From the NCBI RefSeq assembly GCF_014132355.1, contig NZ_BLZO01000031.1:41759-105758 (forward strand): a DNA stretch of 64,000 nucleotides, read 5' to 3'. The position numbers and the translations under genes are program-made. Source of the stretch: Okeania sp. KiyG1 (GTDB lineage: Bacteria > Cyanobacteriota > Cyanobacteriia > Cyanobacteriales > Microcoleaceae). Shown in pieces: positions 1 through 64,000 of this stretch. The notes under the pieces were generated by a model. The model searched no databases, was not told the DNA's origin, and was given only the letters and a program-made list of their open reading frames with translations. Each line of letters starts with the position of its first letter. Position 1 is the stretch's first letter.

Positions 1-774
1 AGACTGCGCTCAATGTCCATGAAATCTATCAGAACCAAACTCAAATTAAATAATAAACAAAAAACTTTGATGGCTCAACACGCGGGCTATTCAAGATGGG
101 TTTATAACTGGGGTTTGAGTTTGTGGAATGCTGCTTACAGAGACGGTTATCAGCCTAATGCTCGTAAGTTGAGAGAAGTTTTCACTAATCACACTAAACC
201 ACTTTATCCCTGGATGAAGAGCTTGTCATCTAAAGTTTATCAATATGCTTTGATCAACTTGGGTGAAGCGTTTAAGAGATTTTTTCAAGGGTTAGGTAAA
301 TATCCAAGGTTTAAGAAGAAAGGTAAACACGATTCTTTTACAATTGATAATTTTGGAAAGCCAATAGAATTAAATGGTTGGAGTCACAAATTACCTTTTA
401 TTGGCATGGTGAAAACCTATGAACCAATTGAAGCAACTACTCAGAAAATAACTATTAGTAGACAAGCTGATGATTGGTACCTAAGTTTAGCTTTTGAATT
501 TACCCCGACTTCAACAGAAAAAATTACTGATGTAGTAGGTGTTGACTTAGGTGTAAAAACTTTAGCAACCTTAAGCACTGGCGAAGTTTTCAACAGTGTT
601 AAACCTTACCGTAAAGCTCAAAACAAGCTAGCAAAATTGCAACGCCAAGTTAGTAGAAAAGTTAAACATTCTCGTAATTGGTATAAGGCTGTAATCAAGT
701 TAGCTAAACAGCATAGACGAGTAGCTAATATCCGTAAAGATGCACTTCATAAATTAACAACATACTTAGCCAAA

Positions 775-1650
775 GTGCGACTCGTTCCTGTTAGGAGCCT
801 CTAGAAACTAGAGGGGTATGAACAGGGTTCAAAGAGCAATTAAGCTCAATGAATAACTGAGTCACGGATGTGGGTGAAAGTCCCACCTGCCAAGGGAAGG
901 CAGACTCCCGACCTGGCCACACCGAGCTAGACCTTTCCACTAGCAGAGTGAAGCTGGCAACAGGCCCCAACCAGAGCGTATAGTGGTAGGCACACTGGGG
1001 GTAATGGGGAGACGGCATGGGTACCGGGGCGGAATGTCCTGAAAAAGCGCCTCAAAGTACGGCAAGAACCACCTCTTATCTCTTGACCGCACACGAGGAA
1101 ATCCCGCGTAATATTTTGGCATTAGACGCATCCCTGGGAATCGTGTAGGCGAATTGGACAGCCCTAAACCGTCAAAATAATCTGTAACTCGGAACGAGGA
1201 AAAACGGCAAGTGAGTCTGACTAAAATAGGTTATTTAGTTAGTAGGAGGGAAGCTCGGAATTCTCACTTGACGGGTAGGATGGGGGAACAGAATTGCCCC
1301 CGGCAGTCGAGAAACGGTAGTTGGATAGGTGATGATGCTTAGACACCTAGAGTGAAGCTCGCTGAAACTATGCGTACAGGGCAGAAGCTTTTAACCTGTA
1401 ATTGCCTTGCTCGTTAGTCGAATGCAAAGCGACCCGGAAGCAGAAGCTCCAAGGCGGTAGGATTAGACACTCCTTGAAAACAATAGTGGAAGATTAGGAA
1501 TCACTGGACTCTGACCAAGTTTAGTCTTAATCAAAGGATTTTGTATCTCACATGATACGTTGCCATAGACTGCTAGGAGCCTTGTGCGGTGAAAGTCGCA
1601 CGCAGGGTTTTGAAGTAGAGGTGCGGGCGGTAATACGCCACATCGACTAT
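775..1650 (+). mobile_element. ORF-less group II intron inserted in tnpB
   Basis: The 876-bp insert begins GTGCGAC, matching the group II 5' consensus GUGYG, and ends in AU, matching the 3' AY rule. A 34-nt domain V lies at 1577-1610, followed by a domain VI hairpin running to the 3' end. Removing it restores the TnpB reading frame exactly between codons 254 and 255. No long forward-strand ORF is present, so no reverse transcriptase/maturase is encoded and splicing would need a maturase in trans. ORF-less group II introns are known from Trichodesmium. The insertion lies just upstream of the codons for the RuvC glutamate motif. Exon-binding sequences were not resolved by eye. Confidence 0.9.
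1577..1610 (+). ncRNA. Group II intron domain V
   Basis: The 34-nt hairpin starts GAGCC, carries the catalytic AGC triad at 1578-1580, has a GAAA tetraloop (1591-1594) between GCGGU and GUCGC, and closes with GGGUUU. This length and layout are the bacterial group II domain V pattern. Domain VI follows at about 1611-1650. Confidence 0.88.
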
Positions 1651-1980
1651 AACAACCACGGCAGTGTAGTAATTGAAGATTTGAACGTCAGTGGAATGTT
1701 AGCTAACCATAAGCTAGCTAAATCAGTTAGCAGATAGTGTTTTTATGAGTTTAGGAGACAGCTTGAATATAAGTGCCAGTGGTACGGTTCTGAGTTAGTA
1801 GTAGTTGACAAGTTTTTCCCATCATCAAAAACTTGCTCTAACTGTGGTCATGTCCAAGATATGCCATTAAGCCTGAGAACTTATGATTGTCCTGACTGTG
1901 GCTTGTCAATAGATCGAGATTTAAACGCCAGTATTAATTTGAGAAATGCGGTCGGCTCGACCGTGAATGCCTGTGGATGA

Positions 1981-2090
1981 GTAACCGCCGACGGCCTCAG
2001 TGGAAGCAGGAAGTAAACAGCCTCCTACGGAGGAGCTTCGCTATCAGATTGTCACCTTATGTGACGCTTTGTATCAGTTTTATAGAGCAG
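1981..2090 (+). other. Right end of the TnpB element, probable omega RNA 3' region
   Basis: Downstream of the tnpB stop the sequence is GC-richer than its surroundings, with short hairpins (CCGCCGACGG; CTCCTACGGAGGAG) and the stretch CCTCAGTGGAAGCAGGAAG, common after tnpB in cyanobacterial IS605 elements. In this family the tnpB 3' region is transcribed as the guide (omega) RNA. The exact element end was not fixed. Confidence 0.5.
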
Positions 2091-2168
2091 TTAGTGATTT
2101 TTAGCTAGAAAATAAGTTAAAGTATTTTTTGATTATTAGTTATCATTTTGTCAAAAAACTATTGTACA

Positions 2169-2663
2169 ATGGTTAAAGAAAAAATTATTGGAACTAGAGA
2201 AGCAGCATATTTACTAGGTATTTCCGGTCAACGTTTGCGGGTATTATTGGCTCAAGGTAGGGTCAAAGGTGCTTACAAGGAAAATGGCTTCTGGAAAATT
2301 CCCATTTCTGGGCCAGAAGATCATGAGATGCCTGTAATTTCTCCTGGTACCAGAGGACCGAAAGGTGTTTGGTGTAAGCGGAGGCGTACTAAACCGACAA
2401 TGATTCATGTTAATCAGCATATCATTCAGCGCAATGCAAATAACCCACTAAAAGATATCAAACCAGTAGTTTCTGTGAAGCAGACTAATCACAATAAATA
2501 TGGTTATCAACTAGAAATCAAAGGTCCTTGTCGAATTGTTTATCGACCTCACAACCCGGCTGGATGTGGCGCTCATTTGTGGATTGATACTTTTAGCCCC
2601 GTGCAATTTGTAGATACGAATTTTAATCCGGTTACTGCTAATCGAGCTTATAAGTACATATAG
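2169..2663 (+). CDS. Small HTH (excisionase-like) DNA-binding protein, unknown role
   Basis: The first 45 residues (IIGTREAAYLLGISGQRLRVLL..GRVKGAYKENGFWKIP) match the MerR/excisionase-type HTH fold, with a wing ending in a tryptophan that reads out the recognition helix. The rest (KGVWCKRRRTKPTMIHVNQHII, then a segment rich in H, N and P) is not a family I can name. The ATG at 2169 is preferred over a TTG at 2148, because the HTH begins directly after it. It lies 87 bp upstream of the ParA-like gene on the same strand and might regulate that unit, but nothing in the sequence shows this. Length is 164 residues. Confidence 0.7.
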   Translation: MVKEKIIGTREAAYLLGISGQRLRVLLAQGRVKGAYKENGFWKIPISGPEDHEMPVISPGTRGPKGVWCKRRRTKPTMIHVNQHIIQRNANNPLKDIKPVVSVKQTNHNKYGYQLEIKGPCRIVYRPHNPAGCGAHLWIDTFSPVQFVDTNFNPVTANRAYKYI

Positions 2664-2750
2664 GTAAGTTAAGTAAGTAGATAAAATTGAGATTTTTTGC
2701 AATACTTGTCGTGATAAGCTGATAGTTAAAGTCAAAAAAATTAACGACAG

Positions 2751-4133
2751 ATGGATAGTGCTGTGAAAAATCAAGCTCTTGTAGATGCTTTGGCGAAAAA
2801 TCTGCCGGAGGATGCAAATGAAGCGCAAGTTAGTGATATTTTTGCATCTGAATTATTTAATTTTCTGGGTTTTGAAGTAAATGAACGAGTGCCTTCTTTT
2901 TATACAAGAAGCGGTACCGATCCAGTCGATCATGCTCTACGTCATAATATGGAGAATGACATATTTAATCAAACCAAAACTAATCCAGATATTCTCGTAG
3001 AATTGAAAAAACGGAATCTTAATTTAGCTCCTGGTTCAAAAGGATATAAAGATACTTTTAAACAAATTAAACGGTATTTATTAGCAGAAAATTGTCAAGC
3101 AGTGAAGTGGGGAATAATTACCAATGCTAATCACATCCAATTATTTAGAAAGCATGGAAAAGTTATTCATCCAGCGACAGTTTGTCTGGAAATTAATCCA
3201 GAAAATATCATCAAAATCGCCACATCAATTAAAGAAAAAATTGATAAACCAAAAAAAGCATTAACAGTAGCAGTTTATAACAATAAGGGTGGCGTAGGAA
3301 AAACAACAACTACAGTTAATACAGCAGCAACCTTATCTCTGTATAATAAGAAAGTTTTGATTGTGGATTTTGACCCTAATCAAAGAGACCTGACAAATTC
3401 TCTAGCAATAAAACCAGGTACACCTACTTTTTATGATTGTTTAGTAGATAAAAATATTAATGTCACAGATGTCATTTATCCCTACAAACTTAATAGTAAA
3501 AAATCAAAAAAATCATTTGGTTTTGATGTAATTCCAGTACATGGAAAACTTGGCGATTGGGACGATGTTGCGCAAAAAATTACCTTTGACAGATTAAGCA
3601 AATTATTAGACACACTAAAAAATAGCTATGATTATATCTTCATTGATGCTCCTCCCAACTGGCGAATATTCAGTGTTAGTGCTGTTTATGCCGCAGATGT
3701 AGTGTTAATTCCAGCAAAACATAACAACTTATATTCCCTAGAAAATGCAGCTATAGCTATTAAAGAATATATTCCAGCAGTTCAAAAAGCAAGAATAAAA
3801 GATGCAGCAAGAAGAAAAAATGAAGATTTCGGACCAGTAGCTCTACCGATTTTTTTTAATGGTGAGAAAATGACGGACGCTCAAAAGAAAAGTGCTAAAC
3901 TGCATATCAATAAACTGATTAGAGAAGCTCAAGAAAATTCAAATAATCAATTTTCTCTCAGACCATATTTTTATCCCCGCTATACAGCAGCAAACAAAAA
4001 TACAGATATATTTGAACTTCCTAATTATGCTTCTATTGCAAATTCTGCTTTTTCTCATATACCTGCTGTTTACAAAGATAAGATAGCTAAGGGATATTAT
4101 ATTAATTTGGTTAAGGAGTATTTTCTACAATGA
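2751..4133 (+). CDS. ParA/MinD-type ATPase with N-terminal restriction-nuclease-like domain
   Basis: The 460-residue protein has two parts. Residues 1-165 resemble the N-terminal nuclease-like domain of type I restriction HsdR subunits, with TNPDILVELKK (D80, E84, K86) as a possible PD...ExK site. From residue 171 there is a ParA-type ATPase: the deviant Walker A YNNKGGVGKTTTT (signature lysine 179, P-loop lysine 184), then VLIVDFDPNQRDLT and YIFIDAPPNW. ParA ATPases move DNA or protein cargo by binding DNA in an ATP-dependent way. The stop overlaps the start of the ParB-like gene by 4 bp (ATGA), so the two are co-translated. Whether the N-terminal domain cuts DNA is not shown: the D-to-ExK spacing is short and the site may be inactive. 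Plasmid or island partition, or defence, are both possible. Confidence 0.85.
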   Translation: MDSAVKNQALVDALAKNLPEDANEAQVSDIFASELFNFLGFEVNERVPSFYTRSGTDPVDHALRHNMENDIFNQTKTNPDILVELKKRNLNLAPGSKGYKDTFKQIKRYLLAENCQAVKWGIITNANHIQLFRKHGKVIHPATVCLEINPENIIKIATSIKEKIDKPKKALTVAVYNNKGGVGKTTTTVNTAATLSLYNKKVLIVDFDPNQRDLTNSLAIKPGTPTFYDCLVDKNINVTDVIYPYKLNSKKSKKSFGFDVIPVHGKLGDWDDVAQKITFDRLSKLLDTLKNSYDYIFIDAPPNWRIFSVSAVYAADVVLIPAKHNNLYSLENAAIAIKEYIPAVQKARIKDAARRKNEDFGPVALPIFFNGEKMTDAQKKSAKLHINKLIREAQENSNNQFSLRPYFYPRYTAANKNTDIFELPNYASIANSAFSHIPAVYKDKIAKGYYINLVKEYFLQ

Positions 4134-4912
4134 GTAATTTGAGTAATATTGGTAAGTTAATACATCTATATATTGATGAAATTGAACCGGGGGATGGAAT
4201 AGATGCGCCAGAATTTCTAATTTCAGCAACGGCAAAATTTCTCAGTGAAAGTGGGGGGCGAAACTGGGTACCTGTAATTGTGAAAGAAGTTGAAGATGAT
4301 AAATATGAAGTAATTGGTAATTCTTTTATTTTTGCTGTAGCTGAAGCTGCTGGTTTGGAAAAAGTTTGGTGTGTTATTGCTGATGAAAGTGAAGAAACTG
4401 AAAAAATTAGCAAAATTTTGTCTGGAGAAAAAATACCACAAATAAATCTTTCCACCGCCACGAGAGACGAAATTAAAACAGCACTTCAATACTTAATTGA
4501 AAAACCAAACAGTCAACTTAAAGGAGTGAAGTTAGCAGTAGCCACAAATCGTATTGATGAAGCACCCCGTCAATATTGGAAAGATTTTAAACCTATCACA
4601 AAATTAGGGTGTGGAATTACGACGGCTAAAGTCAAAGCTTTGAAAGAAGTGTTTTATCTGACTCCCCAACCAATACCTGAACCTGAGAAAGTAAATCTTT
4701 CCACTGCTACAAAAGACGAAATTCAAGCAGCACTTCAATATTTAATCGAAAAGCCAAATAGTCAACTTAAACAAGTTGAATTAACAAAAGCGGCAGAACG
4801 TATTGCTGAAGCTCCACGTCAAAATTGGAAAAGCTTAGAACCAATTACAAAATTAAAGTGTGGAATTGGAAAAGCCAAAATTAATGCTTTAAAAGAAATA
4901 TTTTATCTATAG
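4130..4912 (+). CDS. ParB-like protein with a duplicated C-terminal domain
   Basis: Residues 1-100 look like a ParB/sulfiredoxin-type fold (WVPVIVKEVEDDKYEVIGNSF then FAVAEAAGLEKVWCVIAD). Residues about 105-180 and 190-260 are two copies of one roughly 70-residue domain: both start NLSTAT(R/K)DEI, contain ALQYLIEKPNSQLK and APRQxWK, and end (V/I)xALKE(V/I)FYL. The second half resembles small helical nucleic-acid-binding domains of the Rho_N/HhH kind, but I cannot assign it with certainty. The gene overlaps the ParA-like gene by 4 bp, so the products probably work together, the ParB-like protein as adaptor or DNA binder and the ParA as ATPase. Length is 260 residues; no catalytic function is claimed. 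Confidence 0.8.
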   Translation: MSNLSNIGKLIHLYIDEIEPGDGIDAPEFLISATAKFLSESGGRNWVPVIVKEVEDDKYEVIGNSFIFAVAEAAGLEKVWCVIADESEETEKISKILSGEKIPQINLSTATRDEIKTALQYLIEKPNSQLKGVKLAVATNRIDEAPRQYWKDFKPITKLGCGITTAKVKALKEVFYLTPQPIPEPEKVNLSTATKDEIQAALQYLIEKPNSQLKQVELTKAAERIAEAPRQNWKSLEPITKLKCGIGKAKINALKEIFYL

Positions 4913-5168
4913 GATAATGATGAAGCGAATAAGGGGAAATGTTTTTCCCATTGCTCCCTGTTCCCTGATATAGAATTTGAGTAATTAATTATCGTATGAT
5001 TTGAGAAGTTAGGAATCATCATAAATTACCTAAATATCATTTGTCTGTATTTTTTATAAAACCTTGTCCTTAAAGATCGGGTTTAAGCAAATATACATCT
5101 TAACTAAAATTATTTAATTTCCCTGATTATTCATAACATTCTTTTTTTATCCTTGGTACTAGAGGTCA

Positions 5169-5283
5169 TTTCAGTTATCAGTTATCAGTACCTCTGCAAT
5201 AAGGAGGCTTGACATAAGGAATATTCTATTTTTTTTATCCCTTTAAAAGGGGAGACTTTAGAGCAGAATTTTTAGGTGAAAAT
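5169..5283. repeat. MITE of the GTCA-target family (degenerate copy)
   Basis: It begins TTTCAGTTATCAGTTATCAG after GTCA (5165-5168) and stops just before GTCA (5284-5287). The interior has the family's run of T, then ATCCCTTTAAAAGGGG. The same layout is seen at 16671-16792 and, reversed, at 34310-34803. Confidence 0.65.
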
Positions 5284-5491
5284 GTCAAGACTAGAACTAC
5301 TGAAAAATTAATTCACAAGAGGGGGAATTGACTTAAGACAATTTGATGAAAGTAGGTTTTATTTCCCAGCAAATATTTTCTACAGATAGTAGAAATAATA
5401 GGTGCATATAAATTTTGAATAAAGCAAAAAAATATCGCTTTTAGGCAACAGGAAACAGGGAATAAAGAATAGGGAATATATAGTAAAAAGG

Positions 5492-5674
5492 TAAGCATTC
5501 AGCTATTAGCAGTCAGCTATCAGCAAAAAGACTCTCCCCTTAGAGGACAGTGTTTAAATTAATATAGACTTTCAGGGCAAGGGAAGTAAATTTTTTAGTA
5601 AGACAGTTAAATATTGCTTTTATCCCAAACTAAAAGTAATAGCTGATAGCTGATGGCTGACGGCTGAATGCTTA
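5492..5674. repeat. MITE, TAAGCATTCAGC family
   Basis: The terminal inverted repeats are TAAGCATTCAGC and its complement GCTGAATGCTTA. Each end is followed by iterated (T)AGCxGTCAGC/GCTGATA heptamers. Related copies are at 23034-23361 and 37853-38129, and a half copy near 21570-21605. Confidence 0.75.
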
Positions 5675-6129
5675 CGTAAAAAGTATTTTTTCAAATATGA
5701 TATTCACCCGAAAGAATAACCATAAAAAGTTACTACGGCAAGAATTAAAGCCTTCAGAAAGATGAATTTTAAAACTTAATTAGAGGATTGGATATATACA
5801 GGATTAATTGATACTGAAATTTTTATTCAGTTATTAGATAAATTTAATCTAGATTTATCTATATCTACGGTAATGATTATAGATATATTTCCAATTAATC
5901 TCACGGATAAAATGACTGAAAAACGGTAGTGGTGCGTTAGTCTTGCATAGTAATGGTAGATGGGGATGAACAACGGCGCTTCATGGGAGCAAGATACGAA
6001 CAAGGGAGCAAGATGCTCCCACTGTTTTTGTACTTGACCAAAATAATTACAATAGACCACCAATGAAAATGCACCACCACCAAATTTTCTACCTAATCAA
6101 TGTCAGTATCAACTAGAAAATTGCTGTAA

Positions 6130-7692
6130 ATGCTCGACCAAACCAAAACACCAATAATTCAAACTCTCAAAAATCTTACCCAAAAACCCCATGCTCCCTT
6201 CTACGCACCAGGACACAAACAAGGAAAAGGCATTCCACAACCACTTAATGACTTATTAGGTAAAAAAGTATTTCTAGCAGACTTACCAGAATTACCAGAA
6301 TTGGATAACTTATTTGCTCCAGAAAGTGTAATTAAAGAAGCTCAAGAATTAGCAGCAGAAACTTTTGGTGCATTACAAACCAAATTTCTAGTCAACGGTT
6401 CAACTACAGGAATTATCGCTGGAATACTAGCTACTTGTGGCAATGGGGATAAAATTATTTTGCCTCGGAATATTCATCAGTCAGTAATTTCAGGGCTAAT
6501 TATCTCTGGAGCAATTCCCATTTTTATCAATCCTAAATATGACTCAGATTGGGATATTGCTCTGAGTGTCACCCCTGAATCTATTGCCCAAACCTTAGCA
6601 AAACATCCAGACGCCAAAGCAGTGATGGTAATTTATCCTACCTATCATGGTGTCTGTGGAAATATTGCAGCGATCGCCCAAGAAGTCCACAAATATAATA
6701 TTCCCTTATTAGTAGATGAAGCTCACGGTCCACATTTTGCTTTTCATCCAGAATTACCAACTCCAGCATTAGTTGCTGGAGCAGATTTAACAGTACAATC
6801 CATTCATAAAGTATTGGGGGCAATGACCCAAGCATCAATGTTGCATCTTGGGAGTAAGCGCATAGACTCCTACCGACTCAGCCAAGCCTTACAAATGCTA
6901 CAGTCTAGTAGTCCAAATTATTTACTTTTGGCATCTCTCGATGCTGCCCGCCAACAAATGGCTTTGTTTGGTCAAGAACTAATGAGTCAGACTTTAGAAT
7001 TAGCTAGGGATGCTAGAAATAGAATTAGTCAACTGCCAAATTTTTCTGTATTTGACAAAGGAAGCTTGACTAGCTCACCAGGAAATTCAGACTTATCAAC
7101 TAATGAGGGCAAAACATTACCTTTCTTTATAAAAGGCAGAAAAGTTGATGAAAGTTATATAAATTCAGGATTTGTTGCTCTTGACCAAACCAGATTAACA
7201 ATAAAAGTCTCTAATATTGGTTTAAGTGGGTATGAAGCTGATGAAATTTTGCATCAGAAATTAGGTGTTACCTGTGAGTTACCAAGTTTCAAAAGTCTGA
7301 CATTCATTATTTCTCTGGGAAATACAAAGGCAGATATTGACCAGTTAATAGATGCTCTAGTAAATTTAGCAGAGCAAAATTTTAGAGATAAATTTAACCA
7401 GCTCACTGACTTTAAGACAGAAATTGACGATTATTTAATTGATTCCTCAATTCCTTTTTCTCCCAGAGATGCCTTCTTTGCCCAAAAAGATTATTTACCC
7501 ATAGAAAAATCTTTAGGTTGTATCAGTGCTGAACTTATTTGTCCCTATCCACCCGGTATTCCAGTATTAATGCCTGGTGAAATTATTGCGCAACAGCATT
7601 TGAAAATACTTGAACAAGTCCGAGCATTGGGTGGGATAATAACTGGATGTAGTGACCTTACTCTCAAAACCATTAAAGTGTGTGGATTTTAG
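6130..7692 (+). CDS. Orn/Lys/Arg decarboxylase (fold-type III-like, PLP)
   Basis: This is a 520-residue PLP enzyme of the short Orn/Lys/Arg decarboxylase family, which makes polyamine precursors (agmatine, cadaverine or putrescine). The substrate cannot be read from the sequence. The PLP site is visible: LLVDEAHGPHFAFH supplies the PLP-ring aspartate and histidine, and SIHKVLGAMTQASM supplies the Schiff-base lysine (K227). The N-terminal APGHKQGKG and the C-terminal PYPPGIPVLMPGE are both family hallmarks. The start follows a MITE-rich gap without a clear strong ribosome-binding site. It lies upstream of cbiT in the same direction, but a 364-bp repeat-filled gap separates them, so co-transcription is doubtful. 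Confidence 0.88.
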   Translation: MLDQTKTPIIQTLKNLTQKPHAPFYAPGHKQGKGIPQPLNDLLGKKVFLADLPELPELDNLFAPESVIKEAQELAAETFGALQTKFLVNGSTTGIIAGILATCGNGDKIILPRNIHQSVISGLIISGAIPIFINPKYDSDWDIALSVTPESIAQTLAKHPDAKAVMVIYPTYHGVCGNIAAIAQEVHKYNIPLLVDEAHGPHFAFHPELPTPALVAGADLTVQSIHKVLGAMTQASMLHLGSKRIDSYRLSQALQMLQSSSPNYLLLASLDAARQQMALFGQELMSQTLELARDARNRISQLPNFSVFDKGSLTSSPGNSDLSTNEGKTLPFFIKGRKVDESYINSGFVALDQTRLTIKVSNIGLSGYEADEILHQKLGVTCELPSFKSLTFIISLGNTKADIDQLIDALVNLAEQNFRDKFNQLTDFKTEIDDYLIDSSIPFSPRDAFFAQKDYLPIEKSLGCISAELICPYPPGIPVLMPGEIIAQQHLKILEQVRALGGIITGCSDLTLKTIKVCGF

Positions 7693-7696
7693 CCTT

Positions 7697-7809
7697 ATAT
7701 CGTGCCTCTTTGAATACCCACAATAAAAAATTTAGGGAACAGGGAACAGGGAACAGGGAAAAATTTATCAGAGACATTTTTATTATGGCTAATTAGTGAG
7801 ACTTGATAT
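7697..7809. repeat. MITE, TATCATGTCTC family
   Basis: The ends are TATCGTGCCTC and GAGACTTGATA. The interior has CACAATAAAAAATTTAG and an iterated AACAGGG. A sister copy is at 47653-47774. Flanks are TTA on both sides (TTA|TATCG...GATA|TTA), the same 3-bp rule as the TATCATGTCCGG family. Confidence 0.7.
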
Positions 7810-8056
7810 TAGACTATAAGACATAGTAATAGAGGACACAAAAAGTCTACTACTACCTCTGTATCTGGTTAGGGACTCAGCGCTTTACGCTAACGTCAGC
7901 ATCGGATAGTTCATGATAGATAAAGACTAGACCTCTGGCCAAAGTGTTAATTAAATCAACAATTCCCTATTCCCTATTCCCTATTCCCTGACTTCTGCAA
8001 GAAGTCTACCGAAATATCAATTGCTTTTCTGAATTCCTGCTAAAAAAAATTTTCCT
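7810..8056. other. Intergenic repeats, no gene
   Basis: It contains a GC-richer short repeat (GCGCTTTACGCTAACG) and four iterations of CCCTATT at about 7963-7990. No open frame of note was found. The cbiT start follows. Confidence 0.5.
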
Positions 8057-8659
8057 ATGTCTTCTTCACTTTGGCCTTATGTTACTCCAGGTATCTCCGA
8101 TGACCTATTTGAACGTTTGCCTGGCATTCCGATGAGTAAGCGAGAAGTCCGCTTACTGTTAATATCTTATTTACGATTACAATCAGACTCTATTGTTTGG
8201 GATATTGGGGCAGGAACAGGCACCATACCAGTAGAAATCGGATTGATATGTCCCCAAGGTCGCATTATTGCCATAGAAAGGGATCGAGATGTAGCAAATT
8301 TAATTCGGAGAAACTGCGATCGCTTTGGAGTTGAGAATGTGAAAGTAATTGAAGGTAATGCTCCTGAATGTCTTGATGGTTTAGCCGAGGCGCCTAGTCG
8401 TGTCTGTATAGAGGGAGGCCGTCATATCAAAGCCATACTCCAGGAAGTTTGGAAAAGGTTATTACCACAAGGAAGGGTTATAGCTACTGCTGCTAATCTA
8501 GAAAGTCTTTATGCTGTTTCTGAAAGTTTTGCTGATTTACAGGTTCGCAACGTAGAAGTAGTTCAACCTGCACTAAATCGTTTAGAGACAAGAGGTATAC
8601 ATCAGACCTTTGCAGCAATTAATCCCATTTTTATCCTTAGTGGTGAGAAAATAGACTGA
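8057..8659 (+). CDS. cbiT: Precorrin-6Y C5,15-methyltransferase subunit CbiT
   Basis: CbiT-type proteins methylate and decarboxylate the cobalamin precursor, using SAM, during vitamin B12 ring synthesis. The 200-residue protein starts with the family pattern YVTPGISDDLFERLPGIPMSK, has the SAM motif WDIGAGTGTIPVE (about residues 48-60), acidic loop IAIERD, and later EGNAPECL and CIEGG. It lacks the N-terminal CbiE domain, so it is the stand-alone T subunit. A cobalamin pathway gene (cobO) lies far away at 46 kb. Distance to cdsA is 184 bp. Confidence 0.9.
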   Translation: MSSSLWPYVTPGISDDLFERLPGIPMSKREVRLLLISYLRLQSDSIVWDIGAGTGTIPVEIGLICPQGRIIAIERDRDVANLIRRNCDRFGVENVKVIEGNAPECLDGLAEAPSRVCIEGGRHIKAILQEVWKRLLPQGRVIATAANLESLYAVSESFADLQVRNVEVVQPALNRLETRGIHQTFAAINPIFILSGEKID

Positions 8660-8660
8660 A

Positions 8661-8800
8661 TTTTGCTCCAATCTTAAATTATACAATACATAGAAATATA
8701 TAAATTTATAAATTAAGTAATAGTTATCAATGAATTAAATGTCTATAATAATTAGATATTAAATTACTAGAACATTTAACGCTGCATTATTGGAGCAAAA
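8661..8800. repeat. 140-bp AT-rich segment with perfect 12-bp inverted ends
   Basis: TTTTGCTCCAAT (8661-8672) is repeated inverted as ATTGGAGCAAAA (8789-8800), between cbiT and cdsA. The middle is very AT-rich. It could be another MITE or a large hairpin between the genes; no second copy was recognised in the window. Confidence 0.5.
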
Positions 8801-8843
8801 ACTTAACCTATAATTTATTATTTCATCTAAATTTGTATATATT

Positions 8844-9728
8844 ATGTCTTGGTCTCGTATTATTAGTGGATTAGTAGCGATCGCTGTTGCTTTGGGAATG
8901 ATTATTTTCGGGGGATGGTGGTTTACAGTAGGCATGGGAGCGATCGTTTACCTGGGCCAACAAGAATATTTTCAACTAGCACGCACCAAAGGTATTGCAC
9001 CAGCAGCTAAGACGACCCTCGCATTAAGTCAAGTTATGTTGGTCGTAGCTGCTCTAGCCCCTGATTTAGTAGATGCTATATTTACATTAGCAGGAACTCT
9101 AATTTGTTTTTATCTACTATTTCAGCCAAAATTAGCTACAATCGCTGACATAGCATCATCAATTTTAGGTCTATTTTATGGTGGATATCTACCGAGTTAT
9201 TGGATTCGGCTCAGAGTTGGACTAGAAGCTCAGTTACAGACACCTCACACAGTTATAGATAAAATTCCACTAGGAAATTACTGGGATATTTCATGGATAG
9301 ACCCTTTGAGTTGGCCTCCGAGTTTAACATTTACTCTACTTGGTTTTTGCTGTATATGGGCTGCTGATATTGGTGCTTATTTTGTGGGAAAATTCTTTGG
9401 CCGAATTAGACTTTCAGAAATAAGCCCCAAAAAAACTGTTGAGGGTGCAGTATTTGGAGTTTTGGGTAGTGTAGGAGTAGCGACAGTAGGTTCTTGGTAC
9501 TTAGGTTGGCCTGGTTTGCCTTGGACAGGTGCTGCTTTGGGTTTAGTAGTAGGTATTGCCAGTCTACTTGGAGATTTGACTGAATCGATGATGAAACGAG
9601 ATGCAGGTGTGAAAGATTCTGGACAACTAATTCCTGGACACGGAGGGATTCTTGACCGCACGGATAGTTATGTTTTTACTGCACCCCTCATATATTATTT
9701 TTTTACTTTACTTTTACAAAAGAACTAG
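8844..9728 (+). CDS. cdsA: Phosphatidate cytidylyltransferase (CdsA)
   Basis: CdsA forms CDP-diacylglycerol from phosphatidic acid and CTP in the inner membrane, the branch point for phosphatidylglycerol. The 294-residue protein has several hydrophobic spans and the C-terminal family signature SLLGDLTESMMKRDAGVKDSG followed by PGHGGILDRTDSYVF, with the metal-binding acidic residues. An IWAADIGAYFVGKFFGR segment also fits. The start ATG is at 8844; two HIP1-like GCGATCG sites lie in the first 100 bp. It appears intact. Confidence 0.92.
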   Translation: MSWSRIISGLVAIAVALGMIIFGGWWFTVGMGAIVYLGQQEYFQLARTKGIAPAAKTTLALSQVMLVVAALAPDLVDAIFTLAGTLICFYLLFQPKLATIADIASSILGLFYGGYLPSYWIRLRVGLEAQLQTPHTVIDKIPLGNYWDISWIDPLSWPPSLTFTLLGFCCIWAADIGAYFVGKFFGRIRLSEISPKKTVEGAVFGVLGSVGVATVGSWYLGWPGLPWTGAALGLVVGIASLLGDLTESMMKRDAGVKDSGQLIPGHGGILDRTDSYVFTAPLIYYFFTLLLQKN

Positions 9729-10000
9729 CGGAACGTTAAAAGTCCGTACTCTTAAGAGCTTATTTGTAAACTTAGCTGAAAGTCCTATACTACATAGCTT
9801 TTCGTAATTTAGGGGTTAGTGGACGATAACTTGCTAAACCTAAGTATAGTCAGGAGTTCAGCTTCTTAATATTTACTTTATAAATCAGCTCTAAGAGAGG
9901 GGATGAAAACGGACACGACGGGATTTATCCCCCACTCTCCACGCAATCTTAACATTACAAATACACAATCAGGAGATAATTCATCATCTATATTAAGGAT
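9729..10000. other. Gap ahead of the second TnpB, presumed element left end
   Basis: There is no gene. Given that tnpB starts at 10016 and cdsA ends at 9728, the left end of the element should lie here, but no boundary could be fixed. Confidence 0.4.
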
Positions 10001-10010
10001 AAGGAGGTGA
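10001..10010 (+). promoter_or_regulatory. Very strong Shine-Dalgarno that selects a TTG start
   Basis: AAGGAGGTGATTT matches the 16S 3' end almost fully and stands 5 bp before the TTG at 10016 (reading MYGCQQ). A sister TnpB at 15419 also starts on TTG (MFGCQQ), which supports this start over the GTG at 10007 inside the Shine-Dalgarno itself. Confidence 0.65.
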
Positions 10011-10015
10011 TTTAT

Positions 10016-11308
10016 TTGTATGGTTGTCAGCAAAATCTAATCAAGCCTAATCAAGACTTAAAATCAATTCTTGAGTTTATTTGTTCCGGGTCTCACAAGC
10101 TCACCAATTGTGGTATTTATTATGCTCGTCAATTATTTTTCAAATCCCAGAAAATAATTGGCAAGTATGACCTAGAAAAAGAGTACAAATCAAATAAACA
10201 TGTGTCAGCTTTGTATTCACAGGCAGCGCAGCAAATATTAAGGTCTGTCGCTGAATCTTTTAAGTCATTTAAAGAGTTAAACAAAAATACAAAAAAGGTA
10301 ATCTGTATTTTCAACCAAGAATTCCTAAATATCGAAAAAAAGATGGTTTAGCAATGGTGACATATCCCAAGCAAGGTTTAAGACTTGTTGGGAATAATAT
10401 CAGAATTCCTCTAGGAACAACTGTAAAACGATGGTTTAAATTAGACAGTTTTTTGATCCTGATGCCATCTAATCTACAGTTTTCAGAGATTAAAGAACTG
10501 CGGATACGACCACGTAATCGATGTTTTTATGTAGAGTTTGTTTATCAAAAAGAGATTGTAACTCAAAACAAGTTAAACTCTAAAAACGTCTTGGGTATAG
10601 ACCCTGGAATTAATAATTGGTTAAGTTGTGTTTCTAACGTTGGTACTAGCTTGATTATTGATGGACGCAAGGTGAAAAGCCTAAATCAGTGGTATAACAA
10701 ACGAGTTTCCATAACTATTAGAAGGTAAGCCCCAGGGTTATTGGGATGAGCAATTAGCCCACATCACAGAAAAGCGTAATCGCCAGATGAGAGACGCAGT
10801 TAATAAAGCTGCAAAAATAGTTATCAATCATTGTCTAAAGCATCAAATTGGTACGGTTGTGTTTGGATGGAATCAAGGACAACGACAAGAGTTAAATTTA
10901 GGTAAACAGACCCAATCATTCGTACAAATTCCCACAGCTAAACTCAAACAACGAGTCAAACAATTGTGTGAAGAGTATGGGATTAAGTTTGTTGAAACAG
11001 AAGAGTCATATACCAGTAGGGGCGAATGGCCATTCGCTCCTACATTTCTAGATGGGGATTTTCTACCTACTTCCTTTGAAAAACCCGTAGGGTGGAAACA
11101 ATCAGGGAAAAGAGTTAAACGTGGGATGTACCAAACTGGTAAAGGTTTATTGGTTAATGCTGACTTAAATGGTGCAGCGAATATACTCCGTAAAGTAGAG
11201 ATACAATTAGGTCTAAGCCTAGTCAAGGTCTGTAGGCAAGTGTTGACCCTTGCTACCAGATTTTATATCTGGGAAACCAAAACTAAAAAAGCTACCAGAT
11301 GTGGCTAA
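10016..11308 (+). pseudogene. tnpB: TnpB of a second element type, two frameshifts
   Basis: The protein can be rebuilt over three frames. The first runs 10016 to about 10295 (YGCQQNLIKPNQ...SFKSFKELNK). The frame then shifts near the A-rich run, so GNLYFQPRIPKYRKKDGLAM leads into MVTYPKQ and runs to about 10705 (VLGIDPGINNWLSCV, RuvC-I). A second shift follows WYNKRVS, and HITEKRNRQMRDAVNKAAKI to DLNGAANILR ends the gene. Comparison with the sister at 15419-17193 places both shifts. Near the C-terminus a 28-bp palindrome (11016-11043) is inserted without breaking the frame. The first RuvC aspartate (DPG) and the last (ADLNGAA) are present; a zinc finger is not obvious. No tnpA is seen. The copy is inactive as it stands. 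Confidence 0.85.
11016..11043. repeat. 28-bp palindromic short repeat inside tnpB
   Basis: Near-perfect palindrome GTAGGGGCGAATGGCC with its complement, one mismatch. It replaces three codons of the sister gene (YTS-QSS-FLD) with nine (YTS-RGEWPFAPT-FLD), keeping the frame. Similar GGGGCGA...TCGCCCC cores occur at 21484-21531 and near 51225-51235. Confidence 0.75.
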
Positions 11309-11309
11309 T

Positions 11310-11366
11310 GGCCATATTGTAGCAACAGTTGAGAATCCCCGCGCTTTTAAGCTGGGGAGAGGTCAA
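11310..11366 (+). other. Right end of the second TnpB element
   Basis: Two hairpins follow the stop: TGGCTAATGGCCA and CCCCGCGCTTTTAAGCTGGGG. The end is GGTCAA at 11361-11366. The third element ends likewise (hairpin, then GTCAA at 17204-17208), and the fourth has GTCAA at its 3' end on the minus strand (26166-26162), so GTCAA is a plausible right cleavage site. Confidence 0.6.
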
Positions 11367-11401
11367 CACTTCTCAATACTTAGAATTTAGTATTGTTGAA
11401 G

Positions 11402-12178
11402 TTATGGGTTGACTGTTAAGCGACCTTGACAACTAAGTTGACCAGAATTTAATGTTAATTCTTTTAGTTCAACATCAGAGCCTAAGTCTATTTTGATTTG
11501 ATTTGAAAAGTCATAACTAGGCTTTTGCAAAATCTGAATCTCTAGGTTGTCTAACAATAATTCAGAGCTACTAGCAAGCTTTAAATCAGTATGCAGAGTT
11601 AAGGAAATCTTTTCATCTGATGTAGACAAAAAATTAGTACAGAAATGTAGTCTACCTGGAAAAAATTCAGCTTTTTGGTCATACAAATTAATTGGTTGTT
11701 CTAGTTGTTCTAAAAAATCTGATGGTAATAATGGAGTTAAAAATTCAACGATCGCCTGAGCTAAGAGGGGAGATTGTAAACTAGCATTAAAGTCAGATTG
11801 TAGTAGTTTAAGGTTACCAAATAAAGGAAAAGATTCTAATATTTTTAATGGTTTACCCTTGATAATTTGACCTATATTAATCCTAATTCCAGTCGCAGAT
11901 AAATCTATTTCAGTTAAATTTAATCCTCGAAAAACCACATTAGAAGCAGCAACAGAAACCTGCGGAATTTTACCTGTAAGAATTTGGCGATCGCCACCTT
12001 CAATCAGAACTTTTAATTGTTCTACTTGTTGTAGTTGAGATTTTAACCAAAATTTCAATGCAGGGGATAAAAATCTACTAACAATCCTACTCTTTCTTGG
12101 AGTTGATATTTCATCTTGACTTTCAACAGTAATATCAGAATCGGAAATTTGATTTACTTCTGGTAAATTTTTATTCAT
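11402..12178 (-). CDS. DUF2993 protein
   Basis: This matches the cyanobacterial DUF2993 family, typically 230-260 residues and related to LmeA-type lipid-associated proteins; the role is unknown. Features are LKFWLKSQLQQVEQLKVLIEGGDRQILTGKIPQVSVAA, then VVFRGLNLTEIDLSATGIRINIGQIIKGKPLKI, all typical. I chose the ATG at 12178 (MNKNLPEV). An upstream ATG at 12250 would add 24 residues but they are not family-like. No signal peptide is visible from either start. It is intact and stands alone, transcribed toward the TnpB remnant. Confidence 0.8.
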   Translation of the reverse strand: MNKNLPEVNQISDSDITVESQDEISTPRKSRIVSRFLSPALKFWLKSQLQQVEQLKVLIEGGDRQILTGKIPQVSVAASNVVFRGLNLTEIDLSATGIRINIGQIIKGKPLKILESFPLFGNLKLLQSDFNASLQSPLLAQAIVEFLTPLLPSDFLEQLEQPINLYDQKAEFFPGRLHFCTNFLSTSDEKISLTLHTDLKLASSSELLLDNLEIQILQKPSYDFSNQIKIDLGSDVELKELTLNSGQLSCQGRLTVNP

Positions 12179-12250
12179 CAAAGGCACAATTAGGTTAGTA
12201 TAGTCAATTTTAGAATTACTTCCAGAGACGGAGAATATATAAAGTAGCAT

Positions 12251-13016
12251 ATTTTATAGCAGAAGTAAGAAAGAAGGACCGGAAGAGAGAAAAATCTGTC
12301 TGAAGTTTCCAGCTTTTTATACAAAATATTACACCAAGCATATTGAATGGAAGTAGAAAGTGCGATTACTCTATAACCGGATTTTATATTAAACAAGTAT
12401 ACAAAGTTAATTACACATTTTTAAGACTAAGTTCCTGACATTGTAAGCATTATATAGAATTAGAGTAAGTAAATATTTTTTTGAAGTGCTTATTTAGACT
12501 CTGAAAGTTTGTAGGTTTTGAAATCTAATTACCATACATCAGAGTTTTTGCTCAGTCCCATTTTCATGATTTTCAAAATCATATTTAACTTTTGCAATTC
12601 TTTTTATAGTTTATTTGCTCACATTAATTATTCACTGTTTATGCATTTTAATGAATACTTTTTTGAGATTTTTTTGTTCTTTTTTATCTATAGAAAACTC
12701 CTGATAACTCAACATTATACATTTAGCTATATTTCTAAGTTGAGGGAATTGGCTTAAGCAACTGTAATTTTTTCTATTGTCAGAAAATATCAACTCTGTC
12801 AAACTTTAACTGGTCTATTTGCTATTCAGTCGCTCCTTCAAATATCTGATTTTATGTTTATATCTCAAATTAAAGTTCTAAAAATTATATATTGCTTTTA
12901 TTCTAAATTCAGAGCAGCAATATAACACTCCCTGTCGGGGTTGTAAAAAATTTCGATGTATTTATTTTTTCTTCTACCTTCGACCCAATATCTACAACCT
13001 ACCTACACCAAAAATT
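12251..13016. other. AT-rich intergenic region, nothing recognised
   Basis: It is very AT-rich, without a convincing coding frame (the frame at 12518-12757 is dominated by F, Y, I and L codons). No hairpin or repeat family was recognised before 13017. Confidence 0.5.
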
Positions 13017-13157
13017 TACCGAAAAATTGTGGTTTAAAGCCTCCCCTTTTAAGGGGATAATAAAGAAAAATTTTCATGATTAGTCAATCCTATCCGCTTT
13101 CAAGGAGAGGTAATTGTTAATTATTCATTATTCATTATTCATTATTCATTATTCATT
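13017..13157. repeat. MITE, TTACC/GGTAA family, with heptamer tail
   Basis: It begins TTACCGAAAAATTG, has TTTAAAGCCTCCCCTTTTAAGG, and ends CAAGGAGAGGTAATT. It is followed by about five TTATTCA/ATTCATT units (13119-13157). Related copies lie at 18871-18966, 19275-19444, 22908-23036, 28443-28540, 33477-33550, 47989-48158, 55223-55422 and elsewhere. Confidence 0.75.
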
Positions 13158-13229
13158 GTTGAAGACTCAAATAGGATTGCTATATATTGACTAATAATCT
13201 GAATCGACAAAAGTAATGAACTGAAAAGT

Positions 13230-13997
13230 ATGGCTGAAAGAGTACAAAAAATATTATCTCAGTGGGGAATAGCCTCTCGACGTCAAGCCGAACAAATGAT
13301 TATAGCTGGACGAGTAAGAGTGAATGGTACAGTTATCCCGTTAGGTGAAAAAGCTAATCCGGAATTGGACAGTATTGAAGTTGATGGTTTGCCCCTCCGA
13401 CCAGAAAACCGTCCTAAATCTATATATTTATTGCTCAATAAACCGATGGGGGTCATTTCCACTTGTTCGGAACCTAGTAGACGTAGTAAAGTTCTAGATA
13501 TTTTAAGTTCAGAACTGAGAAATGGGAAAGGAATTCATCCAGTAGGACGCTTAGATGCAGATTCTACAGGAGCATTACTCCTCACAAATGATGGTCGAGT
13601 CACATATTGTTTGACCCATCCCAAACATTGTCTTCTCAAAACTTATCAAGTATGGGTAGAAGGTCATCCCCAAGAATTGACATTAAAATTGTGGCGTCAG
13701 GGTATTATCTTATCTGGTAAAAAAACTTTACCTGCTCGGGTTAAAGTTCTAGAGGAAAGTAATAATTCTCAAACTCTTTTAGAAGTGGTTATCTCTGAAG
13801 GTAGAAATAGGCAAATTCGTAGAGTTGCAGAAAAATTAGGACATCCTGTTGTGAAACTACACCGTACTGCAATTGGCCAAATACAGTTGCAGATACCTGG
13901 AGAGTCTGTTTTGCCTAGTGGCCATTACCGACCTCTAAAAGATTTTGAAATTAACTTTTTGCACGACCAAATCAATAAAAGTTATCAATTAAGCTAA
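13230..13997 (+). CDS. rRNA pseudouridine synthase, RluB/RsuA family
   Basis: It converts uridine to pseudouridine in rRNA. The 255-residue protein has an N-terminal S4 RNA-binding domain (MAERVQKILSQWGIASRRQ...RVRVNGTVI) and a catalytic domain with HPVGRLDADSTGALLLTNDG, where D109 is the catalytic aspartate. SEGRNRQIRRVAEKLGHPV is the C-terminal family motif. The S4 domain and GRLD fit RluB/RsuA, and the length fits either, so the rRNA target is not assigned. It is intact and follows an MITE. Confidence 0.92.
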   Translation: MAERVQKILSQWGIASRRQAEQMIIAGRVRVNGTVIPLGEKANPELDSIEVDGLPLRPENRPKSIYLLLNKPMGVISTCSEPSRRSKVLDILSSELRNGKGIHPVGRLDADSTGALLLTNDGRVTYCLTHPKHCLLKTYQVWVEGHPQELTLKLWRQGIILSGKKTLPARVKVLEESNNSQTLLEVVISEGRNRQIRRVAEKLGHPVVKLHRTAIGQIQLQIPGESVLPSGHYRPLKDFEINFLHDQINKSYQLS

Positions 13998-14286
13998 AAC
14001 TTAGAGAGTTTTTAGGCTTTGAGTTAAGTGGGTATAATAAGCAAAACATCCACAGAAAATTTTATAATTTTTTCTAGATAAATCTTGCTGATTCGACCGC
14101 AATATATCTAGTATAAAGCTTTGGAAAGAATGGTATTAGTAATAGATTTAGGAGTTATCAAATGAAAATCAGTTATTAAGTTAATTACATAAAATCAAGA
14201 ATATTATTGATATCAATAAATTAATTATCATCCTATCAGTATCACTCTCATGACGACAAAAGTAATAGTTTATATAAATTAAATAA

Positions 14287-15184
14287 ATGGTAAATTTGAC
14301 AGGAATAAAAAATATTAAAAACAGCTTCTTTTTATTATCATTAAAAAAACGTTTTCATCAAGAAAAAGAACTTTCTTTTGAAGAGCAACAAAACCAAACA
14401 TTAATAGATATAGGATATAAATTAAAAAGATTTCGAGAGAAAAATTCTATTTGTTTAGAAAGAGTGGCAATAGTAACAATGATTAGAATTAATTTGCTAG
14501 AGGCTATAGAAGAAGGTAATTTAGAAAAACTACCTGAGCCTGTTTATATCCAAGGTTTAATCAAGCGATATGCAGATGCTATGGGATTAAATGGAGAGCA
14601 ATTAGCAAACTCGTTTCCGACTGAAAAAACTCAAGAAACCAGCAAAAAATCTCTCCTCAATCTATCAATGCCTCAGCTACGACCACATCATCTCTACTTC
14701 TTATATGTATCAATTGTTTTATTGTCAGTTAGTTTGTTGCCCCGTGTAATGAGTAGCTATTATATGCTAGGGAAAAAACTGAAATTAATAATTATAGAAC
14801 AGAAAAAATCAAAGTGATTTAGCTCAGGCATCTTCAGGTAATATTAAAACTGAGGAAAAATCTACAGATAAAATTACAGCAGCAAAGTTAGAAAAACAAA
14901 ATAAAAAACAATCTTTAGTAGTAAGTGTAATTGTCAAAGAAGACTCCTGGGTATCAATAGAAATAGATGGAAAAATAGCATTTGAAGGGACTTTAGTGCA
15001 GGGAACTCAGAAGACTTGGGAAGCCCAAGAACAACTGGTTTTCTTCGCAGGAAATGCTGGAGGAATACTAATACCTATTAATAACGGACAAATGATGCAA
15101 CTGGGAAAAACAGGTGAAGTAAAAGAAGTTGTTTTTACTCCTACTGATACTAAAATTTCCCAGTCTAGCAATACTAAAAATTAA
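14287..15184 (+). pseudogene. rodZ: RodZ-like cell-shape protein, frameshift at an A6 run
   Basis: RodZ proteins bind the MreB cytoskeleton. The first part (14287-14817) holds the HTH_25 domain (FEEQQNQTLIDIGYKLKRFREK...LPEPVYIQGLIKRYADAMGL) and a transmembrane span near residues 135-155. It ends at TGA 14815-14817. The C-terminal RodZ domain (DUF4115; SVIVKEDSWVSIEIDG, IEGTL-like, GNAGGILIPINNGQ) continues in another frame to 15184. The A6 run at 14803-14808 is the point of change: five As would give ...IEQKNQSDLAQASS in one frame. So it is either a frameshift mutation, a sequence error, or programmed slippage. The periplasmic domain is otherwise intact. Confidence 0.8.
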
Positions 15185-15186
15185 AT

Positions 15187-15275
15187 ACGAGAAAAAGACG
15201 GGAGCTTGGTAAGCCCGTTGTTTCAACAGGGGGTGTCCAAGTGACGCGAGCGGATTTCTCCGCCGTCTTAATGCC
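15187..15275. other. GC-rich inverted-repeat segment after rodZ
   Basis: It contains GGGCTT-like and GACGCGAGC...CCGCCGTC inverted motifs in an AT-rich surrounding. It may be a transposon end or a terminator for rodZ. Confidence 0.35.
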
Positions 15276-15741
15276 TATGATAATTTGGGTCATTTCAGTT
15301 ATCAGTTATCAGTTATCAGTACCAAAGAATCTTTTCTCATATCTTTTGGTCGATGTCTTTACAGTTGTAAACCAATAAGCCAACATAAATTTTATCCCAT
15401 TGAGCGGAGTAAATCAAATTGTTTGGATGTCAGCAAGTTTTAATTAAAGCAGACAAAAATACAAGTGCAATTATCGAATATCTCTGTCACGAATCAAACA
15501 GTTTATACAACTTTTGTGTTTATTATGCCCGTCAAATATGGTTTAAGACTCGTAAGATTGTAACTGGATTTGATTTAACAAAAGAAATGAAATCTAATCC
15601 TCACTTTCAAGCTGGATACGCCTCGTCAATGCAGCAAACTTGTTTAAATGTTGGTGAATCTTTTAAATCGTTTAAGCAACTGTTAAAAAATATATTAAAG
15701 GAAAGCTCAATCAAAAGCCTAATGCACCTAAGTATCTTCAA

Positions 15742-16108
15742 CAATTAATAATTAATAATTAATAATTAATAATTAGGGCTTGCTGAAAAAGTCTTTTAGT
15801 AGGGGTAGGAGACAGGAGACAGGAGACAGGAGAAATGGGAATTATAGAGGAGGTAGTAGGAAAAATTGTAAGAGTGATTTTTCTGCCATAATCATCCCAA
15901 AATACTATCTTTTTGAGCTCTTTGCGCTGAAAACAGGCGCACTTTTTGGTCGAAAAAAGTGCTAAAACCTTTATCTGTCAATGCTTTGATATTTAATCAG
16001 CAAGCCCTAATTACCTCTCCTTGAAAAGGAAATTGATTGACTAATAATGAATTTTTTTTCTTGTTTCTCCTTTAAAGGAGAGGCTTTAAACCTTAATTAT
16101 TCGGTAAA
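15742..16108. repeat. Nested MITE pair inside tnpB
   Basis: The outer element is of the TTACC/GGTAA family, with AATTAATA repeats at its start and ...AATTATTCGGTAAA at its end. A second element (15775-16008) has split it within AATAATTACC. The gene resumes with CCAGGAGG at 16109. Confidence 0.7.
15775..16008. repeat. MITE, AGGGCTTGCTGA family
   Basis: The ends AGGGCTTGCTGA and TCAGCAAGCCCT are perfect inverted repeats. The interior holds GACAGGA repeats. It sits inside the outer MITE's AATAATT/AATTACC junction. Relatives are at 24401-24634 and 60540-60813, with the right half in the array at 39371-40266. Confidence 0.78.
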
Positions 16109-16670
16109 CCAGGAGGATTATTCACAGTTACTTATCCTAAAAAATGGTTAAAGTTAATAGATGGTAAAATAAGGTTTCCACTGGGAAATTGAGTTAAAGT
16201 ATGGTTTGGATTAACTGAGTTTTTCCTTTCTTTTCCTGTTAATTTAAAATGGGAGTTAATTAAAGAAATCAGAATAGTACCTAGAAACGGCTATTTTTAT
16301 GCTGAGGCGTGTTTATCAACAAATGCTTGAATGCCCAGAAAATCTGGTTCTTGACTTAACCAAGGTATTAGGGATAGATCACGGATTAAATAATTGGTTA
16401 ACTTGTGTTTCTAATTCTGAAACAAGCTTTATTATTGATGGAAAACATCTGAAATTGGTCAACCAGTGGTATAACAAACAAGTGGCTAGAATGAAAGAAG
16501 GAAAACCTCAAGGATTTTGGTCAAGAACTTTAGCTCATGTTACCGAAAAACGTAATAGACAGGTAAGAGACGCGGTTAATAAAGCAGCAAGAATAGTAAT
16601 TAATCATAGTCTTGTGAACGGTATTGGCACTATTGTTTTTGGCTGGAATCAAGGTCAGAAGAACGAGTCA

Positions 16671-16792
16671 TTTCAGTTATCAGTTATCAGTTATCAATTA
16701 TCAGTACCTCTGCCTGAAGTAAAGTGAATTGAAGTATTGAATTTTATTTTTTTTATCCCCTTGAAAGGGGAGGCTATTGACCTTATTTTTTG
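16671..16792. repeat. MITE with a readable GTCA target duplication
   Basis: GTCA flanks it at 16667-16670 and 16793-16796. Removal restores GAG-TCA-AAT-ATG-GGG (ESNMG), aligned with ELNLG in the sister TnpB. The element begins TTTCAGTTATCAG and ends ...GACCTTATTTTTTG. Confidence 0.82.
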
Positions 16793-17204
16793 GTCAAATA
16801 TGGGGGCTAAGAACAATCAAAAGTTTGTGCAAATTCCTACAGCTAAACTCAAAGAGAGAATTGCTCAATTATGCTCTCGCTACGGCATTAAATTCATAGA
16901 AACAGAAGAATTCTATACAAGTCAATCAAGCTTTTTAGATGATGATGAGCTACCTAAATATGGTGAAAAACCCGACGGGTGGCAGCATAAGCGGAAAAAG
17001 GATTAAGCGTGGTTTGTATCGTAGTGCCGATAATTGGTTAGTTAATGCCGATTGTAACGGTAGTGCAAATATTCTCAGAATAGTATTGGCAATGCTTAAA
17101 TTAGATTTGAGCAGAGTTAATAGAGGCATCTTGACGATGCCCATCAGAGTTAGGCTTTGGACTAACTCTGTGCAAGAATCTCCGTCGCTTTAGCGCGGAG
17201 AGCG

Positions 17205-18722
17205 TCAATATGAATCCTCATTTTGTGGCTCACGACCATAAATTTGTGTGACTTCTCTAAGGCGATCGCTTACCTCTGGAGTTAATATTTCTGGTTGGTA
17301 GCGCCAGCTCCAATTTCCTTCCGCAACTCCAGGTTGATTCATCATAGTTTCTTCTCCGAATCCGAAAATATCTTGTAGGGGAAAAATTGCCATAGAAGCC
17401 ACCGAAGACATGGCCAAACGAATTAAATCCCAATGAATTCCATTACCACAAGTACAGCCAAGAAAACGAGTAACTCGTTCCTGTTCTTCAGGAGAACGAT
17501 TATTAAACCAGCCCACAGTAGTGTTATTATCGTGAGTGCCAGTATAAACAACCCAATTAGGAGAAACATAGTTGTAGGGTAAATAGGGATTTTCATGGCC
17601 TGAGTCAAAAGCAAAATGCAGAATCTTCATACCAGGAAGTTCAAACTTATCGCGCAATTCTTCGACATCAGGAGTAATTAACCCTAAATCCTCAGCAATA
17701 ATTGGCAGAGAGCCTAACTTTTCATTAATAGTTTCAAAAAAAGCCTCACCTGGTGCCTCGACCCATTCACCATTTATGGCCGTAGTTTCACCTTGTGGCA
17801 CTGCCCAATAAGCTTGCAAACCACGAAAGTGGTCAATTCTAATCAAATCCACTTTATTAAGCATTGATTGAATACGTTGCACCCACCACAGAAAATCTTC
17901 CTGTTCTAATCTATCCCATTGATAAACTGGATTGCCCCATAGTTGACCAGTCTCACTAAAATAATCTGGGGGGACACCTGCCATCAAAGATGCTTCACCT
18001 GTTTCTGCATCTAGACAGAATATTTCTGGATGTGCCCAAACATCAGCACTATCATGGGCAACATATATAGGAATGTCGCCAAAGATTTTTATTCCTTGCT
18101 CATTGGCATAATTTTTCAGCTCATCCCATTGTTGGAAAAACTCAAATTGAACGAATTTATGGTACTGAATTTCATCGGCCAAACGTTGCTGCCATTCTTT
18201 TAATGCTGCTGGTTGACGACGGGCAATTTCTTGATCCCAGGTATGCCAACTAGCTCCTTGGTGGGCTTCTTTTAGGGCCATATAAAAAGCATAATCATCT
18301 AACCAAAAAGCTTTACTGGCACACAAATCATAGAATGCTTGTTTTTCCTCAGATTCTTTTGTTTTAAAATTATCGTAGGCTTTTTGTAGTAAAGAGCGCT
18401 TGAATTCTGTGACTAAATCAAAATCTACTCGGTCATTTGGAAATTCTGGCAAATTAGATAAGTCTTCCTCACTGAGTAATTCCTGGTCTAGTAATTTCTC
18501 TGGGCTAATTAACAGAGGGTTTCCTGCCATTGCTGAATAAGCTAGATAGGGAGAATTACCAAAACCTGTGGGTCCTAATGGTAGAATTTGCCAAATTTGC
18601 TGTCCACTGTCTCTTAAAAAGTTGACAAAATTGTATGCTTCGTTACCTAAGTCACCAATTCCAAAGGGACTTGGGAGGGAAGTAGGGTGCAGTAGAATAC
18701 CGCTAGCTCTTGAAAGTGGCAT
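17205..18722 (-). CDS. malQ: 4-alpha-glucanotransferase (MalQ, amylomaltase)
   Basis: It transfers alpha-1,4-glucan segments during glycogen and maltodextrin metabolism. The 505-residue GH77 protein has RIDHFRG (nucleophile D297), AEDLG (acid/base E344) and THDNNT (D398), plus the typical SPYLAYSAMAGNPLLI. The start is the ATG at 18722. The stop codon TGA is the complement of TCA in the GTCAA right end of the neighbouring TnpB element, so the C-terminus (QNEDSY) may have been set by the insertion. It is otherwise intact. Confidence 0.94.
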   Translation of the reverse strand: MPLSRASGILLHPTSLPSPFGIGDLGNEAYNFVNFLRDSGQQIWQILPLGPTGFGNSPYLAYSAMAGNPLLISPEKLLDQELLSEEDLSNLPEFPNDRVDFDLVTEFKRSLLQKAYDNFKTKESEEKQAFYDLCASKAFWLDDYAFYMALKEAHQGASWHTWDQEIARRQPAALKEWQQRLADEIQYHKFVQFEFFQQWDELKNYANEQGIKIFGDIPIYVAHDSADVWAHPEIFCLDAETGEASLMAGVPPDYFSETGQLWGNPVYQWDRLEQEDFLWWVQRIQSMLNKVDLIRIDHFRGLQAYWAVPQGETTAINGEWVEAPGEAFFETINEKLGSLPIIAEDLGLITPDVEELRDKFELPGMKILHFAFDSGHENPYLPYNYVSPNWVVYTGTHDNNTTVGWFNNRSPEEQERVTRFLGCTCGNGIHWDLIRLAMSSVASMAIFPLQDIFGFGEETMMNQPGVAEGNWSWRYQPEILTPEVSDRLREVTQIYGREPQNEDSY

Positions 18723-19274
18723 CGCTAAACCTAGAACATATTAATCAAAAAAATTGCTGGCATGAAATACCAGCTTACAGTTTATTCTACGTTGAAGGGA
18801 GGATTTTTTGACAGTCATAGCAGAAGAAAAAAGGAAGAAGGAAGAAGGAAGAAGGAAAAAGGAAAAATCTTACAGAATAATTAAGGTTTAAAGCCTCTAT
18901 TTTAAAGGATAAGCAAGAAAAAAATTTTCCCTACCGCGTCAATCCTTTTCTTTTCAAGGATAGGTAATTGTTAATTATTAATTGTTGAATTTGTCTGAGT
19001 TTTAAGCTTTTGATTTGTCCTAATCTTTCTTTCGACTGCTATAAAGTTTTGTTGAGTATTATATCCATCTCAAAATCTAATTAAAATCTTAACTTTTTAT
19101 GGGAGAGCCATAAATTTTAGTACTAAGTACAGTTTTTATACTTGATGTCAGAAAAATTATTTCCACATCTTAATAGCTAACTGTTTTTAGTTACTTTCCT
19201 AAAATTTTGATGTTTATTGGGATTCAATTTCTATTACCAAGATAATCATTTTCTACAAACTTTATCTGTGACTT

Positions 19275-19444
19275 TTACCGAATAATTAAGGTTTAAAGCC
19301 TCTCACTCGCCGTGGAGAAACAAGCGGTTGTAGCGCAGTTTCCCGTAGGGTGGGATGGCTCCGAAACCTGCGCCATATCCAATCGACCAAGAGAGAAAAT
19401 ATTTTCCTTTTATTCAATCCTCTTCCTTTTAGGGAGAGGTAATT
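19275..19444. repeat. TTACC/GGTAA MITE carrying a GC-rich inner repeat
   Basis: The ends are TTACCGAATAATTAAGG and AGGGAGAGGTAATT. Between them is the inner repeat with TTCCCGTAGGGTGGGATGG (about 19339-19357) and CCATATCCAATCGACCAAG. The same inner repeat is found in other MITE copies at 34440, 34975, 43785 (reverse), 48055, 54305 and 55314. Confidence 0.7.
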
Positions 19445-19479
19445 ATCAATTATCAATTATCAATTATCCATTATTGAAA

Positions 19480-19565
19480 GGACTTACGCAGTACTGCTAC
19501 ATATAGTGTATAATTTTGTCATTATTGCTGACGTAACTACTATGATTAGTGCCTTTGCGTAAGTT
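19480..19565. repeat. MITE, GGACTTACGCA family
   Basis: Inverted ends GGACTTACGCA and TGCGTAAGT. Relatives at 21457-21564 and 51154-51265. Confidence 0.65.
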
Positions 19566-19916
19566 ATGTTTTAGTGATTTGATAATTTTAAGAAAGTATA
19601 GGGTTGCCATATTAGTTTTAAAAGTTTCCATGTCATTTTTGAGGCTAAAAATTCTCTTAATTAATAAGATAATCATTTTCTACAAACTTCATCTGTGACT
19701 TTTAATGATTGATTTTTAATGATTTGATGATTTGAGGAAATTATAGGGTTGCCATATTAGTTTTAAAAGCTTCCATGTAATTTTTTAGACTAAAAATTCT
19801 CTTAATTATCTGACACTACCAGTTACAACTTTCCTCATTTTATCAAACATCTAATTTTCTGTTCACCAAAAAATACTGAAATGACGGCTTTCAATACGAG
19901 AAAGTCTTCTCTATAT

Positions 19917-20819
19917 TTATTCAACTAAATATTCTTTTCGAGAATCAGAACTAATTAACTCCTCAATATCCCACAAAAGTCGATTACACATATTATCTAA
20001 AGGTAAATCATTAGGATCGTAACCAAAAGGATTTTCTATCTCTAGTCCTATTGCCTCAATTCCTAATAGAGCAAAGCTAATTACTCCTGTAGCAGGAATA
20101 GTTATCCAAGATAACTCAGCTACTAATTGAAAAGGTAGAGCAAAACAATACAAGAATAATAAATGTTTTAAGTGAATTGAATAAGCTAAAGGAATAGGTG
20201 TATTCACAATTCTTTCGCAGCTAGTTTCATCTTTTACCATTAAATCTAAAATTTGATTATAAGTAGATAATTGAATACTGTCTATATAATTAAGGTCGTA
20301 AATTTTTCGGAAATAATCTCCAATCCATTTAGCTATTCTCAGAGGTCTATGATGAATCTCTTTCAATTCTAAATATTGATTTTTGCTAATAATTGACTGA
20401 AGTTGCTCATCGATACTTTCATTTCTTAAATGTAATTTTGTTGCCATCAGAAAACCAGCTAAAAGTAAAACTGCTGCCTTCTTATCCTCTGTATCTTCTG
20501 GAGTTTTTTCAGGAATATTTACCCACATTTGTCTTGATAAAGACCGACCTGAAATTATTATTCCCCCAATCAGTTTTCGCCCTTCCCAGAATTTATCATA
20601 AGATGTATTTGTTCTAAAAACTAATAACAAACCCAAAACAACACCGGGGATTAAACTAGCTAAAATTGGTTGATGAATCCACAGAAGTCCACTCTGATAA
20701 ATAATGGTAACTATTACAGAAAAAGCCATTGCAACTACTACTCGTTGCCAAACTCCAGGTATTACAGAGCCTTTTAATGTCAACAGTAATTCTATCCATT
20801 TTTTCTTATGAAAAGGCAT
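19917..20819 (-). CDS. Bestrophin-family channel
   Basis: Bestrophin-like proteins (former UPF0187) are membrane anion channels. The 300-residue protein has hydrophobic segments at about residues 22-70 (VVVAMAFSVIVTIIYQSGLL; LIPGVVLGLLLVFRTNTSYDKFWEGRKLIGG) and 210-255 (HLLFLYCFALPFQLV; PATGVISFALLGIEAIGLEIENPFGYDPNDLPLD). The last motif, ENPFGYDPNDL, is the family signature. The start is the ATG at 20819. In cyanobacteria some bestrophins supply bicarbonate to thylakoids; nothing here shows that role. Confidence 0.9.
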   Translation of the reverse strand: MPFHKKKWIELLLTLKGSVIPGVWQRVVVAMAFSVIVTIIYQSGLLWIHQPILASLIPGVVLGLLLVFRTNTSYDKFWEGRKLIGGIIISGRSLSRQMWVNIPEKTPEDTEDKKAAVLLLAGFLMATKLHLRNESIDEQLQSIISKNQYLELKEIHHRPLRIAKWIGDYFRKIYDLNYIDSIQLSTYNQILDLMVKDETSCERIVNTPIPLAYSIHLKHLLFLYCFALPFQLVAELSWITIPATGVISFALLGIEAIGLEIENPFGYDPNDLPLDNMCNRLLWDIEELISSDSRKEYLVE

Positions 20820-21709
20820 ATTTACTTAACAAGTCATTCGTAGTGTATAAATTAAAATTATAGCGCTACTTGAATCGGGAATAGGGAATCGGGAATAGGA
20901 AATAGTAAACTGTTAAAGGGTTTTCGGTGCTCAAATGCTCCGCTAACAGGGTTTAGAAATGTCAAACACCTTAATGCGTAGCGCCATACCATAAAAAAAT
21001 TTACTAGGTTCAATAGTTGGGTAAAAAAGTAGAAGTTTGTCAGCTTTTTGTCAAAACAACTACAGATTAATTCGGTTGGGATGAAAGCTGAAACTCTGGT
21101 ATTTCTTACTCAGTTTGAGTTGCTTCTACTTCTTCTTATACCAATTTTATGTGAGGCTGCACAGAATTAGGCGGCGCGGTCGTAGGTGTTGGGTATTATA
21201 CCAATTTTATGTGAAGTGGCACAGAATTACGAAATTTATTAACTTGTCTATCTCTATCTACAGTCAACCCAGGTCCAAATATCATACCATTTCTCAAAAA
21301 CTTTTCTACATTTTGTTGAGCAGGGGACCCACCCTAACCCCTCCCAGGAGGGGAGTAGGGGAGTAGGGGAGTAGGGGAGAAGTAAAAAGTAAGAATAATT
21401 GACATTAACTGGGCTATTTTTAGCAAAAAGGTGATTCTACCTGTTTTGATTAATCAGAACTTACGCAGAACCGCCATATCTAGTAGGGGCGATTTCCTGC
21501 GGAATGGTCCGCAAACGCGAATCGCCCCTACATATGGTGTATGAGCTAATATTTTCGTAAGTCCTGTTAATTAATAGCTGATAGCTGACCGCTGAATGCT
21601 TACGACAGATAGGGCGTTGACATAGACTGATAATTATCTTTAGACAGGGAAATTTTTTTCTACTGTTCCCTGTTCAGGGTTCTCTGTTCCCTGCTATAAA
21701 AACTCCGAT
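20820..21709. other. Repeat-filled gap, no gene
   Basis: It contains two copies of TATACCAATTTTATGTGA (21137-, 21199-), a CCCACCCTAACCCCTCCC...GGAGGGG repeat followed by GGGAGTA iterations (21325-21380), a GGACTTACGCA-family MITE at 21457-21564 whose core is a palindrome of GGGGCGA type, and a half copy of the TAAGCATTCAGC MITE (21570-21605). Confidence 0.6.
21457..21564. repeat. MITE, GGACTTACGCA family
   Basis: Ends ACTTACGCA and CGTAAGTCC. The middle is a TAGGGGCGATT...AATCGCCCCTA inverted repeat (about 21482-21532). Confidence 0.7.
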
Positions 21710-22848
21710 GTGAATACTAATAAAATCATGCAAATCTTTGATCGATTAAAATCTCTGTTTATAAAAGTTCCATTCCAGGAAACTGATAATGAATTTGATG
21801 AACTTCCAAAAAATGTTATTTCTAGTTTAAATCAACAAATTCAGGCTTTACCTTGTCATCCTAAATATGTCAAAATTTTGCAATCTACTTTAGAAGAAGC
21901 ATTATGCCAATGGCAAGATAATCCAGAAGATAATGAACTGGTAATTTTGAGTAGTTCTATAGAACCTTTATCTCAAATTATTCAGACAGCTTTAGTTAAT
22001 TGGAGTGATGAAAATATCAGAAATATAAAATTATTATCCTGGTCAAATAGACCTAAAGATTTTCTGAAGATTGTCTCCAAATTACAAAATGATTTAGGTT
22101 TGTCTGCAAAGTTAGATGTCGATTGTCATTCTGGCAAATTTCAGGAATTAGTAGTTATTCCTTGCTTGGAATTTTGCTTTCTACGGCACATACATGGTTT
22201 GGATGGAATTGAGTTTTTAAGAAATAGAATTTTTCAAGATCATTCTCGATTTTGGTTAATTGGTTGTAATTCTTCAACATGGCAGTATCTTGACTATATT
22301 TATAATATTGATTCTTACTTTAAAAAACTCTATTATTGCCGACTATGACAGGAGAAGAAGTTATGGAATGGCTAACTCCTGTAGTTACTAAAATGGAGTT
22401 CAAAAAAAATGACTTAGATGAAGAAAAACAGTTTGCTAAAATGCAAGAACATTTTGAGTATTTATCTTATATGGCTCAAGGTTTAAGTTCATCAGCTTCT
22501 CAATTATGGCTAAAATCTTTGAGTATGGCAAATATGGAAAATCTTGATTCTCAAGAAACAGAAAAAGAAAATATTTTAGTAGAGTACAATCAAGTTAAAT
22601 CATTAGATTTACCAGAGTTAAGTGGAAACGATCGCTATCTTTTATTTTCTCTGCTTTTGCACAAAGAAATTAATTTATCTCACCTTGCCTTGAGTTTGGG
22701 AGAATCTGAAAGTAGAATTCAATTCCAAATTCAAAAATTATTACGCATGGGAGTAATTCAACTTTTGAATAATCTTTTGAGTATTCATCCTACATCTTAT
22801 CCAAAGCTGCGTAAGCATTTAAAAAATATAATTTTATTACTGATTTAA
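21710..22848 (+). pseudogene. Hypothetical protein, frameshift at an A6 run
   Basis: I do not recognise the family. Two open frames (21710-22348 and from about 22324 to 22848) join into one sequence if the A6 run in CTTTAAAAAACTC (22319-22328) is read one base differently: SYFKKTLLLPTMTGEEVMEWL. Together they would make about 375 residues. The C-terminal part has a winged-helix look (DRYLLFSLLLHKEINLSHLALSLGESESRIQFQIQKLLRMGVIQ), and the N-terminal part has LVILSSSIEPLSQII and LDVDCHSGKFQELVVIPCLE. It lies 588 bp upstream of the MscS gene with MITEs between, so a link is not established. A transcription-factor-like or signalling role would be a guess. Confidence 0.6.
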
Positions 22849-22907
22849 TAGAATAGACTTCTTGCATAAGTCAGGCAATAATTAATAATTAATAATTAAT
22901 AATTAAT

Positions 22908-23036
22908 AATTACCTCTGGTTAAAACCGTTATTGATTGAATGTAAGGAAATATTATTTCTTTTTTTTCCCCTGAAAGGGGAGGTCGAGTAAGCTGAATTA
23001 TTTAATTAATAGTTTTAATTATTAATTATTCGGTAA
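22908..23036. repeat. TTACC/GGTAA MITE with AATTAAT leader
   Basis: It is preceded by AATAATT repeats (22876-22910). It begins AATTACCTCTGG, ends TTATTCGGTAA, and contains CCCCTGAAAGGGGAGG. Confidence 0.65.
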
Positions 23037-23361
23037 GCATTTAGCTATTAGCTGTCAGCTAGAGCGCAACAAGACTCTCTCATATAGGGCAGTGTTTAAA
23101 TTAATACTATTTATCCATGAAGTTGCGCTTAATAAAAGATAACAGCTATTAGTAAAATTCAGATTTTGGTAATGATTATTAAGCGCATTGTTACAAATAA
23201 ATAAATGGTATAACAACTGACTTTAAGAGCAAGGAAGGCAACTTTTGTAGTAAGACAATTAATAAAGTTTTTATCCTAAACTAAAAGCAATAGCTGTTTG
23301 CGTAGCATCCCTTAGGGAAGTGCTGATGGCTGTTTGTGCAGCATTCCAGAGGAAATGCTTA
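23034..23361. repeat. MITE, TAAGCATTCAGC family, long copy
   Basis: The left end is TAAGCATTTAGC and the right end AATGCTTA. Inside are GACTCTCTCATATAGGG and TTTTATCCTAAACTAAAAGCAA, shared with 5492-5674. The right end carries inserted GTTTGCGTAGCATCCCTTAGGG units. Confidence 0.6.
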
Positions 23362-23436
23362 CATAAGGAATGGGGAAATTAAATTGCTGATTTCATATTT
23401 TGAATTGACTTAATTAAATTTTTTGCAAGAGGTATA

Positions 23437-24291
23437 ATGATTTTCAACTATCTAGGGTTAACATTCTTTTTTCATTTTCATCTACTTACAGTAGCGCCAG
23501 GATTAAATGGAATAGGTATCAAAGATATAAATCTTCAAACTATTCTACAAACAGTAATTGCTTTAGCTCTTGCTTATGGATTTCTTATTAGCGTTAAATT
23601 TTTGAGTAAGTGGTTATCAGAAAGAGTTCCTTTAAGATTTCGAGCAGCAGCTAAACAATCAGAGCCTTTTTTACAAGCCTTAATTTTATTGACTTCCACA
23701 ATATATATATTGAGTCTTTTCTTGCAACTTTCGACTGAAAATTTATTAGCTATAACCGGAACAATTGCTGTAGCTTTAGGTTTTGCTTTTAAAGATTATG
23801 TTAGTTCTCTAATTGCTGGGGTAGTAGCTCTATTTGAAACTCCTTATCGAGTAGGAGATAGAGTTCAAATTGGAGAAAATTATGGCGAAATTATTACTTA
23901 TGATTTGCGGGGAATACGTTTACTAACTGTTGAAGATAATCTGATATTTATTCCCCATAACAAAATTTGGAATGAGCCAATATCTAATGCTAATAATGGC
24001 GCTTTAGAAGCTCAAGTTACAACTGATTTTTATTTGGCTCATGGAGTTGATTCTGAACTGGTGATTAAAATTTTACATCTGGCTGCTTATACCAGTAAGT
24101 ACACTCAATTAAAACTTCCAGTTAGTGTATTAGTTGAAGAAAAACCTTGGGGAACTCAATATCAGTTAAAGTCTTATCCTATAGATGCTAGAGATGAATA
24201 TTTTTATAAAACTGATTTAGTGAGGCGAGTTAAACAAGCTTTTGCTAAAGATAATTTTAATTATCCTAAAAGTAATTTCAGTCAAGAGTAG
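23437..24291 (+). CDS. MscS-type mechanosensitive channel
   Basis: MscS channels release solutes from the cytoplasm under hypo-osmotic stress. The 284-residue protein has transmembrane segments near residues 31-58 and 80-100. The pore helix region reads LLAITGTIAVALGFAFKDYVSSLIAGVVALFETPYRVGDRVQIGENYGEI (about 104-152). NLIFIPHNKIWNEPI follows, the middle-domain signature. The predicted C-terminal domain runs to the end. It is preceded by AAGAGGTATA at about 7-9 bp, a usable ribosome-binding site. Confidence 0.92.
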   Translation: MIFNYLGLTFFFHFHLLTVAPGLNGIGIKDINLQTILQTVIALALAYGFLISVKFLSKWLSERVPLRFRAAAKQSEPFLQALILLTSTIYILSLFLQLSTENLLAITGTIAVALGFAFKDYVSSLIAGVVALFETPYRVGDRVQIGENYGEIITYDLRGIRLLTVEDNLIFIPHNKIWNEPISNANNGALEAQVTTDFYLAHGVDSELVIKILHLAAYTSKYTQLKLPVSVLVEEKPWGTQYQLKSYPIDARDEYFYKTDLVRRVKQAFAKDNFNYPKSNFSQE

Positions 24292-24400
24292 GGAAGTAGG
24301 GAGTTCAACAATTAATAATTAATAATTAATAATTAACAATTACCTCTCCTTGAAAAGAAGAAGGTTGACGCGGTAGGGAAAATTTTTTCTTTTATTAATT

Positions 24401-24634
24401 AGGACTTGCTGATTAAATTTAAAAGTATTTACAGATAAAGGTTTTAGCATTTTTTAGTTTAAAAAAGTCCAACCTTTTAGGTCACTTAGGTTCAAAAAAT
24501 TAGCATTTTAGGCAAGAGTTGCACAGAAAAATCAAGGGACTATTCTTCCTCCTAAATCCTCTATAATTCCCCTAACTCCTGACTCCTGACTCGTGACTCC
24601 TACCCTCATCCATAAGACTTTTTCAGCAAACCCT
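24401..24634. repeat. MITE, AGGGCTTGCTGA family
   Basis: Left end AGGACTTGCTGATTAAAT, right end CAGCAAACCCT. The interior has GACTCCTGACT iterations and AGTATTTACAGATAAAGG, shared with the tandem array at 39371-40266. Confidence 0.68.
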
Positions 24635-24648
24635 GATTACTTTTGACA

Positions 24649-24812
24649 TATAGCAATCAGAAATCAAATGTGAGAATTGAGGCGTTCCTTTAAAGTATAG
24701 AATATAACAGTTATCTTATTCTTATGTATTCGTTTTTTTTCTTCTTCCCTGTTCCCTTTTCCCTGTTCCCTAAAAATCTCTAATATCTCACAACTAAAAT
24801 TATATTGCTATA
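24649..24812. repeat. MITE, TATAGCAAT family
   Basis: Ends TATAGCAAT and ATTGCTATA. Subterminal TGTGAGAATTGAG, TTCCTTTAAAGTATAGAATA and TCTCACAA are shared with 55678-55847. Confidence 0.7.
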
Positions 24813-26161
24813 TTTTACAATTTTGATAAATAACGCACAAGATTTAGGACAGTCTACATTCTACTTATAACCTCTCATTAATTATGAGAAGATTATATAA
24901 ATGTAAAATATATAGGTTAAATTTCGTCACTTTCTATAGAATTAAATATATTTCCTTAGCATCCATTAACACGAAAATATTTTTCAATTTCAGGAGGCAT
25001 ATATAATGGAAATTAACTCATTATTGAGCACCGTAGAACTTGATGCCATACACACAAATAATGATTTATTCTCAACCCCTGGAGATAAGATTCATTATTC
25101 GGATAGTACTGAACCTGTACTACTAGAGAACTATTTAACTTTAAAAGATGATATAAACTCTGCCGATGATCTGTTTTTATCTCAAGATTCATTGGTCACT
25201 GAATTAGATGATATATCCAGAAATTCTGCCAGTGTTAACAATAATCAAGGAACTGATTCAATTACAGGTGAAAGTATAGAAGCAAGAAGTATTAACAAGT
25301 CAGATAATAGTATTAAAAATGCAACAAACCTGGGTGAAATATCTAGTGAAAAATTGAGAACAAAGGAAAAAATTGGATTCAAAGAAGGTGGCAAACGGGA
25401 CAAATATGATTATTATAGCTTTACCTTACCTGAAGATACTGAAGTCAGTATTACCCTCGATAAACTTAGGAAAAATGCCAATCTGCACTTATTTGATGAA
25501 GATAGCAAAACTGTATTAGAAAAGTCTACTAGAAAAGGCAAAAAAACTGAAAATATTACCGAATATTTAGATGCAGGAACTTATTATTTGCGAGTTTCTA
25601 ATGTTGGTCAAGCTCAAACTCCTTATCGCCTAAATCTAGAATCAATTCCTGATGATAATACTATTGATGGAGCTAATAATTTAGGAAAATTATCGGACAA
25701 AAAACTGACAGCAAAGGAAAAAATAGGTTTCAAAGAAGGTAGCAAACGGGACAAATATGATTATTATAGCTTTACCTTACCTGAAGATACTGAAGTCAGT
25801 ATTACCCTCGATCAACTTCAGAAAAATGCCAATCTGCACTTATTTGATGAAGATAGCAAAACTGTATTAGAAAAGTCTACTAGAAAAGGCAAAAAAGCTG
25901 AAAATATTACTGAATATTTAGATGCAGGAACTTATTATTTGCGAGTTTCTAATGTTGGTCAAGCCCAAACTCCTTATCGCCTAAATCTAGAATCAATTCC
26001 TGATGATAATACTATTGATGGAGCTAATGATTTAGGAAAGTTATCTAACAAAAAACTGACAGCAAGAGATAAAATCGGTTTCAAAGAAGGTGCTGGAAGA
26101 GACAAAGTAGACCTCTATACTTTCGATCTGAATCAACAACGTGAGGTTAATATTACTCTGA

Positions 26162-26400
26162 TTGACATCCTCCCGACGCTGCTCTCACGAGACAGCGCGG
26201 GATTCCCTAGCATCACTGTTAGGGACTTTCTGTTTCTTAGCACCCGCCTTCCGAGATTTACTCCCATCGGGTCTTACAGTCGCTCCACAGACAAGCCAGC
26301 GCGGTCTTGGGGGTTTCCCCCATGAGCGACTGGCGCTGACACTGCGAGTCCCGCAGCCTTCTTGGTGGGCGTTCCCTTGCGTCTGACGCCGACGCGGGTT
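26162..26400 (-). ncRNA. GC-rich 3' end of the TnpB element, probable omega RNA
   Basis: In tnpB orientation this is the stretch downstream of the last RuvC aspartate codon, rich in hairpins, ending with GGGAGGATGTCAA. In the TnpB family this region is the guide-RNA scaffold and the RNA guide matches the DNA past the end. Here the guide would begin with host PPC-gene sequence at about 26161 and below. The RNA itself is inferred. Confidence 0.5.
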
Positions 26401-27535
26401 CCCATCCGCAAAATATTTATTGCAGCGTTAATATCACGGTCATGGTGAGCTGCACACTCTGGACAATCCCACTCTCTAATATTTAGAGGTAATTTTTCTA
26501 ATATGTGCCCACAACTAGAGCAACGTTTAGAACTAGGAAAATATCTATCAATCTTGATTAATTCTCGGCCATACCAATCAGCCTTATACTCTAATTGCCT
26601 GACTAATTCTCCCCAGTTGGCATCACTACCCACCCCTCTTGCTCCCCTCCCGGGAGGGGATGGGGGTGGGTTGTGATTCTTGACCATGTTTTTTACCGCT
26701 AAATCTTCAACTACAATAGTTTGATTTTCTCTAATCAGTTGAGTGGGCGCGCTTATGGGTATAGTCAAACCTTGAATCTTTAATTTTTGCGTGTATCCTC
26801 GCTACTTTTATCCTGGCTTTGTGATAGTTATTAGAGCCTTTGGTTTTACGAGAAAGTGATTTTTGGGCTAACCTTAATTTTTTGTGTAATTTGTTTATAT
26901 TCTTAGGGTTAGCAATTTTTTCTCCATCACTGGTAGTAACTAAACTGGCAATTCCGCGCGTCAATACCTATTTGTTTTTTGACTGGTTTAAGTTTTAAAT
27001 CTCTGGTATCATTGACTCTCAAAGACACAGACCATCTACCACAGGAATCCAGTTTCACTGTTATTGTTGTTGGCAAACAATCTGGCGGCAGTTGTCTACT
27101 CCATCTAATGGGTAATGGTTCAGCACATTTAGCTAAATATACTTGACCTTCTTTCCACTTAAATGCGGACTTTGTGAACTCAGCACTACCACCATTGCGC
27201 TTTTTCTTAAAGTTAGGATACTTAGTACGTCCACTAAAAAAGTTAGTGTTTGCGCAGCATTCCGCAGGAAAAGCTGTTTGTAGATGTCTCAAGCCTTGTT
27301 GTAATGGGACGCTACTGACTTCTGTGAGGAAATCTAAGTCATCTTGTTTTTTCCAGTGAGTCAGCATAGCAGAAGTTTGCTTATATCCTACTCGCTCTTT
27401 GTTTTTATACCAAGCTTGAGTTCTTGCTGCCAAAGCTTTGTTGTAGATCAGTCGAACACACCCCAATGTTCTCAGCAACAGATTCTCCTGTTCTGGAGTT
27501 GGGTAGAACCTAAATTTGTACGCTTTTTCGACCAT
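26274..27535 (-). pseudogene. tnpB: TnpB (fourth copy), two frameshifts
   Basis: It starts at 27535 (MVEKAYKFRFYPTPEQENLLLRTLGCVRLIYNKAL). The first frame runs to about 26950, where GIDAG is broken (reads GIDARN) by one extra base in GACGCGCGG. The second frame runs to about 26745 (FDYTHK), where a run of extra C breaks HK-TQLIREN. The third holds IVVEDLAVKNMVK, the zinc finger CSSCG...CPEC, and HDRDINAAINILRMG (RuvC-III). A GC-rich short repeat is inserted in frame (26628-26672). The copy is inactive unless both shifts are errors. Confidence 0.85.
26628..26672. repeat. CCCACCCC-type palindromic repeat inside tnpB
   Basis: ACCCACCCCTCTTG...CTCCCCTCCCGGGAGGGG...GGGGTGGGT, an inverted repeat of the type scattered over the window (21325, 31570, 32608, 45530, 47840, 48510). 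It adds PPPSPPGRGARGVG to the protein without a frame change. Confidence 0.75.
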
Positions 27536-27799
27536 CTACTGTTTATTTGTTAATATTTACATTTTAGCATATTATGTGTGAAACCACAACATTGATTGGT
27601 TTTCATCCCGAAGGGGAGCGTCGGGAGAGCGCGGGTCTTCAACCAACGTTGAGATAAACTGAGGGGAAATGCCAATGTCAAGTTAATTGATGAAGACGGC
27701 GAGACACTTTTGGATAAATCTACTAATAAAGGTTTAGCTTTATATTATGAAGATGGCAGTGTAAGTGTGGAACCAATTTTTGGTCCCGATACTAGATAA

Positions 27800-28798
27800 C
27801 GAAGTTCTTTATAGCGATACTGTTTATTCAGTTCATAATATTAATTAGTAGTAAAACTTAAGTTGTTTAAATAGGCGGATAAATATTTCTCTCCCACCTG
27901 TTGAAAAAAATAGTGAAAAGTTTTTAGTGCTACGCAATTCAAACAGATTTACCAAAAATTCCTGAAGAGCTAACACCTGCGAAGTAAGGATATGTCATAT
28001 TTGACTATATTTTTATGAACTATAGCTTAACGATCGCGCTTACTTGCAGGTAGTTTTAATACCACAAAATCTCTATTACGTCAAATAGACCGATTATCGG
28101 TTTGAAAAAATAGTTATATATTAAGGCGATGGCACAGCACTCAATTACTACTTTTTAGCTGTCTCAGGAACGAAAATACTTAGGTTTCAGCCTATTCTTT
28201 CTTAAGTATTTTTAAAAGTAGTTATAACATTGGCAGCATATCATTGTTTTTTAGTATACCAAATCCCTGAAAAAACGCAAGTTCGTCGAAATACAAAGCA
28301 AAATTTATACCGAATTTGATGACTTATATTTAAAATTTAAAACATAAATTGTATTTTGTACAAATTTTATTTATACACATTTTCTCAGACTCTCTTAACT
28401 GAAAATCTTTCAAGAATTCAGAATTTAGAATTTAGAATTTAGAATTACCTCTCCTTGAAAAGAAGAGGATTGATTCAAAGGACAATTTTTATTTATTATC
28501 CACTGAAAAGGGGAGGCTTTAAACCACAATTTTTCGGTAATATTTTTATAAAATTTTGTTGGTTTTATGGATCTAGATATTTTTTCAAGTACATAAAACT
28601 ATCATAGTTGCCTGAAATTTAAGACTAATTTAAACTTAACTAAATCTTAAACAGAAAAATGTGTCACCAATTATAAAAAAGTACAAAAAGTATAGAGAAA
28701 ATAACTCAAGTCAACCCCACAAAAAAAGAACAGAACTATAATATAAACAGATATCAAACTAGCCCCAGAAAAATCCAAAATTAGGGTAAGTCCTGAAT
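27800..28798. other. Intergenic region ahead of adhE, one MITE
   Basis: AT-rich. It contains an AGAATTT tandem repeat (28414-28446) leading into a TTACC/GGTAA MITE (28443-28540), and nothing coding. The adhE start at 28799 lacks a clear Shine-Dalgarno. Confidence 0.55.
28443..28540. repeat. TTACC/GGTAA MITE, simple copy
   Basis: AATTACCTCTCCTTGAAAAG at the left and GGGGAGGCTTTAAACC...TTTTTCGGTAA at the right, with no inner insertion. Useful as the reference form of the family. Confidence 0.75.
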
Positions 28799-31468
28799 AT
28801 GAAAGTAACAAACGAACAAGAACTTGAAGAGCTGATAAAAAAAGTAAAACAAGCTCAAGAAAAATACGCCACTTATACTCAAGAACAAGTAGACTACATA
28901 TTCAAAAAAGCTGCCCTAGCAGCCAACGCAGCTAGAATTCCCCTAGCAAAAATGGCAGCCACAGAAACAGGCATGGGAGTAGTAGAAGACAAAGTAATCA
29001 AAAATCACTTTGCTTCAGAAATTATCTATAACAAATACAAAAACGAAAAAACCTGCGGAGTTATCGAAGAAGACAAATCTTTTGGCTTTCAAAAAATCGC
29101 CGAACCAGTAGGAATTCTTGCAGGAATAGTTCCCACAACTAATCCTACCTCAACAGCAATCTTTAAATCCCTAATTAGCCTCAAAACTCGTAACGCAATT
29201 ATATTTTCTCCTCACCCCAGAGCCAAAAAATGCACCTGTGAAGCAGCTAGAGTAGTCCTCGAAGCAGCAGTTGCAGCAGGGGCACCAGAACAGATAATTG
29301 GATGGATAGACGAACCAACAGTTCCCCTATCCCAACAACTGATGCAGCATCCAGATATTAAGCTGATTCTAGCTACTGGTGGACCAGGAATGGTCAAAGC
29401 GGCTTACTCCTCCGGTCATCCATCCTTGGGAGTTGGTGCAGGTAATACCCCAGCTTTGATTGATGAAACTGCTCATATCAAAATGGCAGTCTCTTCAATT
29501 ATTCTTAGTAAAACCTTTGATAATGGCATGATTTGTGCCAGCGAACAATCAGTAGTAGTTGTAGATAGTATTTACGATAAAGTCAGAGAAGAATTTATTG
29601 CTAGAGGCGCTCACTTCTTAACACCAGAAGAAAAAGATAAACTGAGGAGCAAAATTATTGTCAATGGACGGTTAAACGCAGAAATTGTCGGTCAGCCAGT
29701 ACAAAAAATTGCTGAGATGTCCGGTTTCTCCATTCCAGAAAATACCAGAGTAATTATTGGTGAAGTAGAAGATATTAATCAAGAAGAACCATTTGCTCAC
29801 GAAAAACTTTCCCCTATCTTGGCAATGTATCGGGCAAGTACCTTTGAAGAAGCTGTAGACAAATCCGAAAGTTTAGTAGAATTTGGTGGACGTGGACATA
29901 CAGCAGCTCTATATACTTCTCCTGCCAATGCCGACCATATTAAACGATTTGAAGATACAGTCGAAACAGCCAGGGTTCTAATTAATACTCCTTCTTCCCA
30001 AGGAGCGATCGGCGATATCTATAATTTCCGTCTTGACCCTTCCCTGACTCTTGGTTGTGGAACATGGGGTGGTAACTCGGTTAGCGAAAATGTTGAACCT
30101 CATCATCTGCTGAATATTAAAACAGTGGCAGAACGTCGAGAAAATATGTTGTGGTTTCGCGTTCCACCAAAAATTTACTTTAAATATGGCGCTTTACCTA
30201 CTGCTATGCGAGAGTTGGCAGGTAAACAACGGGCATTTATTGTCACTGACAAACCCATATATGAACTCGGCATGACTCGCGGTTTAGAAAATGTGCTGGA
30301 TGAAGTTGAAGTTAAATATGACATCTTTTATGATGTAGAACCTGACCCTTCCCTGGATACTGTTAACCGGGGTTTGGAAATGATGCGGAAATTTAATCCT
30401 GATGTGATTATTGCCATTGGTGGTGGTTCGCCGATGGATGCTGCCAAAATTATGTGGTTGATGTATGAGCATCCAGAAATAGAGTTTGAAGGTTTGGCAA
30501 TGCGGTTTATGGATATCCGTAAACGGGTTTACGATTTGCCTCCTCTTGGTGAGAAAGCTATTTTGGTGGCAGTTCCTACTACTTCGGGTACGGGTTCGGA
30601 AGTTACGCCTTTTGCTGTGGTGACTGACCGCCGAAATAATATTAAGTATCCTCTGGCAGATTATGCTTTGACTCCGACTATGGCTATTGTCGATCCAGAG
30701 TTGGTGTTAAATATGCCGAAAAGTTTGACTGCTTTTGGTGGGGTTGATGCTTTGACTCATGCGGTGGAAGCTTACGTTTCTGTTTTAGCTTCTGAATATA
30801 CTAATGGTTTGTCATTGGAAGCTATCCGATTAATTTTTAAGTATCTGCCTTCTGCTTATAACAATGGTGCTAATGACCCCAAAGCAAGGGAAAAGATGCA
30901 CTATGCTGCAACCATGGCAGGTATGGCTTTTGCTAATGGTTTCTTGGGCGTTTGTCATTCTATTGCTCACCAGTTGGGAGCTATTTTCCACATCCCCCAC
31001 GGTTTGGCAAATGCTTTAATGATTTCTCACATTATTCGTTACAACGCTACTGATGCACCATTTAAGCAAGCAACTTTCTCTCAATATAAATATCCTAATG
31101 CTAAGTGGCGTTATTCTCGAATTGCTGATTATCTGTCATTAGGTGGGGAAACTGAGGATGAAAAAGTAGATTTGTTAATTGCTGCTATTGAAGAGCTGAA
31201 GAGTCAGGTGGGTATTCCCAAGGCTATTAAGGATGTGGTCTCTGTGAGTGAAGCTGAATTTTTTGCTAGGTTGGACGATCTGGCAGACCAAGCTTTTGAC
31301 GATCAATGTACGGGTTCAAATCCTCGTTATCCTTTGATTAGTGATATTAAGCAGTTGTTGACTAATGCTTATCATGGTGACTTGGTTACTTCTGGAGAGT
31401 TGAATGGTAATGGTAATGGAAGTCAGGAGTCAGGAGTCAGGAGTGATGAGAAAATAGCAGTAAAATAA
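28799..31468 (+). CDS. adhE: Bifunctional aldehyde/alcohol dehydrogenase AdhE
   Basis: It reduces acetyl-CoA to acetaldehyde and then ethanol, regenerating NAD during fermentation. The 889-residue protein has the N-terminal CoA-acylating aldehyde dehydrogenase, with FDNGMICASEQS (catalytic C246). The C-terminal iron-dependent alcohol dehydrogenase begins near residue 455 and has GGGSPMDAAK, ALTHAVEAYVS and CHSIAHQLGA(x)FHIPHGLANA for Fe and NAD binding. In E. coli the family forms long filaments (spirosomes). The extreme C-terminus (QESGVRS) is encoded by three GTCAGGA units of the short repeat that also fills intergenic regions. The family's usual length is about 870-890. Confidence 0.95.
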   Translation: MKVTNEQELEELIKKVKQAQEKYATYTQEQVDYIFKKAALAANAARIPLAKMAATETGMGVVEDKVIKNHFASEIIYNKYKNEKTCGVIEEDKSFGFQKIAEPVGILAGIVPTTNPTSTAIFKSLISLKTRNAIIFSPHPRAKKCTCEAARVVLEAAVAAGAPEQIIGWIDEPTVPLSQQLMQHPDIKLILATGGPGMVKAAYSSGHPSLGVGAGNTPALIDETAHIKMAVSSIILSKTFDNGMICASEQSVVVVDSIYDKVREEFIARGAHFLTPEEKDKLRSKIIVNGRLNAEIVGQPVQKIAEMSGFSIPENTRVIIGEVEDINQEEPFAHEKLSPILAMYRASTFEEAVDKSESLVEFGGRGHTAALYTSPANADHIKRFEDTVETARVLINTPSSQGAIGDIYNFRLDPSLTLGCGTWGGNSVSENVEPHHLLNIKTVAERRENMLWFRVPPKIYFKYGALPTAMRELAGKQRAFIVTDKPIYELGMTRGLENVLDEVEVKYDIFYDVEPDPSLDTVNRGLEMMRKFNPDVIIAIGGGSPMDAAKIMWLMYEHPEIEFEGLAMRFMDIRKRVYDLPPLGEKAILVAVPTTSGTGSEVTPFAVVTDRRNNIKYPLADYALTPTMAIVDPELVLNMPKSLTAFGGVDALTHAVEAYVSVLASEYTNGLSLEAIRLIFKYLPSAYNNGANDPKAREKMHYAATMAGMAFANGFLGVCHSIAHQLGAIFHIPHGLANALMISHIIRYNATDAPFKQATFSQYKYPNAKWRYSRIADYLSLGGETEDEKVDLLIAAIEELKSQVGIPKAIKDVVSVSEAEFFARLDDLADQAFDDQCTGSNPRYPLISDIKQLLTNAYHGDLVTSGELNGNGNGSQESGVRSDEKIAVK

Positions 31469-31682
31469 GAAGTAAGTAGGGTGCTGAAGCGCGATAGCGT
31501 AACGCACCCATCGATCAGGAGTTATATCAAATCCGGTTAAACAGCCATAGAATGGTTAAGTTAGGAGAAGTCAACCCACCCCTCGCCCCTCCTCCTGGGA
31601 GGGGAGGGGAAGTCAGGAGTCAGGAGTCAGGAGGAGAAAGAATTACAAAGATGAGCATAGTTATGACGATTGAAGAATTTTT
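31469..31682. repeat. Short tandem and palindromic repeats after adhE
   Basis: It has the start of an ATATCAAATCCGG-type MITE (31526), a CCCACCCCTCGCCCC...GGGAGGGG repeat (31576-31611) and three GTCAGGA units (31612-31633). Confidence 0.6.
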
Positions 31683-32060
31683 GGTAGTCCTGTATATGTA
31701 GTGATAAAATTATGGTGAAGCGATCGCTTGATTATAATGATGAATGAAATACGCGCGTAGCTCCCAAATGATTTTCTAATTTTTTAGAGAAAGATAAAGT
31801 TTTCCTGACTAAACGAGAAATTCTTTGACGTAAAGTATTATTTAATCTTTCTATATGAGCAGTTAAACCAGTTTCCTAACAATACTGATTTATGCCTACA
31901 ATCAGGAAAAATCATATCATAAGTTGACCAAAAATCTGTATAACAAACTGCACATTGCCGATAGATACCAGGCAATGAATTCCACAATCGGTTAGCACTT
32001 TTTTCTCCTCTTTCTCCTAAAAAGAAACCCACAATTTCTTTAGTTCCTATATCAATTGTT

Positions 32061-32275
32061 ATACCAAGCGTGATAAGTGTTTGTTACAAATAGTAGGGAC
32101 GTTCCATGCAACGTCCGTACGAAATAAGGAAGAAGGAAGAAGGAAGAAGAAGGAAATATTTTTAAAAAGGTAAAAACGATATAAATAACTATCTAAAATC
32201 CACGATAGTCACTATCTTTAAGAATATCTGATAGAGTGGCACTTTTCATATCATTCTTTTTTCAAATTGGTATTA
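32061..32275. repeat. MITE with ATACCAA ends inside the IS1 element
   Basis: It begins ATACCAAGCGTG, ends CAAATTGGTATT, and contains a palindrome around GGGACGTTCCATGCAACGTCC plus AAGGAAG repeats. It interrupts the transposase reading frame between KQWL and the codons for TIDIGTKEIVG. Confidence 0.65.
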
Positions 32276-32550
32276 GCTATAACCACTGTTTGTTGTTTTT
32301 ATTCCCAACAAATGACCACATTTCATCACACTCAATGGTCAGTATTCCTGGTTTTTTTTAGTACATTGAACAGACTATGAAACGCCAGCATACTTACGAT
32401 TGACGTAATTTTGTATCCATTTTTCAGATACACCTGTTATACGAATAATGCCAGGCAAACTGATTTTTTCTAGTAATAATTTATCAATCAATTCAATGGC
32501 AGTGATTGTTGATGTATACTTTGGAGTTATTGGGGACAAATTGCCTTTTA

Positions 32551-32740
32551 TATCATGTCCGGTTGAACAGTGATAAATAAATAACTACGGAGTCCTCAGG
32601 AGTCAACCCACCCCTCCCAGGAGGGGAAGGACCGAGTCAGGAGTCAACCCACCCCTAACCCCTCCGGTGGAGGGGAAGAAAGAAGAAGAACTGGAGTTGA
32701 AGGAGAAAGTTTTTTTATAACTAATTATCCGGACATTATA
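32551..32740. repeat. MITE, TATCATGTCCGG family, with TTA target duplication
   Basis: TTA precedes (32548-32550) and follows (32741-32743). Removal restores TGT-AAA-GGC on the minus strand, i.e. CQTCKGN in the transposase. The inner part holds CCCACCCCTAACCCCTCC-type repeats. Confidence 0.85.
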
Positions 32741-33064
32741 TTACAGGTTTGACATTGATATTTCTGTTTTTTATTATGAATTGTTCCGTTTTTAACAATA
32801 TAGCTACTACCACAAATTGGACAAATTAAATCATTATTTGGCATGGGATTAGATGTTAATGAAAAATTGTTGAAGTGTGTATTAGCATGATTTTTGGTAT
32901 GATATTTAGGGTGGATTTATTCATAACTTAGTGGTTGGTTATATTAAGCGATCGCCTACCAAATAAATTTTTGATTTTAAACTAGGCCGAAGTTCAATAT
33001 TTCAGAGATTAATGTCAGAAATTGATGGCTTATATTAACATATCACTACATATACAGGACTACC

Positions 33065-33598
33065 TTCGGTCTTACGGTCGCTCCACAGACTGACACTAGA
33101 TTGTAATAGGGCTTTAGCCTGATTATATATTGCCTGAAGCTCTACTACAAACAATTAATACCAAATCCGGTTATCAAATTGTACATTTTTAAAATTAAAT
33201 TCTCTATAACTATCTCCCCATCTCCATAAAAGGGTAAACTACTATTTTTATCTACTATTTCTTGTTACAACTTGATAATTTATGACCATATTTTTCTTCT
33301 TTCTAACTTGTCTGCGCAAAATTCCAATTTGTCTACTAAAAATGCAAAGAGTAGCTCCCACCCAACAAATTTCTAAAAAGATATAAATGCGTGATATTTC
33401 ATTTTTTCCTCTACACTCTAATTAAATAAAATTCATAGATAAAAATTAATTTCTAAAATAAATTAATTGCCGAAAAATTTAGGTATAAAGCCTCTCCATT
33501 CATGGAGAAAAAGAAAAAAATCCTTTGATCCAATCCTCTTTTTATAAGAATAAATTCTAAATTCTAAATTCTAAATTCTAAATTTTTGAAAGTCAAAT
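33065..33598. other. Gap with a short repeat and one MITE
   Basis: It starts with CTTCGGTCTTACGGTCGCTCC (shared with the TnpB element at about 26270). A MITE of TTACC type lies at 33477-33550 and ends in ATTCTAA tandem repeats (33550-33585). Confidence 0.55.
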
Positions 33599-34264
33599 TC
33601 AAACCAAACCAGTTCTCAAAGCAACAACCGCTGCCTTAACTCGATCATCAACTGCTAGTTTATTCATAATACCTTTAACATGAGTTTTAATAGTATTGGG
33701 ACTCAAAAAAAGGTCTTTAGCAATTTCAGTATTAGTCTTACCCTCTACCAACAATTTTAAAACATCTAATTCTCTAGATGACAAATTAGCCGAATTTTCT
33801 GGCACTGCTGGCGATGTTGTTTGCAAATTTTGAATCACCATTCGCCCCACTTGTGGATCGAGATAAGTAGCACCATCTATAGCAGCAGTAATAGCAGATA
33901 TTAACCTTTCTACACTCGCTCCTTTTACACAATAAGCATCTGCGCCACTAGATAATGCACCCATAACTTCTTGCTGACTATCATGAGATGTAAGTACAAC
34001 CACCCGTGTATCTGGGAGTTTTTCCTTAATTTGCTGAGTAGCTGCAATACCATCAAGTTCTGGCATAGCAATATCCATAACTACTAAATCTGGTTTTTTT
34101 TCGATCGCTTCTGCCACACCCAACTTACCATTTTCTGCTAAACCTACTACTTCAATATTGTTACGATCGCCTAAAACTTGCTCTAACCCAAGTTGCATCA
34201 TTGGGTCATCATCGACAATTAAAATTCGTATTTGCTCTTGTTGACTGGTTATTAACTGTTCCAT
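33599..34264 (-). CDS. NarL/LuxR-type response regulator
   Basis: The 221-residue protein has a receiver domain (ILIVDDDP; phospho-acceptor D64 in VVMDIAMPELDG; VLTSHDS; KGAS) and a C-terminal LuxR HTH (LSSRELDVLKLLVEGKTNTEIAKDLFLSPNTIKTHVKGIMNKL). It would activate or repress genes on phosphorylation by an unlinked histidine kinase; none is nearby. Its first codons are copied twice upstream (see the repeat 34238-35130), so native promoter sequence has been pushed away from the gene. Confidence 0.92.
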   Translation of the reverse strand: MEQLITSQQEQIRILIVDDDPMMQLGLEQVLGDRNNIEVVGLAENGKLGVAEAIEKKPDLVVMDIAMPELDGIAATQQIKEKLPDTRVVVLTSHDSQQEVMGALSSGADAYCVKGASVERLISAITAAIDGATYLDPQVGRMVIQNLQTTSPAVPENSANLSSRELDVLKLLVEGKTNTEIAKDLFLSPNTIKTHVKGIMNKLAVDDRVKAAVVALRTGLV

Positions 34265-35130
34265 AATTACTTTTTAATTTTTCCTGATTTCGTATTTGTT
34301 CTTGTTGACCAAAAAATAAGGTCAATAGCTTCCCCTTTTCAGGGGATAAAAAGTGGTCGTTTGCTTTTGCTTCGCAAAGCTGGCGCAACGCAACGCTGAC
34401 GCGAAACGCGTATCTCGGAACGGAGTTCTATCTTCGGAGCTTCCCGTAGGGTGGGATGGCGAGGTCTCGGAGCCATATCCATGAGACCAAGAGAAAAGAG
34501 AATTCCATATTTTCTTGCCTTCCTATTAAAGCTATGCTTTATAAATATCTTTACTTAACATAAAACTTGACAAAATAGAAAAGTTATGTACAAGTCTTTA
34601 AAAGGTTTTTGTCAGAGAAAAAGTGTATTAAAAAGTACATTTTTTTGATAACTTGAGTAGTTTTTCCTATCTACTATGATTCTTTCTCCCTTCTCCCCTG
34701 CTCCCCTTCTCCCCACAAGGTTTTCAGGAGTTTCTTATCAGGGATAGCTATTAAAGGAGGTACTGTTAACTGATAACTGATAACTGATAACTGATAACTG
34801 AAGTGACTGGTTATTAACTGTTCCATAATTACTTTTTAATTTTTCCTGATTTCGTATTTGTTCTTGTTGAGCAAAAAATAAGGTCAATAGCCTCCCCTTT
34901 TCAGGGGATAAAAAGTGGTCGTTTTGCTAGGGCAAAATGTTTGCGCAGCATGACAAACGGAAAAAGCGGAGCTTTCCGTAGGGTTGGGTGGCCAGGTCTC
35001 GGAGCCATATCCATGGGACCAAGAGAAAAGAGAATTCCGTATTTTCTTGCCTTCCGATTACAGGAGGTACTGTTAACTGATAACTGATAACTGAAGTGAC
35101 TGGTTATTAACTGTTCCATAATTACCTTTT
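34238..35130. repeat. Triplicated 5' end of the response-regulator gene, each copy split by a MITE
   Basis: CGTATTTGTTCTTGTTGAC recurs at 34291 and (as TTGAG) at 34853, and TGACTGGTTATTAACTG recurs at 34237, 34804 and 35097. Each copy carries the gene's start codon and roughly six codons. MITEs of the GTCA family lie between the halves: 34310-34803 (TGAC on both sides) and 34872-35096 (TGAG/TGAC). Removing them leaves about 65-bp repeats of the gene start. Confidence 0.8.
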
Positions 35131-35153
35131 TATTTTCCTGATGTTGACGATCG

Positions 35154-36395
35154 TCAACTTATTTTTAACACTTGTACTGACTCGCCTACGGTGATCGAAG
35201 TTTGATTCAATGGTATAACTGCTAAACCTGTACTACCCGCTAAATTAATTAAATTTCCAGAGCTGTGACTGCCTACCGCAAGTTGAAATTCATGGCCATT
35301 TCTTCCTAATTTTAGCTGACCCCATAGATAAGTTTCTCTTTTACCGTTGGAGTGTAAATCTTGAAGCGATCGCGCCGTTACAAATTCTGGTCCCCATGCT
35401 GCTCTTTCTACTCCTGCCAATTTTTTGAGTGCTGGTTGGACAAACCGCCAGAAACTAACTAAAGCTGAAACGGGGTTTCCTGGTAAACCGAAATAGACAC
35501 ATTGAGTATCAGCAAATTTAGCAACAGTTAATGGTTTTCCTGGTTTAACTGCTACAGAATGAATCTGAATTTCTGCTCCTAACTCTGTGAGAATATCTTC
35601 TACATAATCATGGTCTCCTACTGATACTCCTCCGGTGGAAAGTAAAAAATCTGTACTTGTTATTGCTTCAGCTATGGTTTTTTTCAAAATTTCTGGTTCA
35701 TCTGGCACTATTCCGAGTCGTATTACTTCTGCTCCTGTCTGTGCTACAGCTACTGATAAGGCATATTGATTTGAGTCTACTAACTGACCTGGTTGTAGGG
35801 GTTGGTCTGGTGTGACTAATTCGTTGCCTGTGGATAATATTCCGACTTTAGGTGGGCGATACACTGTTATTTCCGGACATTGAAGTGCTGCTAATACTGC
35901 TATTTCTGAAGCACCTAAGATAATTCCTGGGTGGAGTAAGGGAGTACCAGCGGTATAAAATGAACCTCGATATCGTACAAATTCTTGGGGTCTTGGAGTT
36001 TCTTGGATGAGTACTTTGTTGCCTTGTCGTTGAGTTACTTCTTGCATGACTACTGTATCTGCTCCTCTAGGCATACAAGCACCTGTAAATATACGAGCTG
36101 TTTGTCCTGATCGAATTTGCTGTTGAGGTTGATACCCGGCTGGAATTTCTTCTATTATTTCCAAGGTTATTGGATTTTCGGGACTGGAGTTTTTGATGTC
36201 TGTAAATTTTACTGCATAGCCGTCCATTGCTGAATTATCCCAGTGGGGAAAATCAAGCTTACTGGTGACTGGGGTGGCTAATATGCGCCCCGATGAGGTT
36301 AGGAGGTCTACTTTTTCTACATCCCTTTGGGTATTTAAGGGTTGTACTAGGTTTAAAATGATTGACTCTGCTTGGTCAACTGGTAGCATTTTCAA
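35154..36395 (-). CDS. moeA: Molybdopterin molybdenumtransferase MoeA
   Basis: MoeA inserts molybdate into adenylated molybdopterin. The 413-residue protein shows the N-terminal segment MLPVDQAESIILN, DNSAMDGYAVKF, and IFTGACMPRGADTVVMQE. The central MogA-like domain has PKVGILSTGNELV, then LLSTGGVSVGDHDYVEDILTELG, and FGLPGNPVSALVSFWRFVQPAL. The length fits the family. It is followed on the plus side by a small gap, then the RR repeats. No molybdate-responsive element was recognised. Confidence 0.93.
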   Translation of the reverse strand: MKMLPVDQAESIILNLVQPLNTQRDVEKVDLLTSSGRILATPVTSKLDFPHWDNSAMDGYAVKFTDIKNSSPENPITLEIIEEIPAGYQPQQQIRSGQTARIFTGACMPRGADTVVMQEVTQRQGNKVLIQETPRPQEFVRYRGSFYTAGTPLLHPGIILGASEIAVLAALQCPEITVYRPPKVGILSTGNELVTPDQPLQPGQLVDSNQYALSVAVAQTGAEVIRLGIVPDEPEILKKTIAEAITSTDFLLSTGGVSVGDHDYVEDILTELGAEIQIHSVAVKPGKPLTVAKFADTQCVYFGLPGNPVSALVSFWRFVQPALKKLAGVERAAWGPEFVTARSLQDLHSNGKRETYLWGQLKLGRNGHEFQLAVGSHSSGNLINLAGSTGLAVIPLNQTSITVGESVQVLKIS

Positions 36396-36962
36396 TCTAT
36401 AAGATTTGGGTTATTTTGATTATAGATTGTATTTGACTTCCTTTTTCTCTTGTTTTTGTTCTTGGTAGAGGGTCTCAAGTTTTTCTTGATTCTTTGTTGA
36501 ATAAAAAATCATGTATAGGGGCGAACACCTCCCAATAATTACATACTATCATAGGTTTTTTCCTCATGCAATCCCCTCAACCTGGGAAAATTTTTGAGCT
36601 TTAGAAAATGATTTTGTAGGCGTTCACGATGAGTTAGCGATCGCTTTCTAGTTGTTTTGTGCTTCCTCAAGAGTCTGATCGCTTCTTGGTTGTGTTTCTT
36701 TGTTGAATAAAAAGTCATGTATAGGGGCGAGCGCCTCCCAATAATTACATACTATCATAGGTTTTTTCCTCATGCAATCCCCTCAACCTGGGATTTTTTT
36801 TGAGCTTTAGAAAATGATTTTTTTTCATTTTACTGTTGGGTTGACCTGAAGGAAAACCAACCTACAACTCACTTTGGAGTGCTTTTCAGATTATTGAAAA
36901 TTGCTGAGGTACTGATAACTGATAACTGAAATGACCATCCGTGGCTAAATTTCTGTCTAGCT
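36396..36962. other. Gap with a 127-bp direct duplication
   Basis: Two copies (36491-36617 and 36697-36823) share TCTTTGTTGAATAAAAA, GTATAGGGGCGA(A/G)C(A/G)CCTCCCAATAA and GAGCTTTAGAAAATGATTTT. A GTCA-family MITE end (GGTACTGATAACTGATAACTG then AAATGAC) is at 36908-36934. Confidence 0.6.
36491..36823. repeat. Direct duplication of a 127-bp segment
   Basis: The copies start 206 bp apart and differ at a handful of bases. Each includes a GGGGCGAACACC-type short repeat. Function unknown. Confidence 0.7.
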
Positions 36963-37103
36963 TTATCGTTGTTGGGTCATAGCGATGACTTTTTCCACTG
37001 TCAAATCTGAGATATTGTCAAGAGTGGGGAGTATCTCAGTTCCAGCAAAGACCAATGGTAGTTCTTGGTTTTCCCAAACCCAGATTCGCTGTCGCTGAAT
37101 ATC
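36963..37103 (-). pseudogene. C-terminal fragment of an unrecognised (Uma2-like?) protein
   Basis: The minus strand codes a 46-residue open tail (QRIWVWENQELPLVF, then TEILPTLDNISDLTVEK...MTQQR) ending at TAA 36965-36963. It resembles the C-terminus of cyanobacterial Uma2/DUF820-type proteins, but this is a weak call. It overlaps the 5' end of the xisH frame on the other strand, which suggests xisH was placed against, or its N-terminus lies after, this relic. Confidence 0.35.
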
Positions 37104-37525
37104 AATTAGCCAAGCAAAAGGATAAATTTCATGCTGTGGTTAGAATTGCTTTGGAAAAGGAGGAATGGCAGATAACCGATGATCTCCTACTACTGGAAGT
37201 AGGCGGAACTAAGTTTGAAATTGATCTAGGTGCAGAGCAACTATTAGCAGCAGAGCGCGGTGAAGAAAAGATTGCAGTTGAGATTAAAACTTTTTTGAGT
37301 GATTCGCCATTAACAGATTACCATAATGCTTTAGGACAATTCTTGAATTATCGGTTAGCTTTAGAAATTTGTTACCCAAAACGAATTTTATATTTAGCAA
37401 TACCTGTGGTTGCTTATGACACTTTTTTTTAGCGATAATTTGCCCCAATATCTTTAGAAAGGTATGAAATAAAACTAATTATTTATGACTCAAAACAGGA
37501 GGTAATTGTAAGATGGATACCTTAG
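37055..37525 (+). pseudogene. xisH: XisH-family gene with two in-frame stops
   Basis: XisH is a small family first described with excision of the fdxN element in heterocystous cyanobacteria and now seen widely, often in xisHI pairs. The frame reads KDKFHAVVRIALEKEEWQITDDLLLLEVGG, then EKIAVEIKTFLSDSPLTDYHNALGQFLNYR, and YLAIPVVAYDTFF. TAG (37430-37432) and TAA (37436-37438) follow a T8 run. Reading on in the same frame gives LERYEIKLIIYDSKQEVIVRWIP and a stop at 37523-37525, overlapping xisI by 13 bp as expected of the pair. Two compensating single-base changes would remove both stops. The start is uncertain: 37055 adds about 18 residues that are not family-like. Confidence 0.8.
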
Positions 37526-37848
37526 AATCTTATCGCAATATTATTCAGTCTTTATTAACAGTTTATGCTGGCATCCCTATAGCAAATGCTCAGATAGATA
37601 ATTACACGGTTTTTGATACAAAACAAGACCATTATATGGTTATGAATGTAGGATGGGATGGTTATCGGCGAGCTTATGGTTGTGTTTTACATTTGGATAT
37701 TAAGGGAGAAAAGATTTGGATAGAGCAAAATATGAAGGAAATGAGAATTGCTGAAAAACTTGTGGAGCGAGGAGTGCCAAAAGAAGATATTATTCTGGGA
37801 TTTCAAGCTCCTGAAATGCGGGAATATAATGATTATGGAGTTGTTTAA
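37513..37848 (+). CDS. xisI: XisI-family protein
   Basis: The 111-residue protein has the family pattern: LESYRNIIQSLLTVYAGIP...IDNYTVFDTKQDHYMVMNVGWDGYRRAYGCVLHLDIKGEKIWIEQN, then AEKLVERGVPKEDIILGF. The start ATG at 37513 follows AGGAGGTAATT. It overlaps the end of the xisH frame. No fdxN-type element is present; the role of the pair outside heterocystous species is unknown. Confidence 0.88.
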   Translation: MDTLESYRNIIQSLLTVYAGIPIANAQIDNYTVFDTKQDHYMVMNVGWDGYRRAYGCVLHLDIKGEKIWIEQNMKEMRIAEKLVERGVPKEDIILGFQAPEMREYNDYGVV

Positions 37849-37852
37849 TTGT

Positions 37853-38129
37853 TAAGCATTCAGCGGTCAGCGGTCAGCTATCAGCTTTTATGAGGGGATT
37901 TTAATATACAGACTTTAAAGCCAGCTTTTAGGCGTAAAATTTACAGCGGATTCCACCAAGAGTGAGGCACACTAATCGCGGGCAAGATGCCCACACTATA
38001 AATATTTAATTGTTAATATCTGTACTTCAGATACGAGCTAATATGCTGTAATTGTCACTCAATTAATAAAGCTTTTATCCTAAACTAAAAGCAATAGCTG
38101 ATAGCTGATAGCTGATGGCTGAATGCTTA
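37853..38129. repeat. MITE, TAAGCATTCAGC family
   Basis: Ends TAAGCATTCAGC and GCTGAATGCTTA are perfect. Each has iterated GGTCAGC or GCTGATA units. The middle contains TTTTATCCTAAACTAAAAGC. It stands 5 bp after the xisI stop. Confidence 0.8.
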
Positions 38130-38139
38130 GATATAGTCC

Positions 38140-38311
38140 TTAAAATTTTCATGGATGGGAAGTTACAATTAGAGAACAAAGGCGAAAAATTCAATAATTA
38201 TTGACAGATTATCCAAGCCTCAAACCTTATTTAGAAGAAGTATTGGCTAAGGTTTATACTAACGCATTAGATGATGTAAAATTTGAGTATCAAGAAACTG
38301 AATTTCCCTGA
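38140..38311 (+). pseudogene. DUF29-family fragment
   Basis: An open tail with RVTIREQRRKIQ, a TAA, then LLTDYPSLKPYLEEVLAKVY and an acidic end, stopping at TGA 38309-38311. It matches the C-terminus of DUF29 proteins, common in cyanobacteria and often linked to toxin or mobile regions. The N-terminus is missing, cut by the MITE. Confidence 0.5.
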
Positions 38312-38729
38312 TTTTTGGCGTTTAATACTAATATTAATTCCTTGTTATTTGAAACATACTGGAAATAGCGATCGCGCTAGACACAGATTCGCACACGGAT
38401 AAACGGATTAATTATTTGACATCATCGGTGCATCAGCTAGACACAGATTCGGGCTTTGCTAACTCCTAACTATTGCTTATTGCCTATTTCCTGTATTATG
38501 ATATCTAAAATACAAACTCGCTTTCTAATTTAGGAATTTAGGCATTGCTGATTCTGGGTATGATTTGATAATATTGTATTTTTGATTTTATCTTTTGGAT
38601 GGTTTGAACTACTTGTTAATATTAACTGTTCCCAGTTAAGTGTTCCCTGTTCCCTATTCCCTATTCCCTATAAACCTACTTTCATACCTTAATTCAGCAA
38701 TGCCGGAATTTATTATGAGGAGCTGAAAT
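38312..38729. other. Gap with short repeats, no gene
   Basis: It has AGCTAGACACAGATTCG twice (38375- and 38434-), a HIP1 site at about 38369, and TTCCCTATTCC iterations (38640-38670). No gene was seen. Confidence 0.5.
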
Positions 38730-39364
38730 ATGGCTTTTAGTGATTTTAAGACAATCTCCGATGTACAAAAAAAGTATAGAATTAAATACTCCGAAGAGAA
38801 CTTTATAGTTAGTCAGGAATTATTGCCATCAGACAGTTTTATCAAAGATTTTGAATTTAATAAAGAACACATAGATTTGTTTGCTTCAGAAGCATCTCGC
38901 AGCGAAACTATAATCTCTCCATTATTGCGGGAAGTATATAAAAATATTATCAGAAATATTCATTTTGGATTCGCAAAAGTATTTCTTATGATGAAATTCT
39001 ATCAGGAACACCAGACTATCTTTTTTCACGACGTTCTGAACTTGGTAAAACAGTATTAGAAAAACCAATTGTTATCGTTGTTGAAGCTAAGAAAAATGAT
39101 TTTGAACAAGGTTGGGGGCAATGTCTGGCGGAGTTATTGGCGTCACAAAAAATAAATGATAACTTCCCAAGGGTAGTCTATGGAATAGTTACAGACGGTA
39201 ATTTATGGCAATTCGGCAAACTTGTAGCAGACACTTTTATCAAAGATTCTGGGAATTTCACCATAGATAATCTTCTCAGGGTTTACGGTGCTTTAGAAAA
39301 CTTGGTTCAATTAGTAGAAGAGGAAGATGAAAAACAGGAGAATGAATCACGACTTACACAATAG
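38730..39364 (+). pseudogene. Restriction-nuclease-like protein, frameshift
   Basis: The frame 38730-39059 continues after a shift at about 38945 (REVYKN, A-rich run). In the other frame it reads YSFWIRKSISYDEILSGTPDYLFSRRSELG, then VIVVEAKKNDFEQGWGQ to 39364. GTPDY and VVEAKK form a plausible PD...ExK site, with a Q downstream (GQC). Length of the rebuilt protein is about 210. Such stand-alone nuclease-like proteins are common in cyanobacteria, but the target is not known. A tandem array starts seven bases after the stop. Confidence 0.65.
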
Positions 39365-39370
39365 CGATAA

Positions 39371-40266
39371 TCTCGGAAAAAGCTGAAACCAGGGCAGTTT
39401 ATTTTCAAGGATAAAAATGCTGAAACTTTTATCTGTTAATACTTTAATGATTAATCAGCAAACCCTAACTATTGTCCAATAAATCAATAAAATCTCAATC
39501 TCGGAAAAAGCTGAAACCAGGGCAGTTTATTTTCAAGGATAAAAATGCTGAAACTTTTATCTGTTAATACTTTAATGATTAATCAGCAAACCCTAACTAT
39601 TGTCCAATAAATCAATAAAATCTCAATCTCGGAAAAAGCTGAAACCAGGGCAGTTTATTTTCAAGGATAAAAATGCTGAAACTTTTATCTGTTAATACTT
39701 TAATGATTAATCAGCAAACCCTAACTATTGTCCAATAAATCAATAAAATCTCAATCTCGGAAAAAGCTGAAACCAGGGCAGTTTATTTTCAAGGATAAAA
39801 ATGCTGAAACTTTTATCTGTTAATACTTTAATGATTAATCAGCAAACCCTAACTATTGTCCAATAGATCAATAAAATCTCAATCTCGGAAAAAGCTGAAA
39901 CCAGGGCAGTTTATTTTCAAGGATAAAAATGCTAAAACCTTTATCTGTTAATACTTTAATGATTAGTCAGCAAACCCTAACTATTGTCCAATAGATCAAT
40001 AAAATCTCAATCTCGGAAAAAGCTGAAACCAGGGCAGTTTATTTTCAAGGATAAAAATGCTAAAACCTTTATCTGTTAATACTTTAATGATTAATCAGCA
40101 AACCCTAACTATTGTCCAATAGATCAATAAAATCTCAATCTCGGAAAAAGCTGAAACCAGGGCAGTTTATTTTCAAGGATAAAAATGCTGAAACCTTTAT
40201 CTGTTAATACTTTAATGATTAGTCAGCAAACCCTAACTATTGTCCAATAAATCAATAAAATCTCAA
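39371..40266. repeat. 128-bp tandem repeat, seven units
   Basis: Units start at 39371, 39499, 39627, 39755, 39883, 40011 and 40139, with a broken eighth at 40267. They begin TCTCGGAAAAAGCTGAAACC and contain CTTTATCTGTTAATACTTT then TTAATCAGCAAACCCTAAC, the right end of the AGGGCTTGCTGA MITE. Units differ at single bases (GAAACTTT versus AAAACCTT; AATAA versus AATAG). No spacers exist, so it is not a CRISPR. No coding frame continues through it. Confidence 0.9.
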
Positions 40267-40401
40267 TCTCGGAAAAATCAGCGATCGCTCTTCCTCAGTT
40301 ATCAGTTATCAGTAGCTAGACACAGATTCGGGTACGGATAAAGGGATTAATCATTCGGCATCATCCGTGCATCCGTGGCAAAATCCGCGTCTAGCTCCTG
40401 T

Positions 40402-43257
40402 CTAGCTCTGTTGTTGTTGCCGAAAAAGTTCGAGATTTTTTCGCACAATTTTAGTATGAGGATGTTCCTGACCTAATGTTTGTTCTAACATATCTATTGC
40501 TTGTAGATATAAAGGTTCAGCTTCGGAATATCTTCCTTGAGATTTATATAAATTTGCCAAATTGTTGAAGTCGGTGGCAAGAGATGGATGATTTTCTGGT
40601 AGAGCAATTTTGTCTATTTCTATTGCTTGTAGATATAAAGGTTCAGCTTCGGAATATCTTCCTTGAGATTCATATAAATTTGCCAAGTTGTTGAGGTGGG
40701 TGGCAAGAGATGGATGATTTTCTGGTAGAGCAATTTTGTCTATTTCTATTGCTTGTAGATATAAAGGTTCAGCTTCGGAATATCTTCCTTGAGATTCATA
40801 TAAATTTGCCAAGTTGTTGAGGTGGGTGGCAAGAGATGGATGATTTTCTGGTAGAGCAATTTTGTCTATTTCTATTGCTTGTAGATATAAAGGTTCAGCT
40901 TCGGAATATCTTCCTTGAGATTCATATAAATTTGCCAAGTTGTTGAGGTGGGTGGCAAGAGATGGATGATTTTCTGGTAGAGCAATTTTGTCTATTTCTA
41001 TTGCTTGTAGGTACAAAGGTTCTGCTTCGGAATATCTCCCTTGAGAACGATATAATTCTGCCAAGTTGTTGAGATGGGTGGCAAGCTTTGGATGATTTGA
41101 TGGTAGGGCAATTTTGTCTATTTCTATAGCTTGTAGGTACAAAGGTTCTGCTTCGGAATATCTTCCTTGAGAACGATATAATTCTGCCAAGTTGTTGAGA
41201 TGGGTGGCAAGCTTTGGGTGATTTGATGGTAGGGCAATTTTGTCTATTTCTATAGCTTGTAGGTACAAAGGTTCTGCTTCGGAATATCTTCCTTGAGATT
41301 TGTAGAGAAGTGCCAAGTTATTGAGGTTGGTGGCAAGGGATGGATGATTTTCTGGTAGGGAAATTTTGACTATTTCTATGGCTTGTTGGTATAAAGGTTC
41401 AGCTTCGGAATATCTCCCTTGAGATTTATATAAATTTGCCAAATTGTTGAGGTGGGTGGCAAGGGATGGATGATTTTCTGGTAGGGAAATTTTGACTATT
41501 TCTATGGCTTGTTGGTATAAAGGTTCAGCTTCGGAATATCTCCCTTGAGATTCATATAAATTTGCCAAATTGTTGAGGTGGGTGGCAAGGGATGGATGAT
41601 TTTCTGGTAGGGAAATTTTGATTATTTCTATAGCTTGTTGGTATAAAGGTTCAGCTTCGGAATATCTCCCTTGAGAACGATATAATTCTGCCAAGTTGTT
41701 GAGATGGGTGGCAAGCTTTGGGTGATTTGATGGTAGGGCAATTTTGTCTATTTCTATAGCTTGTAGGTACAAAGGTTCTGCTTCGGAATATCTTCCTTGA
41801 GATTTGTAGAGAAGTGCCAAGTTATTGAGGTTGGTGGCAAGGGATGGATGATTTTCTGGTAGGGAAATTTTGACTATTTCTATGGCTTGTTGGTATAAAG
41901 GTTCAGCTTCGGAATATCTCCCTTGAGATTTATATAAATTTGCCAAATTGTTGAGGTGGGTGGCAAGGGATGGATGATTTTCTGGTAAAGCAATTTTGAC
42001 TATTTCTATGGCTTGTTGGTATAAAGGTTCAGCTTCGGAATATCTCCCTTGAGATTCATATAAATTTGCCAAGTTGTTGAGACTAAAGGCAAGATAAGGA
42101 TGATTTTCTGGTAAGGCAATTTTGTCTATTTCTATAGCTTGTAGATACAAAGGTTCAGCTTCAGAATATCTGCCTTGAGATTCATATAAAAGTGCCAAGT
42201 TGTTGAAGTCGGTGGCAAGGGATGGATGATTTTCTGGTAGAGCAATTTTGTCTATTTCTATTGCTTGTTGGTACAAAGGTTCAGCTTCAGAATATCTCCC
42301 TTGAGATTTATATAAAAGAGCCAAATTGTTGAAGTCGGTGGCAAGGGATGGATGATTTTCTGGTAGAGCAATTTTGTCTATTTCTATTGCTTGTTGGTAC
42401 AAAGGTTCAGCTTCAGAATATCTCCCTTGAGATTTATATAAAAGAGCCAAATGGTTGAGGTTGTTAGCAAGTTCCTCCTCAACCCCTAACTCTTGTTGCA
42501 AAGCTATTGCCTTCTGATAATATCCGATCGCCTTATCCCTCTCCTCCTGATAATTTTCACATTCCCCACGCTTGACCCGACGGCCAAAAATCTTTCCCAA
42601 ATTTCCATACAAAGTCACCAAACTAACATCTTTATCTCCCTTTTTCCGTTCAATATCTGCAATTAATTCTTGCAAGTCTGCCACTGGCAAAAAATGGGAG
42701 TCATCCTCATCTACTTCACTCCATCTTTCTGGAAAAAACTTATGTAAAAAATCCACATCTTGACTAGGAATAGCTTTTTTCTGATGAGAAATAAACCGAA
42801 AAACTCCCTTGCGCCACGCCCAAAAGTCAGGAGCTTTTTTACTCAGATTTGCTGCCATTTGAAACGTCACCCATAGCACAATAGAAAAGGGAAATTGTCG
42901 AAAAGCTTCCCTAGTCCACTGTAAGTAACCAAAAAACTTTTCCTGTTCCGTTTTTTCCCCATCAAAAGCTAAAAAACGCAAACTTTCTGTACCAGTAACA
43001 GTAATCACAGCTTGCTTTTTTGCCTGTAAATATTCATCAGTTTCTACCAACTGAGAAATAGCCGCCCTGAGACTAGGTTCTCCCTTTGCCAACTGAACTC
43101 GATAACAAGGAATATTAGGAGATAATTCTATTTCATATTTTTGAATTATTTCCTCTCGATATTGACTATAGTCACATACGGCAATCAGAATATTTAAGGA
43201 TTGATAATTTGCCTGAATAGAAACAATTAAATCGTCATAATTATTTTGATTTTGCAT
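40402..43257 (-). CDS. Large TPR (kinesin light chain-like) protein with an N-terminal effector-type domain
   Basis: The ATG at 43257 is chosen (MQNQNNYDD). A start at 43314 would add 19 residues from a repeat tract. Residues 1-265 are an unnamed domain (LNILIAVCDYSQYREEIIQKYEIEL, then PSLRAAISQLVETDEYLQ, VTVTGTESLRFL, and APDFWAWRKGVFRF) that I have seen with ATPases or TPRs in cyanobacteria. After that there are 16 copies of a 42-residue TPR: LNNLAxLYxSQGRYSEAEPLY..AIEI.KIxLPxNHPSLA. Copies are almost identical at the DNA level. It lies downstream of the ATPase at 44111-45403 in the same direction, with 853 bp of repeats between. It probably acts in a protein complex; the role is unknown. 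Confidence 0.88.
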   Translation of the reverse strand: MQNQNNYDDLIVSIQANYQSLNILIAVCDYSQYREEIIQKYEIELSPNIPCYRVQLAKGEPSLRAAISQLVETDEYLQAKKQAVITVTGTESLRFLAFDGEKTEQEKFFGYLQWTREAFRQFPFSIVLWVTFQMAANLSKKAPDFWAWRKGVFRFISHQKKAIPSQDVDFLHKFFPERWSEVDEDDSHFLPVADLQELIADIERKKGDKDVSLVTLYGNLGKIFGRRVKRGECENYQEERDKAIGYYQKAIALQQELGVEEELANNLNHLALLYKSQGRYSEAEPLYQQAIEIDKIALPENHPSLATDFNNLALLYKSQGRYSEAEPLYQQAIEIDKIALPENHPSLATDFNNLALLYESQGRYSEAEPLYLQAIEIDKIALPENHPYLAFSLNNLANLYESQGRYSEAEPLYQQAIEIVKIALPENHPSLATHLNNLANLYKSQGRYSEAEPLYQQAIEIVKISLPENHPSLATNLNNLALLYKSQGRYSEAEPLYLQAIEIDKIALPSNHPKLATHLNNLAELYRSQGRYSEAEPLYQQAIEIIKISLPENHPSLATHLNNLANLYESQGRYSEAEPLYQQAIEIVKISLPENHPSLATHLNNLANLYKSQGRYSEAEPLYQQAIEIVKISLPENHPSLATNLNNLALLYKSQGRYSEAEPLYLQAIEIDKIALPSNHPKLATHLNNLAELYRSQGRYSEAEPLYLQAIEIDKIALPSNHPKLATHLNNLAELYRSQGRYSEAEPLYLQAIEIDKIALPENHPSLATHLNNLANLYESQGRYSEAEPLYLQAIEIDKIALPENHPSLATHLNNLANLYESQGRYSEAEPLYLQAIEIDKIALPENHPSLATHLNNLANLYESQGRYSEAEPLYLQAIEIDKIALPENHPSLATDFNNLANLYKSQGRYSEAEPLYLQAIDMLEQTLGQEHPHTKIVRKNLELFRQQQQS

Positions 43258-44110
43258 CTTTCTAGGGAGTAGGGAATAGGGAATAGGGAATAGGGAGAAA
43301 TTTATCGGGTACATCTCAATTTTGGGTGCATCTCAATGCATGAATAAAGCCAAAAAATTATCGCTTTTAGGCAACAGCTCCGAAAGGCAACAGGCAACAG
43401 GGAATATATAGGAAAAAAAGTATTTTTGCAAATATGAGATGCACCCTCAATGCATGAATAAAGCCAAAAAATTATCGCTTTTAGGCAACAGACAACAGAG
43501 GGAAAAGAATTTCTCTGTCTAAGACTGGAGATGTCTATTTTCATTAATTGATAATTACCTCTGGTTAAAACCGTTATTGATTGAATATAAGAAAATATCA
43601 TATCAAATCCGTTTAATTCGGTATAAAAAAATGTTTCATCTTCAACGATTACCAAATATTTCTCCATCCCCCATCCTCCCATCTCCCCATCTCCCCATCT
43701 CCCCATCTCCCCATCTAATTACACCGATGCTACCGGATTTGATATCATTTCTTCTCTTGGTCGATTGGATATGGTGAGGATACCTCGCCATCCCACCCTA
43801 CAGGAAGCTGCGCTAGGACCGCTTTTTTTTTCTTAAAAGGAGAGGCTTTAAACCATAATTATTTAATTATTAATCTAGACAGTGCAAACTTCGTAAGCAT
43901 TCCGCAGGAAATGCTTACCAAACTTCTAGCAATATTTATTCCTAGCTAAGGCTTTCAGCTATCTAAAGGTTAGAAACTTTCTATTCATACTTGTAGGTGC
44001 TATAAGTTTTTTCCAGTAATGCTTTTAGTCTTGAAAGCTAATCATTATTTAGAAGAAATTTGTACTTTTCAGTTATTAATCATTAATGAATAATTATTAA
44101 TTATTAATTA
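43258..44110. other. Repeat-filled gap between the TPR and ATPase genes
   Basis: It contains two copies of CAATGCATGAATAAAGCC...TATCGCTTTTAGGCAACAG (43333- and 43449-), bounded by GGGTGCATCTC and GAGATGCACCC ends. A MITE of ATATCAAATCCG type lies at 43604-43755 with ATCTCCCC repeats, then a GC-rich reverse copy of the inner repeat of TTACC MITEs (43755-43825). No gene. Confidence 0.6.
43604..43755. repeat. MITE, ATATCAAATCCGG family
   Basis: Left ATATCAAATCCGTTTAATTCGG, right CTACCGGATTTGATAT. The inner part is an ATCTCCCC tandem. Partial ends also occur near 31526 and 33165. Confidence 0.6.
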
Positions 44111-45403
44111 TTAATTATTCATTAATTCACCTTTTCTCTGCAAAAGTTCGGTAACAATTGGATGGATGTCATACCATAGTTGAGCATTGCGATATTCTAA
44201 AACATATAACCCGTGCAATAAATCTAAAAAACGTTCTTCTTGAGGGTCTGCTGGCATAAAATCTTGATAAGTTTGCTGCAAAATTGCATAATCTTTCGTA
44301 CCTATTGGAGTATCAAAGTCAATACTAATATTAATTAGTGCTTCCTCTAATACTTCACCATTAATTTTTATTTCTAAATCCCCCGGTCTGCGCCGAATCA
44401 ACCTGAGACAAATCCGACAACATTCGTTAGTTATTCTGACTAACTCCCGCAATACTCCACCGCTATAAACAATAATTTTTTTAATAGTTTCTGGCTCTAT
44501 TAATTCAGGAGAAATTCGTTTGTAAATTATATTAGTTAACATAGCTGTAGGTTCTGGTATTGGTACAGCATTAGGTAGGCGACGTTCTCCCTGTTTAAAA
44601 AGTTTTGAAACAGGCATTGTCACAATTTGATTATTAGTTTCTGTACGCAAAGTTGAGATAGTACGGACTTCCCGCAAAGCCGAAATTGGCACAGTAAATA
44701 TAATTCTAAAATTAGGTTGAAATAATGCTTTGATATGTTCTTCATAAACCTGTCGCACCACGGCAAGGTCAATTTTATCTAAATCATCAATAACTACTAA
44801 AATTTCTTTTTCAGAAGCCGACTCTACCACAGCAGCAATTTCATTTATTCTCGCAATTAAATCAGAAATTTTTCGGAGAAATTCTTGTTTAATTTCCTCT
44901 CTAATAGTGGCATCAGCTTTTAATTTTCCAGTAATAATTTTAAATAAGTCAAAACCAGCAGTTCCTTCAACTTTAAATTCATCAGTTTCAGTTCGAGTTC
45001 GTTTAGCAAACCATTTATAAAATTGGTCTTTAGTAGAAGATTTAATTTTTACCTCTTGCTCTTGTGCTTTCTCCATTAAACGAACAGCGATCGCGAACAA
45101 AATATTAATATGATTAACATCAGACATTTCGATAGAGTCAGAAATAGAGAAAAATACCACAAAATATTTATCCTCTATCTGCCGACAAAATTGTGCTAAA
45201 AGAGTAGACTTTCCACATCCACGATGCCCGGCAAAAATTATTTTACTATCCCCAGAAGGACTATCTTCTACCAACTGTAGTAACTCTTCAATAGTTTCAG
45301 TACCATATTCGACCCGAAATTTTGCTAATGCTTTTGGTGTCAGCAGTGGTAGAAGTTCCAGGTTTCTATAAGCTTCACGAAATGACTCTAATAAATTATC
45401 CAT
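44111..45403 (-). CDS. AAA-type ATPase (STAND/KAP-like), unknown role
   Basis: The 430-residue protein has Walker A AGHRGCGKSTLLAQF (58-72) and Walker B ILVVIDDLDKID (201-212). Then comes RIIFTVPISALREV, a sensor-like arginine region. The C-terminal region holds a helical/winged part (IVYSGGVLRELVRITNECCR...) and a final segment with WYDIHPIVTELL. This pattern fits STAND- or Orc/KAP-like P-loop ATPases used in signalling and defence. The TPR gene downstream may be its partner. No nuclease or protease domain is visible. A known symbol cannot be given. Confidence 0.8.
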   Translation of the reverse strand: MDNLLESFREAYRNLELLPLLTPKALAKFRVEYGTETIEELLQLVEDSPSGDSKIIFAGHRGCGKSTLLAQFCRQIEDKYFVVFFSISDSIEMSDVNHINILFAIAVRLMEKAQEQEVKIKSSTKDQFYKWFAKRTRTETDEFKVEGTAGFDLFKIITGKLKADATIREEIKQEFLRKISDLIARINEIAAVVESASEKEILVVIDDLDKIDLAVVRQVYEEHIKALFQPNFRIIFTVPISALREVRTISTLRTETNNQIVTMPVSKLFKQGERRLPNAVPIPEPTAMLTNIIYKRISPELIEPETIKKIIVYSGGVLRELVRITNECCRICLRLIRRRPGDLEIKINGEVLEEALINISIDFDTPIGTKDYAILQQTYQDFMPADPQEERFLDLLHGLYVLEYRNAQLWYDIHPIVTELLQRKGELMNN

Positions 45404-45477
45404 TGGACTTTAATTTTTTCTTCTTTAAATTTATACTATTTAGGGTTTGCTGAAAAAGTCTTTTAGAGGATATCTAA

Positions 45478-45678
45478 TATCATGTCCGGTTGAATACTTA
45501 TTATTAAAATAGTAGGGGAGCGGGGGACCCACCCTAACCCCTCCCCCTCCCTGGAGGGGAAAAGGGAGTAGGGAACCCACCCCTCGCCCCTCCCCCTCCC
45601 TGGAGGGGAAAATAGAAAGATTTACTGTTTAAGCACTCGTGATAAGTTTTTTCATCACGCTATTATCCGGACATGATA
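45478..45678. repeat. MITE, TATCATGTCCGG family
   Basis: Flanks are TAA (45475-45477) and TAA (45679-45681). Inner CCCACCCTAACCCCTCCC and CCCACCCCTCGCCCC repeats. Confidence 0.85.
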
Positions 45679-45858
45679 TAAAAAGTTGTTTAATACTGAA
45701 TTTTGCCCCCCTAGCCCCCCAATTCTGGGGGGAACAAGAATCCATTCGCTGGTAAAATTCCCCCAATGCGTGGGGGATGCGCGGGGGCGCGTGATTTAGC
45801 AAATGAGACTTCTCAGAATTAGCCTGAGAAACGCTATAAGTTTTTTTTCTTGCTGTTA

Positions 45859-45988
45859 TATCATGTCCGGATAATTAGTGATAAAAAACTTTCTCCTTCT
45901 TTTCTTCTTTCTTCCCTCCTGAATTGTAGAATTGCAGAATTGCTGAATTCTGAGTAGTTTATTTATAAATGTTCAACCGGACATGATA
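45859..45988. repeat. MITE, TATCATGTCCGG family, inverted
   Basis: Flanks are TTA on both sides (45856-45858; 45989-45991). Inner sequence includes TGATAAAAAACTTTC and TTATTTATAAATG. Confidence 0.85.
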
Positions 45989-46142
45989 TTAAGCCTTCTT
46001 CCTTCTTCCTTCTTCCTTCTTCCTTCTTTCTTCTTCCTTCTTCCTTCTTCCTTCTTCCTTCTTCAGTTGACAAATTAAGATTAATTATGATAAAAAGCTA
46101 TTTTGTAAACTGATAACTAATAACTGTTAACTGATAACTGAA

Positions 46143-46751
46143 ATGACATCCCTAACTGCCGAACAATATAAACAGAAAATGCAGCGCCGCAAAGAAGTAC
46201 AAGAACAACGAGTATCTCAAGCTGCTCGTGAAAAAGGCTTAATTATTGTCAATACTGGCAACGGTAAAGGCAAAACTACCGCAGCATTGGGTATGGTAAT
46301 GCGCTCCTTGGGTCATGGTCATCGAGTGGCAATTGTTCAATTTATTAAAGGTGGTTGGGAACCCGCAGAAAAATCTGTGTTTACTAAATGGGGCGAACAA
46401 ATATCTTTTCATGCTTTGGGGGAAGGGTTTACTTGGGAAACTCAAGACCGCGATCGCGATATTCAAAAAGTTTATGAAGCTTGGAATTTGGCTTTATCTT
46501 ATATCCGTAACCCAGATTTTAAATTAGTATTACTTGATGAGGTTAATGTTAGTTTGAAATTGGGTTATTTAAAGTTAGAAGATTTGTTGGCTGGCTTAGA
46601 TGAGAAACCAGAAGATTCTCATGTTATTCTGACAGGTAGGGGTGCCCCTCCAGAATTAATTGAAAGGGCAGATTTAGTTACAGAAATGAAGATGATTAAG
46701 CATCCTTTTAGGGAACAAGGTGTGAGGGCGCAACCCGGTATTGAATATTAA
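46143..46751 (+). CDS. cobO: Corrinoid adenosyltransferase CobO/BtuR
   Basis: It transfers the adenosyl group from ATP to cob(I)alamin in B12 synthesis or salvage. The 202-residue protein has the P-loop TGNGKGKTTAALGM (about 38-51), IVQFIKGGW, LLDEVNVSLKLGYL, and ILTGRGAPPELIERADLVTEM, all family motifs. The start ATG straddles the last A of a repeat element (GATAACTGAAA|TGAC): the 5' region is entirely repeat, so the native leader has been replaced. It stands alone from the cbiT gene at 8 kb. Confidence 0.93.
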   Translation: MTSLTAEQYKQKMQRRKEVQEQRVSQAAREKGLIIVNTGNGKGKTTAALGMVMRSLGHGHRVAIVQFIKGGWEPAEKSVFTKWGEQISFHALGEGFTWETQDRDRDIQKVYEAWNLALSYIRNPDFKLVLLDEVNVSLKLGYLKLEDLLAGLDEKPEDSHVILTGRGAPPELIERADLVTEMKMIKHPFREQGVRAQPGIEY

Positions 46752-46943
46752 TATTTGCAAGGAGCAAATTTAGGGTTTGACTTAGTTAGATTTAGGTAAT
46801 ATTAAACGAAAAATTGTTGTTTAAAGCCTTCCCTTTTAAAGAGATAAAAAGAAAAAATTTCCTTAAGCGTCAATCCTATCCGTTTTAAAGGAGAGGTAAT
46901 AATTAATAATTAATAATTAATAATTAATAATTAATAATTTAAA

Positions 46944-47402
46944 TTACCAAGCCAAATTTTGATAGTTAGTTTGGCAAGTACTTAATATTCTGGCATCATT
47001 TTCACTAACACGGTCGATCCAATGATATTTTTGTAAATCTACTATGTAATCAGAAGCACTATTATCATAACTATCTACAACTTTTACATCTAAGCTATTT
47101 TGCTTATAAATTCCATAAAAGCAATAAAAAGCTGAATGGGGTAAATAAACAGCGCCTATGACTTTACCATTTTGTAGCTTGAATACAAAATACTCATTCT
47201 GAATTTGCTCTGGCCGTGGAGACTGACCAAAAAGGTAAATTCCATCACTCAGCAATGTACGATCGTCATCTGTTTTTGAAGAAAACTTGGGCCTTTCTTC
47301 TTTAAATTTAAGAGAAATAGTTTTATACTGTACTATTGGCCTATCTACTGAACTATAGGTCAATATTAAGTAGGTGGCGATCGCCACTAACCTAAAAATC
47401 AC
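46944..47402 (-). CDS. Hypothetical protein with a possible signal peptide
   Basis: Not recognised. Its 152 residues start with a hydrophobic stretch (MIFRLVAIATYLILTYS) consistent with a signal or single anchor, then a charged middle (FKEERPKFSSKTDDDR) and a segment DGIYLFGQSPRPEQIQNEYFVFKLQNGKVIGAVYLPHSAFYCFYG. A secreted or membrane-anchored protein is likely. MITEs flank both sides. Confidence 0.55.
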   Translation of the reverse strand: MIFRLVAIATYLILTYSSVDRPIVQYKTISLKFKEERPKFSSKTDDDRTLLSDGIYLFGQSPRPEQIQNEYFVFKLQNGKVIGAVYLPHSAFYCFYGIYKQNSLDVKVVDSYDNSASDYIVDLQKYHWIDRVSENDARILSTCQTNYQNLAW

Positions 47403-47652
47403 GAATATTACTTAATTGTTATCTACACCATTATCATATCTTTATAAAAGGGTAAAAATCTATTGTTTTAACAATTTGTGTTAGTTTCTCAACTATTAAC
47501 AAAGTTTTTTTTCAAATATAGCGCTATGCAAATAGGGCGAGGACATTTCTATATTGCTCTACTCCCTACCCCCTACTCCCTACCCCTTTTCACTCAAATT
47601 TATTATTATATATAATCCGGTAGAAAAGTTCTTTTTTTTCAACAGTTACTAA

Positions 47653-47774
47653 TATCATGTCTCTTTCAAATACCCACAATAAAAATTTTAGAGAACAGGG
47701 AACAGGGAATAGGAAATAGGGAGAAATGGATCGGGGAAAACATTTTTATTATCACTAATTAATGAGACTTGATA
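47653..47774. repeat. MITE, TATCATGTCTC family
   Basis: Ends TATCATGTCTC and GAGACTTGATA, like the copy at 7697-7809. Here the flanks differ: TAA before and TTA after. Confidence 0.65.
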
Positions 47775-47784
47775 TTAAGCCTTA

Positions 47785-47965
47785 TATCATGTCCGGTTGA
47801 ATAGTTATAAATAAACGACTCAGGACTCAGGAGTCAGGAGTCAACCCACCCTAACCCCTCCCAACCCACCCCTAACCCCTCCGGTGGAGGGGAAGGGGAG
47901 TCAGGAGGAAAGAAAGAAGAAGAAAGAGAAAGTTTTTTCCAGATCGCTCTTATCCGGACATGATA
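47785..47965. repeat. MITE, TATCATGTCCGG family
   Basis: Flanks are TTA and TTA (47782-47784; 47966-47968). Inner CCCACCCTAACCCCTCC repeats and GTCAGGA units. Confidence 0.85.
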
Positions 47966-47988
47966 TTACTTCTTCCTTACCTTCGCGT

Positions 47989-48158
47989 TTACCGAATAAT
48001 TAAGGTTTAAAGCCTCTCCTTTAAAAAAAGAAACAAGCGGTCGATCTTCGGAGTTTCCCGTAGGGTGGGATGGGGAGGAGACCTTGCCATATCTATGAGA
48101 CCAAGAGAAGAAAAAATTTTCATTATTAGTAAATCCTCTTTTTCAAACAGAGGTAATT
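47989..48158. repeat. TTACC/GGTAA MITE with inner GC-rich repeat
   Basis: TTACCGAATAATTAAGG at the left and GAGGTAATT at the right. The inner repeat has TTCCCGTAGGGTGGGATGG. Confidence 0.7.
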
Positions 48159-48360
48159 GTTATATGATTTTCGCTTGAATATTTACACTTTGGAGGAAGG
48201 AAGGCAGAAGGGAAGAAAAAGTTAAAAGGGATAAAGTTTTTTTATCACTAATTATCCGTTAGTGTAGCTCCCCGGAGGGGGAACATTATATTAATTATTA
48301 ATAATTAATTGTTGAAAATACCGATACCACCGGACATGATATGACTCCTTTGCTATGGGG

Positions 48361-48397
<37 letters not shown>

Positions 48398-48409
48398 ACC
48401 CACCCCTAA

Positions 48410-48610
48410 TATCATGTCCGGTTGAATACTTATAATTAAGATAGTAGGGGAGCGGGTAGGGACGTTGCATAAGGGCGTCCGTACGGGGAGTAGGGGAGTA
48501 GGGAACCCACCCCTCGCCCCTCCCCCGACCGTGGAGGGGAAAATAGAAAGATTTACTGTTGAAGCACTCATGATAAGTTTTTTCCAGATCGCTCTTATCC
48601 GGACATGATA
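48410..48610. repeat. TATCATGTCCGG MITE inserted in a CCCACCCC repeat
   Basis: It splits CCACCCCTAA and TAACCCCTCC (TAA at 48407-48409 and 48611-48613). The uninterrupted form CCCACCCCTAACCCC exists elsewhere, giving a direct before/after comparison. Confidence 0.88.
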
Positions 48611-49088
48611 TAACCCCTCCCCTCCACCGGAGGGGAAGACAGGAGTTAGGGGAATTTAGAAGAGATAGGAGTAAGAATTGTCCCAAGATTGTTCTGCCCA
48701 ACTATGCGCCTAAAATACTAACTTTTTGAGCGTTTTAGACGTGATACAAGGCACTTTTTAAAGGCACTAAAAAGGCACTTGTCTTCATAAGTCAATGGTT
48801 TTAGATTTAATCGGTAAGCCCTAATTATTAATTGTTAAAAAATAGTTTCTAAAGATAGAAAATAAATCAAAAAAAATCCTTGTAGAGATAATCATTAAAA
48901 AGAACTATCTCTATAAGGAAGGCTCGAAAACTGCTATAAAAATAGAGAGATCGATTTTATGCTAATTTTAATACCTAGTACAGGAAGGCGGAAATAACTG
49001 ACCAGTTACAAAACCCTAAAAGCCTTACAAATCAATCCTTCTGATTTCTGACTTCTGACTTCTGACTTCTAACTTCCGCGTAGCGGCA

Positions 49089-50093
49089 CTAGCTAGCGAC
49101 ATATTCCCGTACCTTAGCTTGACGACGACGCAAATGGGCCAGAGCTTGATGTTCTAGTTGACGGACTCGCTCGCGACTTAGTTGTAGTCTCTCTCCTACT
49201 TTAGCCAAGGACATTTCTTTACCATCCTCAAGACCAAAACGTAATCTTAATACATTACGTTGTTGATCTGTCAATTCTCCTAGTAAAGTATTTAAGTCTT
49301 GGCGCAACAACTCACGAGTAATATAGTCATCTGGAGAAGATGCTTCGTCCTCTAAAAGTTCTTGCAGTTCGGTGTCCTGATTATCTCCTACTCGTAAATC
49401 CAACGATATAGGATGGCGGGCCATCAAGAGATATTCTCTAATTTGAGAAGGCTCTAATTCTAAAGCTTCAGCAATCTCAGAAGGAGTTGGGTTACGACCC
49501 AAGCTCTGAATTAGTTCTCTCTGAACTCTTTTGATTTTGTTGAGTTTTTCAGTAATATGAATGGGTAAGCGAATAGTACGAGCTTGTTGTGCGATCGCTC
49601 TGGTAATTGCTTGACGTATCCACCAATAAGCATAGGTAGAGAATTTGTAGCCTCGCATGGGGTCAAATTTTTCTACTCCTCGCTCTAAACCTAAAGTACC
49701 TTCTTGAATCAGATCCAAGAATTCCATATTTCGTTTTTGGTACTTTTTAGCGATCGCTACTACTAAGCGAAGGTTAGCTTCAATCATTTTTTGCTTGGCA
49801 CGGCGACCATGCTTAATTATTTCGTTTAGTGCTTCTTCATTTAGCTGTACATATTCTGCCCATTCTTGCTGAGTTGCTGCTCTGTCTAGGTTTTCTTCTA
49901 ATTTTTCCTTTGACTCCAAAAGTTCCATCATGTACTTAACTTTTTTGCCATACACAATTTCTTCCTCACGAGTCAGAAGTGGTACACGGCCAATCTCATG
50001 TAGATAAGTACGAACTGTATCCATTGAGGAGTAGGAGCTAGCAGTTAATTTGTTTGTCTTTTTAGTTTTCTTTTCTTGATTTAGTGTTGACAT
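49089..50093 (-). CDS. Group 2 RNA polymerase sigma factor (RpoD-related)
   Basis: The 334-residue factor has region 1.2 (MDTVRTYLHEIGRVPLLTREEE), regions 2.1-2.4 (NLRLVVAIAKKYQKRNMEFLDLIQEGTLGLERGVEKFDPMRGYKFSTYAYWWIRQAITRAI), region 3 and region 4.2 (LAKVGERLQLSRERVRQLEHQALAHLRR). It lacks the long N-terminal extension of the primary sigma, so it is a group 2 factor of the SigB/C/D/E type, used by cyanobacteria for stress and carbon/nitrogen responses. Which letter cannot be assigned from sequence alone. It is intact, with a long leader gap upstream. Confidence 0.92.
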   Translation of the reverse strand: MSTLNQEKKTKKTNKLTASSYSSMDTVRTYLHEIGRVPLLTREEEIVYGKKVKYMMELLESKEKLEENLDRAATQQEWAEYVQLNEEALNEIIKHGRRAKQKMIEANLRLVVAIAKKYQKRNMEFLDLIQEGTLGLERGVEKFDPMRGYKFSTYAYWWIRQAITRAIAQQARTIRLPIHITEKLNKIKRVQRELIQSLGRNPTPSEIAEALELEPSQIREYLLMARHPISLDLRVGDNQDTELQELLEDEASSPDDYITRELLRQDLNTLLGELTDQQRNVLRLRFGLEDGKEMSLAKVGERLQLSRERVRQLEHQALAHLRRRQAKVREYVAS

Positions 50094-51271
50094 TTTTTCA
50101 TAAACTCCTTATTTCAAATATCGCAGTAGTTATTGTGTGTTCCTACAGTGGGAATAATTTAAGATACAGCTACATGAGAATCAGCTTTCCCATTCCTACA
50201 CAAATGCCATCAAGTGGTGAAAATTTTATAGTTGGAACTTTTTTTCTTGGCTAAATGGACGTATAAGATAAGTTTGATTTTTACATTTTTTACATTGATA
50301 ATGATTATATTTTATTTCTAAAGTAAACTCAGTATGAGTCCGCCTTCCTTATTTGTAATACAAATCTAGACTAAATTTAAAGGCGGAATGTTCATCCTGT
50401 AGGTAGAAATTTTAATTTGTCCTTAAAACTGCTAGCAGATTAGATTAACTACAATCTATCTGTCACTATTTCCGCAAAACTTTGGTAAAATTATTGTTCG
50501 AGTTATTTCTTATACATTGATAATGGCTCAAGCAGCTCCTAAGAGGCAACTCTCGGAACAGAGAGATAACCGAACTATTCTCAGCATTTGACAAAAGTCA
50601 ATCATATATACAAGTCAAAAGTCAAAAGTTAAAAGTCAAAAGTTAAAAGTAATCCCTGACTAAGTTTGAGCATTTATAAACGTCCTAAGCTATTTGCGTA
50701 GTGCTATACCACCTAAAAACTATAGATTTTTTTAGTGTTCTCTAATAATGTATTACAGTGTAGCATAAAAAGCTGATTTTTGCATCAATCACAAGAAATA
50801 AATTATTGAGTTAACTTTTTTGTGGGCATTGCATAATTGCGGGATGATTTTGTCACCAGAGCAGAAACCATAATCCCCGTGTCCGGTGTGTCCGGTGTGT
50901 CCCCGTGGAGCGCCGAAATCATCCCAGTATTCAGCAACACCCCCCTTGGGAACCCGCCCAACGCACTACACTCACCGTCCCACGGCGCAAGCGGTCAGAC
51001 CCCGCGACGACGCCAGCTCGCTTGCGGAACGCCGACCAAGAGAGGGAATGCTGACCAAGAGAGGGAACGCGCACCAAGCAGGTTGAAAAATACTCCCCAT
51101 CTCCCCATCTCTTTGTTCTTCCTTCTTTCTTTTTCCTTCTGTTATAAGTAGCAGGACTTACGCACAGACAGTAAATGGAGTGAGGGCGCAATTCGGAGCT
51201 TTGCGGAGCGCAAATGCCATTCGCCCCTACAGATGGCGTTTTCAACGTTAATTTGCGTAAGTCTTGAGTAG
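50094..51271. other. Gap upstream of the sigma gene, with repeats and a GC-rich patch
   Basis: It includes GTCAAAA repeats (50607-50650), a strikingly GC-rich tract at 50870-51085 with (TGTCCGG)2 and (GACCAAGAGAGGGAA)2, and a GGACTTACGCA-family MITE (51154-51265). An open frame across 50837-51151 is built of these repeats and I do not believe it. Confidence 0.6.
51154..51265. repeat. MITE, GGACTTACGCA family
   Basis: Ends GGACTTACGCA and TGCGTAAGTC. The core is GC-rich with TTCGGAGCTTTGCGGAGCGC. Its right end is six bases from the stop of the PPC gene. Confidence 0.7.
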
Positions 51272-52678
51272 TTAGAAAAAACTTCCTCCATCAGAAAACT
51301 GATTGATTGACGGATCTCCTGCCACAATTGGATCGGCTACAGTAACTCCTAATCTGACTGGAGCAAGACTAATAAAACCATCAGGGACACTTGCATTTAA
51401 GGAAAAACCTCCAATCGGAATAATAGGTAGCTCTGTATAAGTCAGGCGCAATAGATATTGAAACTCTGGTGCTAAAGTTAACTCCGCAGGAACACTTATG
51501 GGAGTATTGGTTCCTGGTGAAAGAATTGTTACATCTGATGGCGCTCCCGGCCCAATTCTAGCATTAACACCACCACCACTATTATCGCTAGCTGCAACTA
51601 GAATGGCAGGTGGGTTAGCCTCAAGCACAGGAGAATTTGAGGGAAGTTGATAAACTTCTAATAAAGGGTCAAAACCACTATTTATACCGGTCAGATCGAT
51701 TGTTAATGGAACACCTGGTGTAGCATTTAACAGAAAATCTTCTTTAAAAATGAAACTTGTGTCTTCACGATTTCTCACAACTTCATCACTTCCATCTATC
51801 TGTCCATCAAAACTGATGATTTGTGGTTGTGGGTTAGGGTTTGGTGGTATTGGTTGAGGATTAGGTGGAACTGGTTGAGGATTAGGGGGTGGCGCAGGAT
51901 TAATGTTTGCACTTGCTGGAAACAAGCTTAAATCATAGTTACTGGTAATGCCAGGGGTAGTCTGAAAAACATTGATAAAATATTCGCCGGGGGTAAAGAA
52001 AGGTGCCTGAAATGCCTCATTTGATGACCCCAGGTTATTACCACTGGCAATTAAGTTACCATTGCTATCTAATATATCTACATCAAGATTGCCAGTAATA
52101 TTTTGCAAGGCAACTCCTGAAGCTATGGGTTGGTCAACTGTAACGCGATAGTAATCTACTGTGTCAAAATCATTAATTGTAGCCGAGCGAGTTATGGGTA
52201 TTTCGGGAACTATACGACCTAAAGGAGTTGCTGTATTTATACTGTCATTACTATTATCGGTAAAACCAGGAGGGTTGACTGGCGGGTTGACTGGTGGGTT
52301 GACTGGTGGGTTATTGGAGGGAATAGAGACTAAATCAAGTTGATAATTTGTACCTCCTAGAGGAAAGTCATTAAGTGGTTGAAATACTAATACTTGATAG
52401 TTACCAGGATTGAGAGGAATTGTAAAATTCTCTGGGGTAGAAAGTGGCTGACTTCCTGGTCCAGCAGGAATAGGATTTCCATTACTATCATTTATTGAGA
52501 TATCAGCACTGGTGATAATATCGAATAAGTTAACTTCTAATAATTGAGGTTCATTGATAGTAATGTCATAAGAGTCAAAACCTTCTGTTGCTCCTACAGT
52601 GCCTAATAATGAAACGGTAGATCCTGGTACAAGATTAATTTGATTGGAATCAATTTGAAGTGCTAAAATTTCTGTCAT
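51272..52678 (-). CDS. PPC-domain protein with proline-rich linkers
   Basis: The 468-residue protein has PPC-like domains: DSYDITINEPQLLEVNLF...ADISINDSNG...GNYQVLVFQ at the N-terminus, then DTVDYYRVTVDQPI...LDVDILDSNGNL...GEYFINVFQ. Two proline-rich linkers separate parts: (NPP V)3 at about residue 126-137, and PPNPQPVPPNPQPIPPNPN at about 268-290. The C-terminal part (FIFKEDFLLNATPG...FDPLLEVYQ) is a third such region. No signal peptide is seen, which is common for cyanobacterial proteins of this type that leave by type I export. Related to the interrupted PPC gene at 25 kb only in domain type. Confidence 0.8.
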   Translation of the reverse strand: MTEILALQIDSNQINLVPGSTVSLLGTVGATEGFDSYDITINEPQLLEVNLFDIITSADISINDSNGNPIPAGPGSQPLSTPENFTIPLNPGNYQVLVFQPLNDFPLGGTNYQLDLVSIPSNNPPVNPPVNPPVNPPGFTDNSNDSINTATPLGRIVPEIPITRSATINDFDTVDYYRVTVDQPIASGVALQNITGNLDVDILDSNGNLIASGNNLGSSNEAFQAPFFTPGEYFINVFQTTPGITSNYDLSLFPASANINPAPPPNPQPVPPNPQPIPPNPNPQPQIISFDGQIDGSDEVVRNREDTSFIFKEDFLLNATPGVPLTIDLTGINSGFDPLLEVYQLPSNSPVLEANPPAILVAASDNSGGGVNARIGPGAPSDVTILSPGTNTPISVPAELTLAPEFQYLLRLTYTELPIIPIGGFSLNASVPDGFISLAPVRLGVTVADPIVAGDPSINQFSDGGSFF

Positions 52679-52797
52679 TGTTGATGTTTTTTTAGATTAT
52701 GTTGATGAATTCTCAAGTTTTTAGGCATTTGCAAAGTCTTTTCAACTTAAGAAACTACTATTATTATAAGACTTATTTATGGTTAAAAAGGTTTCAA

Positions 52798-52905
52798 TGA
52801 GGAGATGGGGAGATGGGGAGATGGGGAGATGGGGTGATGGGGTGATGGGGTGATGGGGAGATGGGGAGATGGGGAGATGGGGTGATGGGGAGATGGGGAG
52901 ATGGT
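52798..52905. repeat. Octamer tandem repeat (AGATGGGG/TGATGGGG)
   Basis: About thirteen units of 8 bp in a row, mixing AGATGGGG and TGATGGGG. The complementary octamer ATCTCCCC is iterated in the MITE at 43604-43755. Confidence 0.85.
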
Positions 52906-53056
52906 AATCAAACATAGCATTACTATTCATAAATGGTATTAAAAATCAGACAACGTAGGATTTTTCTTCTTCTTTCTTCCTTTTGCTATAAACCCAAAAA
53001 AGATAAAAAAACCAGTATTTCTGGCTTTTTCTCTCAAGAAATTAAGGTAGAAAAAA

Positions 53057-54196
53057 TTACAGCATTTTTTCCACTACTTCTGTTGCTAAACCAAAGGATA
53101 AAGTCATACCTGCTCCACTCAAGGCATTAATAATTGTGACTCCTGTTTCTGGTTGAGCGATAAATTCAGTTTTGCCTGGAAGTTTGGCATAAACTCCATG
53201 CCAAGTTTCGGCAATTTCTAGTGTGGGAACCTGAGCAAATTTTTTCAAGTAATCTAATATATATTGATTGATTTGTATTCGGTCGAAAGGTTCTGGGTTT
53301 AAACCGTATTCATGGGAATCACCAATAATTAATTCACCTGCTGCATTTTGTGACATCATCACATGAATTCCCCACTCAGGAAAATGGGGAGTTTCTGTTT
53401 CAATTCTGGTTTTGAGTGCTGCCAAAGATGGGCAATGGGCAAAAGAAGTGTAATGAGTCAAGGTTAACCCGCCACATAATGCTACACCAGCACGCCAGTT
53501 TTCAGGTTGAGGTACTGTTCGCATCATTTGTAATTTGACTTTCGTTATTCCACTGTTGGCAAAAGTATCAGGATATAAGGTTTCAAAGTCAGTTCCGCTA
53601 CAGACAAAAATACGATCTGCTTGCCATTTTTCTCCACCTGCTGTGAGATAAGGATGAGAAATTTCTGTAACAACTGTGCCGAATTTGAACTCTACATTGT
53701 ATTCTGCTGATAAAAAACCAGGTATTTTTTTTATTGCTTCTCTGGGGTCAACTATTATTTCTGTTGCGCTCCACAATGCTCCTAATAAACCGTCAGTAAT
53801 TACGGCAGGAGTTTTTTCTGCTACTTGCTCGGGTGTGAGCAAAGCTAATGTTTCTTGCTCTTGTTGAGTTGTAGTTTCTATGAATTCCTTGATTACTTGT
53901 AGTTCATCTTCTCGGTAGGCAAGATGTAGGGAACCGCATCGGTCTAAATGAAAACCTGCTTTTGCTCCGACTTCTAACCAAATTTCTCTTGATTTGAGAG
54001 CGCGATCGCGTAATTTGACCTTTGGCTGTCCAATTGGCCAAATCATACCAAAGTTACGAATAGATGCTCCTACTGCATAAGGGTTTCTTTCAAAGACTAC
54101 TACTTTGAGACCGCGTTTGGCAACTGCTAAAGCGTGAGCTAAACCAACGATACCTGCACCGACAACGATAACATCTGCTTGATGAATTTGAGTCAT
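53057..54196 (-). CDS. FAD-dependent amine oxidoreductase (TIGR03364-like)
   Basis: The 379-residue DAO-type oxidase has the dinucleotide motif ADVIVVGAGIVGLAHALAVAKRGLKVVVFER, NFGMIWPIGQ, and the C-terminal NALSGAGMTLSFGLATEV. It matches the FAD oxidase subfamily that sits beside phosphonatase-like hydrolases and is proposed to oxidise an aminophosphonate. The HAD gene next upstream (54452-55171) is that partner. A MITE lies between, so the two may no longer be co-transcribed. Direct substrate evidence is lacking; a relation to 2-aminoethylphosphonate is inferred from family and context. Confidence 0.85.
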   Translation of the reverse strand: MTQIHQADVIVVGAGIVGLAHALAVAKRGLKVVVFERNPYAVGASIRNFGMIWPIGQPKVKLRDRALKSREIWLEVGAKAGFHLDRCGSLHLAYREDELQVIKEFIETTTQQEQETLALLTPEQVAEKTPAVITDGLLGALWSATEIIVDPREAIKKIPGFLSAEYNVEFKFGTVVTEISHPYLTAGGEKWQADRIFVCSGTDFETLYPDTFANSGITKVKLQMMRTVPQPENWRAGVALCGGLTLTHYTSFAHCPSLAALKTRIETETPHFPEWGIHVMMSQNAAGELIIGDSHEYGLNPEPFDRIQINQYILDYLKKFAQVPTLEIAETWHGVYAKLPGKTEFIAQPETGVTIINALSGAGMTLSFGLATEVVEKML

Positions 54197-54229
54197 ATTT
54201 TACTAATGGATAATTGATAATGGATAATT

Positions 54230-54447
54230 GATAATTAATCGCGCTCTTGATTTAAAGCCTCTCCTTTTAATTTTAAGGAGAAAAAAGCGGTCGTTAGCGC
54301 AGCTTCCCGAAGGGTGGGATGGATGGATTTGCTAACCATATCCATGAGACCAAGAGAAAGAGAATATTCCTTATGTCAAGCCTCCTTATTGCAGAGGTAC
54401 TGTTAACGCAGTTCCTCCGGAGGAGGCTAACTGATAACTGAAATGAC
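54230..54447. repeat. MITE between the oxidase and hydrolase genes
   Basis: Hybrid copy: left part TTTAAAGCCTCTCC as in TTACC MITEs, inner TTCCCGAAGGGTGGGATGG repeat, and right end GAGGTACTGTTAACG...CTGATAACTGAAATGAC of the GTCA family, with an inserted CAGTTCCTCCGGAGGAGG palindrome. Confidence 0.65.
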
Positions 54448-54451
54448 CTCA

Positions 54452-55171
54452 TCAACTCCAAAATTGCTTTAACTCTAAGAGTGAATTGAGTAATCCATCA
54501 TTGCGGTATTGTGCTAATTGTTCTTTTGTATGAGTACCATTTGTTACACCAAAAGTATATAAACAGTTAGCATTAATTCCTGCTTCTAAGTCAGAAGGAG
54601 TATCCCCAATTTTTATCACAGTTTGTGAGTCTTTTATCCCTAGTTTGTACATGGCTTTTTGAATCATGTAAGGTGTCGGGCGACCTTCGTTATTATAAAT
54701 TTCTGTGGGAGTAATAGAGGCTTGAATAATTGATTTGTTGTCTCCAATATAATCGCTATTCAAATTTTTATCCCATCCTAAACGGTGTAAGATAATGTTA
54801 GTTACTTCTCGATAAAATCCAGTTGTTAAAGCAATTTTTATATTTTGCGATCGCAACCAAGTAAAAATTTCTAAACACCCTTTTGTTGGTTCGACCAACT
54901 GAGTTTTATAGTGATTTTCCAGGATTTCTTTGAATTTAGTAAAAGAAGTTTCAACTTTAGTGGAATAATCAGGATGTTCTTGACCTATTTGTGTTTGCCA
55001 AAGTGTTTGAAACACTAATTTTTTCGACCATCCCATCATTGAATTTACACGTTCTGGTTTTGCATCAAGTCCTGTACTTGCAGCAGCTTCTAAAAAACAA
55101 TTTTGGACTTCATTTTGGTCTTTGACAGTCGTACCTGCCATATCAAAGACAACTAATTGAACTTTTGACAT
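54452..55171 (-). CDS. Phosphonatase-like HAD hydrolase (PhnX-like)
   Basis: The 239-residue HAD protein has VVFDMAGTTVKD, the nucleophile/acid motif typical of phosphonatases; ALTTGFYREV; and KIGDTPSDLEAGINA. It fits the PhnX-like branch (TIGR03351) that occurs with the FAD oxidase next to it. The ATG at 55171 (MSKVQLVVFD) is chosen; a start at 55219 would add 16 hydrophobic residues. The likely job is cleavage of the C-P bond of an aldehyde made by the oxidase, releasing phosphate. The phosphonate itself is not known. Confidence 0.86.
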   Translation of the reverse strand: MSKVQLVVFDMAGTTVKDQNEVQNCFLEAAASTGLDAKPERVNSMMGWSKKLVFQTLWQTQIGQEHPDYSTKVETSFTKFKEILENHYKTQLVEPTKGCLEIFTWLRSQNIKIALTTGFYREVTNIILHRLGWDKNLNSDYIGDNKSIIQASITPTEIYNNEGRPTPYMIQKAMYKLGIKDSQTVIKIGDTPSDLEAGINANCLYTFGVTNGTHTKEQLAQYRNDGLLNSLLELKQFWS

Positions 55172-55222
55172 AAGTAAATTGTTTAGAATTAATATAAAAA
55201 CTATAATAGATATTTCCATAAA

Positions 55223-55422
55223 TTACCGAATTATTAATTATTAATTATTAATTATTAAATAATTCTGGTTTAAAGCCTCCCCTTTTAAGGGGAAAAAAGC
55301 GGTCGTTGCGTAGCTTCCCGAAGGGTGGGATGGATTGGTTTCCTAACCATATCCAATCGACCAAGAGAAGAAATAATATTTCCTTATATTCAATTCCGTT
55401 TCTGTTAAAACCAGAGGTAATT
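55223..55422. repeat. TTACC/GGTAA MITE with inner GC-rich repeat
   Basis: Left TTACCGAATTATTAATT, right CCAGAGGTAATT. The inner repeat has GGTCGTTGCGTAGC, TTCCCGAAGGGTGGGATGG and CCAATCGACCAAGAG. Confidence 0.7.
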
Positions 55423-55677
55423 ATCAATTATCCATTATCAATTATCAATTAATGAAATAAGCCTTTTTTTGCTCGTTGTTTTATAGAGATGTCCTCAGAA
55501 AAGTCTCTTGATTAATTTTTCATTTAAATTTATAGGAGATGATAACTGAAAATAAGATATTGGGAAGACTGATGAGTAATATTAAAAAAGTTAGGACAGT
55601 TCGAGAACTTAAAACTCAGGCAAAGCAAGATTTTTCCTTCTTCCTTCTTTCTTCTACTATAACTATTAATTCAAAGC

Positions 55678-55847
55678 TATAGCATTCACCGAATCAGATG
55701 TGAGAATTGAGATGTTCCTTTAAAGTATAGAATACAGTTATCTGACTCATATATATTTGTTTTTTTCTTCTTCTCTGTTGCCTGTTGCTTTCCGGAGCTG
55801 TTGCCTAAAAATCTCCAATATCTCACAATTAAAATCATATTGCTATA
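55678..55847. repeat. MITE, TATAGCAAT family
   Basis: Left end TATAGCATT, right end ATTGCTATA. Subterminal sequence is shared with 24649-24812. It lies 60 bp upstream of the kinase start and provides the false 5' extension of that frame. Confidence 0.7.
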
Positions 55848-55906
55848 CAATATTTAAAGTTCAATTTTCTGTCCAAAGTATCAAAGGTCTAAAAAAATTA
55901 CTAATT

Positions 55907-57745
55907 ATGACGAATCTGCCAGAGTTTTTTAACCAACGTTATCAAGTTCAACAGGAACTAGGTTGTAATCAAAATGGGGGTCGTATTACTTATTTGTCAA
56001 CTGATACTAGGACAAAAACACCTGTTGTAACTAAACAATATAAATTTGCCAATTGGGCAGAATATGATAGTTATCATCGAGAAATTGAACTACTGCAACA
56101 AATCAATCATCCTAGTATTCCACGTTATCTAGATTCATTTGAAACAGAAAATGGCTTTTGTTTAGTACAAGAGTATAAAAATGCCCCCTCTCTTGACCCA
56201 AGACAGCATTGGACAGTAGCGGAAGTTAAACAAATTGCTCAAGCAGTATTAGAAGTTTTAGTTTATCTACAAAAGCAAGTACCACCTATTATTCATCGGG
56301 ATATTAAACCAGAAAATATCTTAGTTGAACGCAACGTTACTCAACTAAAAGTTTACCTAGTTGATTTTGGATTTGCTCGCAGTGGGGATGGTAATGTAGC
56401 AATTAGTAGTGCAGTTAAAGGCACTTTAGGATTTATGCCACCAGAACAATTGTTCAACAGGGAACTCACAAAAGCATCTGATTTGTACAGTTTAGGTGCA
56501 ACTTTAATCTGTTTATTAACTAATACAAAATCTAGTGATATCGGCAAATTAATTGATGATAACTATCGAATTAATTTTAAAAAGTTGTTGCCAAAACTAG
56601 AACCAGCATTTGTTAATTGGTTAGAAAAAATGCTGGAACCAAATTTAAAATATCGCTTCCAAAATGCTGAGATTGCTCTCAAAATGCTGAAAGGCATTGA
56701 AAATGCAGGAGATATGAAAACTGAAGCAATGCAATTTGGTAGGAAAAAAACTAGGAAAATATTTGCTGGGGTAGCAACAATTAGTTTGTGCCTAATAGTT
56801 TCTAGTACCATAGCAGCACTAACAACCTGGGGTGAAAATAAATGGTTAAATTCTCGGATAGAGCTAGAAATATCTCGTTCTAATGCGAGAAAGCAGCATT
56901 TACAGCAAGTTTTATTGCAAACGGGTCAGTGTCCTCGGTGTGAGTTGAATAATTTTAACTTAGCTTATGCAAACTTGAAAAATGTCAACCTTAAAGATGC
57001 TAGTCTAGAAGGTGCTGACCTCAATAATGCTAACCTCGAAGATGCCGATCTATGGAAAGCAAGTTTGGGAGGTATTAATCTTTCAGATGCTAATTTATCA
57101 AATGCTGACTTGAGAGGTGCTAAACTCAGATACGCAAATTTACAGTCTGCAAACCTCTGGAGTGCTAATCTAGGGTATGCTAATCTGTGGAATGTGAACC
57201 TGACTCAAGCAAATCTTCGAGATACTAATTTGTGGGGAGCTAACCTTGGTTATGCGAAGTTAGAAAACGCTAACCTGAAAAATGCTAAACTCAGATACGC
57301 AAATTTATTTAGTGCTGAGTTAGAGAATGCCGATCTCGAAAATGCGAATTTGAAGAATGCCAAGTTAGATGGTGTTAATCTCAAGGGTGCTAAGTTAAAA
57401 CAGGCTAATCTTAAAGATGCTGTACTCGAAGGATACAAAGGTCATGGTTATCGTAGTGTGAATTTAGAAAATGCCGATCTCGAAAGTGCTAATCTCGAAG
57501 GTAGTAATCTCAAAAATGCTAATTTACTGGGTGCCTACTTGAAGAATGCTAATCTCAGGGAAGCTTCTCTCGAAGGTGCCGATTTACGGGGTGCGAATCT
57601 TACGAATGCTAATCTCAGCAAAGCTTATTTACGAGGTGCAAATCTTCGTGGGGTCAATCTTCGGGGTGCTAAACTGGACAGTGCAAATATTCGAGATACT
57701 GACCTCAAAGGTGCGATCATGCCTGACGGTAGTATTCATCCTTAA
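55907..57745 (+). CDS. Ser/Thr protein kinase with pentapeptide repeats
   Basis: The start at 55907 (MTNLPEFFNQRY) is used. The 50 residues before it come from MITE sequence. The 612-residue protein has a kinase domain (VVTKQYK with K43; HRDIKPENIL with D132; LVDFGFARS with D153), a transmembrane span at about 282-305 (IFAGVATISLCLIVSSTIAAL), and a C-terminal run of pentapeptide repeats A(D/N)LxxA(N/D)L over about 230 residues. A CPRCELNNFN motif precedes the repeats. Such kinase/pentapeptide fusions are common in cyanobacteria. The repeats would lie on the other side of the membrane from the kinase. Confidence 0.9.
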   Translation: MTNLPEFFNQRYQVQQELGCNQNGGRITYLSTDTRTKTPVVTKQYKFANWAEYDSYHREIELLQQINHPSIPRYLDSFETENGFCLVQEYKNAPSLDPRQHWTVAEVKQIAQAVLEVLVYLQKQVPPIIHRDIKPENILVERNVTQLKVYLVDFGFARSGDGNVAISSAVKGTLGFMPPEQLFNRELTKASDLYSLGATLICLLTNTKSSDIGKLIDDNYRINFKKLLPKLEPAFVNWLEKMLEPNLKYRFQNAEIALKMLKGIENAGDMKTEAMQFGRKKTRKIFAGVATISLCLIVSSTIAALTTWGENKWLNSRIELEISRSNARKQHLQQVLLQTGQCPRCELNNFNLAYANLKNVNLKDASLEGADLNNANLEDADLWKASLGGINLSDANLSNADLRGAKLRYANLQSANLWSANLGYANLWNVNLTQANLRDTNLWGANLGYAKLENANLKNAKLRYANLFSAELENADLENANLKNAKLDGVNLKGAKLKQANLKDAVLEGYKGHGYRSVNLENADLESANLEGSNLKNANLLGAYLKNANLREASLEGADLRGANLTNANLSKAYLRGANLRGVNLRGAKLDSANIRDTDLKGAIMPDGSIHP

Positions 57746-57924
57746 TGAGAAGTCATGCATTCAAAATTCAAAAGTCAAAAGTTAAAAGTTAAAAGTTAGG
57801 AGGTCATTTCAGTTATCAGTTAATTACTATAGTAGGGGTATTTAATCATAGAAATTAATTCAGGTTTAAGCATTTAAATTTTTCTTTCAATTATCCCCTA
57901 CATATTAATTATTAATATAAATTA

Positions 57925-58239
57925 CTAACTTCTACAGCTTTCAATAAATTTCATGAAATGTTCGTTAAATTCTTCTGTTTCTTTCATGTAACAAGCATGA
58001 CCAGCATTAGTTAAAATAACTTTTTGAGAATTTGGCATTAGTTTTACTAACAAATCTGCTTGTGCTAAAGGTACTATGCGATCGTTACTACCCCAAATAG
58101 CTAATGTGGGTAATTTAATTCCTTCTAATTGATTCTGAAAACGTTGAATTCCCACGGTTGCAATTGCTACAAAACCAGCTAATTTATCTCCATGATTAAT
58201 CACAAAAGGTAAGCTATAACTTCCACAATGAGAAGTCAT
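57925..58239 (-). pseudogene. Hydrolase 3' fragment, copy 1
   Basis: An open frame of 104 residues from MTSHCGSYSLPFVINH to the end. It lacks the N-terminal half and nucleophile elbow but keeps NDRIVPLAQ and NAGHACYM (catalytic Asp and His). Whether it is expressed is unknown. Confidence 0.8.
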
Positions 58240-58383
58240 GCATTTAAAAGTTAAAAGTTAAAAGTTAGGAGGTCATTTCAGTTATCAGTTAATTACTATA
58301 GTAGGGGTATTTAATCATAGAAATTAATTCAGGTTTAAGCATTTAAAATTTTCTTTCAATTATCCCCTACATATTAATATAAA

Positions 58384-58701
58384 TTACTCACTTCTACAGC
58401 TTTCAATAAATTTCATAAAATGTTCGTGAAATTCTTCTGTTTCTTTCATATAACAAGCATGACCAGCATTAGTTAAAATAACTTTTTGAGAATTTGGCAT
58501 TAGTTTTACTAACAAATCTGCTTGTGCTAAAGGTACTATGCGATCGTTACTTCCCCAAATAGCTAATGTTGGTAATTTAATTCCTTCTAATTGATTCTGA
58601 AAACGTTGAATTCCCACGGTTGCAATTGCTACAAAACCAGCTAATTTATCTCCATGATTAATCACAAAAGGTAAGCTATAACTTCCACAATGAGAAGTCA
58701 T
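58384..58701 (-). pseudogene. Hydrolase 3' fragment, copy 2
   Basis: Open frame of 105 residues with the MTSHCGSYS start. It differs from copy 1 at a few silent or conservative bases (H for N in TEEFHEHF). Confidence 0.8.
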
Positions 58702-58855
58702 GCATTTAAAAGTTAAAAGTCAAAAGTTAGGAGGTAATTTCAGTTATCAGTTAATTACTATAGTAGGGGTATTTAATCATAGAAATTAATTCAGGTTTAA
58801 GCATTTAAAATTTTCTTTCAATTATCCCCTACATATTAATTATTAATATAAATTA

Positions 58856-59170
58856 CTAACTTCTACAGCTTTCAATAAATTTCATAAAATGTTCGTGAAA
58901 TTCTTCGGTTTCTTTCATATAACAAGCATGACCAGCATTAGTTAAAATAACTTTTTGAGAATTTGGCATTAGTTTTACTAACAAATCTGCTTGTGCTAAA
59001 GGTACTATGTGATCGTTACTTCCCCAAATAGCTAATGTGGGTAATTCAATTCCTTCTAATTGAGTCTGAAAACGTTGAATTCTCACGGTTGCAATTGCTA
59101 CAAAACCTGCTAATTTATCTCCATGATTAATCACAAAAGGTAAGCTATAACTTCCACAATGAGAAGTCAT
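58856..59170 (-). pseudogene. Hydrolase 3' fragment, copy 3
   Basis: Open frame of 104 residues. It has VRIQRFQTQLEGIELP and NDHIVPL, the most diverged of the copies. Confidence 0.8.
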
Positions 59171-59335
59171 GCATTTAAAAGTTAAAAGTCAAAAGTTAAA
59201 AGTTAAAAGTTAGGAGGTAATTTCAGTTATCAGTTAATTACTATAGTAGGGGTATTTAATCATAGAAATTAATTCAGGTTTAAGCATTTAAAATTTTCTT
59301 TCAATTATCCCCTACATATTAATTATTAATATAAA

Positions 59336-59653
59336 TTACTCACTTCTACAGCTTTCAATAAATTTCATGAAATGTTCGTGAAATTCTTCTGTTTCTTTCA
59401 TATAACAAGCATGACCAGCATTAGTTAAAATAACTTTTTGAGAATTTGGCATTAGTTTTACTAACAAATCTGCTTGTGCTAAAGGTACTATGCGATCGTT
59501 ACTACCCCAAATAGCTAATGTGGGTAATTTAATTCCTTCTAATTGATTCTGAAAACGTTGAATTCCCACGGTTGCAATTGCTACAAAACCAGCTAATTTA
59601 TCTCCATGATTAATCACAAAAGGTAAGCTATAACTTCCACAATGAGAAGTCAA
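59336..59653 (-). pseudogene. Hydrolase 3' fragment, copy 4
   Basis: Open frame of 105 residues, starting on TTG instead of ATG because the CATG of the unit is missing. The sequence otherwise equals copy 2. Confidence 0.78.
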
Positions 59654-59810
59654 AAGTTAAAAGTCAAAAGTTAAAAGTTAAAAGTTAAAAGTTAGGAGGT
59701 CATTTCAGTTATCAGTTAATTACTATAGTAGGGGTATTTAATCATAGAAATTAATTCAGGTTTAAGCATTTAAAATTTTCTTTCAATTATCCCCTACATA
59801 TTAATATAAA

Positions 59811-60415
59811 TTACTCACTTCTACAGCTTTCAATAAATTTCATGAAATGTTCGTGAAATTCTTCTGTTTCTTTCATATAACAAGCATGACCAGCATTAGT
59901 TAAAATAACTTTTTGAGAATTTGGCATTAGTTTTACTAACAAATCTGCTTGTGCTAAAGGTACTATGCGATCGTTACTTCCCCAAATAGCTAATGTTGGT
60001 AATTTAATTCCTTCTAATTGAGTCTGAAAACGTTGAATTCCCACGGTTGCAATTGCTACAAAACCAGCTAATTTATCTCCATGATTAATCACAAAAGGTA
60101 AGCTATAACTTCCACTCATAGAAGGAGATACTAAAACTGGAAGATTTAATTTTAAAATATTTAATAATTCTAGTAAAAACTTAAGCTAGAAACTGATGTT
60201 CTTTTAGAACGACCATACCCAGGAATATCTACAGCAACTGCTCGATAACCTGTCATGGCTAAAAGTTCAAGAGTCCCAATTTCTTGCCATGTCTGAGCGC
60301 TAAAACTTGCCCCATGTAACAAAAGTACACTAACCGAATTTGTTGGACCTGTTTCAAGATAATGAATCCGGGCGTTTTCCAGATTTATATATTGAGAATT
60401 AATATTGGTATTCAT
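59811..60415 (-). pseudogene. Parent alpha/beta hydrolase (ABHD14/CIB-like), frameshift
   Basis: The N-terminus (60415-60170) has [18 protein letters not shown] and [11 protein letters not shown]. The frame breaks at a T5 run (near 60172-60176). With one more T it reads [38 protein letters not shown]. The nucleophile elbow would be PSMSGSYS and the acid/His NDRIVPL and NAGHACYM, like CIB/ABHD14B proteins. The intact protein would be about 201 residues. It is the template of the tandem fragments. Confidence 0.82.
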
Positions 60416-60905
60416 AGTTTGATTGATGATAATTTCATTATCTTACAGTAGTTTGTAACTTGATTAGGTACAAAGTTGTATCTGGAGTTTGAGGGAACGA
60501 AGATTAAGATTAAGATTTACTATATTAATTGGCATAATTAGGGATTGCTGATTAAATCTAAAAGCATTGACATATAAAAACTTTAGCATTTTTGGGGCCT
60601 TGAAAAAGTGCATGGTATCACGTCTAAAACGCTCAAAAAGTTAGTATTTTAGGCGCATAGTTGGGCAGAAAAATCATTCTTACAAAACTTAGCTCCTACC
60701 TCCTCTAAATTCCCATTTATTCTGTCTCCTGTCTTCCCCTCCACGGTCGGGGTTAGGGGTGGGTTGTCTCCTGTCTCCTACCCCAGCAAAAAGACTTTCC
60801 ATACGCAAACCCTAATTAATAATTACCTCTCCTGAAAAGAAGAGGATTGGCGAAAATAATTTTTTCTTTCTTTATTCTTTGAAAAATAAACTTTAAATCT
60901 TAATT
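60416..60905. other. Gap with two MITEs
   Basis: An AGGGCTTGCTGA-family copy (60540-60813) holds CCCCTCCACGGTCGGGG-type and GTCTCCT repeats. A TTACC-type copy (60821-60914) ends next to the DUF1802 gene and probably overlaps its last codons. Confidence 0.6.
60540..60813. repeat. MITE, AGGGCTTGCTGA family
   Basis: Left AGGGATTGCTGATTAAATC, right CATACGCAAACCCT. The interior AAACGCTCAAAAAGTTAGTA and GGCGCATAGTTGGGCAG recur inverted at 48695-48745. Confidence 0.7.
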
Positions 60906-61468
60906 ATTAGGTCAAAATATGACAAATTTCTGCGGATAATCTCTGATAATTATCATCAGTAAAAACAGGAACTGAATTAGTAATATTAATTGGTTGAGTT
61001 AACTCTATCCAGGAACGACAACCTCCATATTCGCGACGATAAAAAATCTCACAGTTTTGGGAAAGTTTATAAGTTCTTAAAAGTAAAAGATAAAGTGGTT
61101 GTTGGGGTTTCCATTTTAGGCGATCGCTGACAAATTTTTCATTCCAAATATGATAAAAACAACTTATTTAAGATAGATTCATCACTCACTGGCAAAATAT
61201 GAGTAATCTCAGCAAAACTACTAATTTTAATCTTCTCAGGATGCCAACCTGAATCTACAGTTTGCACCTGAGTTGCATATTCTGGCTTAAGTAAATCTGG
61301 CTGTTGATGTTCAAAAGTTGGATAGAGTAATACCTGTTTATACGCAACAGTAAAACGACCTCCTTGTTCCCGAATACCACCCTTTCTTAACAACATAATT
61401 GTTTGACCTTTTTCTAAAGCATTAATAGCAATATTCCACTCCTTAAGAGCAGCAGTAATAGTTTCCAT
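60906..61468 (-). pseudogene. DUF1802 protein, frameshift
   Basis: The N-terminal frame (61468-61139) reads METITAALKEWNIAINALEKGQTIMLLRKGGIREQGGRF, a DUF1802 hallmark, and ends early at a T5 run (about 61155-61159). With four Ts it continues ILNKLFYHIWNEKFVSDRLKWKPQQPLYLLLLRTY...YGGCRSWIEL to TAA at 60908-60906. The whole protein would be about 187 residues. Function unknown. Confidence 0.72.
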
Positions 61469-62214
61469 AGTTATCTATTTACAGTAATTGATAGTGATAT
61501 GTAATCTAGTTATTTATTATAAAACTAACCTTCCTATTCTTAAGCTGGGTAGTAGGGGAGTAGGGGAGTAGGGGAGTAGGGAGTGGGGGAGTAGGGGAGT
61601 AGGGGAGTAGGGGAGTAGGGAAAATAGAAAGATTTACTTTGGTATAACTTGAATAAATTATCCGGAAATTGCGAGAAATATTAGAAGAATGATCGGAGGA
61701 GATTTATCAAGTATCTAGAAATATACTCTTTTTCCTCATTTTAAAGTGGGATGAGGAGAAAAAAATTAAAGAATAGGAATGTATCTACAAGTTTTATACA
61801 CCACTTTTTTATGTTAAGTAAGTAAACTTAAAACTCTAGGTATATTTTGTGATTTTTATAAATATCGGAACAAAATAAGATGATGAAATATCTATTTATA
61901 TGTCACCTTAAAAATGATAAATAAATAGTATTTATTTGAAATTAATTTTCAATTTATAGATACTAAAATAAAACTAGGCAATCAAACATCTACTCTACAA
62001 AAATCATAATTTAGGCTTAATTAATAACTAAAAATATATGTCAATACATTTGTCTTATTTTATTTAAGGCACGGTTTTTTGATGTATAAATCCTTGAAAA
62101 ATATACTGGAATAAATGTAAAAATATATATTTTTTCCGAAGTTATAGCTGAATAAATGTTACTGTTTCAATCCAAAAATCAATCTTAGTTAATTAAAATA
62201 AATCAAAAATTACT
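61469..62214. other. Gap with a GGGAGTA repeat
   Basis: A GGGGAGTA/GGGAGTA tandem runs 61552-61620. The rest is AT-rich, with no gene. No typical ribosome-binding site is obvious ahead of 62215. Confidence 0.55.
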
Positions 62215-63342
62215 ATGTCAGAAATTACTCCTAATCCAATAATTCCAGATTTCGGCGACGAAGAACCTATGATTAATCAACCACCAAGCGATCCTGCTGA
62301 AATTGGTGATGATGCAACAGCTATAGTTGACTCTCCTGACAATAGCAACGAATCGCTGTCTGGTACAAATGGCATGGATTGGATTTTAGGTCTTGATAGA
62401 GATGATTTGATTGAAAGTGGAGGTGGGGAAGACACTATATTTGCAGGAAGAGATAATGATACTGTCTATGCAGGAAGAGATAATGATTGGGTTAGCGGAA
62501 ATAGAGGAGATGATCAACTTCACGGTAACCGTGGGTCTGATACTATATTTGGCGGAAAAGGTAATGATACCATCTATGGAGGAAAAGATGATGATTGGGT
62601 TAGTGGAGATAAAGGAGATGATGAACTTCATGGTAACCAAGGGTCTGATACGGTTAGAGGTGGTGACGGGAATGATACTATATTTGGAGGTGAAGATAAT
62701 GACTTGGTCAGAGGTGAGGAAGGAGACGACCTAGTTTTTGGCGATCGGGGATTTGATAATGTCAGAGGCGGTAGTGGAAATGATAGTGTCTACGGTGGTA
62801 GAGATGATGATTTAGTTGCTGGAGAAGAAGGAGACGATCTAGTTTCGGGAAACCGTGGTAATGATACGGTTAGAGGTGGAGGGGGCGATGATCTGGTTTT
62901 CGGAGGTAAAGGGGACGATCTAATTGAGGGTGGTGGAGGTAACGACCTGCTAAGAGGGGGTCAAGGAGCAGATATTTTCCGTTTTGAGTTTTTCGAGTCG
63001 GAGACATTTATTGCAGATGGAACTGAGATATTTGGTTTCGATACTCTCAACAATTTTGTTCCTGGAGACTCTGGAGTAGATACTCTCACTGACTTTACTC
63101 CAGGAGAAGACAAGATACAGCTTGATGCTGATAGCTTCCGCGAGTTAATTGGGCCTGGTGGTACTTTCAACCCTGATGAATTTACTACTCTTGCTGAATT
63201 TGCTGAAAATCAAGATGCTAATCTAGTCTACGACTCAGAGCAAGGTTTGATGTACTATATTGACGCGGACAATAATGCTATACAATTCCTGCAATTAGAG
63301 GGTAATCCAGATATTACTGGTGATGACTTTGAAACTATCTAA
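62215..63342 (+). CDS. RTX (hemolysin-type calcium-binding repeat) protein
   Basis: The 375-residue acidic protein has about 20 nonapeptide repeats of GGxGxDxxx type from residue 70 to 245 (GGKGNDTIYGGKDDDWVSGD...). They would bind Ca2+ and form a beta-roll. The C-terminal part (DTLTDFTPGEDKIQLDADSF...) fits the usual RTX C-terminal region for type I secretion. No enzyme domain is visible, so it is likely a secreted or surface calcium-binding protein. No ABC exporter gene is near. Confidence 0.9.
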   Translation: MSEITPNPIIPDFGDEEPMINQPPSDPAEIGDDATAIVDSPDNSNESLSGTNGMDWILGLDRDDLIESGGGEDTIFAGRDNDTVYAGRDNDWVSGNRGDDQLHGNRGSDTIFGGKGNDTIYGGKDDDWVSGDKGDDELHGNQGSDTVRGGDGNDTIFGGEDNDLVRGEEGDDLVFGDRGFDNVRGGSGNDSVYGGRDDDLVAGEEGDDLVSGNRGNDTVRGGGGDDLVFGGKGDDLIEGGGGNDLLRGGQGADIFRFEFFESETFIADGTEIFGFDTLNNFVPGDSGVDTLTDFTPGEDKIQLDADSFRELIGPGGTFNPDEFTTLAEFAENQDANLVYDSEQGLMYYIDADNNAIQFLQLEGNPDITGDDFETI

Positions 63343-64000
63343 ATTTTATTACGTCTGGTTGAGGAGTAGGGAGTGGGGGAGTAGGGAAGCATTTTTCTAC
63401 CTTTCTCCCCTATTCTATATTCGTTTTTCGGCGTTGCTGAATTGATATCATGTCCGGTAGCATCGGTATTGTATAGGAAAGGTAGGGAATAGGGAATAGG
63501 GAATAGGGAATAGACAGAAAAACTTAAGAAAGAGCAAGAAAAAAAACTTAAATTCCCTGTAGATATTTACGCTAACTTTTACACAAACGATTGCGTTCGG
63601 ACATGATATGAAGTATGAATGTGCGATTGTTTGGTTCTCGCCTTCGCCCCCGCGCATCCCCCATTCAACAAAAAGCGCAGCAACATCTGGCTTCCCCTTT
63701 CCAAGGGGGACGGGAGGGGGATCACGGGGACTTTAGAGTTTTATTCCCCCAAAATTGGCTTGCTCGGGGGGCAAAATCATACCCAAAATCAGCAACGCCC
63801 GTTTTTCAATACTAGAGCAGTCACTACTATAGTTAGGACATCGGTTCATTAATTGATAATTGATAATGGATAATTGATAATTACCTCGGGTTTTAACCGT
63901 TACGGAATTGAATATAAGGAAATAGTATTAATGGATAATGGATAGTGGATAATGGATAATGAAAGAATTCTCTAACTCTTTAATTATCAATTATCAATTA
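63343..64000. other. Terminal repeat-filled gap
   Basis: A TATCATGTCCGG MITE lies at 63446-63608, and GGGAATA iterations within it. A CCCCCAAAATTGGCTTGC repeat is near 63745. The last 100 bp hold a TTACC-type element and TAATGGA/ATTATCA repeats. Confidence 0.55.
63446..63608. repeat. MITE, TATCATGTCCGG family, TGA flanks
   Basis: TGA precedes (63443-63445) and follows (63609-63611). The inner part is a GAATAGG tandem. The target here is TGA, the third variant (TTA, TAA, TGA) of the TNA rule. Confidence 0.85.

Follow-up and report, generated by a model that had tools for sequence, protein, structure and literature searches.

A multicopy ORF-less group II intron in tnpB genes of Okeania sp. 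KiyG1 and its probable recent spread by retrohoming

The locus described here raises the question of why a gene for an RNA-guided nuclease should be split by an intron that has no protein gene, and whether splicing of that intron controls the nuclease. In the window, the stretch of 64,000 nucleotides from Okeania sp. KiyG1 that we analysed (NCBI RefSeq assembly GCF_014132355.1, contig NZ_BLZO01000031.1, positions 41,759 to 105,758 of the forward strand), a tnpB gene with HTH_OrfB_IS605/OrfB_IS605 and Cas12f1-like_TNB in its exons is split after codon 254 (positions 772–774) by an insert in the sense (+) orientation that opens with GTGCGAC. The first-pass annotation, made from the sequence alone, took this insert for an ORF-less group II intron and suggested that splicing may gate nuclease activity. 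The features to which the argument refers are the following.

13..774, + strand: tnpB 5' exon, codons 1–254, with OrfB_IS605 and HTH_OrfB_IS605
763..767, + strand: IBS2 (TACTT), partner of EBS2; exon –12 to –8 covaries with intron 277–290
769..774, + strand: IBS1 (GCCAAA), partner of EBS1; EBS1/IBS1 pairing across introns
775..1653, + strand: ORF-less group II intron, 879 nt; Rfam match, empty paralogues, five copies
775..1282, + strand: domains I–III, the stretch common to protein-bearing relatives; 143 predicted pairs over 15 introns
1055..1059, + strand: EBS2 (AAGTA), loop at intron 281–285; covariation scan
1115..1120, + strand: EBS1 (TTTGGC), loop at intron 341–346; 6/6 pairing
1283..1572, + strand: domain IV region without intron-protein reading frame; homologous in ORF-less relatives, 67–83% identical
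1575..1653, + strand: domains V and VI; RF00029 at 51.3 bits, hairpin and bulged helix fold
1654..1734, + strand: tnpB 3' exon as far as the in-frame stop, containing IEDLN; joined-gene reading and empty paralogues
1735..1737, + strand: in-frame TAG of the joined gene; frame of the joined gene
1738..1980, + strand: remainder of tnpB, an open frame with Cas12f1-like_TNB and a TGA end; domain match

Our data support the view that the insert is a real group II intron without an ORF of its own which splits tnpB exactly, and this part of the first-pass annotation is borne out by the Rfam core, the empty sites, the five copies, the EBS/IBS pairing and the covariation in domains I–III. The covariance-model search that it had proposed returned a match of the Rfam model Intron_gpII (RF00029) to 1575–1653 at 51.3 bits, over the cut-off of 40, and the domain V/VI core is thus present, the two domains folding as a hairpin and a bulged helix. 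Group II introns have the consensus ends 5' GUGYG and 3' AY, to which the GTGCGAC...TAAC of the window intron conforms. In domains I–III, 61 of the 143 predicted pairs have changed on both sides and 95% of cells are paired; this predicted fold covers 15 of the 25 distinct introns. The ORF list of the insert (775–1653) holds no intron-protein reading frame. A translated comparison of the insert with a 522-aa protein from a related intron (see below) gave a 13-residue match in the domain V–VI stretch (E = 0.041), which falls where that protein's own frame continues, and a second, weaker match that looks like chance. In its last part (L079 2606–2667, G000:C153), the frame of the 522-aa protein (L079 1099–2667) crosses domain V and reaches domain VI of the intron that encodes it.

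Both ends of the intron are set by empty tnpB paralogues of the same genome, which read AAA/AACCAC (LAK/NHG, the slash marking the junction) and are without exactly the intron; it spans 775–1653 (879 nt, GTGCGAC...CTATAAC). Because the empty copies read LAK/NHG, the last three bases, AAC, are intronic and the intron ends at 1653, not at 1650 as first annotated. The empty sites rule out an end at 1650, and the insertion length that they give differs by 3 nt from the annotated one, a kind of discrepancy that the annotation itself had named as speaking against its reading. Its statement that removal joins codons 254 and 255 without loss holds for the reading frame, which is preserved with either 3' end, but a cut at 1650 leaves a surplus Asn codon (LAKNNHG). 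AAC, preceded by CTAT or CTCT, stands at the 3' end of the intron in all 14 readable 3' junctions (5 tnpB copies and 9 other sites); an exception among the relatives is G096b, with ACC in its place. The Rfam core match also terminates at 1653. The annotation was correct in placing the junction just before the RuvC glutamate motif, since only a few codons separate the site from the E of the downstream motif IEDLN, which we take to be RuvC-II.

The host genome (10.98 Mb in 198 contigs) holds five copies of the intron, four identical and the fifth with a single-base deletion (878 nt), all at one codon junction of five tnpB paralogues (C31, which is the window copy, C60, C109, C142 and C171). The exons of these filled genes differ pairwise at 121–242 of 1,059–1,100 aligned sites (11–22%), and from the closest filled pair (121 of 1,099 exon sites) ~97 differences would be expected in 879 nt, whereas a single indel was observed. 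Constraint alone does not explain this near-identity, because the nearest relative of the intron among the matches listed, in another genus of the family (G359; two candidates were scored per genome), is only 85% identical, and 83% in domain IV. With no protein gene of its own and several near-identical copies, the intron has the features of a mobile ORF-less intron, and because near-identical introns sit in diverged genes we regard it as a mobile element that has spread of late and not as a switch shaped by evolution.

The reading that we favour, with a probability of about 0.83, is recent RNA-based retrohoming of a mobile ORF-less intron into a tnpB family of many copies, with the reverse transcriptase of a related intron acting in trans. 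Its directly observed part consists of the core and the domain I–III fold, the covarying EBS/IBS pairs, the five near-identical copies in diverged exons and the exact empty sites. Under this reading, the intron, whose guides EBS1 and EBS2 fit a stretch conserved in one tnpB subfamily, would have retrohomed recently into several, probably five, tnpB paralogues of one genome. It would have spread via an RNA intermediate and would be spliced in the cell, with a reverse transcriptase/maturase supplied in trans, for which the best candidate is a 522-aa protein that this genome encodes within the same intron lineage; the multicopy IS family would provide a dispersed, dispensable landing site.

EBS1 pairs with the last six exon bases at 6 of 6 positions in 22 of 25 distinct introns, compared with a mean of 2.6 and a maximum of 10 in 5,000 shuffles; the set comprises 25 of the 34 fetched introns with a 5' end, nine having been dropped as duplicates, including L042 and L027 (L027 being gapped at EBS1). 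For EBS2, a scan of exon offsets against intron positions gave z ~12 for exon –12 to –8 (40 shuffles per cell), the next signals being neighbours of that cell and then z ≤2.7. Across related introns the guide letters of EBS1 and EBS2 shift with the host site. For EBS3, no column fits all six full-length introns. The predicted retrohoming target is TACTTAGCCAAA/AACCAC. The sequence TACTTAGCCAAR is present at all 5 filled sites and at 4 of the 14 empty ones that could be read (p = 0.011, Fisher test); the four perfect targets that have no intron count against our reading.

The paralogues were surveyed by searching the genome with the TnpB N-terminal half (best 150 of 383 candidates) and reading the site in close paralogues. 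The 14 empty copies were counted by eye, with the duplicates L066, L070 and L071 counted once and without L059 (damaged site), L068, L069 and L074 (49–50% relatives) or L072, L073, L075 and L076 (45–51% relatives, no 5' match). The tnpB load of this genome is high, with at least 150 matches (the best 150 of 383 candidates) versus 24 Y1_Tnp matches, some of them fragments. In a tree of 17 tnpB paralogues (5 filled and 12 of the 14 empty, without L052 and L065), filled genes interleave with empty ones; four filled/empty changes are required, three of them forced by well-supported branches, and the filled genes grouped together in 0 of 200 bootstrap trees. Shuffled filled/empty labels needed as few changes in 223 of 500 trials, so the tree shows scatter and no more. 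Independent intron entries number at least three on well-supported branches and may be as many as five.

Would the data be better explained by a kept regulatory switch, a group II counterpart of the IStron in which TnpB is made only upon splicing and selection maintains the pair? Without splicing, the tnpB frame of the window ends at 804, after 9 intron codons and before IEDLN, as such a switch would have it, and with the intron removed in silico the tnpB frames of C171 and C109 are complete to the end. However, three of the five filled copies are broken after joining: the window gene meets the TAG 27 codons past the junction, a stop absent from the first-pass annotation, and would give a 281-aa product without the C-terminal TNB/zinc-finger part, C142 has a frame break and stops, and C60 has a frame break near its end. 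After splicing, the window copy would lack the uninterrupted frame across the RuvC and zinc-finger parts that an active TnpB gene needs. Gating of the window gene is unsupported because the joined frame meets a stop codon after splicing, and this host gene is already broken for a reason other than the intron. The early suggestion that splicing may gate the nuclease therefore fails for the window copy and is unsupported for C142 and C60; judging by the complete frames of C171 and C109, splicing could matter for TnpB in these two of the five filled copies. Intact genes are as rare among the filled (2 of 5) as among the empty copies (4 of 14: L050, L054, L056 and L058), the introns are nearly identical and therefore recent, and the filled site was found in no other genome among 389 of the order. 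We consider a maintained switch unlikely.

The TAG of the window gene lies in a stop motif, SVSR-TAG-TGN-FYEF, found at one place in diverged tnpB copies (window 1723–1748, L048, L051, L057, L062 with the variant SDSR, L063, L065, L067 and L094), that is, in nine copies of the host's own genome including the window's. Two empty tnpB copies have CAG in place of TAG (SISRQC). Among 62 family genomes, the exact string TCAGTTAGCAGATAGTGRTTTTATGA has 39 occurrences, spread over 9 genomes that include all 6 of the window's genus. With regard to recoding or functional truncation at this recurrent TAG, all 11 readable copies from other genomes are also broken or stopped ≤76 codons upstream; in the host's own genome, L048, L051 and the joined window gene are whole apart from it.

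The annotation had also proposed searching related genomes for the same intron in other tnpB genes, and the five copies found are all in the host genome. A broader 5'-junction pattern with GTGYG detected the filled tnpB site in 1 of 389 genomes of the order, the host's own (junction patterns allow no mismatch, and a reversed control matched once, in another genome). The strict 5'-junction pattern detected it in 1 of 62 family genomes and gave no match in genome_contigs or viral_contigs, where the host's own or very near genomes may be absent. An intron-internal pattern found 12 loci in genome_contigs, of which 11 match the intron and one (Magnetospirillum) does not, and none of the 12 is flanked by this tnpB subfamily; the same pattern found nothing in viral_contigs. 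A phage search with the intron gave no match, and a plasmid search gave seven records, none covering 80% of the intron.

The intron could also have spread as DNA, either carried along by a transposing IS or exchanged through recombination or gene conversion between tnpB copies, which are many and similar. Transposition, however, would bring near-identical exons, and those of the filled genes differ by the 11–22% given above; beside the junction, filled copies diverge from one another almost as much as empty copies do, save for the first 15 nt of the 5' side. On that side, in the comparison with the same 12 empty copies as in the tree, filled pairs are more alike than empty ones only in the first 15 nt (0.947 vs 0.847) and at 60–100 nt (0.718 vs 0.688). 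On the 3' side, filled and empty pairs are similarly alike up to 60 nt from the junction, and at 60–140 nt the filled pairs are more alike (0.787 and 0.820) than the empty ones (0.688 and 0.670), in an ungapped comparison in which some empty copies have indels. This 3' excess speaks for exchange between copies and counts against a clean picture; we give it little weight, though a conversion tract is conceivable. Flank divergence disfavours IS transposition or long DNA conversion as the route, and we hold a DNA-level spread to be quite improbable. Our reading is that the intron arrived repeatedly and recently, without long exon stretches. It is highly improbable that assembly errors pasted one intron into several tnpB genes at some of the five sites: the assembly is in 198 contigs and its contigs C152, C153 and C154 have a stretch in common that stops where another intron ends on its 3' side, beyond which they diverge, but each tnpB copy has its own matching 5' and 3' exons inside a contig of 41–156 kb.

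Retrohoming of an ORF-less intron calls attention to the proteins of its relatives. The genome contains at least 43 Rfam group II matches, 39 of them over the cut-off (best 150 of 531 candidates scored), and 33 matches to the maturase domain GIIM. It encodes an intact 522-aa protein of the same intron lineage (C152–C154), with RVT_N, RVT_1 and GIIM over their cut-offs, whose closest solved structure is 6me0 chain C, 'Maturase reverse transcriptase' (E = 1.2e-71). Read by eye, its C-terminal stretch is presumably HNH-like; Pfam called no C-terminal HNH domain. In C152–C154 the protein gene takes the place of the domain IV region of the window intron. Other related intron-protein copies are broken (C124 and C116) or run off the contig end (C155). 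Kinship alone marks the 522-aa protein as the most likely candidate for a trans-acting driver, and it is a fair inference that a maturase acts in trans on the tnpB intron. C152, C153 and C154 (L006, L007, L008 and L013–L015) are common up to and including the protein-bearing intron, and their differing 3' flanks suggest that the assembly is unreliable where an intron is present in many copies.

ORF-less relatives with a homologous domain IV (67–83% identical) are found at other sites in G359, G297 (from the window's genus), G308 and G096. The G359 relative (L081 2448–3326) is flanked on its 5' side by the end of another tnpB type, which its EBS1 fits, and on its 3' side by an FGE-sulfatase gene; this locus looks rearranged. 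Contig C84 of the host (L094, G000:C84:2300–7000) carries a decayed member of the window gene's tnpB subfamily, broken near codon 160 by a stretch with another group II core at its end (36.1 bits, below the Rfam cut-off). Opposite-strand reading frames resembling an IS lie within that stretch. It may be that tnpB genes are recurrent landing sites for group II introns. Downstream in the window, 2751–4133 encodes a ParA-like ATPase (AAA_31, 1.6e-31); its N-terminal stretch weakly matches HSDR_N_2, below the cut-off, and its ATPase part has a PADLOC PDC-M28B match.

We compared the Okeania intron with four known systems, as described in available excerpts of the published papers. The closest parallel, as a group II intron on whose splicing an IS gene depends, is RmInt1 in ISRm2011-2 of Sinorhizobium meliloti; its poor splicing was argued by the authors to restrain the IS (PMC4238363). 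Both introns lie within a gene of a multicopy IS that thereby depends on splicing, but RmInt1 encodes a reverse transcriptase and its host is a transposase gene, whereas the Okeania intron lacks a protein gene and its host is tnpB. Thermosynechococcus elongatus, with its TeI3 introns, is the published model system for ORF-less introns driven by the proteins of related introns (PMC2882425). These, too, are introns of a cyanobacterium; they multiply alongside relatives that carry a protein gene, and their EBS/IBS pairing with the target sites is good. TeI3 families occupy differing targets, whereas the five Okeania copies share one site in a gene family. In Trichodesmium, which belongs to the same bacterial family as our host, ORF-less group II introns are likewise found in protein genes and their splicing is documented (PMC4649490). 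The excerpts of both papers (PMC4649490 and PMC2882425) make no mention of a tnpB host, and that of PMC4649490 none of transposase hosts. In IStrons, a group I intron and an IS with an OrfB-type gene form one chimeric element (PMC4227781). The Okeania case resembles them in bringing a self-splicing intron together with an IS that bears an OrfB-type gene, but in IStrons a group I intron is joined to the IS ends, whereas the Okeania intron is group II, interrupts the gene and would move alone. We rejected identity with an IStron, the intron being group II with its ends inside tnpB.

The components of this system are known already, and their combination with tnpB was not found in the literature searched (titles and abstracts, mostly without preprints and subscription papers), which held no report of a group II intron in tnpB. 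A single genome has the near-identical introns and the empty sites, along with guides that match and a probable driver protein, which makes the proposed retrohoming history easily testable. Two RNA-guided systems, a retrohoming ribozyme and TnpB, meet in one gene, and the system permits testing whether splicing limits a transposon nuclease, as proposed for RmInt1 and its IS. It is possible, though rather doubtful, that this intron lineage has specialised on an RNA-guided nuclease family as a safe harbour and that in C171 and C109 maturase-dependent splicing sets the level of TnpB, and hence IS retention; if true, a retroelement would control the nuclease of a transposon.
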